DNA from: Amphirosellinia nigrospora
Lineage: Eukaryota > Ascomycota > Sordariomycetes > Xylariales > Xylariaceae
NCBI GenBank assembly: GCA_004123355.1
Contig: SCHM01000006.1
Location: 868,001-932,000 of the forward strand
DNA length: 64,000 nt
Reading direction: 5' to 3'
Below the pieces are notes generated by a model. That model was not told where the DNA came from. It did no database searches and was given only the letters and a program-made list of their open reading frames with translations. Every line of letters starts with the position of its first letter. The stretch's first letter is position 1. Of this stretch, positions 1 through 64,000 are shown piece after piece. The position numbers and the translations under genes were made by a program.

Positions 1-1781
1 AGTTTCAGCCTCTTTGACAATGGAGGCGAATACACTCCAGATGCGGTCCCATAAATCTTTCTCCGTCGGTGGCTTCTCCCCTTCCTCCGGGGCCCTGTCC
101 CGCTCTACCCGATCCAAGTTTGTTGAATTCAAGGCCCACGGCATCGCCAAGCCGCGATTTGACCCATCTCTCGACACGTGTAGCAAGCCTGCGCATTTCA
201 TCCTTTCGCAAGCGAGCGCTAACTTCGTCGAGCTCCTTTTCAAAAAGGACAAGCTGTGGGGTAAAGTTGGTCCACGCAACGCCTGGAATAGACAGATCCT
301 CAACCTCGGTCTTGAATTGGTCCAAACACTTCACTTTCTCCTTGACAACGATCTCAGCAAATTCATAAGCAGCCCCCGATTTTTGGCCGGCTTTTACGTC
401 ACCAGACACGGCATCGCTAAAGGAGGCTACGCCGGATTTATGCGCCGCCGTAAGCTGCCCCTGATAAAGAGTCTTGAGTCGCTTGATCAATCTTGCCTTC
501 GAGCTCCACGCGTTTTCGCGCGTAAACAGCCTTGTGGTATCTGCCAGCCTGTATTTCGAACGCCTTCACGCACTTCTCCCTATTTGTTTTCCGGTCTCGC
601 CGAGACCCTCCAGAACAAGCGGCTTGCCTATGCGAGAAGATTCGGCTTGTTTTTCCTCAAGCGGACCAATTGCAGTGTCAAATAGAATTAGGACCTCGCG
701 GGAGATCTCATCACAGCGGAATTGAGCAAGAAGCTCTTGCTGCGTAGGTAGATCAAGGTCTTTGTTGTTGACAATCTGGTCCCAGACGCCTTCGGCATAT
801 ACTGAGAAGCCATCGGCCGGAATCCTTCGGTGATATTCAGGTAGGAACACACCGCCTTCAAGCTCTCGGGTTTTAGCGTTGCGGTTGCCACCAATAAATC
901 GTTTCCCCAGATTCTTCACCTCGTCTACAAATTTTTCAGGCTGTAGGATCTTGTGTGGTAGCGCAGCAAAAGCAAAATCGAAGTAGTCCTCAATACGAGA
1001 ATTCTCTAGACCTTGCGGCTTCGATATAGATGACCAAATTTTGGTAAGATCCTGAGTCAGGGTATTTTGAAGGTTGACTAAAGGTGTGTTCCCGATGTGA
1101 TCACGAATTACAAAGAATAGGAGGGACCTCGGAGTGGACCTAGAGTAGGTGTTAGCGTCTAAACTTTGCATCTTGTCCTTTCTCCCAAAACGCACTGTTT
1201 ATCTTTAAGGAATAATTGCAGATTGACCTCAAACACGGTCTTCAGTAAACCCATATTAGCACCTTGGTATAAACCGACTTGATGCTCCCAGATGTTGACG
1301 ATCAAGACCTCGCTCGTCGCCAGAGCGAACAATGCACTCTTTCTCTCGAAGTCTTGGTCCTCGCCGCGTTCGCGTCCGTCAGTGCCTTCAACATCCATGA
1401 CGAGGATATTGTCCGTCATAGTGGTCGTCTTGTTCTTGGACATCCATATCCCCTTGGTAGTCTGACGGCGCTCCGTCTCGGACATGACATTAAAATCGGT
1501 GCCGAAGAGGTTGTTGAGCAGAGTAGACTTTCCGGTCGACTGCGAGCCGAAGACAGATATCAGGTGGTAGTTGAAACCGGACTCGGCAACGTCGGTAGCT
1601 ACTAGATACGAACCCAAGTTGGAGCTGCAGGGTGTCGCATGCAAGGTCAGTCGGAGGTCAGACGAAGAGGCTACGGGAGGACGGCGCACTTGAACTCCTT
1701 GTCCTCGTCGACGACTTGGACGCCATGGCCGTAGTGCGCATTGGTGGGCGCATCGCCAACCGCAGCAAAATGGCCGTTCAT
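1..1781 (-). CDS. SEY1: SEY1/RHD3-family dynamin-like GTPase, 3' part beyond window
   Basis: Atlastin-like GTPase of the ER membrane that drives homotypic fusion of ER tubules. The start is the ATG at 1781 ([12 protein letters not shown]). Exon 1 ends at 1690, with introns at 1625-1689 and 1140-1195. The GTPase domain shows the P-loop GSQSTGKST, the switch motif [15 protein letters not shown], and family strings such as [15 protein letters not shown] and [11 protein letters not shown]. The family is about 850-900 aa; only the N-terminal half lies here, and the C-terminal transmembrane hairpin lies left of base 1. The frame shifts by one base near 595-610 (after EGLGE, continuing as [12 protein letters not shown]) and again near 480 (VELEGKID to [10 protein letters not shown]). 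Both sides match the family, so these look like sequence errors. Identity is very likely. Confidence 0.93.
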
Positions 1782-4364
1782 GGTGAAGGCGGTTTGCAGC
1801 AGCAGTGGTTTAATAGGGAGGGGGGGGGGATCGATATAGCTTAGAGGTTGGTGAGAGCAGCTATTGCCATGGCAGAAATGGGATCAGAAGCGCAAGCTCG
1901 GGACACAGCAAGCTCCTAACGAGGCACAATCTGAAGGGCTTTGTTTGGTCTGGCAATTCTGGCAACTGGGAGGGTGAGTTAGCTGTTGTGCTGTCTAATA
2001 TTTTACGATAGAAGTGGCCAATCCGGAGAGATGCGGTACAGTACCTGCACAATGACAAGCGAGGTAGGGACATCCCGGTTCTTGTTGGTGTGATGACTGG
2101 CACTGTGGCTTATTACTGTATGCTGTATGACAGTGTTCGCCCGCATTCTTAAGTACAAGTAGGTATAACACTGCTGTATTATTAGGGCGAAACACCTACC
2201 TATCCTAATCTAGACTAACTTTCCCTACCGGCAGACAGGTGCCAGTCATTGACGGCGGGTGCCATCATCACATGCCACTTGGGTATGATGTCAGCTGGCC
2301 GACCCAATGTTGTCTCCCCACGTTACCTCCTTTCTCATGACATCAAGCGAATTTGTCTTTAGAGGCATAGCTCTCATTTGAGCACCGCTCACATGCCAAT
2401 GCTTTTCAGCTCAATAACTGCATAGCAAAGAACCTAAAAGCCCCGAGTTCGATACCCAAACTCCAAGACTTCACCACGTACGTCGGGTAGCAATTCGGCT
2501 GGATACACGATGTTCGATAAAACTGGGTCCCTACTATGAAATCTTGATGATACACTTTTCTTTTTTCCAGTCTCGCTGTCGGCGTCTATGCTAGTAAGTC
2601 TGTGAATATGCGAAGTAAAGAACTCGTAATTCAAAGACTGTAGGCGCTAGACGGAATGCCTCTATGACATCAGAGCAGACCATTTGCTCTTCAAATTACA
2701 AGTTAAAGCGAAAGTTAGTATTCCGACTGGATAGTCTCGTATAAATAGTACTTTTTAGTTTCGTACTCGAGAATCTATAGCCAGGGCCGTAGCCCCTATT
2801 CCAATAGGCTCTGATGCCTACATGGGTTAGGTGTTTGAGGAGTATAGTAACCTGCGCACGTGTGCAGTTATTTCGCGGGGTGTATGAGCTGAGGTTTTCT
2901 ATTAGTGACTAACTAGCATTCAATTTATCAAGTTTCATAATATTCAGCGATTCTCTACAGGTGTCCAGAGTTAAAGACTACCGACAGACATTCATGTCCA
3001 AGGCATATACAATCCATATCTCTAAGGTTTTCCATCTTAGTTTTATAAATTACAACACTTTCATTTTCAATTAGCATATATGTATTTGCGCTGCATACAC
3101 CCAAGGCCACATTTCACGAACAGTGCGAAAGTCTCGGCATTGAGAAAGGGAACAACAGTGCACTCCTACTAAGAGACAAACTTAATAAGAGGATATGTAC
3201 AGGTTATATAACCTACTTTTATCAGAGCTATGGGCTATGTACTCGATAGATGGTGTCCTTGCAATTCATTGAGGGACAAATTAATTCTAAATCTAAATAT
3301 CCGGTACATTGGGGGGCGTTTTGCTCCTCCAGCTTTGCGTAGGACGAGCTACAGAGATATCAAGGAATACTAGTAGATATTCGTGGCTAGGTGCTAGGGG
3401 CTATGCCGGAGGCTCATATTCAACTGACAATTTTCTTCAGGTCTAAGGCGTACTGAGCTTCCCTTTCTCCTGTCCTTTACTCATACTTATGACTTCATAC
3501 CGCCTCTGTCAGTTTGAATCCGATTACCGGCCTCTTTGACGACACTTTATTCTCGTAGTCCTCGCCGGCCAATAGCCTCATAATCCCCAGCTGTATGTCT
3601 TACTCCAAGACTTGACCGCCTCTAGCTATGTGGCAAGATATGAGCACCGAAGGGTCTCTGTACCGGCAACTACGGAAGCTTATATATCTCCTTTGGTAGT
3701 CACACTTACAAAAGCTATATAAACTCCCTTTACCTTGGCCATAGACCCGGCTCGTTTTAGTGTACCGGACTTGAGGGTCAAAGATAAGTGGCAGAAAAGA
3801 AATATAGGGAATTAGATCGAAATTATATGTTCATGTGGAAATAGTAGACTGGAACCATCACGAACGCTTTCCGTATATCTTGTGCCGCCCAAAAGCACCT
3901 ACTTAGTCTCACTATGCCGAGCCCTACGTTTCTATCACACTTATGCTATCTCAGGTATGATGCAACCTATATGATGTGAATTGTGAATTTCCTGTAGTCG
4001 GGCAGCGTCTTGACCATTTTGTCTATCCGAGGAGCTTAACAGGCACTTCTTTCAACACAGAGCCATATCTACGAGTGTTACACGGGCCTCGCTTACGGAT
4101 ACAGCCCTCGGGTATTCATACCATTTTGAGGTTCTTGTACCGGAACTCCGTTGGGTGGTCTGTAAAAAAAAGAAATTATTTTGTGTATATATGTAGGCTA
4201 GCCAGGTCCTAAGTCCTCTGAAGGAAACTCAGAGAGTAAGATGTCCTCTGACACCATAGCCAATTATTGGAGCCAATAGGAATGAAGCTATTCCCAAGCC
4301 CTTCTACTGAGCCCTTGTGACAACAAGCAAATTCTCCCCCATCACAAGACCAAGAGAGAACGAC
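1782..4364. other. Intergenic region, no gene seen
   Basis: About 2.6 kb without a coding region I can support. Short open frames (for example 1861-2195 and 2434-2634 on the minus strand) overlap each other, lack family resemblance and start without context. The first few hundred bases are the presumed SEY1 promoter. The rest is A+T-leaning and rich in TpA, which would fit old mutated repeat DNA, but I see no terminal repeats. Confidence 0.5.
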
Positions 4365-5130
4365 ATGATGGAGGAAGAGAGTGTACTCAAAGAGATGAAG
4401 ATGCCTCGCCGGCCCATCAATTATCTTCCGGCAAAGGCCGGCGAGATTCTCAAATTGGGGCCGATTCAATGCTGTATTATGGAAGACCGGTCTCATACTG
4501 GTATATATATCTGGCTTTTGTCCTCTCCCGTTTACCTGAATTTTGGCATTGATTACGCACGTATCCGCCCAGGGGAAAGAAAGAGACTCTCTAACCGACG
4601 TTATTAACTCACTTTTTTGTCATAGACAATCGCATTGGTGCCGCCGAGTTCAGGGTGCCGGCCAATACATCAGGTCCGCCCCCTCACTGGCATGAAAGTG
4701 AGTACATATTTGTGTTGCCCTGGCCTTCTGCTGAGTAATATTTTGCCTTCAATGGGGAGCACGAGTGCTACCTAACTAGCTAGATATTAGAGGAAGAAAG
4801 CTGTGATTGACGCCTCCTTGTTTTATAGTGCACGACGAGACGTTCCTTGTGACCAAAGGTACAATCCGATTCCACGCGCCTGATGGGAAGCACGTAGACG
4901 CCAAGGAAGGAGACTACGTGGTCGTGCCGACGCGTGCGCCGCACACATTCTCGAATCCAACCGAGAAGGACTCCGTTCTCTTCATCACGTTCACACCCGC
5001 CTATTACATCAACTACTTCAAGCTGATGTCAGAAATGGCTGGTGACGGTAGTCGTCCACTTACTAAAGATGAGGTTGTAGAAGCTATGTCAAGATATGCG
5101 ACTGTACCCGCCTCGGAGATGGAGCCCTGA
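4365..5130 (+). CDS. Cupin-domain protein
   Basis: Small single-domain cupin (169 aa). Exons 4365-4500, 4626-4697 and 4829-5130 join in frame to a TGA stop at 5128-5130; both introns have GT-AG ends. Cupin motif 1 is reconstituted across the second splice: PPHWHEMHDETFLVTKG gives the H-x-H-x(n)-E-x6-G metal-binding pattern. Motif 2 is seen around GDYVVVPTRAPHTFSNP (G-x5-P-x2-x-H-x3-N). Cupins of this compact type include quercetin-dioxygenase-like and isomerase-like proteins in fungi; the substrate cannot be told from sequence. The chosen ATG at 4365 is the first in the frame; the next, three bases on, is equally possible. Unlike most genes here it reads without any frame break. An isolated gene with no evident partner. 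Confidence 0.8.
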
Positions 5131-6493
5131 GCAAAGATTCGGTTATAGTGCCGCGGTATTATGGCATGTTCGGGATTAGCGCCTTGGAATTATGGATTTG
5201 CTGGAAGGAGCTATTGTGACAGTATGTGAAAAGTGAAATTCTTGGAGAACGGGTAATGTCGTTGGAGATGTTGTCGGAATGTGAAAAGCTTGGGAACTTG
5301 GCTTTCTGCATGTAACCCTGACCACCACGGGAGATCCGGGCTATAGTCTGAAACCAGGTTTGTGACCCCATTGGGACTCACATGGGAATCGACCCAAGAT
5401 CCTCAACGAGGTAGTAGTCAGACTGGGATATAGGTCTGGACGTTGGCGTTCTTGCATATTTTATCGTTTCTAGCAGGTAGTAAGCAATGAAGCTGAAACT
5501 ATTCGGCTAAGAGTCGCCAAAAACCGTCGAGAGAAAGACCTTAATCCAAGTTGGAACCATCCGCCGTCAGATTTGAATCATATGTACAGTGTAGTATTAC
5601 TCGTTAGCAGAAGAGAAGGGATCATTCGCTATGGGTGATCTACCAATCTCAATATACGATAGATGGCTATATGAGTAAATTAAAGAACAAACGATCTTAT
5701 ATAGAAGCTTATGATATAGCTTATATAGGGCATATATATATGGTTATAGATATGGTCGTTGTTCGACCGAGATGACCGGCACTTGAAAAATGATTCGCTG
5801 CAGTACTCGGGGCAAAAGACTGAGTATTTGTTGCCACGATATACCCTTAGCACCTTATGTCCTGGGCAAGAAAGAATAACGAGGCATTTCCATTCTCCTC
5901 GCGGCTGAGGCTCGGGCTAATTGAGCCTGTCGAGTTAATCAGTCAGCACTGACTTGAGCAATTTATTTGTAGAGCCGACTAGCCCAACTGAGCTTTACTT
6001 AATTACGGCGATATTGCGGACAAGCTTACAACGCTCTTTACTGGGCGGTATGCTGATGTAAGGTGTTGGTAAGTACCCGATCGGAGGACGCTAAGAGGAT
6101 ACGTACTCGGGTAGGTGCAGCCGGAGACGGCGGGAGGCGCTAGAGGTGGGATGGCGGGTCGTTGAGCTCCCTGCACTGCTCCCTGGTTGATTTGTACAAG
6201 ATCACAAATCGTCCATCACGAGCCAGACGATACCAATAATATCAAATCAACAGCCACTTCACGAATTTTCTAGAGCTCCAATTACTTAATGCTCACTCTT
6301 GCAAATCCCAGACACCACCTGCCCCTAAACATGCCCTACTAGGTACTGCATAACGCCAGGACCGTGATGGCAATGTGCCCGCATCCACTTCCTTGATCTC
6401 AATTACTTGTACCTTATCTAGATCTGCCGTCTCTCTGCATTGCCATCGCTCTTTGTATATAAAGACCACGTCGCATTCATCTATACTTTCCCA
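5131..6493. other. Intergenic region, no gene seen
   Basis: About 1.4 kb between the cupin and pirin genes. It contains an A+T-rich stretch with TATA-like runs around 5690-5760 and no frame with family resemblance. The 3' end must hold the pirin promoter; a TATATAAA stretch lies near 6456-6463, about 30 bases before the proposed pirin ATG. Confidence 0.5.
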
Positions 6494-7697
6494 ATGCGCT
6501 TCCTTTCGCTCTTCATCTCTATACTCGTTGCCTTGGTGTCTACTGTTGTCTATCGAAATCAAATCGTTGATTTAGCAGCGGTCGGCATTACTAAAGTCAC
6601 GAAGCAAGTGAACAACATCTTAACATACGCCACTATCTTGAACTCTAGTGCTGGAGATCTCGAGTCTTCTACAACGGACACGTCTAACTCTCCGTTTTAC
6701 AACCCGTCGGAACAGCTCGTCGCGACCAAGATGTCTGCCCCCCGCGTAATTCGTAAGGTCTTCCTTGCTGTCGAGCAAGCCGAAGGAGCTGGTGCTCGCG
6801 TTCGTCGGTCCATAGGAACACCTCAGCTGCGCAATTTCTCACCTTTCTTGATGCTTGATCACTTTAGCATCAAGCCAGGTGCCGGCTTTCCAGACCCCCA
6901 TCGCGGGCAAGAAACGTGAGCCGTCACCACAAATCACAGTCGGTGCTAAGATAGACATCTGCTAACAGTCCGGGATTCTCAGTATAACCTACTTGCTCAC
7001 TGGCGCTGTGGACCACGAAGATTTCGCTGGAAACGCGGGTACGATCGAGGCTGGCGACCTACAATTCATGACGGCTGGGCGAGGCATTATGCATGCCGAG
7101 ATGCCGCGACAGAACCCTGATGGTAGCGCCAATGTGGGCTTGCAGTTATGGGTCGATTTGCCAACTGACCTGAAAAAGTGCGAACCACGGTACCGGGATC
7201 TGCGGGCCCAGGAGATACCGCAAGTTAACATCGACGACAAGGTCCACGTCAAGGTTATCTCGGGACAGTCAGGAGGCGTCGACAGTGTCAAGGACCTTGC
7301 TTATACACCCGTATGGATTCTAGACATCGAAATCAAGCCTGGCGGAAAGCTTGCCCAGCCTTTGCCCGTGGGCTGGAATGCCTTTTCATATCAGCTTGAG
7401 GTTCAGCTGTCTTCGGATCCGGCGACGCGAAGCGCACAGTCGAGCAGTACCACAACTGTGTGTTCGAGCCCGAAGTGACGTTGTTAACATTGAAGTGCCC
7501 GAAAATGCCACCTCGAACGCGCGACTCGTGTTGATCGCCGGACAAGTACTCGACCAAAAGGTTGTGCAGTATGGCCCCTTCGTTTTGAACTCGCCAGAGG
7601 AGGTGCGCCAAGCCCTTTTCGACTACCAGTTCCAAACGAACGGATTTGAGCGGCGAAGGACTGGGCGAGTGAGATCGGCAAGTCGATGGCCCATTAA
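6494..7697 (+). CDS. Pirin-family protein with N-terminal hydrophobic extension
   Basis: Bicupin pirin, an iron-binding nuclear or metabolic regulator in other organisms. Exons 6494-6915 and 6983-7697 (67-bp intron). The pirin core begins at MSAPRVIRKVF (6731) and runs through RNFSPFLMLDHF, TAGRGIMHAEMP and VQYGPFVLNS to the TAA at 7695. The frame also opens upstream from ATG 6494 with MRFLSLFISILVALVS, a membrane or signal-like segment followed by about 60 residues, so two start sites are possible. Three one-base G losses (near 7400, 7474 and 7653) shift the frame while the family sequence goes on. The first metal-site motif reads FPDPHRGQET where the family has FPDHPHRG, so the first of the four metal ligands is missing. 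Family assignment is firm; function is not predictable. Confidence 0.9.
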
Positions 7698-7999
7698 CCC
7701 ATCCTCGCCGTAGCATGACATTGTACTAAAGGTTCCATCTATCCATCTGAAAAACCTTCGTTTCCTTGTATATACTCATTTCTGGGTAATTTCCCTATAA
7801 GCTGCCCATTCCATTAAGCATAGGACCCTGCATAGCATCATTATTTTGGCGTATTGGTGTCAAGGTTGACGAAAGAAACGACCTTTAGTTTGAGATAGAA
7901 TAAGCGAGTCACGAGTTTCCGTTTTGAGCACTGTCTTTTCCGTCGCATACAATGACTAGCAAATTTGGAGCGGAGTTCTCTTTTTCGCTTCGTTAATGT

Positions 8000-8522
8000 T
8001 CACCACTTCTTTGACTTCAGAGCTTTTGGGGTGGAAATTTCTCCTGCCGGTCTTTTTGAAGGAAACGGTTCAGGCAGGGTCATGGCCCATGCTAGCCGAC
8101 ATAGCTCGTCCGGAGGAAACTCCCTATCGCCCCAGATATCAACTTTGCTAGGTAAAAGACCTGTAACTTGCTGCAGTCGTGGGTTGCTCAGTATATCCCC
8201 TGCTCTAACCACTGGAAGCGTTTGTTGCTGAGTACTTGATTCGACTTAGAATGGTGAGAGTGGCGTTTTGATTTTATTGATGGTACTTGCGTCTCCTCGT
8301 ATCGTAGGTGACTGGGCTGTACTAAGGGCTGATACCCTCGTCGCTGAGGACTTTGAGGCCCATGGGCTGGAGGTGTGCGAGTGCTCCCTGTTTTAGCACT
8401 CTGTGACGATGATATCCGCGGTGCCGAGGAGGGGGTCGCGATTGTTGCGGCTCCTTTAGCGTTGGCATCCTGGCCGAGGTTGATTGCCTCGATGGATTGT
8501 GCTGTGAGTAGGGTGGCGGCAT
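8000..8522 (-). CDS. Hypothetical protein, frame interrupted
   Basis: I do not recognise this gene. Starting at ATG 8522 (MPPPYSQHNPSRQS), three successive minus-strand frames give a coherent low-complexity, Ser/Pro/Gln-rich N-terminal half followed by a more ordered end (QQVTGLLPSKVDIWGDREF, then a Lys-rich tail to the stop at 8000). Each change of frame is minus one, the same sense as most breaks in the conserved genes of this window, which is why I treat it as one gene of roughly 170 aa and not three chance frames. A start at 8541 in the neighbouring frame is an alternative. It lies tail-to-tail with the pirin gene, about 300 bp away. Confidence is low because no homology can be shown here. 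Confidence 0.35.
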
Positions 8523-11142
8523 GATGACTCGTCGGCTTCACAAGTTATTTTGCACACTAACAACGAACTGTCCGGTAAAGACAGAGAGGCATGCAATTTA
8601 TAGTCACAATAGTATAGGATAACTAGACTAAAGATTCAACTTGAGTAGATAACTTGAATTAGCATGACACAAGATAAGACTCAGCCCGCTCTTTATACTA
8701 CGCATCATCCCTCCCCTCGCATTCACACAAGGGATACACGGAAAGAAAGGTCCAACGTTTCACACGCCTCGTATGTCATATTTTCTCCGTGATGTCCCCA
8801 ATCCGCCCCAGTTGTCTAGCGGGAGAGCCGCTCACGACGCGGGTCAGCGTTGCAGACAGCTAGCTGTACCAAGCTTACGTGCGCCAATATTCGCCCGCTT
8901 CATATGTTACCTTTTTGTGGGATTGTGCTACGTAAGTAGCTAGTGGTTAATAAAATCAACATCTCTAGGTATTCCCGACATGCTAACTGATGGCCCGACC
9001 AGGTGAAAGTACCTCATATCACGATATCACAGTACTTGACACCAGAATCTTGATGCGAGAGTGCGTCACCTCATCCCTTGCTCCAAAGCCTCGTCGGCCC
9101 CCAATGCAGTCTTACAGGAGGGGGTAGGATTGCGGGTGCGAACTAGAAGCAGGCTCCAGCCTCACGGGTTGCTCGCATGGCCGAAGACAGGGAATTCCCG
9201 CATTTCTGGGGACGAATCCTATTGGTCGATTATATCTGACAAAACCTAAAAGTGACACGATTCATTCGTCGGCGGGCTGCCACATAAACTAGATAACTGG
9301 AGTTCTAGCCTGCGCTGTCGTAAATGGTTCGCTTCGCTACCTGCCTGAGTCACTGTCTGCGCGTGATCTGGGGCTCCAGAGACGGTGACTTCCGGGGTCA
9401 TTAAGCGCCAATAATACTTGATTGAGGACGAGGTAGCAGGTAACTTGATTTTGAGCAAGTCTCAGTCTGGATCTGGGTTTGCCACTCTTCTGTGGTGCAT
9501 GTAATTAGTCTTGGCGTGATCGCTGCTTTTTCTCTGGCTTGACTCACCACATTCGTTCCTATTCAGCTGACTAAATACTCTAGCCACACACAGCCAGTGC
9601 TGTAGGGTAGTAGAGGAGATACTATCAACTGGATGAGGGCGGTGCTACCCAGTAAGATTGAATATGAAGAAACGATTCGAGAAATCGTCACGAGGTCTTA
9701 CGGGGCGGAATTTAGAAGCTACTCTTGGAGGTCAGGGACATCTTCTTGACCTGACGCTTTTAAGCATGCCTCTCTACTTATTTCCCGCATCTTCTCTAGC
9801 TATAGCTTTCCCTCGACGGCTCCAGTTTCAGCCGGTCCCCTGGCCTCGGCCAGCCAAAGAAAGAGGGGATTGTGGCAGATGGAAAGAAGGCGGTCGACGA
9901 AAGAGAGATAGAAAGGGTGCAACGAAGCAAGCAGCGGTGTTGTTAACATGCACATAGTATTAAGAGAATATCCGAATTAATGGATAGGCTGAAGCATCAA
10001 GGCAAGCAACCACGAGTGAGTGGCGCGTTCGTCTATGACAGGAGCTAGACGAGCTATTAGCTGGCTGCGAAAAATCTTGACCTCGGCGCCGAAGATAATT
10101 CCATTGCTCTTCAGAAGAAAATGAAACACGACTCTCTTAGTTACAGAGCACCATCCCAAATGCCTACGGCGATAGTGATGGCGCCCTGGCGGGCCTTATG
10201 CTTTTGATCTGCCACATTTGGTGTGTGTGTGTGTGTGTGTTTGCAATGGCTAACCATCTGCCGCGTACATGCTCTGCCCCTCCATTTCGCGCAGTAGCTT
10301 ATCGATGTACTCGCCAGCTGCAGAAAAGTGAAGAATGTGAGCGATGGCGCACTGGAGAGCAAGCAGTCGAGACGAGGGAGGGCCTATGTCCTATTTTCGC
10401 TCACGTAGAGCGGTCCGGGTGAGAGGAAACTCTGTAGAATGTAGCGGGACAAGAATGAGTCGATATGATAATTATGCGACTGCGAGTCTGAAAGGGGCTC
10501 AAAAATATTTTGAACTCGCCAAAGTGGACGTGGAAAGGTCGGGTGAGCGTGAGGCATTCCGTGTCTGTCGATATCGCCACCTTCAATCAGGTACACGACT
10601 CCGTACCGAACATATTCAGAATTCGCGTCAGAATACCTTAAGCCGCCATATAAACTGTGTGCATCTCTATATCGCAATAAAGTTACGTTACAAACGTAGG
10701 TGACTAACAGAGTGTCAAAGGTACTGTTTGCTGCATGTTGTTCTTGGTCTTGCAATAGGTAACGGTTATTTGTATCAAATCATGAGGTTAACCTCACATC
10801 TACTACCTCTGCACAATTTAACCACTGCCTACTCAATACCTCCGTTCGGTATATTTCTGCTTTAATGCCCGATATGCGAAGACGGCTTATCTATCGTACT
10901 TGACCTACTACCTGCAAAGCCCTGGGATCCTTAATAATTACGTTTCATAGCCGGATTTAACGAAACTTAGACTCAGTTGATGTAAATTATATGCTCTCAA
11001 GTAGCTTCGCATTTATATCTTCCTTGCCATAGGCTCGTTTCATGCTAATGCCCGTTCTAGGAACTGTTAGTGAGAAATATATTGAGCACCGCTTCATAAT
11101 TTCGCCTCCCAGGTTTGGACAACAAGCCATAAAAGCCTCAGT
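8523..11142. other. Intergenic region, no gene seen
   Basis: About 2.6 kb without a supportable gene. Frames at 9061-9957 and 10141-10755 overlap on both strands, have unnatural composition and show no family resemblance. A (GT)10 microsatellite lies at 10221-10240. Confidence 0.5.
10221..10240. repeat. (GT)10 microsatellite
   Basis: Ten perfect GT units are read directly from the sequence, with one extra G in front. A simple repeat in intergenic DNA with no associated gene. Confidence 0.95.
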
Positions 11143-11853
11143 ATGATGTCGAATTCGGGGTTAAGATCACCTTGTCCATCTGGCAGCAACTCGGTAAGTA
11201 TTCCCTGAATTGTTCTCTTCTTGTTAGGATATAAATTCGGCGTACGGAAGGTTCATCTGCGGATAGTTTTACACATGATGGGCTTCCTATGCTCGCAAGC
11301 TACTCAAATAAGATGACAATTGCTGATCCCGTCGTTACAGTCGTAGTGCACGATCAACAAGGAAATTGTCCTCAGCTGCTGCTGGTATAACCCCTGTGCG
11401 GAAGGAGGTATTTGCCGACCTAAGGCGTTGAGTAACAACGATACATACGGCGAAGCCAACCCGAATATTATCAGACTGCAGCATCAGAACGCGACGGTGA
11501 TCAAGAGTACACGATCAAGAGCAAATATTACAATTCGTCAAGATGCAATCTTGAAGAATGGGACGGCCCAAGGTCCGCTTGTGCCTTCACAGGGTACACG
11601 TAGTATTGCCTCGGTCGTGGTACCCATTGTTGCCGCAGCTATACTGTTTGCGCTTTTCTCCATACTTTGGCGCCGAAGGAGACAGAAGCGAATGAGGAGA
11701 CAGGCACAGGAGGTAGAGCTGGGAAATCAACGAGTGTATCAAGCAGCTAATGTGCTGCTTCCTCCGCCAATTACCGTTTCCCCTCTTGCCTCAATCCACC
11801 CTTCCCTGGCTTCGTCGCCCCCGCGACTCGGCCCCCAAAAGGAAGAAACCTGA
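11143..11853 (+). CDS. Cys-rich single-pass membrane protein, hypothetical
   Basis: I do not recognise the family. The proposed exons are 11143-11193 (MMSNSGLRSPCPSGSNS) and 11347-11853, joined in phase. The second exon begins with a cysteine-rich stretch (LSCCWYNPCAEGGICRP), followed by an N-glycosylation-rich region (NDT, NAT, NIT, NGT), one transmembrane helix (SIASVVVPIVAAAILFALFS) and a basic stop-transfer (RRRRQKRMRR). A short Pro/Ser-rich tail leads to the TGA at 11851. The layout is that of a small fungal cell-surface glycoprotein, extracellular at the N-terminus. No signal peptide is visible, so an upstream exon may be missing or the first exon may be wrong. The second exon is much better supported than the first. 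Confidence 0.5.
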
Positions 11854-13822
11854 CTATCTAAGGCGCGGCTGAAAATGGAATAAAACTCTTTAATTTCCGA
11901 GGTTATGGTGCATAAATTCCGTCGTCGGTCGGCTCCAAAACTTTTAGATTCGTCATGTGCCCAAAGGGTCCGGAATACATAAGTACTTTATCTAAGCTAC
12001 AATGAAAATGGCAGCATCTATCGTTAAACTGGATGTAGAATAACCTAAGCAAGCCTAGGGGTACGAGTTAGGTCACGATAATTCGCGGATCATTGGCTCA
12101 TATCAAGGATGAGATTAGTCTGCAAAATATAATGGCATTATCATCCTCAATATTCTCCTCGATCCCTAGCAAGTATTCAATCAAACCATGATATTCATGA
12201 TGCTATGCGTGGTTGCCTATTAGCTTCTTATCTCCGATCTACTGAGAACTGGTAATAAGAGTCACCATGGCTGTAGCTCGGCCCTTCCGACCGAACCTTC
12301 TTTGGATGAGGACCTCGAATCGCGCAAGTTCTTGCCCAAACAGGGACTCATACGTACACGTGGTTAGGCAAGTTCGCATGGAAAATCAAGGTCAGGTCTA
12401 AGCTTTGGTAGTGCTGAAACCTCATAACTGGGATATTAAGAACCGAGATTGCGTCTGTTCCCTAGATCTAAACGCTGCAGAGAGACCCGAACAGGAAAAT
12501 ATGCTTCGATATTATCCATGGTGTACAGCATCAGTTTTCTTTTCACCGACGTTAGCTCCGAACCATGCCTCAGGCCAAGTGTTCCCAAACCCCGCCGGCG
12601 GTCTATAAAGGAGCCTCGTTGCCCCCGATCCTGAAGCTGGCACTTAGTCATATTCTCTACGAAGGCTAAACAACGTGCCGTATGTAACCTGGCTATTCGC
12701 TATGAGTTTCATATGTACGCATGGACAATTGACAGAAAGCAGGATTGGGCCAGTTGACATCCCCGTCTCGTAGTTCCCGCGTCGCGAACTTAACCAAGTT
12801 GGCAGGGGACAAGGAGGCCGGGAGGGCGGGGGTTCTTCCTGTGTAATTAGATGCTGTTCTTTTCACTCATCGCCAATGATGACATTACTTGTTTTAATTT
12901 TTTTAAAACACTGAGGCGACTCTGGAATTTTGAAGATGAAGGACAGCAAATATTTTTTTTTCATTTCAAGATGCACATGTCTATACTGCTTCGCTTCCGC
13001 ATATAGATAAGGGAGCTAGAGCTAGTGCTCGGGTTTGTCTGGCGGTTTTCTATTCGCCCCCAACTTTTTCCTGGGTTGAACTTTTTGACCAGAGAAGAAC
13101 GCTCTTCGGCTCGGATTGCGGATACTGTTAGTGAATTATGGCGCAGGCGCAAGGTATTTTCGAAGGCAGTTTTGCGGAAGAAGTTTGGCAATGTGTTCAG
13201 TCGGTGTGGCCATTTACATGAACCTTATGTTCAAGAAGCTGGTCGAACTTATCTCATTTCAGACGTCATAAAATAAGAGAACAGGATATTTGTCTCGAGC
13301 CATACTATGGCAATGTTTTAGTCTCGATTTTATATACACCTAACCGTAACATAGAATGTTCTTGAAACAGGCCCCGTTGGAAATGAGAAAGTATAGGATC
13401 CTGTTCTCGTCATCAAGAAATTTCTCCTCAGTCCCTGAAAGTGGCTTATTGGAAGGCGTAGGGCTACTCCGAACAATGAAACAAAATGTATGAACTTTTC
13501 AACGTCTTCATGTAAGCTGGGGTAGCTACGGAAAAGCGAAACAATGGCAACTCCCATCGTGGCTGTTCAACAATTTACATCCGTAGTTTTGAGAATGCCA
13601 GAGATGAGGGTGGTCGGGTTCGTATGGGAACGTGGATTTCCCGAACAGCGAGTCGCCACGCACGTCGGCGCTCTGAGGCCAGTTAGTGAGTGTCTCGGGA
13701 GGCGATTTTCAAAGAGGACAATGAAGTGACACTTGGAAGCAGTGAAGCAGTGAAACTGACCATCATGACCAATCACACTCGTGCGAAAACGTGGCAGCTT
13801 CGTGTCTCTCCATTGTACTCTC
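11854..13822. other. Intergenic region, no gene seen
   Basis: About 2 kb. Short frames at 12405-12651 and 12961-13557 overlap on opposite strands without family resemblance. Homopolymer A/T tracts occur around 12895-12960. Nothing else is recognisable. Confidence 0.45.
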
Positions 13823-14131
13823 TTAGTAAGTCGTGCTAACGAACACAGCCTGAGCTGCGAACGAATCTTCGACTGCAGTTGTGAACTGATGGGCCCACGT
13901 CTTGAGCTTTGTTGCCGTAGCTTTCCATTTAGAGGGTTGCGGGGTAGGAGTCGCGTCTTCGGTGACGAAAGCTGGCTTTTCGGACTCATACCAGGGATCT
14001 GGATCTCTGAATGGTGACAGTTTCTCATTGCCGTTGAATGTCACTTTATTGCGTGTCGGCAGCACATGATCCACAAAAGCTCTTCGGATGCCTCTGGTGG
14101 CTTTAGATAGAATAGAGGCCGTGCCCGTCAT
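13823..14131 (-). CDS. Small conserved-looking hypothetical protein
   Basis: Not recognised. From ATG 14131 the frame encodes 102 aa beginning MTGTASILSKATRGIRRAF and ending SFAAQAVFVSTTY. The open frame continues 216 bases further upstream without another ATG, so a longer product would need an unseen exon. The composition is natural, with a basic amphipathic N-terminus that could be a mitochondrial presequence, a Pro/Asp-rich middle (FRDPDPWYESEKP) and a charged helix near the end (KWKATATKLKTWAHQF). No transmembrane segment. Overlapping plus-strand frames look like shadows. Moderate confidence that it is a gene, none as to its role. Confidence 0.5.
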   Translation of the reverse strand: MTGTASILSKATRGIRRAFVDHVLPTRNKVTFNGNEKLSPFRDPDPWYESEKPAFVTEDATPTPQPSKWKATATKLKTWAHQFTTAVEDSFAAQAVFVSTTY

Positions 14132-15745
14132 CTTGTTGTGATGCTTTTCTAGGAGGCTGGGTTTTGCCTCTAGCGTTGTCGATGGGTGTGCAAGGGTTCT
14201 TCGTTGTCCGTGGCGGGTATTTGGCGTTATTCTCTGCTCAGCTGCTCTTTGCGCGAGGGATTGGTGTTGACTTGGCGAACCCTGTGTGCATTGGCTAGCG
14301 CCTCGCGCCGTTGGGCTGGGGATATTTCTTGTGTGCAAAAGTTTCAAGAGAAGGCCGATAAAGGGCGACAGCCCTTGTTTCGAAAGTGACGCGGTTGGCT
14401 TCTATCGGTAGTGGAAGTGGGATTGATAAAAAGTAGAAGGTAGCCCGAGTCGCGTTGGTGTTAGAGGAAATCAGTAAATATGAACGAGCTGGGAATTGTG
14501 TGAAGTACCTAAGTAGCTAGGGATATATCAATGCAGGTAGTTAAAAGGCAGGAGCCCAACAGCACTATAGGTAAAGGATATATAAATTATGGGAATGGGG
14601 CAACAGCCCAGAATTGGCGGCGGTTATTTCACCTCAGTGCCTATATATCACTATCCTTCTCTTCATCAAATCCTCTTGTTTGCTAACGTGCCTTCACTCC
14701 TCTATTGCTTATTGGTCACTCTATTTGACAGACCAGGGCTCATCCTAGCTAGGGGAACCAGCTACCATCTACGGCGGAATATGGAAATGAGTCTATTATT
14801 CCTTATTGATGATTAGTGTAAAGCGTATAATCATTAACGGGTTGCACTCATGTTAACATAATAGCCTGGATACTACTCATATCAATTCGTTCCCGCGGTT
14901 TAGCGCCGCACATGATTAAAATAAGTCAAACACAGTTTCTTATTGCATCTTCGTTACAATGACTTGGAAAACAAGTGTTCTATTTGAATATTGCTTCCGG
15001 TTTGTAGATCTGAAAAAATAATATATATGTATGTATAGGGGAAAAAAGGAAAATGAGTTGCAATATAAAAAAGAGTTTAAAATTATTTTTTGTTTGGTCA
15101 AATTATTTGGCAGCCAATCAAAATATTGTTTGCTCTGTGTGCGACGCTCTGCTGCATCCTGCTGAACTCCAGAAGCCGTTAATTATAATGCGATATGAAC
15201 TGTACGTCACCGTTCATTCTCGCCTTAGTTGACGTTCATCCAACCTGGTTTTCAATCTACTAAACGGGGAGGAGCATGACCTACCGTTCATTGCTTCACG
15301 TTCCCGAGACTCCCATCTCATCTCTCAGAGCTCTACCTCTAACCTTCTCCGTCAACAACCTCCACCAACCCAGTCCATGTACGCACTATTGTTTTATTTA
15401 TAGCACAGGCTTGGCCATATTAGGTCCTAGTCGCGGCACTTGGGACGCCACAGAAATGCATGGATCGGGCCCGATGAAAACAGGGTCCGCTGACCGAGGA
15501 TCGCAGTTTATATACCTCGATGCATACGTGTAAATGACACTTGCCAAGAAGCCAAAGCAGGCCAAGCATTGACAGACGGACAATCAGGTGACTGAACTTA
15601 ACCTCGTCTATGTCCACTTAGGCAAAAGCAGCTTCTCTTGTTTCAAATCGATGTTTCTGCAATACATAACCCTCTTTGTCAGAGTCGCCGATGAAACTGG
15701 GTAGTTAGTTGAACAGGTAAATGATTCCTCATCGCCCAACAAGCC
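14132..15745. other. Intergenic region, no gene seen
   Basis: About 1.6 kb. It holds TATA-rich stretches (near 14575-14590 and 15019-15035) and A/T-rich DNA around 15000-15110, but no frame I can support. The right-hand end must contain the promoter of the next gene. Confidence 0.45.
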
Positions 15746-16600
15746 ATGAGGGCAGAACAAGTCTCAGCAAGTTCAAGCTTCGAGTTTCTTGACTACCGAC
15801 ACGGGGTAAAATCTCCATTTACTGAAGATCATGGTTTACGCGTCACGAATAATGCTTTCTGGAGCTACTGCGGCCCCTCCTCACAGATAGCGACGACCTA
15901 CCGCCGAATTTCCACGAATGGACCTCTGCTGCCTTATCGAGTTCCCTACTCACGAAGTTGATGCCCTTCCTGGAATTCGTCAACGAGACCCTCAGAAAAC
16001 ATGAGCTTGACCACTACTGGTTGACGATTCGCGCCACGAAGGCGACGAGCGAATTCGACAAGCCCCGGTGGCACACGGACGACGTTTTTTTCAGTGCCCG
16101 CGGTGGAGGACTGAGAGCGATACCGCGCGAAGATGACGGCGACAGGCAGTTGGACCTACAAACGGACTGGAAGCTTTGTACTACGTTGCTAGGCCCTCGA
16201 CTATGTTCATCCCTACCGAGCGCCAAGCCGAAGCACGTAAGACGCAGCGGGATACGAGGAAAAGCCTAGCGACGGACCATGACTGCACTTCCATTCGCTG
16301 TATTGCATGCGCCGCCACATCCGATGCCGTTAGAGAGAAGCTCGCGACTCAATTGAAGCCTATGGGCACGATGCAGGCCACCCCAGGCGAGTGCGTGTTC
16401 TTCCGTATCGGCCAGGAGAGGGTGCAGTCCATTCGGAGCCTTGTATGAGTGGTGGCGATCGGATTTTCATTAATGTTGTACCCGGCAGAAAAGACGAGCT
16501 CAAAAATTTGATGACCAAATGGGGAATGAGTTTCCCAAGGTCATGGTGGCTTGCGCCAAACGTCTCCAGGGGTCGTGAGACTAGTTTATGGAAATACTGA
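15746..16600 (+). CDS. Putative 2-oxoglutarate/Fe(II) oxygenase-like protein
   Basis: Protein of about 285 aa from ATG 15746 (MRAEQVSASSSFEFLDYR) to the TGA at 16598. It is read in four frames, each step minus one (near 15855, 16195 and 16415), with coherent sequence on both sides of every step, so one gene with missing bases. Two motifs stand out: RWHTDDVFF near 16065-16090 (an HxD pair) and AVHSEPCMSGGDRIFINVV near 16421-16475, where Arg lies ten residues after His (HX10R). In this order they match the iron ligands and 2-oxoglutarate anchor of the double-stranded beta-helix oxygenases. Between them lies a Cys/Ala-rich insert (CTSIRCIACAATSDAV). I cannot name the family. It ends 470 bp from the O-methyltransferase and may belong to the same pathway, which is inference. 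Confidence 0.6.
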
Positions 16601-17070
16601 CCACGCACCCTCAGAGTCACTGGACGCGCATTCTGCTTATCCTCATTGATTTGGTTACATCTCGGCCAGTTTTTGGATATAAATTGCCATCATACTCCTC
16701 TGTATTCAATGTATTCTGATGAGGCTTACCAAGCCGTTCTCACACATATATATCGCCGCCGCCTCGAGTCGGACCCAAAGCACAGTATACGCATTATGAT
16801 TATTTTGACGTCAACTATAGTCCGAATGGTATCATTATTCGAAGTCACAACTTGTAAGGAAATGAGGAGTTGTCGTTAAGTATAGATACCATGGCTTACG
16901 TCATAGTCTGGGCAATCAACACAGAAGTTCAGGGGTCATGGCAACGCCGTTGACCCTATCACCATTACAGTTGTAGTCATATCGATATCTGTTATCGGTC
17001 CCTCAGCACAGCTCTATATGTATCTCTCGTTTGCCTCCCAAATCGCGTATAGCAAAAGACAATCCAGCTG

Positions 17071-18083
17071 TTACCTCCCAAAGAACTGCGAGGACCCTGT
17101 TACGCTCCTATGTTTTTTATCTGATGTTACCTCATTTTCAATAGCTACACATCGTGTCACCTCAACCGCATCCTGGCCAAAATTAGCCCACGTTGGAAGA
17201 CAAAGGAAACGTGAACGTACAAGCGCACCACTCGGTTCCAGCCTTCAACAAGCCGGCTTTCGTATACCAGATTTGGATTGCCTCTCAGCCCCGACTTAGC
17301 CATTAGCGCGGCATCTCCTCTCTTCTTCCCAACGGAACTTCTGACATATTCGAGGTATGGCGGGTTTCCTGGGTTGATGACTAAAAACAACTGCGCATGA
17401 GCGGACGGAGCGAATAGAATTATTGCGACTCACCATTGTCTGCAGCCAATATGGTGTCGATGCTAATTAATCCAAGTTCTTCGCAGAGCTTTAGGTCATC
17501 GGTATATAACGGCTTGTGGTGATCCAGAAAGAGTAGATCAATCTGTAGCAAAATACCATCTGCATGCAACTGCCTCAGTGAGTCAGAGCTTGAACCAGAA
17601 ATAACCTGGACAACATCGCCGAGTCCTGCTAGGTCGACAAGCTGTGTGATGACTTTTCCAAACTCGTTGTGTTTCTCTAGGCTGTAATAAACGGCACCTC
17701 CCCCTCCCGTAGTGCCGTGGCAAACGCAATCGCCGAATAGCCAACATACCCGCCGAGCTCGACCATCACCTGGGGCTTCCGGGCCTTGATCAGGTCCACG
17801 ACAGTCTTGGACTTGAACTCGCCAATGTTCATCAGATATTTTTGGGTGCGGCCGAACTCGTCAATCGCATCAAGAACTTTTTGCGGGTTCCCTTTGAATT
17901 GGTCTACATCGGGATGACCGAGGACGAATTGTAAGAGCTCGAGCTCACGGCCATCGTCAAACTACCAGAGATTTCGGTTAGAATTACAATTGATATTGGA
18001 TGCAATTATGTCGTACTGACATACACGTCTTCCTTTGGCAGATACGTCACTCCTTGAAATGACTCTCCCAGTGAGGCTTCCAT
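17071..18083 (-). CDS. Catechol-type O-methyltransferase of mycosporine cluster
   Basis: SAM-dependent O-methyltransferase, COMT family. Exons (minus): 18083-18021, 17961-17434, 17380-17229 and 17172-17071; the last intron is less certain and a read-through version is possible. The SAM-binding glycine loop is MVELGGYVGYSAIAFA, metal-binding acidic residues lie in LLFLDHHKPLYTDD and AADNVINPGNPPYLEY, and the C-terminus carries DAVEVTRC, all typical of fungal COMT-like enzymes. One base is missing in the G-rich stretch near 17698-17706 (ATALR to GGGGAVYYSLEKHN). It is transcribed divergently from the cyclase gene over a 777-bp shared promoter. In mycosporine synthesis this enzyme would methylate desmethyl-4-deoxygadusol to 4-deoxygadusol. 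The role rests on neighbours plus family. Confidence 0.9.
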
Positions 18084-18860
18084 AACTCACAGGGTGGTTA
18101 TGTGCAAAATCAGGTATCTTTCGGTCGGCAAACAATTAATCTTGTATAAATCGAAATAAGCAATAGTTTTCATATTTCATATTCAAAGAACACTCTTAAG
18201 GTAGTTGTCATAGTATTATGATCTCACTTTTATCTCAGTCAGCGCTGGGAACGTCATGTGTCATCGTTGGGATACGCCACTTTTAAACTTTCCCGCTAGG
18301 CTAGCTTGGTTGTTTTCGCCTCCTTGTCCCTTATTATCGTGGCGAAGAGAGTACGGATCGGGAAATACCAGGTTATGGCATTTCGATAGATTCGATCCAA
18401 AATCTCGATCTGTGTAATGCTATGATTCCCCAATCGCCGGCTAGATCCGTGTCTCAAATACCCCTCTGACGTGAAAGAGAGAAATGTTTGATGAGTCAGC
18501 GGCTGCTTCTGATCGAATACTTTAACATCTAGGCCCGGTTCCGTTGAGACACAGAATTTCTTCCGTAGATCGGGAATTCGGAGTCAAGTGGAATTGGTTT
18601 CGGAACATGCCAATTGAATGCTCTCTTGGCAGTCATACCGCCAACCTCGTCGAAAGATGTCACGGTGTTGGCGAGCTGGTCACGACGGCATGCGTTTTAC
18701 AAAACCGATGTCTTTTAATGGCGACCAGCCGACAAAATTCGCATCTTATCCATGCTCGATAAATTAGAACCCATCTTCTTGATTAGCACGGGGTGATCTC
18801 TACCTCATTTGCAAATCGATCGTTCATTTCAAGCCTGCGCGCCCTCTTTATACCCTCACT
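18084..18860. promoter_or_regulatory. Shared divergent promoter of O-methyltransferase and cyclase
   Basis: A 777-bp gap between the divergent ATGs at 18083 (minus) and 18861 (plus), the expected site of common control for the pair. A TATA-like CTTTATACCC lies about 15 bases before the cyclase ATG. I see no motif that I can assign to a named regulator. Confidence 0.55.
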
Positions 18861-20566
18861 ATGTCGGATCTCAAAGCAAAGATCCGTGAGACCAAAACCG
18901 GCTTCCATGTCGAAGGTTATGAGAAGATTGAATATGACTTCGCCTTTGTGGACGGCGTCTTTGACATCGCCAATCCCGACCTGGCAAACTGCTACAAGAA
19001 ATGGGGTAGAGTTCTTGCCGTAACAGACAAAAATGTCTACGCCCTGTATGGCCGAAAGATGGAAGAGTACTTTAAACACTTCGATTTAGCCTTGAAAGTC
19101 CACCAGACCTCAATTGGAGAGAAGGCAAAGACGGTCGAAACATTCCTGAGTATCTGCGACTCGATGACTGATTTTGGTATCATTCGAAAGGCAAGCGTCT
19201 TTTTCTCTGTCGCCGCCTAAGGCTTTATATTCTAACTTTCAATAAGGAACCCGTACTCGTTGTTGGAGGGGTCTGGTTACTGATGTAGCTGGGTATGTCA
19301 TGCCTTTTATTCAGTGTCAAGCCCATGATGGCGACTTACATCGACCATTAGATTTGCCTGTGCTGCCTACCGTCGCAACACGAACTTCATTCGGGTCCCA
19401 ACTACAGTTATTGGCCTCATTGACGCGAGCGTCAGCATCAAGGTGGCTGTAAACTACGGCCACTATAAGAACCGGCTAGGAGCGTACCATGCCCCTTACA
19501 CACCTTTCTCGACTTCGGTTTTCTACGGACCCTTCCCATTTCCCAAGTTCGCAATGGGTTTGCAGAACTGATCAAGATATCTTCGTGCGCTCATTTGGAA
19601 GTGTTTAACCTACTTGACAAGTACTGCGAACAGTTGATCCAAACCAAATTTGGACGCAATGAGGGATCTTCGACAGAGATTCGTAAAGCTGCAGACATCG
19701 TTAGCTTCCTCCGATTTCCAGTTGATTTACTACCTACTGACATTGAGTAAGATCAATCGTGAGGGTATTTACGAGATGCTGAAGCTTGAAACCCCAACCT
19801 ACACGAGATTGGGCTTGATCGAGTCATTGCGTATGGTCACACGTGAGTTTCTGGATGCACACCTGCTAACCCACAACTCTAACTCGTTTTAATTCACAGA
19901 TGGTCGCCGTTACATGAATTAGTACCCGAGACGCCTCTCCGGCACGGCCACGCTATCTCAATCGACATGGCGTATTCTGCCACGTTGGCGAACCAACGTA
20001 GTCTACTTTCGGATGACGAACACCGTCGCCTTCTAAACCTATTCTCAATGGCAGGGCTCTCTATCGACCACCCACAATTTGACGAGCAAGTACTCGAGAA
20101 AGGCACTGCTGCCATCTTGAAGACCCGGGACGGGCTGCTACGTCTGGCTGTTCCAAGCCCACTCGGGTCCTGCACATTTATCAATGACGCCGGGCTGCAA
20201 GAGCTGAAAGAAGCTCTGCGCAAGCATAAACTATTAGCCAAGGCGTATCCTCGTGAGGGCGCAGGGATCGAGGCATACGTAGATAGTAGTGACACCGGGT
20301 ACACGGACTTGGCCGCCGAGAATATGAGCATCAACAAAACTTTGAAGATGGCAGGGGTAAAGAGGCCTATCGGCATTCAGGATGGAAATACCAAGACTAA
20401 GATTGCCCGCAAGGGTCTCGTCGATGGGCATTGCGGGGATGGCCCAGTAGCCCTATCAACAGCACCAGCGATGGAATCAAGGCTCAGGCTTAAAGCATTT
20501 GTTGAGAACGTGGGCGTCTCAAGGGTATGGAATCGTAAGATTACGCAAGCCTCTAGATATTCGTAG
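18861..20566 (+). CDS. Desmethyl-4-deoxygadusol synthase-type sugar-phosphate cyclase
   Basis: Member of the dehydroquinate-synthase-like sugar-phosphate cyclases that turns sedoheptulose 7-phosphate into the gadusol core. Exons 18861-19190, 19247-19292, 19352-19699, 19752-19842 and 19900-20566. The first intron has GC-AG ends, the others GT-AG. The NAD-binding stretch reads EPVLVVGGG...[17 protein letters not shown]. The active-site region [40 protein letters not shown] is split here over two motifs: [11 protein letters not shown], where dehydroquinate synthases have SSVGGKTAVN, and [10 protein letters not shown]. The IKVAVN form points to the DDGS class. The metal-binding histidines lie in YGHTWSPLHE and [11 protein letters not shown]. 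One base is missing near 19267, 19507 and 19795. The C-terminal tail after SDTGYTD is unconserved. Strong call for the superfamily, good for the class. Confidence 0.92.
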
Positions 20567-21105
20567 GTACATTAATTTACCATCAAAGCCTGAAAATGTC
20601 TCGGATTCCGGAGATAAGTAGCCGTGATATTTCCACCTCATTCCCAAATTCAACTAGAACGTGTTACTGACCATGTGCTCTGTGATGCAACCTCTCCGAT
20701 TTTCCACTCCATCCCATTCCAATTACTGATCAGTTGCAAATAATTCATCATATTTGGTATGTCAAATTTAAACGCGCAGCAGGTAGTGGTAAGGCCTTCA
20801 ATATACGGATCCAGAGCACATATCATCCGTAACCGCCATGATTCTCTAAAATTGATGTCTCTAAAATTGGTATGGCCTCAATTACCAGACGTTGGTGATA
20901 ATCAACGTCCATTCTACCCTCTGATTGTCCTGCCAACGACAGCATGCTAACAGTCTGTAAGTTTTGAGGCTTGAGGGGGCTATATCACAAAATGTAGTCG
21001 TCGCAAGAATTTTTTTTAGTTTTACAAACCTACATTATAACACACTCGCAGTACAATAGCCTTTACCATCACCCCTACGTATATCTTGCCATATATGTAG
21101 TACCC
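20567..21105. other. Intergenic region of the mycosporine block
   Basis: 539 bp between cyclase and ATP-grasp genes, both on the plus strand. It holds the presumed ATP-grasp promoter, with an A/T-rich stretch at 21009-21050. No coding frame is supported. Confidence 0.5.
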
Positions 21106-22632
21106 ATGTCAATGAAGGAAATGGCCACTCGTAATGACGCGGCCAGGTGCTTCGGCCTGGTTTTTTAAGTCTCTTCGTCTCTCCAGTATCCCTTGTCGTC
21201 CTCTGTTTCGCTACGCTGAAGCATGCTATTACGTCAAGATTCAGGTCGCCACAACATACTTTTCAAAATGGCGCGCGACGAACTATCCTCGTTACGGGGG
21301 TCGGGATGGCGAAAGGGCTGACGTTGGCTCGAGCGTTTCATCTTTCTGGACATCGCGTTATAGGCGCCGACTTCGAAGACGGCGTTATCCCTGTTCAGGC
21401 CGGTTTTCGAAAAGTCTATCGCGTTTCCACAGGCTTCCGAGGCCGTGCAGCCCTAGCCAGTCTAAGGCGTACACTAAAACTCTGGTGCAGATAATCAAGG
21501 ACGAAAGGATCGATCTTTGGGTGTCGTGTTCAGGTGTCGCAACCACGATCGAGGATGCGCAAGCTAAGGAGGCTATCGAAGAGCGCACTTCCTGCAAATG
21601 CATACAATTCGATACCGCCACTACATCAATGCTGCATGAGAAAAACACGTTTATGCGCGTGTGTGCGGAACGGCAGCTCCCAATCCCTGATACCCACGAG
21701 GTCACGTCCCGAGATGAGGTACTGCTCATCCTCTCCTCTTCGGCAGTAATGTACCCTGGAAGAAAATACATCCTCAAACCTGTCGGCATGGACGACGTGA
21801 ACCGGGGGGACATGACGCTTCTGCCCCTCTCTACTTACCGCACGACCTGGGAGCATGTTTCCCGGCTTTACATCACAAACTCAACCCCCTGGATTCTGCA
21901 GCAATTCATCCCGGTGGCGAGGAATATTGCACGCATGCTCTCATCGTGCGTGGGAAGCTGAAATGCTTCATTGCGTGTCCCAGTTCTGAAATGCTGATGC
22001 ATTACGCGCCCCTTCCGCCAGATGGTGCGCTCTGGCGCGCAATGCGGGACTTCACCGTTGGGTTCCTAGAACGCTCCCCGGACGCTAGCAGTATGACCGG
22101 ACATTTAAGTTTCGACTTCATGGTGGATTCCGGCGTTACGAGAGAAAAGGCGGAAGGCCTTGGAAAGAGTATCTATGCGATTGAGTGTAACCCCCGCGCA
22201 CACACGGCCGTGGTCTTGTTTGGACAGGAGGGCCCAGAGATGGAGGATATGGTCCGGGCCTACCTATCCGCAATTGAGAGGCCTACCAAGGCAGTCTACG
22301 AGCAGATAGCAGCAAGAGGAGAGATCTTGGTTACGCCATCTGCCGCTCTCCGGCCTCGATATTGGCTCGGGCACGACCTGGTCTCCCTTGTTATCCAACC
22401 ACTCCTCCGTCTAGGTGAGAAATCAATAGGGTGCAGAGAAGTCTCGAAGTCGAGCACGATTTTTCTAAGGCATCTAATGAGCTGGAAAGAGGGAAGCTTT
22501 GAGACATGGGATCCTTTGCCGGCTCTCATTCTCTATCATGTATGTTGGCCCCTGACTATACTACTGGCTTGGTGGCGAGGACGACGCTGGAGTAGGATTA
22601 ATGTCAGCACCACCAAGGTGTTCACTTATTAA
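21106..22632 (+). CDS. ATP-grasp ligase, MysC-like, membrane-anchored
   Basis: ATP-grasp enzyme expected to join an amino acid to 4-deoxygadusol, giving mycosporine-glycine or a related mycosporine. A single exon of about 508 aa from ATG 21106 (MSMKEMATRND). An N-terminal membrane helix (SPVSLVVLCFATLKHA) precedes the preATP-grasp Rossmann-like start ILVTGVGMAKGLTLARAFHLSGH. The ATP-grasp core shows LWVSCSGVATTIEDAQ, KYILKPVGMDDVNRGDM (ATP lysine), LSFDFMVD and ECNPRAHTAV (Mg ligands Glu and Asn). A second hydrophobic stretch, LILYHVCWPLTILLAWW, lies near the C-terminus. Three one-base losses shift the frame (near 21165, 21390 and 21912), each minus one. It follows the cyclase in the same direction. 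Family firm; substrate inferred from context. Confidence 0.9.
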
Positions 22633-23999
22633 CTTGTACTTATTATATTCTTAATAGCATCTAATTTTAATGACACCATATCATGACGGCAACGAGTCTA
22701 GTGCTTCGAATACCAACTACTGGTTTTGATGGCGAAGCCAACATCCTACCTTGCCAACCTTCAGGGGGGGTGTCCGAAATGATTAACAACCGATAATGGG
22801 CAAAATCAGGTACCAATACTATATTGCCCAGTGGAATAAAACTATATGTATCTTTACTTGGTCTTGCTTCCTTGGCACCAAGCCATTATATGACCTCCTT
22901 AACTTTACAGTGGCGGCTCAGAGGGGGCCAGTTCCGCCACTTATATTCTTAGTAGTAGGTATAATATAATTATCATAGATTTGATCTTTTTAAGAATAAC
23001 TTAGTCATGATCTTCCAATCTATAATTGGTTCAAGCTGTCAACCTTCAATATGTGGACGCATGTAGCTGGGACTGAAACTAAAGCTCTTGCAGTGATGCA
23101 GTTTGATAAGTTTTTTTTAGAAACCCAAATTTTACCCTTCTAAATTAAAATTTCTTGATGCTTCTCTGAGGACCCCTAGAGTAGGCCAACTCGGTTTGTT
23201 TTCTTCGCAAGCACTGACGGAGTTACTTCAGGCTGCTCGACCGGCTAGTCCTGTACCGAAATTTTCTTGGTCTACATTTGCAGAATCAAGGCCCGACATT
23301 AAGTTATCAAAGTAATTGTAGCGCTGGTTTGTCTACGAAGGATCAAATGCTCCGAGTCGGCCTTACACAGCGTGTGTTGCGTTCGATTCCTGATCCAAAG
23401 CCATCAAGTTTTAAAATTGGTAGTCTAATGTAGGCATGGCGTACGTAGGCGCCAGGTTTGGCCATTCGCCCGTGGTACGCATTTAGAACCGATTCAAGGT
23501 TTAACACGGCATCGGTATCATCTAGAAATATAGACCTTGAATTTAAGTTCAATCTATTTTTGATGTGCCTCGGGGGGTCGCCCTCTCTTCTCACCAATCC
23601 TGGAGGATAAGTGTTGTTCTTTCCTCGATAGCAGAGGAACAGGCACTATATAGTATAGTATAATCTATACGAACGTGTAGGTAAATCCACCCTTTTCGCC
23701 CTTTCGTTGTCCTCCTGACTGTACTAACTATCATAAGAAGAGCAGTCATCAGACCATGCGTGGCCACTTGCTTTTGGTGATTGAACTATTTTCCTCGAAT
23801 TAACACAGTTAGTACCAAATTTCTTTTTCATATTTTCATAAAACTAGCATCTCCCTTCGGGAGAACAACGAATTTCCAGCCCCCCCGATCTCATCCAACC
23901 GCTGGCAACTGCGTTCTCGGGGAGTAGCACGCAAGTTAACTATGAAATTTAAAAGGTTTTTCGCGGCATTGAATGCCGCGAGGTTAAGGTGAATGACCA
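22633..23999. other. Intergenic region, no gene seen
   Basis: About 1.4 kb right of the mycosporine block. A/T-leaning, with only short frames such as 23343-23597 on the minus strand that show no family resemblance. It may mark the right border of the cluster. Confidence 0.45.
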
Positions 24000-25679
24000 A
24001 TGGCTAGCCATCCGAACGAGTTCCACTCAACTTTCGGCTTCGGAGAGCCAGCCCACGATAGCGAAGACCCAGAGACTCCGTCACAGCTTCCTCCTTCGAT
24101 AACGACGAGAGGGAGGTTTGCCAGGTATGTTTTGCCGAGAACCACCGCTTCCTCACGGCGCTTCGACCCTGCGGCCATATCTGGTGTATTGAGTGCCTTG
24201 AACATCTGCTTCAGCAAGCAATCGCCAACGACCGCCTGCCAGCAACCTGTTGTGCGCCTATCGCAATAGACGACTTCGATTTCAGGTTAGACGACGAACT
24301 GCTTAGGACATATCGCTCCAGTTTAGCAGGGTCAGAAACACTCCGAACCCTACTTCTGCCATCGTCGCGAGTGCGGTGCTCGCATCCCACTGCGACAAAT
24401 CACCAACGGAATCGGCGTTTGCTCAGAATGCAATAGCAGGACTTGTGAAAAATGCAAAGAAGCCGCGCATAGTGAGCATAGTGGGGAGTGTCCAGTGGAT
24501 GAAGGCATCGAGGAGGTTCTAAGACTTGCTCGCCGGGAAGGGTGGTCAAGATGTCCCTCCTGTCGCATTGTAGTCGAGCTGAGGGATGGGTGTCCACACA
24601 TCACGTAAGTCAGGCTCATGTCCAGCCAAGAAGAATAAAGCGGCCGGTAGCGGCTAACTTCTCGCAGTTGCAGATGTGGTACTGAGTTCTGCTATCATCG
24701 CGGATCTGAGCGGCATAGCTGCCATGGCTTGTGCGTCGTGTCAGAAGCTCCCCTCGTGCCCCAGCACCCGAAGAGATGGATGCCGCGCAACACGCCGCGC
24801 TTCGCACCTTGGCACGCGAACTCGAAGGAGCCAGAGTTGATGTGGTTGCAGCAGCTAGAACCATCACGGCAATCAGAGACCAGGAAGCCGAGGAAGACAG
24901 AGCCAGGATTCCCGGAGCCCAAGCAGCCCAAACAGCCCAGGCAGCCCAGGCATCCAGAGGCAGAACCGGGGAAGCCGAGGCACGAATGGCGTTACATCAA
25001 GCGGCCGCGAATGGCGGCCGAGCCCAGAGGGTCGGGCTGCTAGCCCAAAGGGGCGCCCAGCTGCTAGCCCAAAGAGGCGCCCAGATGCTAGCCCAGAGAA
25101 ACAGGCCGGATCCTAATCCTAATCCACCCGGAACCCATGGAAACGGCATGTGCCTGGGTGCGGCCGGAGGTCAGAATAACGAGGCTCAACTCGGCGCCGT
25201 CAGAAACCAGGAACACGCCGCTTACTATATTGGTGCACTGCAGGGAGCCGATGACTGGGCACTGGAAGCCATATACAACCAACCCGGAATGCTTCCTCTC
25301 GGAGCGCCCCTTAACATACCAGAGCCCAGGAACATGTAGCGCTCCTGTCCCTCAATTCGACAACCACCACATCGCTCAGCCTACAGCTTGGCCTCCGGTG
25401 CAACCCTTCATGCACGCTATGGTGCAACCTCTAATGTACCCTGTAGCGCCAGCACAAGCTATATTCCAACTCGATGCATACGCAGCAATGAGAGCCCAAC
25501 AAATTAAAGCAAATCTAAGGGACATCGCGCAACGAAACGGATGCATTCACACACATGCCATTGTTCAACCCGACGAGCATCAGTGCCAGGGATGCAATTA
25601 CCGCGTAACGGACTACATAGTCGAGTGTCAACATTGCCATGTTAGATTATGTCGACGCTGCCGATCCGGTGGCTGGTAA
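24000..25679 (+). CDS. RBR/IBR zinc-finger protein (putative E3 ubiquitin ligase)
   Basis: Fungal RING-IBR-type protein. The start is ATG 24000 (MASHPNEFHSTFGFGEP). A RING-like part reads VCQVCFAENHRFLTALRPCGHIWC, split as CQVCFAE and RPCGHIWCIECLEHLL. The IBR part reads FCHRRECGARIPL, GVCSECNSRTCEKCKEAAH, then GWSRCPSCRIVVELRDGCPHIT, an intron of about 65 bp from 24605, and CRCGTEFCYHRGSERHSC. A long Ala/Arg/Gln-rich middle carries a 24-bp tandem repeat (LLAQRGAQ units). The C-terminus ends CQGCNYRV...ECQHCHVRLCRRCR, a zinc motif common to the ends of such fungal proteins. The frame steps near 24110, 24325, 24725 and 25335. E3 activity is inferred from the family; a cysteine for RBR thioester catalysis is not clear to me. 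Confidence 0.75.
25037..25100 (+). repeat. 24-bp tandem repeat inside the RBR gene
   Basis: Two nearly identical 24-bp units (25037-25060 and 25061-25084, one mismatch) and a partial third unit encode repeated LLAQRGAQ octapeptides. Just upstream, at about 24920-24950, shorter CAGCCCA(A/G) 9-bp units encode a Gln/Ala run. Confidence 0.9.
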
Positions 25680-27740
25680 TGTGTTCAAGCATTATCACAA
25701 ATCGGCAGCAGTGGACGTGGAAGAGACACTCTCGGGAAATATGTGGTTACACAACTCAGAGCAGTCAGTATATAGTTCAAGCATTTGGTTTTCGGGAGGT
25801 ACATGGTCTCTCGATACCATTTTTTTTTTTTTTTTGCGAGCTCACCCCTTTGCTTTTTGAGCCACCATCAGTCTGGATGGTGGGATAAAATCTGATGTTG
25901 ACGAGTGTAAAATAAGTAAATGAGGGGAATAACAAGATACTTCATAATATATGTGCGAACTAATATGGAGACGGCTTGTTGGGCACGCATAGTGTTAGAA
26001 GAAGCGCCCCAGGCTGGACCAGGAGACAAGCTACAGCCCAGGGTGCGGCACAGGTTATGCGACAACTCGATGGGATCGAAAGCGAGCCCATCGAGCACAT
26101 CTCATCAAAGTCGACAGCCAGTTTAGTGAGTGACGTATTTAAGTGAAGGAAGGAAATACGGATGATTCAGGTATTGAATTGGCCCAGGGTGACTGGGACC
26201 ACTGGAAAGGAGGTAATCTGCAAATTACTCATCCAATTCGAGTCTCTGTCACGTAGAAATAAGGGGAATCCTCTGATCAAAGGGAATGAAATGTATGAAA
26301 AAACCCCAAAAAAATAAAAACTCTGCGCTGTGTGTGTTGAGTACAAAAGTAAGATACAGAGGGATATTTGGTGTTTTTACGCGACCCATCCCCTTAGTCA
26401 TTTTGCCCACTTACTTGCCCCCTGGGCCTAATTTGCCCATATATCGCACACGCCCTACTTCAGTATACCTAAGCATACAACCAGTTCTTTTAATTGTTTA
26501 TATAAAGAAAAACGCTTTAACGGCCCGGTGAATAATCGTATAGCGCACTTTGGCATAAGCGTATCTCTTTTCCCTTGGGAACATAAACCTACCGGAACCT
26601 ACTATATACTCCGCATGTATGGCAGGGTCGTTTACCACTCCAATTACTCAGTGCCCGGTGTACCTTCATCAGTCATTCTCTGTGATGTAAATCTGGAACA
26701 ATGTCACCCATCCAGACACAACACTGTGCGCCATCTCGCTCTATCTCAACACAGCTATCAAGGTGAGTTTGTCGCAGTTTTTTTGGTGTCTACTACTTCG
26801 TCGTTAGCCCAGGCTTCGTATTGCTACCTAACAGCTGGTCTAGGAAGCCACCAAATAGGCCGACAACTAAATAGACCAAGTGTCGTACCAAGCGTTATAC
26901 TCGTGTGATAATATCCATGATAGGCAGTCCCCGATCTCGGAATCCCAACTGTTCCCCGGTATATGGGACATAGTCCTACTCGAACATTAGGTCTCGGCTG
27001 GTACGAGTCACGAGCTTCTGTAAATATATTTAGAATAGTAGTCTAGAATACCTAGTATATCGTTAGATGAATTTCGTCTTTCTCCTTCTCTACGTACGAT
27101 TAGGGCTTGTATCCATGAGCTTAGAACAGGGTTACGTATTCGACTAACGATACTCCTCTAGTCTCCAGTTGTAGTAGGCCTTCTCTGTATTTCCCCCATT
27201 TTTTATCGAATCTCGGCTAACTGTATGTCTTAGCCTTCGAAGTTAGGGTGGCCTCCAGGGCTCTATGGCTTTTTGGCTCTGCGGCCGGGCTGTGTAGCAC
27301 ATGTATTTCAAATTAAGATCTCTAGAACTATTTTGCAGAGACTGTCTGGCTTTGCACGGGGAACCTCGTCCTTCATGTTAATGAACCGAGAGTTTGATTG
27401 AACTTTATTTGTTGGTCGCAATCTATCAAGCAAGCCAATTCACAAGAGTCTTGATCAATTGTATATCGGATGTGTGGCATGTGGAAATGGCTGTGTTGGC
27501 CTGTGACAGGCAAACACCCACACGTTTGTCCTACTTCAGCAAACATTTTACCATTCACAGTCGAATTGTGAGTTATCACTATTTAAATACCTGGGTAAGT
27601 GCCTCTCCCCTCCATGACCCTCACTTTTCGCCTGCATCCATGCTAACACCCGGCATTCATCTCCAAAGAATTATATACCTATCCTTCAACACGTACTTTC
27701 TTCCTTAGCTTTTATCTCCAGAACAGCAACAACCATCAGA
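25680..27740. other. Intergenic region with T16 tract
   Basis: About 2 kb between the RBR and F-box genes. It includes a run of sixteen T at 25820-25835. Frames at 25868-26126 and 26286-26908 lack family resemblance and overlap on both strands. Around 26930-27300 the DNA is rich in TAG/CTA and TpA steps, compatible with decayed repeat DNA. A TTATATAC stretch near 27671 lies 70 bases before the F-box ATG. Confidence 0.45.
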
Positions 27741-29075
27741 ATGAACCAAGATGGAGAGTTCCAGCTGATACCGATCAAAGGACTACCAATTGAACTTCTA
27801 CAAATGATACTCGGACTTTTGCCTGACGTCCCATCACTGCATACGGCCGTCTTGTCATGCTCGGTGTTCTACCGAGCATTCTGGGATGCCGAGACAACAA
27901 TAACAAGGCAGGTACTGCTTAACCAGATAGATGTGAGCGTGTTACCCGAAGCCATGATAGTATCCGAGTGGGCGTTGTTACTGGATGAGCCGGTCTTCGA
28001 GAGCCACAGGGCCCGTGGACTTTCTTGGCCAAAATCTTCGACAGAGGCCGACGCCACCTAGATCTTGGACCCTACGAAGAGCGCTTCGCATTAGTCGATT
28101 TCACTTTTACGTAGCCGCCTTTGCCAAGATGTTTGTCGAGACCGTCATGACTAAAATCCCCTCAAATCGGCCCCAGCATTCTGCAACCTGCCAAGAAACA
28201 TGCCGCATACAACGAACACTGTACTGGTTCGAACTTTACTGCCATTTTTCCCGCGAGGCTCCAGTAGCTGGCGGACAGCACTTCCTTGACAGGTTGCCCT
28301 ACGAAAACGAGCAAAGGTTGCATTCATGATTTCCTAGCTCGTGCTATTGCACCGAGTAAGTTACGTTCGTGGCAGGCTATGGTAAGGTCTATAGCTTACA
28401 AACGAGATGCTAGCTTTCAATGACGTTGCAGAGCACGACATTTATTGGGGCGCGTGCCGGATACAGTAGGTATATAGCCGAAGTCTGCTCTTCCCACACC
28501 CAATCTCTTCTTTCACTCGGGCTACAGAAGCTCTACGAAGTTGTCAGTGCAGAGACATATGAGGAACGGTACCGCGTTCTAGATGCGCTAATAGGCCGCG
28601 CAAACACATTGATTTCCTCTATAAAACCCTCACCTGTGCGAGTGAACGTCTCTTCAGGGGCGGGTCAGTATCAGAGACCGAGGAACTCCATGGACCTCGG
28701 CCATTCTTCCATGACTCAGATCCCGGACCAGTAAATTCGTGGCGATGGTCGTATTCAGAAGGAAGACCCTTCCTATACGAAGAGTCCCAAGACAAGCTAC
28801 GCGAGTGGGGTTATATAATGTGGGATCAGGCTCGGTTAGATACGACTGACATCTTCGAAGGACCCTGGCATGACACGAGAAGCGCAGAAGAATTCTATTT
28901 GGAGCTGAAAGAGTGGGACAAAGAACAAGGCTACATGAGGAATTCACATGAAGAAAGGGCGAATATCAATAGGGCTGGTGGTAGCGGTTGGTGGAGCTGG
29001 GGAGATGAGAACAAAGTGAAGTGGAAAGGTGGAATGACGCCCTGGGAGAGACACCGTCGGTACCACGGATTATAA
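27741..29075 (+). CDS. F-box-like protein (fungal)
   Basis: Fungal F-box-type protein, presumed substrate adaptor of an SCF ubiquitin ligase. The start is ATG 27741 (MNQDGEFQLIPIKG). The F-box lies at residues 15-50 (LPIELLQMILGLLPDVPSLH, then LSCSVFYRAFWD). Later frames continue the family layout: PYEERFALVDFTF, RIQRTLYWFELYCHF, HDFLARAIAP, FNDVAEHDIYWG, LLSLGLQKLYEVV and finally GYVMWDQARL-type sequence ending with GGSGWWSWGDENKVKWKGG before the TAA at 29073. One intron probably lies at about 28355-28420. One base is missing near 28018, 28110 and about 28440 and 28735, all minus one. The Trp-rich C-terminus is characteristic of a common fungal F-box family. Target proteins unknown. Confidence 0.75.
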
Positions 29076-31833
29076 AACCCGATTCATTCTAAGAGCCTCG
29101 AGAGTTTATGAGCCCGATGAAGCTCCCGTCATCAACGAGAAGATGATAAAGTGCAACCAACAGGATCGAAGTCGTAGTTGAAGGTCGATCTATCATAGCA
29201 CTTCAGTGTGAACTACCCAGTTCCTAGAAATGCTTAGTACCTAGAAACGTATCAAATTGTTTAGGGGCATAAAGCACATACGATAGCGCCCACTACGATT
29301 ATAATATAGACGCTTGGCCCGTCTGTTTTGCTCTGCATATGATGGGGTCCAACTAAATAGAAACGCAGGCATATTCACTGTTGGCACTTGATTGGCCAAC
29401 CTCTAAATGCATGACACTTTAGATGACAAGATCATATGTTTTCAGTGGTGAGTGGCGGATTAATAGCATCTCATAAGATTCGATGTATTGCTTAAGGCTT
29501 TGCATTTGTCACATGGACAAGCCATGAGTCACTGGCTACAGGATTGCAAGCCACACACAGAGTCCGAGATGGCTGATGCCCTCCCATCATGGAAAGAAAT
29601 AGAATGCATATTGGTTCATATAGCCCCCTGTAGTACAGATCTCTTGAGGAAGCCCAAGGTCGGAAGTCCCATGCTCTCGAATTCTATTTATAAATAAGGG
29701 ATTTGGGCGAGGTTACGTTGAAATCAGAAATAGAAAACCAGAGGCCCTATAGATCCAAAAAGATTATCAGCTGATTAGAACACCAAGTTCCAAGCACTTA
29801 AGCACAAGCCCTTGTCACAATATCCATAGCACTGTATATGCATGTTCTTTGATGCCATCATCAGACTGGCCCCCACATCTTTGCATCCAGGCCCCAGAAG
29901 CCTGAACTCTCTACCCTGTGTCTCATTATAATATGTATGTATATTTTAGGGTGTCACGAAGCACAAGCATATAGAAAAAGAGACTACTTTTGTATTAGTC
30001 AGATAGCCTCCACGAGGATAGAAAGTGTTTATTGCCTACCATATACTGATATAGGGTAAGGCGAGGGTTGCTTTACTTAGCAACCAGGAGACAAAAAAAT
30101 GCGAGGCACATGACATGACGAATCTAGCCCAATCCAGGTGGCATTTAATAAGGCAAGTTCAACGAATAGAAGGAGAATAGTTTTGATCCCCATTTTTCTC
30201 CTCAAAACTTGTGATATCATCAGAGTAAAGTGGTAGTCGTAAGGTCAAGCAGGTAGCTAACCATGAGCACGATGATAGCAGTCGCAAGGTACATTTTGTG
30301 AAAATAGCAACCTACTTCTTTCCTCACCGGTTTATTGGAGGCGTTTCTAAAATTCCTCGGTGTGATGTTCCCTTAAAATTACTATATTACCAGAAAGATT
30401 AGAGCCTAGAGGTTAGAATATTGTCTTGAAAATCTCCTCGAAGAAATAAGTAGCCGTGATCTAATAAAAGTCCCATCCTGTGCCAATGTGATTTAAAGAC
30501 ATGCATCCCAAGAGTGATCCCCTTCCTAGTATGAATCTTTGAGCCTGTAGTTGGTAATTGCACTATTGTTTACCGATTTGCTTCATACCTGTTAAGTTAT
30601 AAACTCATGCTCATATTGAGCATTAGATCCCTACTAGATTACGCTAACCCATACAGTAGGATAAACTAAAAGCGACATGGTTTAGCTCGGTAAACCTGAT
30701 TTGGAAGGGTTGTATACTAGAGTTGTGGAGCAACACCAAAAGCCGTGGCTGTCCTTGTGCCATCCCGCTAGCACCAACACCGTAGCATAATTCTATCTCG
30801 GTATGGTTTCTCGCCGAACGGAAGACCAATTTAATTCAATTTAATTCAATACGGGCATATGTTCCAGGTTGATTACTTACCTAATGTACTAATGTCTGCT
30901 CGTCTACTAAAACAACAAAGTGTGGGACTAATGCAACATGGCTTGGCCCTATACGAGATTATACGAGCGTTTGGACTACTCATGCTATCATCATGATGCG
31001 GTAATCCATGTCCCCTTCTTATGCACAACACATATATGTCCACAGTTAGGCTCGAGTGGACCAAAGATGACCAAAAGCACGAGTCGTTGAAAACTGTCTA
31101 ATGTTTACAAATGGCAGCTCACCGATATAGTGTTGCCGAATTCAACACTGTTGATCCGGGCTATGACCCCAACCTCGTACTTCGTCTATAAAGTACGAAG
31201 TCGAGAGCCAATCAGATCGATTCCCTCTGCGAGCCGAGCAGCAGCGCCGCTGAATTAGAGAGCTTACTGCTTCCGGCACACGTTGTGACAAGGTCTGGTC
31301 AACGTCGTTTCATCTCAGGTAGCCCTCAATGTCACCAATCATGTGCCTTCGCTTTCCGCGTATCATCGGGAATGCGGGTGGTCTAAGTGCTAGGGTCAAC
31401 GGGCGACTACATTCACATTTACCTTGTCGTGTGCTGTATCTTCGGATCGATTCACCTATACAAATGGCTATCGTTCGAGATTTGGAGGGGTAATCGATAC
31501 GTAAAGCATGCCATGAATCAAATCGGTAGTGCTAATGATGATGGCAGTACTATTCAAACCGAGGCTGCGTGCCATGTATTCCGTGGTACGGAGCACTCCA
31601 GGACCAAGAGACGGATTGGTTGCCACCCCACATGATCCCAGTTGGGCACGATCTGATGACGGCCATGTGAATAACGGTTTGTAGGGATCCGAACGGCTAG
31701 TTATGCTCGCCAGGATAAAATAATGCCGTGGGGGAAATATAACTTCCCTTTAAGCATCCGATCTTGCTGCCCCTCCACTCTTAGTTGGAAACTTCTGTAG
31801 CTTTCAAGCTCTCTACATCTACGACGAGTAGAC
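29076..31833. other. Intergenic region, no gene seen
   Basis: About 2.8 kb, the largest empty stretch. Open frames (29488-29697, 30644-31064, 31387-31635) are short and without family resemblance. Small direct repeats (TTAATTCAAT twice at 30830-30850) are present. The end near the P450 gene must carry its promoter. Confidence 0.45.
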
Positions 31834-33663
31834 ATGGAAGCAATACGGAAAATTGTGCCCGAGGGGCTGCCTCTGTCTGTGAAGGTCATTGGCGCCACTA
31901 TACTGTTTAGCATCGTGTGGTCATTGGTCACAAAATACCGACCTTTGCCCGCTTTTCCGCTTGTATCTGTCCGTGGCTTTGGCCCGAGAAAGAGTTGGAT
32001 GTTCCATGCCAGTGACGTACTGCGTGAAGGCTCTAAGGTGTGTTTACCAAGAACAAGTTCGATATACCTGAGGTTCATGGCTTAACCACGATTAGATAAA
32101 TGGGCCATTCCAGGTTATGACGGGCACGGGGCCCAAAATCATCTTACCCAATAGGTACGCCGATGAGATCCGCAACTTACCAGAGCTCAACTTTCCCAAA
32201 GCCTTCGCCAGCGTAAGGACTTAACCCCTTTACTATCCCTAGTTAAATACGAGTCGCTGAACGATGTAGGACTTCTTTATAAACTACCCGGGATTCGAAA
32301 CGCATAGACAGTCATTGACTCACGACTTCCTCCTGCGGGACACGGTTCGCATTAAGTTGACGCAATCGCTGGGCTTGGTCACGGCCGATCTCGTCGACGA
32401 GACCATTGCCACCATCGACGACGTTTTTGGCAGAGACGAGGGATGGACGACGAGGTTGATCAGAGAGGACCTCCTCGAAGTTGTCGCACGTGTATCTTCG
32501 CGAGTCTTCCTGGGCGCGGGACTATGCCGGAACCGCAGATGGCTCGAAATCGCCAAGACCTTTACGGTCGACACCTTTGCGCTGTCGTTCCTGTTGCGCA
32601 TGGTACCCGTCTTCGTACGGCCTTTCGCGTACCTTGTGCTACCCTATTCATACCGACTGCGTAAATCAGTGCGAGACGCGCACAAGTTGATCACGCCCGA
32701 GGTCGAAAAACGAAAGGCGGCCGTGGATGCGGCTCGTGCTGCTGGCGAGAAGCCGCCCAAGGTTGCCGACACCATCGGCTGGATGTATGATGTTGGCCAA
32801 GGGCCAGGATCTCAACTTCGTCTCGGGTCAACTATCCCTGACCATGGCTGCTATCCACACGACGACCGAAAGCGTGTGCAGGGCGTTGCTGGACCTCTGC
32901 AAACACCCCGAAATCCTACAACAGCTGCGCGACGAGATTATTGAGGTCGTCGGCCGGGGAAGGCTGGGCGAAGACTACCCTGTACCAGCTCAGGCTCATG
33001 GACAGCTTCCTCAAGGAAAGCACTAGAGTGACGCCCCTATCTCTCAGTAAGTTGAAGAGCCTTGAACCTGGAACGAACACTCTTCTCTTGTCTAACAACT
33101 GCAAGTGTCCATGAATCGGTATGTCGAGCAGCCAGTGACGCTCTCAGACGGGACCGCCCTCCCCAAGGGCGCGCGCATTGCCGTCGTGGGCGACTGGGCG
33201 AACGCAGCTATCTACTCGGAGCCCGAGAAGTTTGACGTCTCGCGCTTTGTTAAGAAGAGGCAGATACCCGGCCAGGAGAATAGCTGGCAGTTCGTGACGA
33301 CGAGCGCGTCTCACCTGGGCTTCGGCCATGGCGAGCACGCGTGCCCCGGCCGCTTCTTTGCGTCCAACGAGATCAAGATCATCCTGTGTCACCGTGAGTC
33401 ATTCGTGGAAACGTTTTCTTCTTCTTGAGAGTACAGAATTCATGTTTTCGGGCGGAGACGATGTCCAAGGCCACCCCATAATGCGTTCGAAGTGACGATT
33501 AGCTGACCGAGCGTTCTAGTGTTGGTGAAGTACGACTGGCGCTTCGTGCCCGACATGCCCGAGCCTGAGCCCCGCGTCTTCGACTCCTCGCAGTCAGTCA
33601 AGGCTGACACGCAGATCCAGGCGCGCCGCAGGAAGGCCGAGCTGGACCTTGATACCTTATGAG
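31834..33663 (+). CDS. Cytochrome P450 monooxygenase, ent-kaurene-oxidase-like class
   Basis: Microsomal P450 of about 500 aa. Exons 31834-32037, 32114-32212, 32270-33046, 33106-33393 and 33520-33663, all phases consistent. The N-terminal anchor is LPLSVKVIGATILFSIVWSL. Conserved parts: the I-helix MAAIHTTTESVC (in place of AGxDTT), the K-helix KESTR (ExxR), MNRYVEQPVTLSDGTALPKG, and the heme loop FGHGEHACPGRFFA (FxxGxxxCxG with the Cys ligand). The HTTTE helix and the heme loop resemble fungal terpenoid P450s such as ent-kaurene oxidase. Two one-base insertions occur in short runs (near 32795 and 32957), after each of which the expected sequence resumes. No terpene cyclase or other secondary-metabolism gene lies beside it, so the substrate is unknown. 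Confidence 0.9.
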
Positions 33664-35272
33664 GATTTTTCTCGGCTAAGATTTCTCTGTTAGTGATTGG
33701 TGTCGGGCAGGTGGCTATTCCGTAGGATTTTCTTTTCCTTTCCACGCTTGGGGCTCGGATCACCAGTGAACAATATCAATACACTAGAATCTTTGATACG
33801 CGGTTGCCTACATGCCGGGTAGTGAGCTTGAAATGACAGACTTGACGCTCATGTCTTGCCTATGATTGTCTCATTTCCCACTATTGACTCCCTATTACCA
33901 AATCGTCATCATCGTGTTCCCGTGACTCAATTTTCGTTGATCCAGCTGGGCGGCACACTACTGTACGCATCGTGTAGAGTCGGGTTGATATCCGTGCAGG
34001 GTTCGGCAGGGTTCGACTTCATCGGGGGTCATACGACTACTTAAGCGACGAGCATCACTTCTCTGCCTGGGTAGTGTAGGATGAATAGTCCAGAGTCTGT
34101 GCTAGTGTACTATCTATCGACGGACTTTCCCGAGCCGTTGAACCCTGCGTTGGGTTGGGACGCCTGCTCGCCTATACTATACTCTTTCCGACCTCGTTCT
34201 CTCCAGCTGGGTGCAGGTTTTTCAGGTGTTCCCTGTCATATGACGATGATTCATCTTCGTCCCACGTGCAATAAAGTGGCTAGCAATTCCGAGGCTGCGG
34301 CACAGCGCATACCAGACCGGGATGAGCCCCCCGCTAAGGCCGGGACAGTATGGACGCGTTCCGATTGGTCTCGACACGCACACGCTATCTATCAATCGCT
34401 GGTACTCGTAGGATTTTGCTAGATTTTTCTAGTGCTAGGTAACAGAATTCTTCCATAACTGCTCAGAGATCTCCTCGACTCTATATTGTATTGATGTTGT
34501 TATTGACATCAATCAGGCAAGGCAAAGGGAGTTAGCTCCATCAGCCTCCGTATAGCAAGGCCAGTGCGGAAAAGCTACCACACTACCGGGAGCGAGGTCG
34601 GCAATCCCGGTAATAGTTTCCCAGCTTACGGTCCAATACTATTTGATGTACTAATTAATTTTGTATGGGGGGCCAAGTTATTGTAAAAGTCCAAACTCAA
34701 TTACAACACGCGCTAACGTCGGGCTTGGGTGTGAATCCTTCGTACAAAGGTGAGAATTTATCATCATGCCCCCAACGGAATTAACACACCGAAGACCATA
34801 AAAAGACCGACGGAACATGTCAAAAGTCTTGGACTCCTCACTTTATAATTTTTCCATCGTGACTCGGATGGACAAAGGGTCAAGCAGGTAGCATCCGAGA
34901 CATCACTTTTAATATACGGCACTTACACGAAATAGTCTCGATAGGCGCGCTATTCTTAGTCTAGTCCCGTGCAAATCACCTATACGGCCCAATTGAGTGC
35001 ACGTATCAAATTACGTGGGGGTGGGATTTTGACGATCCTAGCCTAGTATAGACGACATTTCCAAACAAAACGGGGTGTGGCTTTCCTTGTACCAAACTTC
35101 CATCCGGAGCGGCTTGCTTACCGAGGGGGTTTTGATGAGAGAATCATATCTCTCTCTTTTTTTTCCCCCTTCATCGGTCAAAGGATTCATTCCGCGAAAC
35201 AACTTCTATACGGAAGACCGTCTGTTCAGGCTTAGGACTATTAGTATAACGCCTGGGAATCCCGCCGACACA
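33664..35272. other. Intergenic region, no gene seen
   Basis: About 1.6 kb. Frames at 33856-34422 and 35075-35344 show no family resemblance. Nothing else recognisable; the right end holds the nuclease promoter. Confidence 0.45.
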
Positions 35273-37393
35273 ATGGTCTTACTGGGGGTAAGTCAACATT
35301 TTATTTATTTATTAGATTGCTACTATCTATATCCATACATCTGACGAAATGGATGAATGGGTACTCAATTGTCTTCAATCTCCAGGTTTTCGATCTCGGA
35401 AACGGGTGCAGCCGAAACGCGATCGATTCCGGAATGGTCGACGAAGCACTTCGAGGCCACCGGTCGGCCCTTGCGCATCGCCGATCGACCAGGCCAATTG
35501 TGGTATCGGAACATCACCGCGAAAAGGAGGCCGAAATCAAGACTAGTAAGCAATTGAGATGTGCAGTGTGAGGCTACGAGACATTCGCTGACGATGCTAC
35601 AGAATCCCTGGTTCTCACCCTAGGGAAAAACGGTTCAGTAAGCATTCATTTCATCGCAATTTACTCATCCTCATTCATAAGCAGCCGCAGTTGGTTGAAT
35701 TGAGACGATGAAGCTATTGAATGCGCGTGAGATCACTTACTAACATCTCACTCTCACAGTGGAAAGGATACTCTACCTCCTACGCATGAACATACAGCTA
35801 TTATTTGTCTTTGACGGTCCAAATAGACCCCCAAAAATGGCCGGTAGAGACAGTTACAGCGAGTCAAACATAAGACTCCTGAAAGAACTTCTGGATCAGC
35901 TCGGTGTCCCACGCCATGAAGCCCCAGGCGAGTCAGCGGCAGAGTGTGTCCGGCTCCATGATCGGGGTTATAGATGCCATATGGACAGACAACACGGACA
36001 TACTCATGTTCGGCGGAAGCCCGACACTGGTGCAGTTTCATAAGAAGCCGGAGGGCGACCAGTTCAGGAACTCAAGCACGGTAGTCGTCTCTCAGTCGCC
36101 CAGATGGGCGCGCGCATGAACTTGACGAGGGAGTGGTTCCTGATGTACGCGACGCTCGTGGGATGCGGCTATACGAGCGGGCTCGACGGGTTCACCGCAA
36201 CCAGGTTCTTCCACTTCGCGCAGCACGGCTGTTTCCAAGCCGCGGCGAACTTACTCGCAGCAGCCGTGGAGACGCCTCTCGTATTAAGTAAATGGCGGAT
36301 CATCGTGAAGAGCATCATCTCCACCACCTTTGCCGAAGCAGACTGCGTCGCACTACCGCCCAAGACATTTCCGGATTTGAACGTCCTGAAGGGCTGCGCA
36401 CACCCAGCCGTCTCATCAGACGAGGATCTCCTAGACCTCCCCTGTCTGCGCGACGGCTGGTTCCGGCCCTACGGACCCGACATGCTGTCCCGGTATCGCT
36501 TCCTCCTGAGCAACTTCAACACGCAGATCCACGAGAGCTGGATCGCGCGCGACCTGGTGCCCAGAACTCAACCACCGCCTGCGGGAGACGGCCGCGGCTC
36601 GGAGGAGCAGGCGGCGAACCGGAAGCGGTTCGGGATCGAGACGAAGCGGAAACGCAAGGACACGCCGGGCAACCCAATCATCGTAGACCCGCTGAAGGTG
36701 ATCCCCGATTGCTGAGCGCGTTCCCCTCCGAGATGTACCGCGTCGTGGGCGGCGTGCGCGTGAAGATCGAGGCCCCGTCTTCCGGCCCGAGGAGATGCAG
36801 TGCTAGACTGCGTGCTGCGATGCGGGCTACCCGAGTCCGCCGTACCAACATCAAAGCCCGCACCGCGCCGCCGCCCGTCGCGGACGCCCATAACCGCAAC
36901 TACGCCGGCAACCCCAGTCCAAGCAAACATCTCCTCCAAGCGGCGGCCACCGGTCCCACCACCGAAGAAAAACGACACCAAGATTTTCCAGGCGACGGCG
37001 GCAACAATAACAACAAACCGACTGGGGGCCGCGAAGCGGTACTTCAGCAATCCGGAGCGACCCCGGCCACAAAAGGGGGCGCTGCCAGTCCTCCCACCCA
37101 TCAACACCCACCTCCCCTTACCCCTCCACAACATCGACACAACCAGCAGTCCGACCTGCATCACCTTCCACGAGGGCCTGACGCTGCCGGGGGAGCTGGA
37201 CTGGCACAACCCGCCGGTATCATCGAGCCCTCTGTCGTTCAGTCCCGTCCCCGTGAGCCGGCGGGCGAGCGCTCTGGCGGGGAAGCTGTCGGGGCCCGAG
37301 TACAGGAAGAGGCAGAGCATAGCGCTGACGCCCGCCGCTGCCCATCATAAAACAGCCGGCGTGGGACCATTCTGCCGTCGTGGACTTGCCTGA
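35273..37393 (+). CDS. XPG/RAD2-family nuclease-like protein
   Basis: Flap-endonuclease superfamily protein of the fungal XPG-like type. The N-terminal XPG domain reads PEWSTKHFEATGRPLRIA, DQAN and WYRNIT, then after an intron ending just before 35760 ILYLLRMNIQLLFVFDGP. The XPG-I domain reads LLDQLGVPRHEAPGESAAEC and GVIDAIWTDNTDILMFGG, followed by the helix-hairpin-helix-like LTREWFLMYATLVGCGYTSG. A basic, Pro-rich tail runs to the TGA at 37391. Metal-ligand positions differ from FEN1/XPG: the second Glu of PGEAEAE is Ala, and TDDSD is TDNTD. At least six one-base frame steps occur (around 35490, 35515, 35525, 35950, 36095, 36705, 36780), so exon limits are approximate and the start at 35273 is tentative. 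Whether it is an active nuclease is open. Confidence 0.75.
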
Positions 37394-38359
37394 CCTGGAG
37401 TGAGATACAAATTCTCGGGTGTTGTATGTTATGATGGGGACAAATAAATAGATGGGTTGGTGGCGGTAAAATGAAATGTTTTTGTTTGTTTGTTGTTTTG
37501 TTTTTTTGGTCTCGGGGATGGGCATACAAATGATTTTTTTAACGGATGGGTGCATACAAACGGCTGGCATAAACAACACTCATTATTAATGTAATTTTGT
37601 ATTAACACTTAGATAGAAGCGAAGATACCCAATACTACACCCACTCAGCAATTGAATCCGTGCACTAGCTATTTTCCCACCGAAACTCACGTACTAAATC
37701 CTATACTACATAAATCAAAAATGAGAAGAAAAATTGTAACTAATCTAACCATTAATTAATTAAGCATTAAAAATCTTTTTGGACTTAATACCTAGCTGTC
37801 CTACGTTGTTGTAAAGATAGTATATTTAATGTGAAACTAGCTAGTGATCGGCTTACTTACTGGGAGATTCTTCAAATCACTACAGGTCTACCAAATCATT
37901 AGGTCTGGTACCCCTGAAAGGTTGTTGAAATTATACGAGAGATCCATTCACCTTGGTGGTCATAAGTGGTGCCCGAGAGCAAACAGTACTTAGAGTGATG
38001 TAGAGCCGGCGGCAATATTTCGTGGTCGTGCACGACCATCATCTCATCTATATTTATGCATTCCGTTTTTGCTGCCAAAACGCCTGCCAATCCGGATATC
38101 TAGCAATATAGAAGTAGTGGGAATAGCCATTTCGCCCTAGCCTTTGGGTATCAATCCACGTGAAATGTTGGTCATTAAAGTACATGAAAACGTTCCACGT
38201 CAGTGATGACGATTTTGGATAGATCTTACAGAACGAGACAGAGCCCACCGTCTTTTCCCCAATGAACGCCAATGTAACCGAGTTTCCATCCCAACATGCA
38301 TTTTCGTACCACATCGTTTTGTTCTTTTGCAGTTACGTCGCCGACTTGCATACGGACGA
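37394..38359. other. Intergenic region between convergent genes
   Basis: About 970 bp between the convergent nuclease and F-box/LRR genes, including T-rich tracts at 37480-37510 and an A/T-rich stretch at 37700-37830. A minus-strand frame at 38054-38314 is noted under findings. Confidence 0.45.
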
Positions 38360-40537
38360 CTAATCAAAGACATCGTCTTCATCGCTATTCCATTCCGTTT
38401 CTGACGCCTCCGGGGAGTCTAGAAAATCATCCATGTCATACTGCCGTTCGGCGGGTCGTTGATTATCGACTTGAATGTCAACAAAATCACAGAGACCGTG
38501 GATGAATTCCTCGTCTCGCACACCTGCCTCCCTGGCGGTCGCAGTCCTGCTCTTGCTTCGACGAGTAACGACATGGCCCAGTGAAAGTTCATCTTCACTA
38601 CTTTCTTCATCATCGGCATCGAACATTGAAGAAGTGGGTTTCAAAGACTTCCGGCTTCTCCGGTCGAGCTTTGCCTGACCAAGATTACGCCTACCTGAGG
38701 AAGATGCCGCGTCTTTATCGGAGACCTTAGAAGATTGATCGATAATTCGCGTACTCCGGCGTGTTGGAGTTGCAGGTTTAAAGATATCGTTTTCATTGGC
38801 GTCATCAGGCTTCATATCATTGCCTCGACTCAGGGTTTTGTGATCCTTGGGAGGGGATGCTTCCTTTTGAAAATCCTTGTCATCTGGTCTGCTAGGGATT
38901 GTCTCATTTCCTGACGTTGACGCCACTCAATGTTGAGAATGACCTTGAACTCTAGCCGTCGAAGGTTAGGTAGTGCCCTGGCATTTTTCACCAAACTACC
39001 GAAAAACATCTCAGCAGCAGCTCGTGACCAGTTACGCATGTGAATGATTTCGATGGATTGAATTGAAGAGGGCCATGTGGGAACTTGATCCACTTCGAGA
39101 AGAGTTGCATATTCGGGCTTGTTATCTGCATAAGATGCATGGTGTCTAAAATAAGACAAATCCATTTCCAGATGAGCAAGATTCGGGCAAGACGTCCCTA
39201 GCACAGGGAGAAACCCTAGGCTAAGAGATTGGCAATGTTTGAGTGTTAGGTGTACTAGGGAATTTCCATGCGACATGAGAAATGCGGACATATCCTCGCT
39301 TGTGATTTCCCAACAATTCACCAGTTCAAGATGCTTCAATGTTTTCGGAAGACGCTCCAACAATGAGCCATTAGCTAAGGTGGACGATTCGATCACAAGA
39401 TGCTGCAAGTCAGGTAGAACAGATATAGATGCAGCGAGATGTGCAATTGCTTGCAAGTCGCTATTATAGGCTTCTTGACTGTTGCGAGCCCTGGCAGAAA
39501 ACTGAGTCATGGATGGAAGCTGATAGTTGACAAAGGCTAGTTTGCGCAGACCTCGAAAGCCAGGCAGCGCATGCATCTCCTGTAAACGATCAAGCGAGAG
39601 ATCCGGGGGACGAGACGAGAGTTCCAACACCAACTTTTCAGGGCGGTTATCGTGGTCTTGTCACCAACTGCAGAGTCTCCGTCCGGAGAGGCTCTACTCC
39701 ATCAAGAAGATCGTCCTTCGAAAACTTCCATCGCAAATTATTTCTAAGGTCTCTGTATGGAGCATCGTCGAGGGATGGTATAACTCAAGGCACGATAATC
39801 GAGGCAGGTTCTTGATGACTTGCGCCAATTGCAACTGCAGTCCGTTTACCTTCCGCGTAAGTAATGCATCAACATCGATACGTAGAATTTCGACCTTAGG
39901 GCGATATCGGATTAATGTCTTCGAAGGAGGAGTGCTAATGTCTTGAGGAACCGCACAAATGTGGTTTGAGGAGAATTAGTATAGGCTCGACGGAATGGAG
40001 GACATTTGTACAACGCAGCCAGGGCCGGTTCGGCCGTAGACCTGCAGGTTCGGGCGCCCGAGATTAAAGTACCCACGGCTTCGGCAAGATCGTCGGCTCG
40101 TGATGCAGGATCGCGAATTGACGCGGCGACAAAGTCGAACACGCGCAACCAAACGTGGTAGGGAGAGTGTGCCATGGATGAGACACCAAGGAGTTATCGA
40201 GGAGGATATCATCTACGGCATTCTTGGCTCGAGCGTGTTGACGACGGAGAAGAGGGGTGTTCCGACAGGTGGCTGGACACACTGCGCTTGATGGGTTTCT
40301 CCGGTTTCGCCGTCGTTACGAGAGCAGTCGCAGCCTTCCGCTTGTTTGGTTGGGGGCGGAGATTCCTAGTCGAGATCCGTCGGTTTGTCTCGATCGGACA
40401 GAGGATGGTGATGTTTGCGTCGGGGAACTAGAGAAATACGCGGCTGTCGAACGTGTCTCGCGCGCTGGTGTTTTAACCTTGGCCTGTCGTGATGGGATAT
40501 CACGAGTGGGCCGCGGCCGGCTGCGAGAATTGACCAT
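38360..40537 (-). CDS. F-box/leucine-rich-repeat protein
   Basis: Fungal F-box protein with LRRs, read from ATG 40537 (MVNSRSRPRPTRD) to the TAG at 38360-38362. A disordered Ser/Pro/Arg-rich N-terminus leads to an F-box-like segment, ILLDNSLVSHPWHTLPYHVW and then LRVFDFVAASIRD. Leucine-rich repeats follow (LKHLELVNCWEITSEDM, LVHLTLKHCQSLSLG, CPNLAHLEMDLSYF, LPNLRRLEFKVIL). The acidic, Ser/Lys-rich tail (RRSTRIIDQSS, SSEDELSLG, EWNSDEDDVFD) looks nuclear. The frame steps near 40360, 40160-40170, 39945, 39690-39700 and 38880-38930, with coherent protein on both sides. It is divergent from SUZ12 over a 1.9-kb region. Probably an SCF adaptor; targets unknown. Confidence 0.75.
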
Positions 40538-42460
40538 CCTTCCTGTCCTGTTCAGCTCGTCATACAACAGATGGCGTGTCTGAACAGGCGCAGGCGCAAG
40601 TGTGGGTGCATGTAGAAGTATTGATACCGATACCCGTGCCCAATGTGAAATCTGAACGTAGAAGGGGTGATCGAGATGACATGGAGACTACCTTATATAG
40701 TGAGTGATTCAAGCTGGATGGGATGGAGTGCAGAACTGTGCAATATACGGTGCTCTGGGGTGTTCATAGCATGCCCGAGAACAGCATATATCAGGTGCAA
40801 GGAAAGTGTGGGAGTGGGAGTGGGAGTGGGATTGGCGGTATTGATCAGATAAACTTTGAAAGAAAGTTAGGAGATTGAGCTTCAGAGAGTTGCATGCGTA
40901 GTGCCGGGAAGTGGAAGTAGGTACACGAGAATGATACGATCGCTCTTACCTACCTAGGTAGACACCGTACCTACCTAGTACAGGTAACCTAAAGTGGGTA
41001 GCTAGGTTCCCCGCCAACAAGCTTTATGGTCAAACATCTAACAATACATGCATGTAGGGAGCGAAGGTAAGGTAGGTAGTAAACCAATCCAGCCTACCTT
41101 CTAACCATGTAGGTACCTTATTACCTATACAGTAGGTAGGTACCTAACCTTATACCTAGAGTGTAGGTAAAGGTAATAAGTAACTAGGTAGGGATAGTTT
41201 TCTGTATTGCAGGGTACTCCTGTTTGGATATCACATAACAAGGCAACTAACCACAAGGCGATAACCACGCCTACCCACTCAAGCCGTTCATGAACTTAAA
41301 AAGAGGTGGTGCAAATCCGATATCATTCTGACAATTATTATATTTTAGCACTTTGGACACGCCTGCCCTCAGAATCTCAAGGACAATCTTAAGCAAACCC
41401 GATACTACCTGCTCGAACTCATAAGTCCCACGCCCTCTGCTGCTGCACGCGCCATTGTGCTGTGTAGGACAAGTAGGGAGATTATAATTATAGACTTGTA
41501 ATTTGTGATACCTGGAGGGTTCTTCACATCAGGGAGGAAGGATAAAAGAAGAGCTTGGCTAATCACATCCTATTCCTTAAACTAACTAACTATCCAAGGC
41601 GCAAACAGGCATGACCATCATTGGCCGTCCCTTCCTTGTCTTCTCCCAATTCGTCAACTAACCCATGTCACATACATGTCCGCACACAAGCCACATGTTA
41701 CTGAGGACTTGGACGCACTAATCGAGCCGCCAAGCCACAACAACTGCCCGCTCGCCCCGCCCATTGGCCCGGAACACCACGAACTGCACCAACAGTTGCA
41801 CTAGCCCCTATCAGCCACGGTACGTGTCGGTTCGCTGTCAGTTGTCAGCCTCTTTCGCATTTCCTGCAACACAACGCCAGCGCCGAAACGCGTCCGTCCG
41901 TTCATTTACTCTGAGCGAGCGCATCCCCAATCCCCCATCACATGCGTTATGACTCTTGTATTTCCTCCCTTTACCCTTTAGTGTATACCATTGAACCTCT
42001 GTATACTCTGCTTCCTTTTCTTTTCCGATTCTAATTGCCATCTGTATAATCCATCTCTTTTCCTTCCTCTCTTGTTGTCACGACGTTTTCTCACTACAAG
42101 CTTGTTCTTGTTTCTCATCCCCCTGGCCTTGTTCTCTCTCTGGCCAATTCACCACAACAGTGCATCTCACTCATCATCTCAGGCTCGTCAACTTAGCAGC
42201 AGCAGATCGGCTATTCGCATCTGGCACGCTCATCAATTATACACAACTGGGCCTCACCATTGGTTTAAGTCGACCTTGTTGCGGTGCACCTATCTCACTA
42301 TGAAGCTTGAGCCTTCCTCGTAATCTATAATTGTTGTGGATGAGGTGGTGGTGACGAACTCTCTCCTCATTCAGTTCGGCAAATAAGACTCAAATCCGTT
42401 ACCCCAAGTCAGGTGGCCGCAGTCTCGTGGCGCGCGCTGCGCCCATGTTCCCTTTCAGAG
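40538..42460. promoter_or_regulatory. Divergent promoter region of F-box/LRR and SUZ12 genes
   Basis: A 1.9-kb gap between divergent genes. It contains a dense array of ACCT/AGGT half-sites (40949-41192), a (GTGGGA)-type run near 40809-40830, and pyrimidine-rich DNA (41990-42190) next to the SUZ12 start, which could be a long 5' untranslated leader. Frames here (for example 41991-42323) are Ser/Leu-rich products of that pyrimidine tract and not convincing proteins. Confidence 0.5.
40949..41192. repeat. Cluster of ACCT/AGGT palindromic half-sites
   Basis: About two dozen ACCT or AGGT tetramers lie within 245 bp, many joined as TACCTACCTAGGTAG or GTAGGTAGGTACCTAACC. They form overlapping short palindromes. 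Read directly; unit spacing is irregular, so it is not a simple microsatellite. Confidence 0.85.
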
Positions 42461-44716
42461 ATGGCGACCGTCTCTCCTTACAAACGCGACTCGCTGCCGT
42501 TTATCCACCGGGCTTGGAAAAAACCGCGTCGAAAATCTACCATACGGCATGGGTATCAAACTATCCACGGCAAATGGTGACACGCCTACCAATGGGGATC
42601 ATCCCCACGACCCCTCAAGCGGCGTCGCGTGACTGAGTCCTCGCCAGAAGCTGCCCGAGCTGTGCCTGGTCGCCTTCTCTCTGAGGTTCCGGATGATGTC
42701 GAAAAGACTCTTCGCATCGAAGTCCTTTCCATCACACGCGTGGACAGCTCAAACCCTAGACCTGCTAACTTACATTATGGCAACGGGTCTCCAGAGAAGA
42801 AGGACATTCCAGTCATCAAGGCCCGCTGTAGGATCTTACTATGTGAGTGGAGTCGACCTGATGTATGTCGGGTGCTGCACTGTGACAGTCAAACATGTAA
42901 CTTTAAAGTTTTTCCGCGACTCTGATGATGTCTGTCGGACGGCTAGGATATATCTACCAACACCCTTCCAGATTCCTTCTGGGAAACTCTTCATTGAGCG
43001 ACCAGAGGGGGGTTTCGGTTTGGGAGACGAGTATCTGGTCCGAGTAGAGATTGAGTCTGCGGGTGACCCAAAATGGCCGCCAATGGACCTCCTTCCCAGG
43101 AAACAGGTCAACGAACCCGAATCTGCTGATCCCCGTCGATGGGTTCTATCAGCACAGATCATCTATGCATTCGACAAGGGGAGAGCATCTGGTGATGTGA
43201 AGATAAGGAAGAAGAAAGACGACCTCCCGCTCGGCTTGGTAATGGACATGGATTTGCGCTGGTCAACTTGCCATGCGGCAGCCAGCTCAGCACGGTTCGG
43301 CGATTCTGTTCCTCCGCCTGATATTAAGACGAACCACATGAATGGAGCCCTAGAACCATTGACAAATGGCCATGTAAATGGGAGGGTTGACAATGCCCCG
43401 AATGACTGCCGAAAGGCAGAAAACGAGGGAAACGGAGGAGCAGATGATGAGGAAGAACATGAGGAGGCAGAGGCCGAGGCCGAGGCAACTACGCCAAGTC
43501 GATCACTGAGAACCAGAGAAAAACAGAATTATAATCTGAAGCTTCTAAGTGATAAAGCTCGTGGGAAGGAAAAGAAGAAGGAAAAGAAGCGCCGCAAGCT
43601 AGCAAATCTGGAGAGAAAGGGCGGTACTGTGACTTGGGCTGTTCCCCTGATAGGAGAGTTCACGCTCGACAACTATCATTGTATTCGATGCTTTGCCACT
43701 CATTCATCCATGCAGTTGCTGCAACAACACTTGGAGGATCACACAGATATTGAGTACAAAGTTGATCCGGTGAACGCCTACATTCGCATTTTCGCACCTG
43801 ACGAAGACGCGCTCCGCTCATCAAACCCGACTTTTCACAGCTTTTCGAGCTTCGATGATCAAGAGTCGGATGCGGAAGGTGACATATCCCGCGAAAGCTA
43901 CCAAAAAGACTTTTGCAGCAAAGGAATAGACCGCTTCAGGTTAGCAGTCACGCATTTGCTTGGTCCACGATTTTTGAGCTAACGAGTAAAACAGCCGTAT
44001 TCAAACAAGCCACGGGATAACAGGCTATTAATACCGTACATAAAGCAGCCCATTTACGATCCCTAAGCAAAGCAGTACTAGAACCAGGCTCGCTTGTTGA
44101 TCCACCGGCAGCCGATGACTCATGGCTTGTACAGAAGCATCGAGATATAATTCGAGACTACAGTGATGTTCTACCAGATGAAAAGGAGTATATCTCGAAT
44201 GGGACGCCTTCGTGAATAAGGAGTGTGTTACTTCGGCACCCCACCTGCAAGAGGTATATATCAAGTTCGTTAAGGACAAGGCCTTCTGGCTTGCAGCATC
44301 ACAAAATCGAATGGCCGAGTGGGCTAAGCATTTAAGCTATCTCAAATTCAGGAATGCTTTAGCTGAAGACACTATTACCGAGGCGTTTGACGTCATGCGT
44401 CGGTCAAAATCCCAGAGGCGACCAGAACAACCAGAGGCCCCCAAAGCCCCATCTCCGAGGGCCGCATACCGAAAATCTGTAGCAGGTTGCCCGGTATGTA
44501 GTCAACCAGTTCGGGGTATCGGGTCCTTGATCTGCTCAAATCTAGTAAGTTGCTTAGCAGAGTCCTAGACCCTCATGTATAGGCACTGACTCCATATAGG
44601 ATTGCAGCAATGGTATGTACCATACCGAATGCATACGGGTCGAAGCAAAGCAACCAGTGGAGAGCCGAGGTTGGCGGTGCAATAAGTGTCATGATGAGCA
44701 GAAGGCCGGTAACTAG
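42461..44716 (+). CDS. SUZ12: SUZ12 homolog, VEFS-box Polycomb PRC2 subunit with C-terminal PHD-like finger
   Basis: Core subunit of the PRC2 complex that deposits H3K27 methylation on facultative heterochromatin. The start is ATG 42461 (MATVSPYKRDSLPFIHRAWKK). The middle part holds a nuclear-type acidic and Lys-rich region (DDEEEHEEAEAEAEA, KEKKKEKKRRKLANLERK), then a zinc finger NYHCIRCFATHSSMQLLQQH with H in LEDHTD. The VEFS box follows from WDAFVNKECV through KFVKDKAFWLAASQNRMAEW to DTITEAFDVMRRS. A Cys/His finger closes it: GCPVCSQPV, LICSN, an intron at 44545-44599, then DCSNGMYHTECI and RCNKCHDEQ before the TAG at 44714. Frame steps occur near 42560, 42620, 42815-42835, 43940-44000 and 44205. 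A spliced intron may account for the one at 43940-44000. Assignment is good. Confidence 0.88.
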
Positions 44717-45291
44717 ATATTCGGCTTCTCCTGGTTGCGGCAGAAGTTGGTCTAGACACTAGCCCATGAACCCCATCGCACAGGGATTATGTGCTAGAAT
44801 TCAACGTAATACACAATCGTGTAGAGATGGTACACGAAGGCTATGAGCTCACGGAGTTAAATTAATGGCAAGCAATTGTAAATATGTAGCACCTACCTAC
44901 CATGGTAACCTAAGGGACGAATGACGAGGGAATCGTTCCGTAGGTTACTAGAAGCTAGTAGTGAAGCTAATAGTGAAGCGAAGCTTTCACGTCACAAAAT
45001 ATAGCAAATAACAGACTATACGCACACTACCATTGCCATCTTGGCATCATTGATTCCATATCAACATTGGTTTGCCAATTTTTATGCTGAGAAGGAAACC
45101 GCCATACATTACCTTTCCTTCATTTCCTTTATAAAACAGAATGGGTGTTTTGTTTACATTAGTTAAACTTTGATATGTTTATTGGTCTATAGTGGGTTTA
45201 TCTGAACATTTGCCAAGCCTTGTGATGCTTCATCCAGCTTTCGTTTCTTGTGCTCAGGCTCAGGTACTGCCTCACTCGAGGCCTCACTCAT
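44717..45291. other. Intergenic region between convergent genes
   Basis: 575 bp between the SUZ12 stop and the transporter stop. It includes a repeated GAAGCTA(A/G)TAGTGAAGC stretch near 44950-44975 and is otherwise featureless. Confidence 0.45.
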
Positions 45292-47956
45292 TTACTCGTC
45301 AACGATGCCTTCGGCCTGCCGCTTCTGCGCGCCCTCCGTGCCGGCGACCAGTGTCTCGATCTTAGTAGACGCGAACTTGCGTGCCGGTACCTTGTTCTCG
45401 AATAGGATGTCCAGCTCGGCGTATGTGCGGCCTTTGGTCTCGGCTGGATTTTAGGGGGGATTGTCAGTTTGTTGCAGAGAGCTTATTGTGGCACGACGGG
45501 CTACTTATTTTTTGGTTGCTGAAATACCGATAAAACGGGGGGAAGGGGGGGGGCGAGGAAACTCACGCAACCGAAAGAAAATATACGTCGTGAAAATCAC
45601 ATTAATCCCGGCCCAGAAGAATCCTGACTTCAAGCCCCAGTTCCACTCGTCCGGGCTGAGCTGCCGGTAAGATACGATGTTCACGAAGGCGATGTTGATG
45701 GCGTTGTATGCGTTGCGCGCGAGGATGATGCTCTTGGCCCGCAGCCGCGTCGATGGAATCTCCGACACGATCGTGTACACGACCGGCCCGATTGAGAAAT
45801 TGGCTGTGGCGCTTAGTAGGATGACGAGTGTGCCTGCTGCCCAGGCTTCGGCGGTGCTCGGTTTGTTGTGGATTCCTAGGAAACCGATGATGCTGTTGTT
45901 TTTGTTGTTGTTAGCCTAATATCTTGTGCGTTTGTAGTATGCTTATGGGCACAATTTATGGGTGCAATGTCTGAAAAATGAATCGAGGAATGCGCATAGC
46001 CCCGAAGGGAAAATCTTTAAAAGAGAAAACAAGGGGAGAAAAACTCACATCAAAAACACGAAGATAGCACTCATCCCACTAAACATAAGCGTCTTTCTCC
46101 CAACTTTATTCAGGACAAACCAACTAGTAACAGTGCCCACGAAGTTAATTGCGTCTTTGCCCCAACTGAGCTTGAACGAGTCGCTATCCGAAATACCGGC
46201 CTGCTGGTAAAAGAAGGTCGACAGACCCCTAGAGCCGTCCCGGACAGTGTCTGCGCCAGCCATGTCATGCAGACGATTTCCGTGCGCCGGAGGTTGACGC
46301 CTTTGAAACAGTCACGATACGTGGTTCCCGATGCGACTTGCTTTTCCATCTCGTCGGTGTAGATCATTACTATCGCGCAAGGTTAGCTTATATAGGGAGC
46401 ATGTGATCAGTTGAGAATGATTATGCTCTCTGATTTTCGGAACTAGTTGACCGATGTCTAGTTGAAAATCGATATAGGGGCTAAAGAGAGAGATAAATTG
46501 TAAACAACCTACGAGCCAGGGTAGCATCTGCTTCGCGCTGCGAGAATCCAGAGCTACGCGCAAGTCTCTTCAGAGACTCCTCGGCCCTATCCTTCTTCCC
46601 ATATCGAATACACCACCAAGGCGACTCAGGGGCGAAAAAAGTGCCAACCGCGATAGGGATGGGCCAAATCCACTGAATCGCAAAAGGGATCTTATACCTA
46701 GAGCCGAAAATTCCACGTTAGTACTACTAATTGTCTTCACTTACAGTAGCCCAGAGGGGAAAGGGGGGGTGGGAAGAGCAACGGAAACTCACCCCCAAAC
46801 ATCCATCCTAGACTCCAGCCCAACAAGGACGCCCGAGGAGATAAACTGCCCGATAATCCAACACAGATTTACGTAGGCGGTAAGGTAGTGGCGGAGCGGG
46901 ACGGGGCAGACCTCGGCGGCGTAGGCGGTGGTCATGGTCTGGAAGACGCCCCACGCCATGCCCTGGAAGAGCTCGCCCACCAGGAATATGGTGAGGTTGT
47001 CTGCGAAGAACGGGAAGAATATGAATCCCGTCACGGCCACCAGCGCTCCGATGAGGGTCCATCGGTAACCCCAGCGCTCGGATACCACGCCGGCGAACTA
47101 CGTACGCAGGAGGTTAGAACGAGCCATTTTCCCCTTTATGCTTGATACTGGCAGATAGAAGTAAATTTAGTAGTTTTGTGACGCTCTTACTTGGAGTCCG
47201 ATGATCTCGCCGACATTTGTCGCACCCGAGATGCCGTTCTGCCAGCTCGCGGGGATGACGTGGTCGCCGTTGGGCGCCACGATTCCAAATCGATCCTTGA
47301 AGGCTGGATATGCTAGGTCTATTTTCCCGCATGCGTAAGTATCATGCATCTCCCATTGCAGTTCGGAAAGAATCGAAACCACTTGTTCACTCACATGATC
47401 CAACGACAGCCGTCTGGTAGCCTTCCATAATTAAACAGGAAGACAGCAACATCGACCAGCCAATGGCTTTAGGGTAGACCTTGAAGGCATGGCGGAGCGT
47501 CACTGTGGGTTTCGTATCAGCCACTTGCTCTTTGAAATTGGTAGAAGACAAGCTCATGATCCCGTGCGCAAAAAATGAGCAGGCGGTAAAAAACTAAAAC
47601 CCACAAACAAAAGAGAGAGGGTAACTCACTTCCACGTTCTCTCTCATTCGCCTCGTTTGCTTCGTTGACAAGCGTCTATTGCAATTCTTAGCCCAATTCC
47701 CATTGCATCCAATTCATGAACTGAGGCCCCTCCATCCCTATTGAAACACATGATCACCTACCATGAAATCCTCCACATTCTCCGCAATGCGCGCAGCAAC
47801 GGCTTCGTCGACGTGCGCAGACACGCCACGACGTGTCTGCGTCGTCTCGACGTCCTTTTCGGCATCGCGCTTCTCGCTGCTTATCGTCGTGTCCTGGCGA
47901 GTAACGGCGGGCTCCATGCCAATTCCCTCGTCGTCTGTAGGATGACCCATGACCAT
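45292..47956 (-). CDS. MFS sugar transporter, alpha-glucoside (maltose) permease type
   Basis: Twelve-helix proton symporter of the MAL/AGT1-like group. The start is ATG 47956 (MVMGHPTDDEGIGMEP). About nine exons: a cytoplasmic N-terminus to VEDFM (47762), then EANERERG, MTLRHAFKVYPKAIGWSMLL, YLAYPAFKDRFGIVAPNG with ATNVGEIIGLQ, and FAGVVSERWGYRWTLIG. These are followed by YKIPFAIQWIWPIPIAVGTF with PESPWWCIRYGKK, MIYTDEMEKQVASGTTYRDC, SEIPSTRLRAKSI and AETKGRTYAELDILFE, ending IVDE at 45295. The signatures GYRW (loop 2-3), PESPWW and ETKGRTYAELD are those of fungal alpha-glucoside transporters. One G is missing near 46225 (SGTALG to GLSTFFYQQ). No glucosidase gene lies nearby. Sugar specificity is inferred from resemblance only. 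Confidence 0.88.
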
Positions 47957-49302
47957 AGTTTTGGGTCTTCCTCTTGTGTGAAGTAAAGCTAATGGGATTA
48001 TACTCAATTATACCCTTTCCTATCTCGGGCCAGAGACCAATTGGCAATGGGAAAAGTAGAAGATATTAACTGGGGATATCGTATTCCCAGGTAGGTTACC
48101 CGGAGAAACCTGTTTACTGCATCCAACCGTGCGGAGTCAAACAAAGAGTACGACGAATACTCGCAAATCCGTAACTACACGGATGCTAGGACCTCGACAC
48201 CAAAAAAATTGAGTATATTTACGATACTTGACTCTGCGCAAGAACAAGACTGTAAGACGGTCGCAGTGAAATACGACGAGACGATCTCTATCCCAAGAAA
48301 GCAACGATACACAATGAGAATGTCTCTGATACTGCTTACCACCCCTCCATTCGGCTCGCAGCGGCCGCGTCCAGAACCTACCTACCTATGCGAAGATAGG
48401 CACATGATCACCAACCCAGCAGGCGGTAGATCAATCTGGCAATAAGGTGACGCCGAGTCGGGTGCGGGGTCGGACATTCCAGAACCTGGACCGCTCGACG
48501 TACGACGGTAGATATGCGATACTGCATGCCCCGATTACTTATCAGACATTCCCTCTATGGACTTGTATGGTTACATCCGATGGCCCTACCTCCCTTAACC
48601 TGGCTACCCCATGCATGGGCGGTGTGTTCGCTTTGCTGTGCTTTCGTCTCCGTTTGTATATAGTCTGGGGGGGGGGGGGGGGGGGGGGTTGTGATAATTA
48701 CCCAATAGACGCCTTCCCGACATGGTACAACACAGATCGTTGCCCGAAGAAGAAGGTTGGGGATCGTGGGGGAGGCGAATGTGAGTCTCACGTGACTTAT
48801 ATGCACGTTCGGCTCATGAAGTGAATATCATGAATGACCATTTTGCGATGTAGGCTTTGATAACCTAAGAATCAAGCCGAATTATACACTGTAGATAATT
48901 CTGCCATCGAGTTCAAGATGGATGGAAAGTGATAACAACACACAAGATAATGTATGAAATACATCTCGTTGAACAGATAGGGTTGTAAGCTATTTAGAAA
49001 AGATTAAACTATGTCACAGTATTACTATGTAGCTAGAATAAAAAACAAGGGCTACGTTATAAATATATATACATATATATATTATATATATAGTAGCAAT
49101 GGTTTATATCAAGAGGCGTGATCACAAACTACTCAACATTGTAAGACCAGTTCTGAGAGCAAGACGAGACAATGGTGAGATGAAGGACATTAACAATATA
49201 TTCAGGCCTCGTTTGATTGTATCGCCACCTTCCAGAGCCCAGTAGTTCCACACACTGCAACATGATGAATGACAATACCATAATTAATAATTTACACCCA
49301 TC
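47957..49302. other. Intergenic region with G22 tract
   Basis: About 1.35 kb. Upstream DNA of the transporter gene, then a run of 22 G at 48667-48688 and a TATATA-rich stretch at 49060-49092. Frames at 48209-48824 have no family resemblance and one is created by the G run. Confidence 0.5.
48667..48688. repeat. Poly-G tract (22 G)
   Basis: Read directly; twenty-two consecutive G in intergenic DNA. Its true length is doubtful, given how often short homopolymers in this window appear miscounted. Confidence 0.9.
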
Positions 49303-51159
49303 TTAAAACCTGTACTTATTCTTTTTCTTCTCTTCTCGCTTCTCCTCATCGCGCTTTGTCCTCTTCCGGCGTTCATTCTCAATCATCTCATCCAAGCCTT
49401 CTTCTCGTCTCCACTGGGCACCCACGCCTTCCTCGCGTCTCCCCTCCTCGAATCTCCGCTGCATATCCTCTTTGCTGATACCATCGCCCAGCGCATCGGG
49501 GTCGAAAGAGACATCTACGTCGCCGGGCTTCTTGCGTTTCCTGCTGCTATCGTCGTCTTGACCCAGCATGCGTACATCGCCGGCGTTCTTCATATCGTAC
49601 ACACGATCGCTACCGAAGAAGCCCTCTGCCCTCGCCTTTGTCTCTTGGAGAACCGTGTATGCCGCACGGGGGTGCATGCTCTCTTCCGTCTCGAATCCGC
49701 GACGCTGTTTGCGTAGATCCATCTCTCCGGCCACTGATTCGTGTGGGTGCCATACTCGGTTGGTACAGTACTGGTGATACCGCCAGGGGTCTCCAGGCCA
49801 GAGGGTGTTTGCAGGCCAGTCCCAATATCCTCTTCATCCTCATCTTCGTCTTCGTCTCTCTTCTTCTTCTTCGGACTCCTCCTCTGGCACTTGCAACTCG
49901 CCCCACAAGTTCCGCTCAATGGGTTCACCAGAGGGTGGGGCAGCCTTGTTTGGCTGCATAATGCCAAAGATATCTCCACCGAATTGTGGCCTATTGTACT
50001 CATCAACCGGAGGCTTGCCGTAGCAACCAGGATTGAACCCCCATTGTGCCCCGGGCGGTATAGGAGCGTTTAATCCGGGGATACGCAGGGAGGGGTAGGA
50101 GGGCGGCGGGCCGAAACGCTGCTGGTTGATGAGCCACGGCGGAGGCGCTCCTGGGGGATGCTCAGCGCCTCTTTGAGACCTTCGCTCAACTCACCGGGGC
50201 GTAGATGCCGCAAGTCAGTCTCGTACTCCTTGCCTTCGTAGTACACCTCGCCAAAACGCGTAGCACTGGTTTATCTTGGAAGCGGAAGAATGCGTCGTAG
50301 AGCTTCTGGTAGTCAATGTCTAGCTTGCCCATCTTTGGCTGAACTCGTTCCCTCTGCTTTTGCTTGAGACTTTGCTCGGCCTGCTTCTCCAGTACAGCGT
50401 CTCTCATCTCTGAGATGCCAGTATCGGCGATAAACTTGGTAGTTTGAAGGCGGGCTTTTCGATACCCCTCTTGGACGATAAATATTCGCGTTTCAGGGAC
50501 CAGTGAGAGGGCACGGGGACGACGTTGCGCTGGGCCTTGATCTGTACGAGCAGGCGCGGATCAGACGACGATTGTATCGTGCCATTCGACGACCTCGGGC
50601 TTCTTGACCAGGGCCTTGAGCTCGGCGATGGACAGCTTGTTGAGCATCTTCCGCTTCTTCTTGGAGAGCTTGTTTGGCCCGGATTGGGTCTCGTCATCCT
50701 CATCCGGGATGTTGTCGTCGTCGTCAAGGAGCAACTCGCCCTGGTTCCGGCGTTAGCCTCTTTGGCCACAGCGTCTTCGTCGCTCGGTGCGCCGAACTTG
50801 GTAAACACATCCTTGAACATGGAATAAGCGGGATCCTCGGCATCGAGATCGTACCCGTCGACAGGACCGTCGGCAGGAAGCTTGTCGACAGTAGCCGAGT
50901 CCTTTTTAACTTCGAGGTCGGACACGCCATTTGTCTGTGCAGCATCTTCGGGGGCTTCGGATTCTTGCTTGCTTGACTCGATTTGGGACGTATCGCTTGC
51001 TTTGGATGGCTCCTTGATGAAGAGGTCAGTAAGTACTGTGGGTATTTAAAACGCGTGGTGGTGTTGGGTAGGAGAAGCAACTCACCTCGACCTTTGACAC
51101 CTTATCGGCCTTCTTCTTTGCGCGCCGTTTCTGGTTTTGGTCATCTTGGGGGTAGCCAT
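49303..51159 (-). CDS. CUS1: Splicing factor 3B subunit 2 (SF3b145/CUS1 homolog)
   Basis: U2 snRNP protein needed for branch-site binding. The start is ATG 51159 (MATPKMTK, then NQKRRAKKKADKVSKVE), with an intron at 51013-51085. Landmarks in order: KLSKKKRKMLNKLSIAELKA, RLLVQIKAQRNVVPVPSHW, SLKREYLSSKRGIEKPAFKL, PKMGKLDIDYQKLYDAFFRF and the PSP proline-rich region (GELSEGLKEALSIP, GAPPPWLINQQRFGPPPSYP, LNAPIPPGAQWGFNPGCYGK). Next come an acidic run (EEEERDEDEDEEDIG) and the basic tail to NKYRF at 49303. Frame steps occur near 51140, 50740, 50560, 50440, 50260, 50170, 49900 and 49730. The protein matches the family on both sides of each, and this gene is essential in yeast, so these are most likely sequence errors. 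Confidence 0.92.
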
Positions 51160-52130
51160 GTTGTCGTCGAGGGGGGCGAATGCGCCCTTGAAACGGACAA
51201 GCCGGCGCAGGACGGGTGCAGCAATGACGAGTACGACGCGTGGCGTTCGAATCAGAGCTGACACAGCAACGGAATAGACACGAGCTGCCTTCGCTTGGCG
51301 AGATGAGCGATAGAGTTGATGCTACAAGGTGAGGCTGTTGTCTGTTCGAGATGCGGTTGCAGTGTGTAGTGTTTGCTAAATCGCAAATCACGGTGCCACG
51401 GCGTACCTGAGTAGTCTTGGTGCAAGGTCCAATGCGATGTTCGAGATAAGGCTCAGCCTGATCTGGAATTTTGCTGTCGTTTTCGAGCTAGTACATTCAA
51501 TCCTGAGTGGTGGAGACTGGCTGCATTTCTGGCTGTAGGCTGTATGCACCTACTAGCCAGGTAGTCTCCACCTTAATCTTACCCGCTGGAGAGCCCTGTC
51601 TCTAGCGGCATGCTACATTGGTTGGTTATAGCTGGTGCCGGCCAGGGTGCTTGCAGTGTACTTACTTAAGTACTTAGTGCAGGTGCTTGGCACAGGGGAA
51701 CATAATCTAGCTATTACGCCAAACCCGGCCAGCAAATCAAAGCAAATCAATCGGTTCAACTCCTCGAATGATTGCGCAACCCTCGAACTTACAAACAACG
51801 CACCTCGTATTTACGCGTACGACGTTTATTTGTACAGTATACCGTCCATCTCCTGCATTTCCTGCATTTCCGCCGCCAACAACAACCAATACCGCACATC
51901 TCATCATTCGAGGTACGACCGACCCACGGATCCATCGATCGATTGATAAACTATATCGGCCACGCAGCCAAGCATCCGATTATAGCCAGATTCAAACCGC
52001 GAGCAATGACGCTATAACGCTCGATTGACCGCACACTCGCGTTTCCTTCTTTCTTTTTGTCTACCTCTGTCACTCGTTACTCTGCACGTCCTATCGATTC
52101 GATTCATCCATCGCCCGATAGGCACGAACC
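51160..52130. promoter_or_regulatory. Divergent promoter region of SF3B2 and SLY41-like genes
   Basis: A 971-bp gap between divergent ATGs at 51159 (minus) and 52131 (plus). It contains the pyrimidine-rich leader of the transporter gene (52045-52075) and ACCT/AGGT pieces near 51545-51700. No further element assigned. Confidence 0.45.
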
Positions 52131-53933
52131 ATGCCTCATTCGACCACCTCCGGTTCTTACTCCCGAGAGTCGTCTGTCTCGCGATCTAATTCTAAGAGCC
52201 TATCCGGACTGGGCGATGGGGACAGTGAGGCAAACTCCGGTCTCGAGAAGTTCCCCGACCTTATCGACCCCCATCTATGCGCAACATAGTTGGGCGGTCT
52301 TTTAGTCCCGGTGGACTCAATGGTTATGGCGTCGGCCTGAATGGCGGCGCTCGCCTTAACGGAGACCGCTGGATGCCCGCTGCCTCCAGAACTGTGCGAT
52401 GGGGTCCGTTGGGCCTTCACGCCCCAACCCTCCCGGACCGGCCAAGGCCACGGCCGACAGAAGAGCATTAGCGAGGCCTTTCGGACTATCAGAGACCGGA
52501 GGGGAAGCGTCAGCCAGAATGCCCACGAGATAGCCGATGCCCTGAAGGCGCCTGTATCAGCCAAGCTCGTGGTATGTATCGCCACCTGTCCGGCTTGTAT
52601 CCCATCAACTAACCTTGTTGGTGTAGGTTCTGTGTGTCATGTGGTACATGTCTTCTGCCCTGACCAATACCTCGTCCAAATCTATCCTAAATACCTTCAA
52701 AAAGCCTGCTACGTTGACCATGATACAATTTTTCCTGGTCGCATTCTATTGCTTAACCTTCTCATTGTTGGCTAGCGTGTTCCCAAATTACGTTCCTCCA
52801 TACCGGCCTTGAAACACCCATACGATACCCCTCAAGGGATGTGATAAACTCCACCTTGCCTTTGGCGGCTTTTTCCAAGTTGGTGTCATTCTTTTTAGCT
52901 CGACTGCGACCGCCAAGATACCCGTCTCGATGGTTCATACTGTCAAAGGCCTGTCACCCCTCTTTACTGTATTCGCGTATCGCTACTTCTTCGACATCCG
53001 ATACGCAAGGGCCACATATTACTCCCTCATACCGCTCACGCTCGGTGTCACGTTGGCCTGTTCATCAAACCACACATTCAAGGGAGAGATAGTCGGGATC
53101 CTCTACGCCCTAGCGGCTACTATCATATTTGTCACTCAAAATATCTTCTCCAAGAGATTGTTCAACGAAGCTGCTAAGGCAGAGGCGGAAGGAGAGGAGG
53201 CCAAATCACGCAAACTGGACAAATTGAACCTCCTATGTTATTCATCTGGGCTTGCATTCTTACTCACTTCTCCCATTTGGTTTTGGGTGAGGGTGTTGGC
53301 TTGATTCGAGATTTTGTTCAAGACGGGTCGTTAGATCTGTCTGCCAAGCCCAATACCTTCGATCATGGTCGCTTGGCTCTGGAATTCCTGTTCAACGGGA
53401 CGTTTCATTTTGGGCAAAACATCCTTGCATTTGTGCTGCTGTCTCTGGTTTCGCCTGTTACCTACTCCGTTGCGTCTTTAATTAAACGGGTATGGGTCAT
53501 TGTGGTAGCGATCTTGTGGTTTGGAAATTCGACGACTCCGATACAAGCAGTGGGGATTGCACTCACATTTCTCGGATTGTATCTGTACGACCGGACAAGT
53601 GATAGCAATAAAGCGGATCGTCGAGCTCAACTACTCAACCAAAGCTCGGCTGGGAATGGTCCCCTGCTTCCATTGAGCACAACGCCTGGGGCATCGGCAT
53701 CAACCGGAGGAGGGCCCATCTACGACAGCCCTACCACTATGCCAAATGGGAAGACGCCTTATGCTTATGCCAATGGTCATGCCTCAGCACCCGGTGCGGT
53801 CGAAGATCTTAAGAAGAGCGATGAAAATGGTAGGACCAGACAGCGAGGAAGCAGTAACGCTGCTTGGCTGGCACCACGGACCAAACAAGAGGAAACATGG
53901 AGATATGGAGACAGTATTCAAGCTGCCTCGTAA
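52131..53933 (+). CDS. SLY41-like triose-phosphate-transporter-family protein
   Basis: Drug/metabolite-transporter superfamily member of the TPT group, related to yeast Sly41 of the ER. From ATG 52131 (MPHSTTSGSYSRESSVSRS) a disordered Ser-rich N-terminus leads to SISEAFRTIRDRRGSVSQNA. An intron lies at 52572-52626. Transmembrane helices follow: CVMWYMSSALTNTSSKSILN, MIQFFLVAFYCLTFSLL, then SMVHTVKGLSPLFTVF with AYRYFFDIRYARATYYSLIP, EIVGILYALAATIIFVTQNI with FSKRLFNE, GQNILAFVLLSLVSPVTYSV with ASLIKRVWVIV, and a final TPIQAVGIALTFLGLYLYD. The tail is cytoplasmic and Gly/Ser-rich. Frame steps occur near 52270, 52440, 52800-52870 and 53280. Family assignment is strong; the transported substrate is unknown. 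Confidence 0.88.
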
Positions 53934-54915
53934 CGTTCTTGGAGAATTAGAGCGTGAGCTCGGTTGGCCCAGCCAGCGATTATGTATTATGCATGGACGA
54001 TTTAAACATGAGAGGTCATGAGAAGTGAGCTAGACAGTGCAGGGCAACTGGTTCATTACACAGTCTACTGCCGGAACTCCAGTATAGTTAGACACAGGAG
54101 TGTTTGGAAGGGACTGTCTGCCATTAGACATAGGAGCGCCGGAGTTTGGATGGATGCTCAATTCTGGTTATTCAGTCGCGATATTTGTCTCGTGTACCAC
54201 TAACACAACTAACTAGCTTTTGCTCAGCATTATTGGCATGTACTTTGCATTGATAGAACATAGACTGAAGCCCAACGTTCTTGCGGCACTAAACATAATA
54301 TTTTATTCATATTTATATATATAAATGTATAGGACGCTCGTATTGTGAGAAAAACTCATAACGATGTCATGTGTATTGTAGCATCAGTTTGAGCCTGTGA
54401 GGGTCCATGACGGGACGGGACGCCCGATTAGGCTTGGCCTGGCCTGAGCGGGCGTCCGGACCAGAAGGGTCGGCCAAAACTCTGCTACTTCAAAGGCAAA
54501 CAGAATAACAAGAAAAAATAGTAAAAATCAACAAATCGCTGTAGATTATAAACGAAAACATAAAATCTATACTAGATTAGATTTCAAGTTTCTCTATGTC
54601 TCTAAATGTTTTAATGTATGATATAAATGGAAGAGGTACTACTGCACTAAAAACCCCACACAACGTCCATTTGCCGACCCGGTCTTTTGTTCAGAAGGCC
54701 CTGTCTGGACAAGTCGTCCTCGTAATGGCTCTCCAGTGCAGCACACACACCAATGCTGGCGTCACGTGACTAAATTAGCTCGTCCAGCAACGGGGAGCAG
54801 CTGGCTGCGGTTTTTCTTCGTCGACCTCCCATTTCTTCACCCTCTCTGCCCAGCAGACCAACCACATTACCCATCCACACCTTATATCCACAGCCGCAGC
54901 TCTTCATCGCTCAAG
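53934..54915. other. Intergenic region, ATP2 promoter side
   Basis: About 980 bp. It includes an A/T-rich stretch (54295-54330) after the transporter gene, and pyrimidine-rich leader DNA just before the ATP2 start. No supportable gene. Confidence 0.45.
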
Positions 54916-57178
<2,263 letters not shown>

Positions 57179-58864
57179 AGAGCTAGTCTAGGTCATATTA
57201 AATAGAAGCTTCTTGGAAGGGACGCGGCGGCCTGTGTATATCTAGAAAAGTAGAGCTGTGCGGGTGTGGCGAGTTTTCTAGCTCAAATGGATTCCCTTTG
57301 TTGAGCTGTATACCAAGAAATGCATCTTAATTCCACATACCATATTGTCTTTCCCTCTTCTCATGTGATATTCCCGCTCGATAACCAACATACTAATCGA
57401 CCTGGCATATTAACGCTTTGAGTATATCCTGTCCAAACCTTAGCATAACCCACCAGGGGAGCTTCAGAAATAGTTAAACATAGCTCCTAATTAGAAAAGA
57501 TTTAGGTTTCACAAGAGAGGTTAAATATAATGTATGAAAGTTCAATAGTCGGGATTTGTGGGGGTATGTGTGTAAGTGTAGGTATATATATATATAAGAA
57601 TAATTTTAGTTATTTTTAGAAAGCTTTGCTTTCTCTCGAACAGTTATTTACGATATAAATTAAGTATAAAAGGGAAAGCGAAGCTTGAGAAGTTAAGCCG
57701 TGACCCCTAGAACGCTAAATCGATTCTGCACGCCTCTAATTAACCAGAGGGGGCGTCTAATTAGTCAAACTCTAGATAAATCGAGGCATCAACCACAACG
57801 TATTCGCACCTAAATTCATTGTGTGGCTTACGTACTGCAATAGCGAGTTGGTTACGGAGTACTAACAACCACTATATTCAAATACGAATACGAGACCAGC
57901 ACTGATATGGCCAAGATAGCACCACCAGCACAGCAGCACTAACACGGTCAGAGATATGCGTTGCAAAAGGGCCGGCTGGGGCGAGGGCCGGACCGTGCGG
58001 GACGGCGGCTGAGTTCCCAGAGGTCTAACCCTGCCGGGCGGAGCCCCTCTACAAGTGTGAATTTACGTAGGGGGTGAAGGTCTAGGTCTGGGGAGTAGGA
58101 GTATTCCCGTCACTTAAATCGAAGTGCCAAAAGCACTTCGATTTACAACGTATTTAAAATAGAAGAGCTTCGCCGGCAAAGCTTTCTATTTTAGTGACGA
58201 CTTGCTCGGCGCTACACGGTATTTTATTTTGGTTATGTCAGCAGGGTGGTCTAGGAGTCGTAGCTAGAAGGTTGTCTCCCACTTTCCGAGGCCTGTCAAC
58301 TCGCTGAAGATCTGTCGCGATATGCTGGTTGCGGTGTTGGGAGAAGAGATAGTGAAAAGATAGGTTGGGTGGGATGAGTGGTCGTAGGAGGCCAGGGGTT
58401 GGTCCAAAGGACGTCCGTTAGAACCTTGCAGGTATCTGAAGATGGTTGTATGGTTATGGTGGTATTGGCTAAGCGGACAAGTGGCTAGCTACCAGTTGTC
58501 ACTCATTCCAGGGACTTAGATTATGTGATGTGAAAGGCTTGTCCCTTTTCTATATTGACTATTGGCTAGCTGTTCGCTATCTGGCTGTCCGCCGGCTGTG
58601 CTTCTCCTTCGCCTAACAGGTTGTTCGCTCTATATATCTTGATTGTTCGTTTTATATATCTTAGTTATTTTCTTTATTAAATTCAGCAGGTCTGGTATGC
58701 AAGTTCATGTTTTAGAGATTTCTGATTCTCGATTATGTGGGATAGTAATTTTGCTAGTGAGATATATGTTCTATGTTCCAGTTGAGGATCAATAAATCGT
58801 TTTGTTTTGTGTTGGGTTCCATATTGAAAGAACTAATAATATTATACTACAGAGCACGGTGTAA
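57179..58864. other. Intergenic region between convergent ATP2 and FET3
   Basis: About 1.7 kb without a coding frame. It contains the compound inverted repeat at 58108-58199 and smaller palindromes such as AGAAAGCTTTGCTTTCT near 57618-57634 and CCTCTAATTAACCAGAGG near 57732-57749. Confidence 0.5.
58108..58199. repeat. MITE-like compound inverted repeat
   Basis: The outer ends CGTCACTTAAAT and (complement) CGTCACTAAAAT form 12-bp terminal inverted repeats with one mismatch. Inside lie two adjacent hairpins: 58116-58144 with perfect 12-bp arms (AAATCGAAGTGC) around a 5-base loop, and 58156-58192 with 15-bp near-perfect arms (AAAATAGAAGAGCTT). The size, terminal repeats and absence of coding sequence fit a miniature element, but I see no clear target-site duplication and only one copy in the window. 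Confidence 0.6.
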
Positions 58865-61291
58865 TTACAAAGTACGAGAAAGATTGGCTGGATTACACAT
58901 TTCATGCCCCTGCCTACCTCCCGACCCAGTTGTTGCAGCAACTTCTTCCTTGGCCTCATTCGCCTCCGAGCTGTTGACGGACTCGGCCGTTCCGGCCTGC
59001 GTGATTCCGTGGTTCGAGAGTGGCGTGCCGCTGGGGTCTGCGGCCAGTCCGTATAAGGCCACCGCTATCACGCCTAGGATACCGCTTACAGCGCTGAAAA
59101 CTAGGGCTACTATTCCTCTGGTTGTGAACCTATTTTGGGGTGGTTAGTAATGGTTTTGAGTATGGAGTTACGTTGTGTCATGTGAAGAATGAATGAGGGA
59201 GTCGGTGAGGGCATGGGAAAGAAGATGCTGTCAAGGTAATAAATTATATGTTACACCACACATGAAGAGCGCTACACAAGAGAATTTTTGATTGCAGGGA
59301 TTAGGGAAAACTCACCCATCAGGTAATCGCCCCGGCGGCGCATTCTCGCCCTTCAAGTTGGTATAATCCGCCGTGTTACCTGCCGCGTTTCCGGTCGTGG
59401 CGATTTGTTGCGCCGCGCAGACGTCGAGGTGGTCTTTGGGGATTGTTAGGGTTTGTTGAAGCGCAAGGGGCGCTTCGACCATTGTTGCGATTAGACCCGA
59501 TGTCACGTGCCATTCTATGTGGCAATGGAAGAGCCAGATGCCTATGGGGGGCGTTGGTCAGTCGGATGAAGGAGGCAAGTGGGTTGCGGAAAGTGAGAAA
59601 GGGGTATGGAGTCATAGGGGTTCGGTGAAAAGATGCTCATAGCGAGGGAGGCATTATCACTATCGCAGATGTGCATCTATATGAATGTCACTTACCTGGG
59701 TTATCAGCCTTGAATCGCAAAACAATATTCCCATCCGGATACAAGACGAACGTGTCTCTCCGCATCGGGATCTTGGGGAAATCAGCTTCGGTCACATTCG
59801 CCTCCTCGAATGTGCCGGCTTCTTCCTCGGAGCGGTAGAGCGCCTGGAAGTTGTGCCCGTGCAAATGGAAGGGGTGTCGTCCCGTGTCGAGGTTGTTGAC
59901 GACGATTTGCACGATCTCGTCACGCTCTAGCACGAACGCGTGCGTGTAAGTTCCGTAGACGGACGGGTCCGTTGCTAGTTCACCCGCCGAGAGGGCGGTG
60001 TAGATACTAGGGACCTTGGGCGCCTTGTAACTGATGTTGTTGAAGAAGGCGCTGGGGAAAAGCCTGTGTCAGTTTGGTGCCATGTTTAATATTGAAGGCA
60101 AATACGTACTAGTTCGCCCCGTCGTCAAGATTGTCCATGATCACGGATAACTCGATTGTCTTGTCAGGCTCGCCATATCGCGTCTGGTTGTCGTACGGGA
60201 TCAGCGTGATATCGTCGAAGGGGTCCAGCTCGTCGACCAACGCGGGTGCTGGGAATGGTTTCGCGTCGTCGTAGGTGAGCCATCCCGTTACGTTGTAGTT
60301 CAGATCTGCTGGCAGAGTATCGAATAATGTCTGAAACGCATCATCAGCAAACACGTTCTAACCGGACTTTAATATTGACAGGATCTGTGACTTACCGTGT
60401 CCATGCTTGCCACAAAGGCAAAGTTTGCCGTGGTCTCATTCTTAGTCGTCAGCAAGAAACTGCATCGCTGGGCCGCAGATATGTATATCATCTCGGCCGT
60501 AGTAGGCTGGTGGTAGACGCCGTCGACCTCAACGATGGTCATGTTGTGCCCCTCGAACCAGACGTACTGTCCCGCGAAAGCACCGATGTTGATCATGCGG
60601 AACAGATAAGTCTTCCCAGGCTGCACGGCGACTTTGAGATTCTGCGTCTCGTTGAACAGCGCCGCTTGCGGCACGGGCTCTGCGCCGGTTGGGTTGCTTT
60701 TGGAGTTGAAGGCGGGGAGCATAACTGACATTTGCTCATGATACCAGTCCGAGACGGTGAGCACGAGCTCCTCGTCATATTGTCCCAGGAAGGGAGACTT
60801 GGGATCATGGATGATCAACGGCCCTCGCAACCCGTCTGGGTATTGCCCGCCTGTATGCGAGTGGTACCAATATGTGCCAGGTTGGGTGATCTTGAAACCG
60901 GTCAGCTTGCCTCTCTATATGTTAGGCTTTATTATCTTACTGTGAAGTTGTACGTGAAGCTGGATCCCGGCGGTATGCTGCATTGCGAAACCTGTGCGGG
61001 ACCATCCATGTGGGAGGTGCCGTTCATGAACAGGCCGTGGAAATGCAACGAAGTCGACTGGTTTCCCAGTTGGTTTGTGGTGTGGATGATGACATTGTCC
61101 CCGATGTTGGCCTCTATCGTTGGAATCGGCCATTGGCCGTTGATGCCAATGGTAGGCCTGTCGAAGGCGCCATCTGGGTTGGCTGTCACCCAGCCTATGT
61201 TGAAGTTATATGTCACTGTGGCCGCTGTTGTGAAGTGTAGGGAGCTTAATGCCCACGCCAGGGCTGCGGCGGATCTTGTAAGTGAAATCAT
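58865..61291 (-). CDS. FET3: Multicopper ferroxidase of high-affinity iron uptake (FET3-like)
   Basis: Plasma-membrane ferroxidase that oxidises Fe2+ for the partner permease. Exons (minus) 61291-60941, 60890-60396, 60330-60110, 60051-59696, 59541-59316 and 59129-58865 join without any frame break to 637 aa. A signal peptide ([18 protein letters not shown]) precedes three cupredoxin domains. The copper sites are all present: [29 protein letters not shown] and [13 protein letters not shown] in [12 protein letters not shown] carries the Asp that helps ferroxidase specificity in yeast Fet3. Many N-glycosylation sites are seen. One C-terminal helix ([20 protein letters not shown]) anchors the protein, with a short cytoplasmic tail. 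It is divergent from FTR1, as is usual for this pair in fungi. Very confident. Confidence 0.96.
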
Positions 61292-61600
61292 CTTGGATTC
61301 CACGAACAAGTAAAAGGATCTCCTAGAATATGCTTATGCTAGGTTAGTGAGTGGGATGAGCGAAAAAGACTCGCTGTCCGCACACTGAAACAAATGGTTT
61401 AAGCTCCCACCATACAGTGAGATAATGAGATGGGCAAAGAATCTTTAGCACCACAGTGCTTCCACAGATTTCAATACATGCGTGAAAGCTAGCGCGCAGA
61501 AACGAGATTGGTTGTCTTATCAATCAGATTAGATCAGAAGGGTGTGGGAGCCCGGCCGAAGGACTGGTAAATAGGCTTTACTTCTCCCTGGGATTTTCAC

Positions 61601-61609
61601 TTATCTGAT
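61601..61609 (-). promoter_or_regulatory. Putative SreA/Sre1 site (ATCAGATAA), FET3 side
   Basis: TTATCTGAT on the plus strand, ATCAGATAA on the minus strand, 310 bp upstream of the FET3 ATG. Exact match to the ATCWGATAA consensus. Confidence 0.7.
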
Positions 61610-62893
61610 CCTCGCTAGACAGGAAGCAGTGTCACCCGTCCAACAAATGATACTCTAACCCTGCAGCGTGAGAGCAGCACCAACCCCTCCCTCCTCCGTT
61701 ATCCCTAAATGTCGCTCCATAAGCCGACTTAGGAGTGGGAATAGGCAGTGGCTTGGGTCTCAAACTACCATTCGCCGGGGCCCGCGCGGTAATAGCGGAA
61801 ACGTAACAATGGCTAGCTGAGTAGTGTGATAACTCGCATCGGCACTCAGCCCTCCTTCACCGATACAGTAGCTCTGCGTACTAGATGTCGTTCTGGAAGA
61901 GCGCGAAGTGGGGGGTTTGCGCCGTTCCACAGTCTAATACAGGTTTCGGTTTAAGCAACATTTCCAACTTGGTCTAACAGAGAAAGTCTGCTCGTTATAC
62001 TAGATGGTATGTGGCTTAGTCTGGTTGATTCGATCCGAGTGGTTTGAGGACACACGGCACGATTGTGAGTCGGGAAAGGTCGTAGACAATCAATCGGCTG
62101 AATGAGGCAGTGGCACCCCAATAGACAGGGTTTAAGGTCACAATGAGACGATCTTGGCCAACCGTGTTCGCGGTTCGCTGTTCACTGCGGTATGAATCCA
62201 AAGAGCCGAACTGCAGGCCATTGAGCGATCTTTGTGTGTGTTCATTAGCTTAGATAGGAAATTGCACTAGTGTAAGTCGAGGGGTGAATAATTAGTCCTG
62301 ACGTTATTTCACCTTGGCAGCAGGCAAAAGATATCAATCGATGGATGATCCATATCTACAGTAGAAGAGGGAAAAGCTTATGCTTCTTGGCCAGCATGGG
62401 AGGTTGCTTTACCCCAGATTGCCGCCGGCAGCAGACCGATTCAGCCAGGGCCAACATGTCAGACAGAATGCCACGTCTAATTCTTTGGCATAGATGCTGG
62501 GATCTTAATCTCAAAAGGCAACAGTTTTCACAATGTCTGTCTAAGGCCGGGTTTCACGAGAATTGACACGATATGTAGACTATTTGTCAGTGTCAAACTA
62601 GAGTGGAAAATGATGGGATGATACGGCTGGTGGTATTCTTGTAAGAGCTAACAGGACCCCCCAAATGAGTTTTTTTCTTCAACTCGTCTAAATGGGGGAC
62701 CCAAGACTTAGCGGGTTCCTAGTCTAGTTGCTTAGATTAGCCGCTATCGGCTGCAACCAAGAACCCTATTTACCTACTGTAAGGTAGTCCGTCATGTATT
62801 GTCTGTTGGTAATGGGTGGTAGAGGTTGTACTTATACCCATACATTATAGGTGTGTGTGGGAGCTTGATTGGATTCCCCACACCACCTTCTGA

Positions 62894-62902
62894 TTATCAG
62901 AT
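62894..62902 (-). promoter_or_regulatory. Putative SreA/Sre1 site (ATCTGATAA), FTR1 side, copy 1
   Basis: TTATCAGAT on the plus strand, about 200 bp before the FTR1 ATG. Exact match to the consensus. Confidence 0.72.
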
Positions 62903-62911
62903 CCGTGTTTT

Positions 62912-62920
62912 TTATCAGAT
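62912..62920 (-). promoter_or_regulatory. Putative SreA/Sre1 site (ATCTGATAA), FTR1 side, copy 2
   Basis: A second TTATCAGAT 18 bp after the first, in the same orientation; a further GATAA follows at 62927-62931. Closely spaced GATA sites of this kind favour cooperative or dimeric binding. Confidence 0.72.
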
Positions 62921-63105
62921 AGAATAGATAATCGCCGACTAAGATTCCTGTGTTACACTGATCTACGGCCCGAGCAAACTGGGGTGGTTTTCGTTCTCTA
63001 GCTTGGGCATGTCTTAGACGGACTGCTCTTATACCCTACTCATTGAGATTTCCCATCTCCCCCTCTTCTTCATGCGATTAGTTTGAGGAATCAATCAAGT
63101 TCATC

Positions 63106-64000
63106 ATGGCGAAAGACGTCTTCTCTGTCCCCGTCTTCCTCGTCGTCTTCCGCGAGACGCTCGAGACGGTTATCATCGTCTCCGTCCTCCTCGCTTTTCT
63201 CAAACAGACGCTTGATGGCCCCCATCGCGATGTCGCTGTATACAAGAAACTAGTCCGACAGGTAAGCCAGCCTTTCCGTATACTGAGTTCACCAACAAGT
63301 CACTACGAAATGTCCAAGCCCGGCTCTACTTGTGTCATACTAATAGTGAACTGATGTAGGTCTGGCTAGGTGTCGGCCTGGGGCTCTTCATCTGCCTCAT
63401 CGTCGCAGCAGCCATCATCGGCACCTTCTACACTGTCGGCAGAGACGCATGGCAAGCTAACGAGTACAACTACGAGGGCGCCTTTGCGCTCATCGCCTCG
63501 CTGATCATCAGCGTCATCGGTGTCGCTCTCCTCCGCGTTGGTAAGGTGCAGGAGAAATGGCGCGTGAAGCTGGCCAAAGCCCTCGAGGCCCCGGTGAATG
63601 TGCGCGGTGGATCCCGTTTCGGGGGGCTAAAGCGCTTCGCCGAGAAGTATGCCATGTTCGTACTGCCCTTCGTCACCGTGCTTAGAGAGGGTATCGAGGC
63701 CATTGTTTTCATCGCTGGTGTCTCGTTCTCTGCGCCTGCTACTTCTGTGCCACTACCTGTTGTTATCGGGTTGATCGTTGGGAGCATCGTCGGTTATGTC
63801 CTGTACAGGTGAGTGAAACAAGCAATGACACGGCCCATGCGGAAGCGTATTAATACTGTCTAGGGGTGGCACCACGACTCGACTACAATATTTCCTTGTT
63901 GCTTCCACCTGTTTGCTGTACCTCGTTGGCGCGGGTCTTTTCTCGCGCGCCGTCTGGTACTTCGAAGCCCAGGAGTGGAACAAGGTCGTCGGCAGCGACG
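63106..64000 (+). CDS. FTR1: High-affinity iron permease FTR1, 3' part beyond window
   Basis: Plasma-membrane Fe3+ permease working with the FET3 ferroxidase. Exons 63106-63261, 63360-63808 and 63864 onward, with consistent phases and no frame break. Both iron-binding REXXE-type motifs are present: FRETLETVI in helix 1 and [10 protein letters not shown] in helix 4. Seen helices: [100 protein letters not shown] and [20 protein letters not shown]. The family has about 350-400 aa; some 250 are covered and the seventh helix and tail lie outside. Start at ATG 63106 ([15 protein letters not shown]) is standard for fungal Ftr1. Very confident. Confidence 0.96.

Follow-up and report, generated by a model that had tools for sequence, protein, structure and literature searches.

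A probable mycosporine gene cluster of the OMT-DDGS-ATP-grasp kind in Amphirosellinia nigrospora

The stretch of DNA analysed here (the window, 64 kb) comes from a genome of 48.1 Mb assembled in 11 contigs. AROM, SEY1 and introns mark its content as fungal. Open frames and alignments placed three genes together within positions 17157-22632, encoding an O-methyltransferase (OMT), a sugar-phosphate cyclase and an ATP-grasp enzyme, at roughly the coordinates proposed in an earlier, sequence-only reading of the same DNA (Table 1). The OMT and cyclase genes are divergent, and the ATP-grasp gene lies downstream of the cyclase on the same strand. The gap between the two divergent genes is a possible two-way promoter, as judged from this arrangement. 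The start previously given for the OMT, 18083, was retained, but the end was moved from 17071 to 17157, where the last open frame ends. Beyond the OMT lies a left neighbour, with three plus-strand open frames between 15853 and 16600. As assembled, none of the cluster genes forms one open frame, even when introns are allowed for. SEY1, elsewhere in the window, has two joins, of which an alignment to 5ca8 spans the first but does not reach the second.

Table 1. Features of the locus, in window coordinates.
Feature	Position	Strand	Basis
Left neighbour, family unassigned, partial frames	15747..16600	plus	open frames
OMT, COMT-type	17157..18083	minus	about 3 exons, by eye
OMT-DDGS intergenic region, 777 bp	18084..18860	unstranded	from gene coordinates
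DDGS, desmethyl-4-deoxygadusol synthase	18861..20566	plus	alignment to Nostoc MysA, open frames
Modelled introns of the cyclase gene	19191-19246 (GC-AG), 19293-19351, 19700-19751, 19843-19899	plus	aligner output
ATP-grasp ligase, MysC/ATPG type	21106..22632	plus	alignment to Nostoc MysC

On sequence grounds the cyclase was firmly assigned to the desmethyl-4-deoxygadusol synthase (DDGS) class. In a frameshift-aware alignment Nostoc MysA matched 398 codons at 55% identity between 18861 and 20293, with four introns whose borders are model output, from an aligner limited to GT/GC-AG introns. The frame continues past this alignment to the stop at 20566, about 91 codons beyond the bacterial alignment end. 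Both motifs cited in the sequence-only reading, IKVAVN and [10 protein letters not shown], were present in the open frames. Among PDB sequences, the read-through cyclase scored 479 bits with 5tpr, 233 bits with 4p53 (ValA, a known EEVS), and 107 bits with the best DHQS. A search of the genome for PF01761 genes found just the cyclase and AROM. A single-cyclase query found no relative among the genome contigs; a two-row cyclase alignment found 65 loci there and none among the viral contigs. A 71-row tree was built from the window cyclase, 62 of the 66 bacterial DDGS loci, four plasmid S7P cyclases and four DHQS-type sequences; L145, L146, L148 and L154 (short or broken) and the AROM of the genome itself were left out. 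A grouping with DHQS or EEVS had been named beforehand as evidence against the DDGS assignment; the cyclase fell inside the DDGS clade (branch support 100/100), apart from both. Within the clade its exact origin is tentative: support for the nearest branch, a Calothrix group, was lower (90/83), and the cyclase itself sits on a long branch.

Individual residues gave the same picture of a DDGS. We selected 19 sites at which one residue is common to at least 95% of the 62 bacterial DDGS and another is shared by three plasmid S7P cyclases (L032-L034), the whole of the EEVS comparison set and taken as EEVS-type: the cyclase carried the DDGS residue at 17 of them and the EEVS residue at none. It also had the DDGS residue at 18 of the 22 sites discriminating against three DHQS, and kept 107 of the 121 sites invariant in the 62 bacterial DDGS, two of the 14 misses being X at frame breaks. 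In PMC10057719 one stretch of the Phaffia protein serves as a signature of DDGS, and by hand count the cyclase agreed with it at 23 of 30 letters. The proposal of a DDGS-class cyclase is thus borne out by the MysA alignment, the tree and the discriminating sites, and the enzyme is predicted from its sequence to form desmethyl-4-deoxygadusol out of sedoheptulose 7-phosphate.

The minus-strand gene proved, as previously read, to encode a COMT-type O-methyltransferase. Its read-through translation, with X at the breaks, matched Methyltransf_3 at E 1.9e-10. Among PDB sequences phmmer placed 5zy5, annotated as 'probable catechol O-methyltransferase 1', first with 136 bits, followed by other COMTs at 104-114 bits. 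This closest solved relative is COMT1 of S. pombe; the window OMT differs from it in sitting in a mycosporine cluster, and in its presumed substrate. Similarity to MysB was distant: BLAST gave 33.9 bits for the Nostoc protein, and the matches in 29 of the 66 bacterial mys loci did not exceed 50.8 bits. MysB itself matched other bacterial and caffeoyl-CoA-type OMTs best (125 bits), its best COMT match reaching 38.5 bits. We therefore rejected a MysB type for the window OMT (136 bits to COMT against 33.9 bits to MysB, pairwise scores that mix phmmer and BLAST bits and are not strictly comparable). Since the resemblance is distant and MysB prefers other OMTs, the fungal protein is probably not a MysB orthologue. 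A COMT-like OMT in fungal mycosporine gene sets is already known and not new: in the relevant parts of PMC12204325 and PMC8875396, a catechol O-methyltransferase is listed among the Naganishia mycosporine genes, one of these surveys citing Phaffia. No second OMT copy was found in the genome. The OMT would methylate desmethyl-4-deoxygadusol to 4-deoxygadusol.

The third gene encodes an ATP-grasp enzyme which, by its match to NF005315 and its alignment to MysC, is of MysC type; this agrees with the earlier claim, and the span proposed for it appears reasonable. Residues 70-458 of Nostoc MysC aligned to 21279-22620 with 35% identity over 382 codons, and two introns that the aligner placed within an open frame are probably alignment gaps. 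NF005315 matched the protein at 153.5 bits, below its curated cut-off of 406 bits, whereas Nostoc MysC reached 560 bits. The gene was matched in 52 of the 66 bacterial DDGS loci. The protein had no Pfam match, and a search of the genome gave no second copy of this ATP-grasp gene. The ligase would couple 4-deoxygadusol to an amino acid or an amino alcohol.

Searches of the window found no MysD-like gene (best E 0.96 with Nostoc MysD) and no D-Ala ligase domain, the eight Dala_Dala_lig_C matches of the genome all lying elsewhere; nor did they find a match to an AMP-binding domain, for which 14 of 135 genome candidates were scored. As far as such searches indicate, this agrees with a mono-substituted mycosporine as the product. 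The reaction order and product class suggested here follow Phaffia genetics. For the MYC cluster of Phaffia rhodozyma, PMC10057719 reports that each step of the three-gene pathway is backed by deletion mutants, by expression in S. cerevisiae and by a non-producer strain that received the cluster; the same gene set was shown genetically to make mycosporine-glutaminol. That cluster has the same three enzymes as the window and divergent DDGS and OMT genes that both contain introns; it holds no NRPS or MysD-type gene, and the searches described above found none in the window. It differs in its DDGS-OMT gap (1568 bp, against 777 bp here) and in the position of ATPG, which in Phaffia lies beyond the OMT and on the strand of the latter, whereas here it is downstream of DDGS and the place beyond the OMT is taken by the uncharacterised left neighbour. 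The mysA-mysB-mysC cluster of Nostoc sp. HK-01 (L031) is related through its DDGS (55% identical) and ATP-grasp enzyme (35%), but the window OMT resembles COMT more than MysB, mysD has no match in the window and the left gene has no PhyH match. Since the same gene set is proven in Phaffia, the cluster belongs to a kind already known. We consider it very probable that the locus represents a fungal OMT-DDGS-ATPG cluster for a mycosporine; errors of the assembly are the likeliest explanation of its frame breaks.

The breaks affect every gene of the cluster. Alignment located three in the cyclase and two in the ATP-grasp gene; by eye we found one in the OMT, one more near the N-terminus of the ATP-grasp enzyme and two in the left gene. 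They could mean that the cluster was once functional and has decayed, real frameshifts having gathered in this strain, and whole-cluster loss at strain level is known in Phaffia, from the sections of PMC5103461 and PMC10057719 that treat it. As controls we kept the eight gene-reference pairs whose identity was 45% or higher. Six of these eight conserved genes were also broken, with 10 breaks in 4030 codons (mean 2.5 per 1000), compared with five in 780 codons (6.4 per 1000) for the cyclase and ATP-grasp gene together. This excess was borderline, its one-sided p being 0.08 with the eight controls, 0.05 without ATP2, and 0.03 on adding the unbroken distant controls L074, L076 and L077. ATP2, the control gene that lies in the window, had an equal density (three breaks in 446 codons, 6.7 per 1000). 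Controls with distant references (24-34% identity) had been dropped, namely HSP70 L074 and L076, L077, L078 (two references), L079 against atpD, and Cpn60 L080-L087 against groL; these mostly partial alignments held a single break, in L086. Breaks were present in five of eight CCT-type genes compared with two intact paralogues, and AROM is also broken, by eye, outside the part counted among the controls. Moreover, the cyclase has kept most of the DDGS-invariant sites, and the aligned cyclase and ATP-grasp paths contained no stop codon, given the frame breaks and modelled introns. Decay of the cluster is therefore unlikely, and assembly indel errors are the likeliest source of the breaks, since most of the conserved control genes are broken too.

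The left neighbour had been read as a possible oxygenase. Its open frames do exist, but an oxygenase profile match was lacking and the reading comes down to a residue pattern seen by eye: H-x-D (RWHTDD), H (GAVHSEP) and R (DRIF), the R standing ten residues after the H. This pattern would suit an Fe/2OG oxygenase. MysH is a PhyH-family 2OG oxygenase of cyanobacterial MAA clusters, and a PhyH gene lies beside mysABC in the Nostoc plasmid cluster. Like MysH, the left neighbour is near the core genes and has a possible oxygenase residue pattern, and it could by analogy be a dedicated tailoring oxygenase acting on the mycosporine, a role that would add to the mycosporine cluster reading. Unlike MysH, it gave no match to PhyH (Pfam, E up to 1). 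Its best Pfam matches had E values of 0.065-0.15, under the cut-offs, and none was an oxygenase; there was no match in NCBIfam (E up to 1) or among PDB sequences (E up to 10), one chance match at E 9 among plasmids, only itself in its own genome, and no relative in the 66 bacterial DDGS loci or the viral contigs. The predicted fold of its first, 138-aa piece was of low confidence (mean pLDDT 51.6), and Foldseek found no match to it at E up to 0.001. Codon usage did not mark the left neighbour as coding (scores of -0.12 to 0.09 for its pieces), but the known cluster exons failed likewise (-0.22 to 0.20), so that this test was uninformative against its out-of-frame null (mean -0.09, SD 0.15, n=32); of the nine frames used for training, those of L010 and L053 were much shorter than the genes themselves and may have been read on the wrong strand. 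With neither a family match nor a usable fold match, we regard a tailoring oxygenase as quite unlikely. That the gene founds an undescribed fungal family of mycosporine-tailoring oxygenases, a counterpart of MysH with an origin separate from PhyH, would be a very unlikely outcome.

Finally, an EEVS- or EVS-type cyclase, with another C7-cyclitol and not a mycosporine as the cluster product, is extremely improbable: although all these cyclases share one superfamily and the matching NCBIfam models were mostly aroB-like, all under their curated cut-offs, EEVS residues are absent from the discriminating sites, the tree puts the cyclase within the DDGS clade, and an OMT and a MysC-type ligase are linked to it.

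Taken as a mycosporine cluster of the OMT-DDGS-ATPG kind, the locus adds one more fungal genome to those with such a cluster, and here the methyltransferase is COMT-like rather than MysB-like. It leads to the testable prediction that this fungus makes a UV-B sunscreen. The left neighbour is the part of the locus that could prove new, and if it is a tailoring enzyme, it could help to explain the variation of mycosporines among fungi.

In the cyclase tree, the branch closest to the fungal cyclase was formed by desmethyl-4-deoxygadusol synthases (DDGS) of the Calothrix group, with a support of 90/83. Around the DDGS genes of this group (L091, L092, L093, L097 and L144), neither a MysB-type O-methyltransferase match nor an ATP-grasp match was found within the up to 7 kb covered on either side, the left side of L144 being cut. 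The genes flanking the DDGS of L091 resemble nif/hes genes. In Nostoc sp. HK-01 a mysA-mysB-mysC-mysD set is carried by a plasmid typed as mobilizable; it is accompanied by an MFS transporter and by a PhyH gene that is encoded on the other strand.

The fungal DDGS gene was modelled by alignment with a first intron of GC-AG type, and its coding sequence continues past the point where the alignment to bacterial DDGS stops. The Phaffia DDGS, given as 477 aa in PMC10057719, likewise exceeds Nostoc MysA (409 aa). Alignment of the conserved ATP2 gene (ATP synthase beta) revealed 3 frame breaks, and several HSP70, HSP60 and CCT genes of the same genome, outside the window, are also broken; frame-based gene calls in this genome therefore need caution. 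A gene to the right of the cluster exhibited an IBR zinc-finger match.

Features and their coordinates
Feature	Location	Detail
DDGS intron 1	window:19191-19246	GC-AG
DDGS extension	window:20294-20566	~91 codons
ATP-grasp hydrophobic segment	window:21138-21240	by eye
IBR zinc-finger match	window:24327-24605	E 1.5e-5
ATP2	window:55239-57154	3 frame breaks
Nostoc mys set, PhyH, MFS	L031:9001-16868	

Close to the N-terminus of the ATP-grasp protein, a hydrophobic segment was noticed; by eye, Nostoc MysC also carries one near its start. The fungal segment is possibly a membrane anchor.
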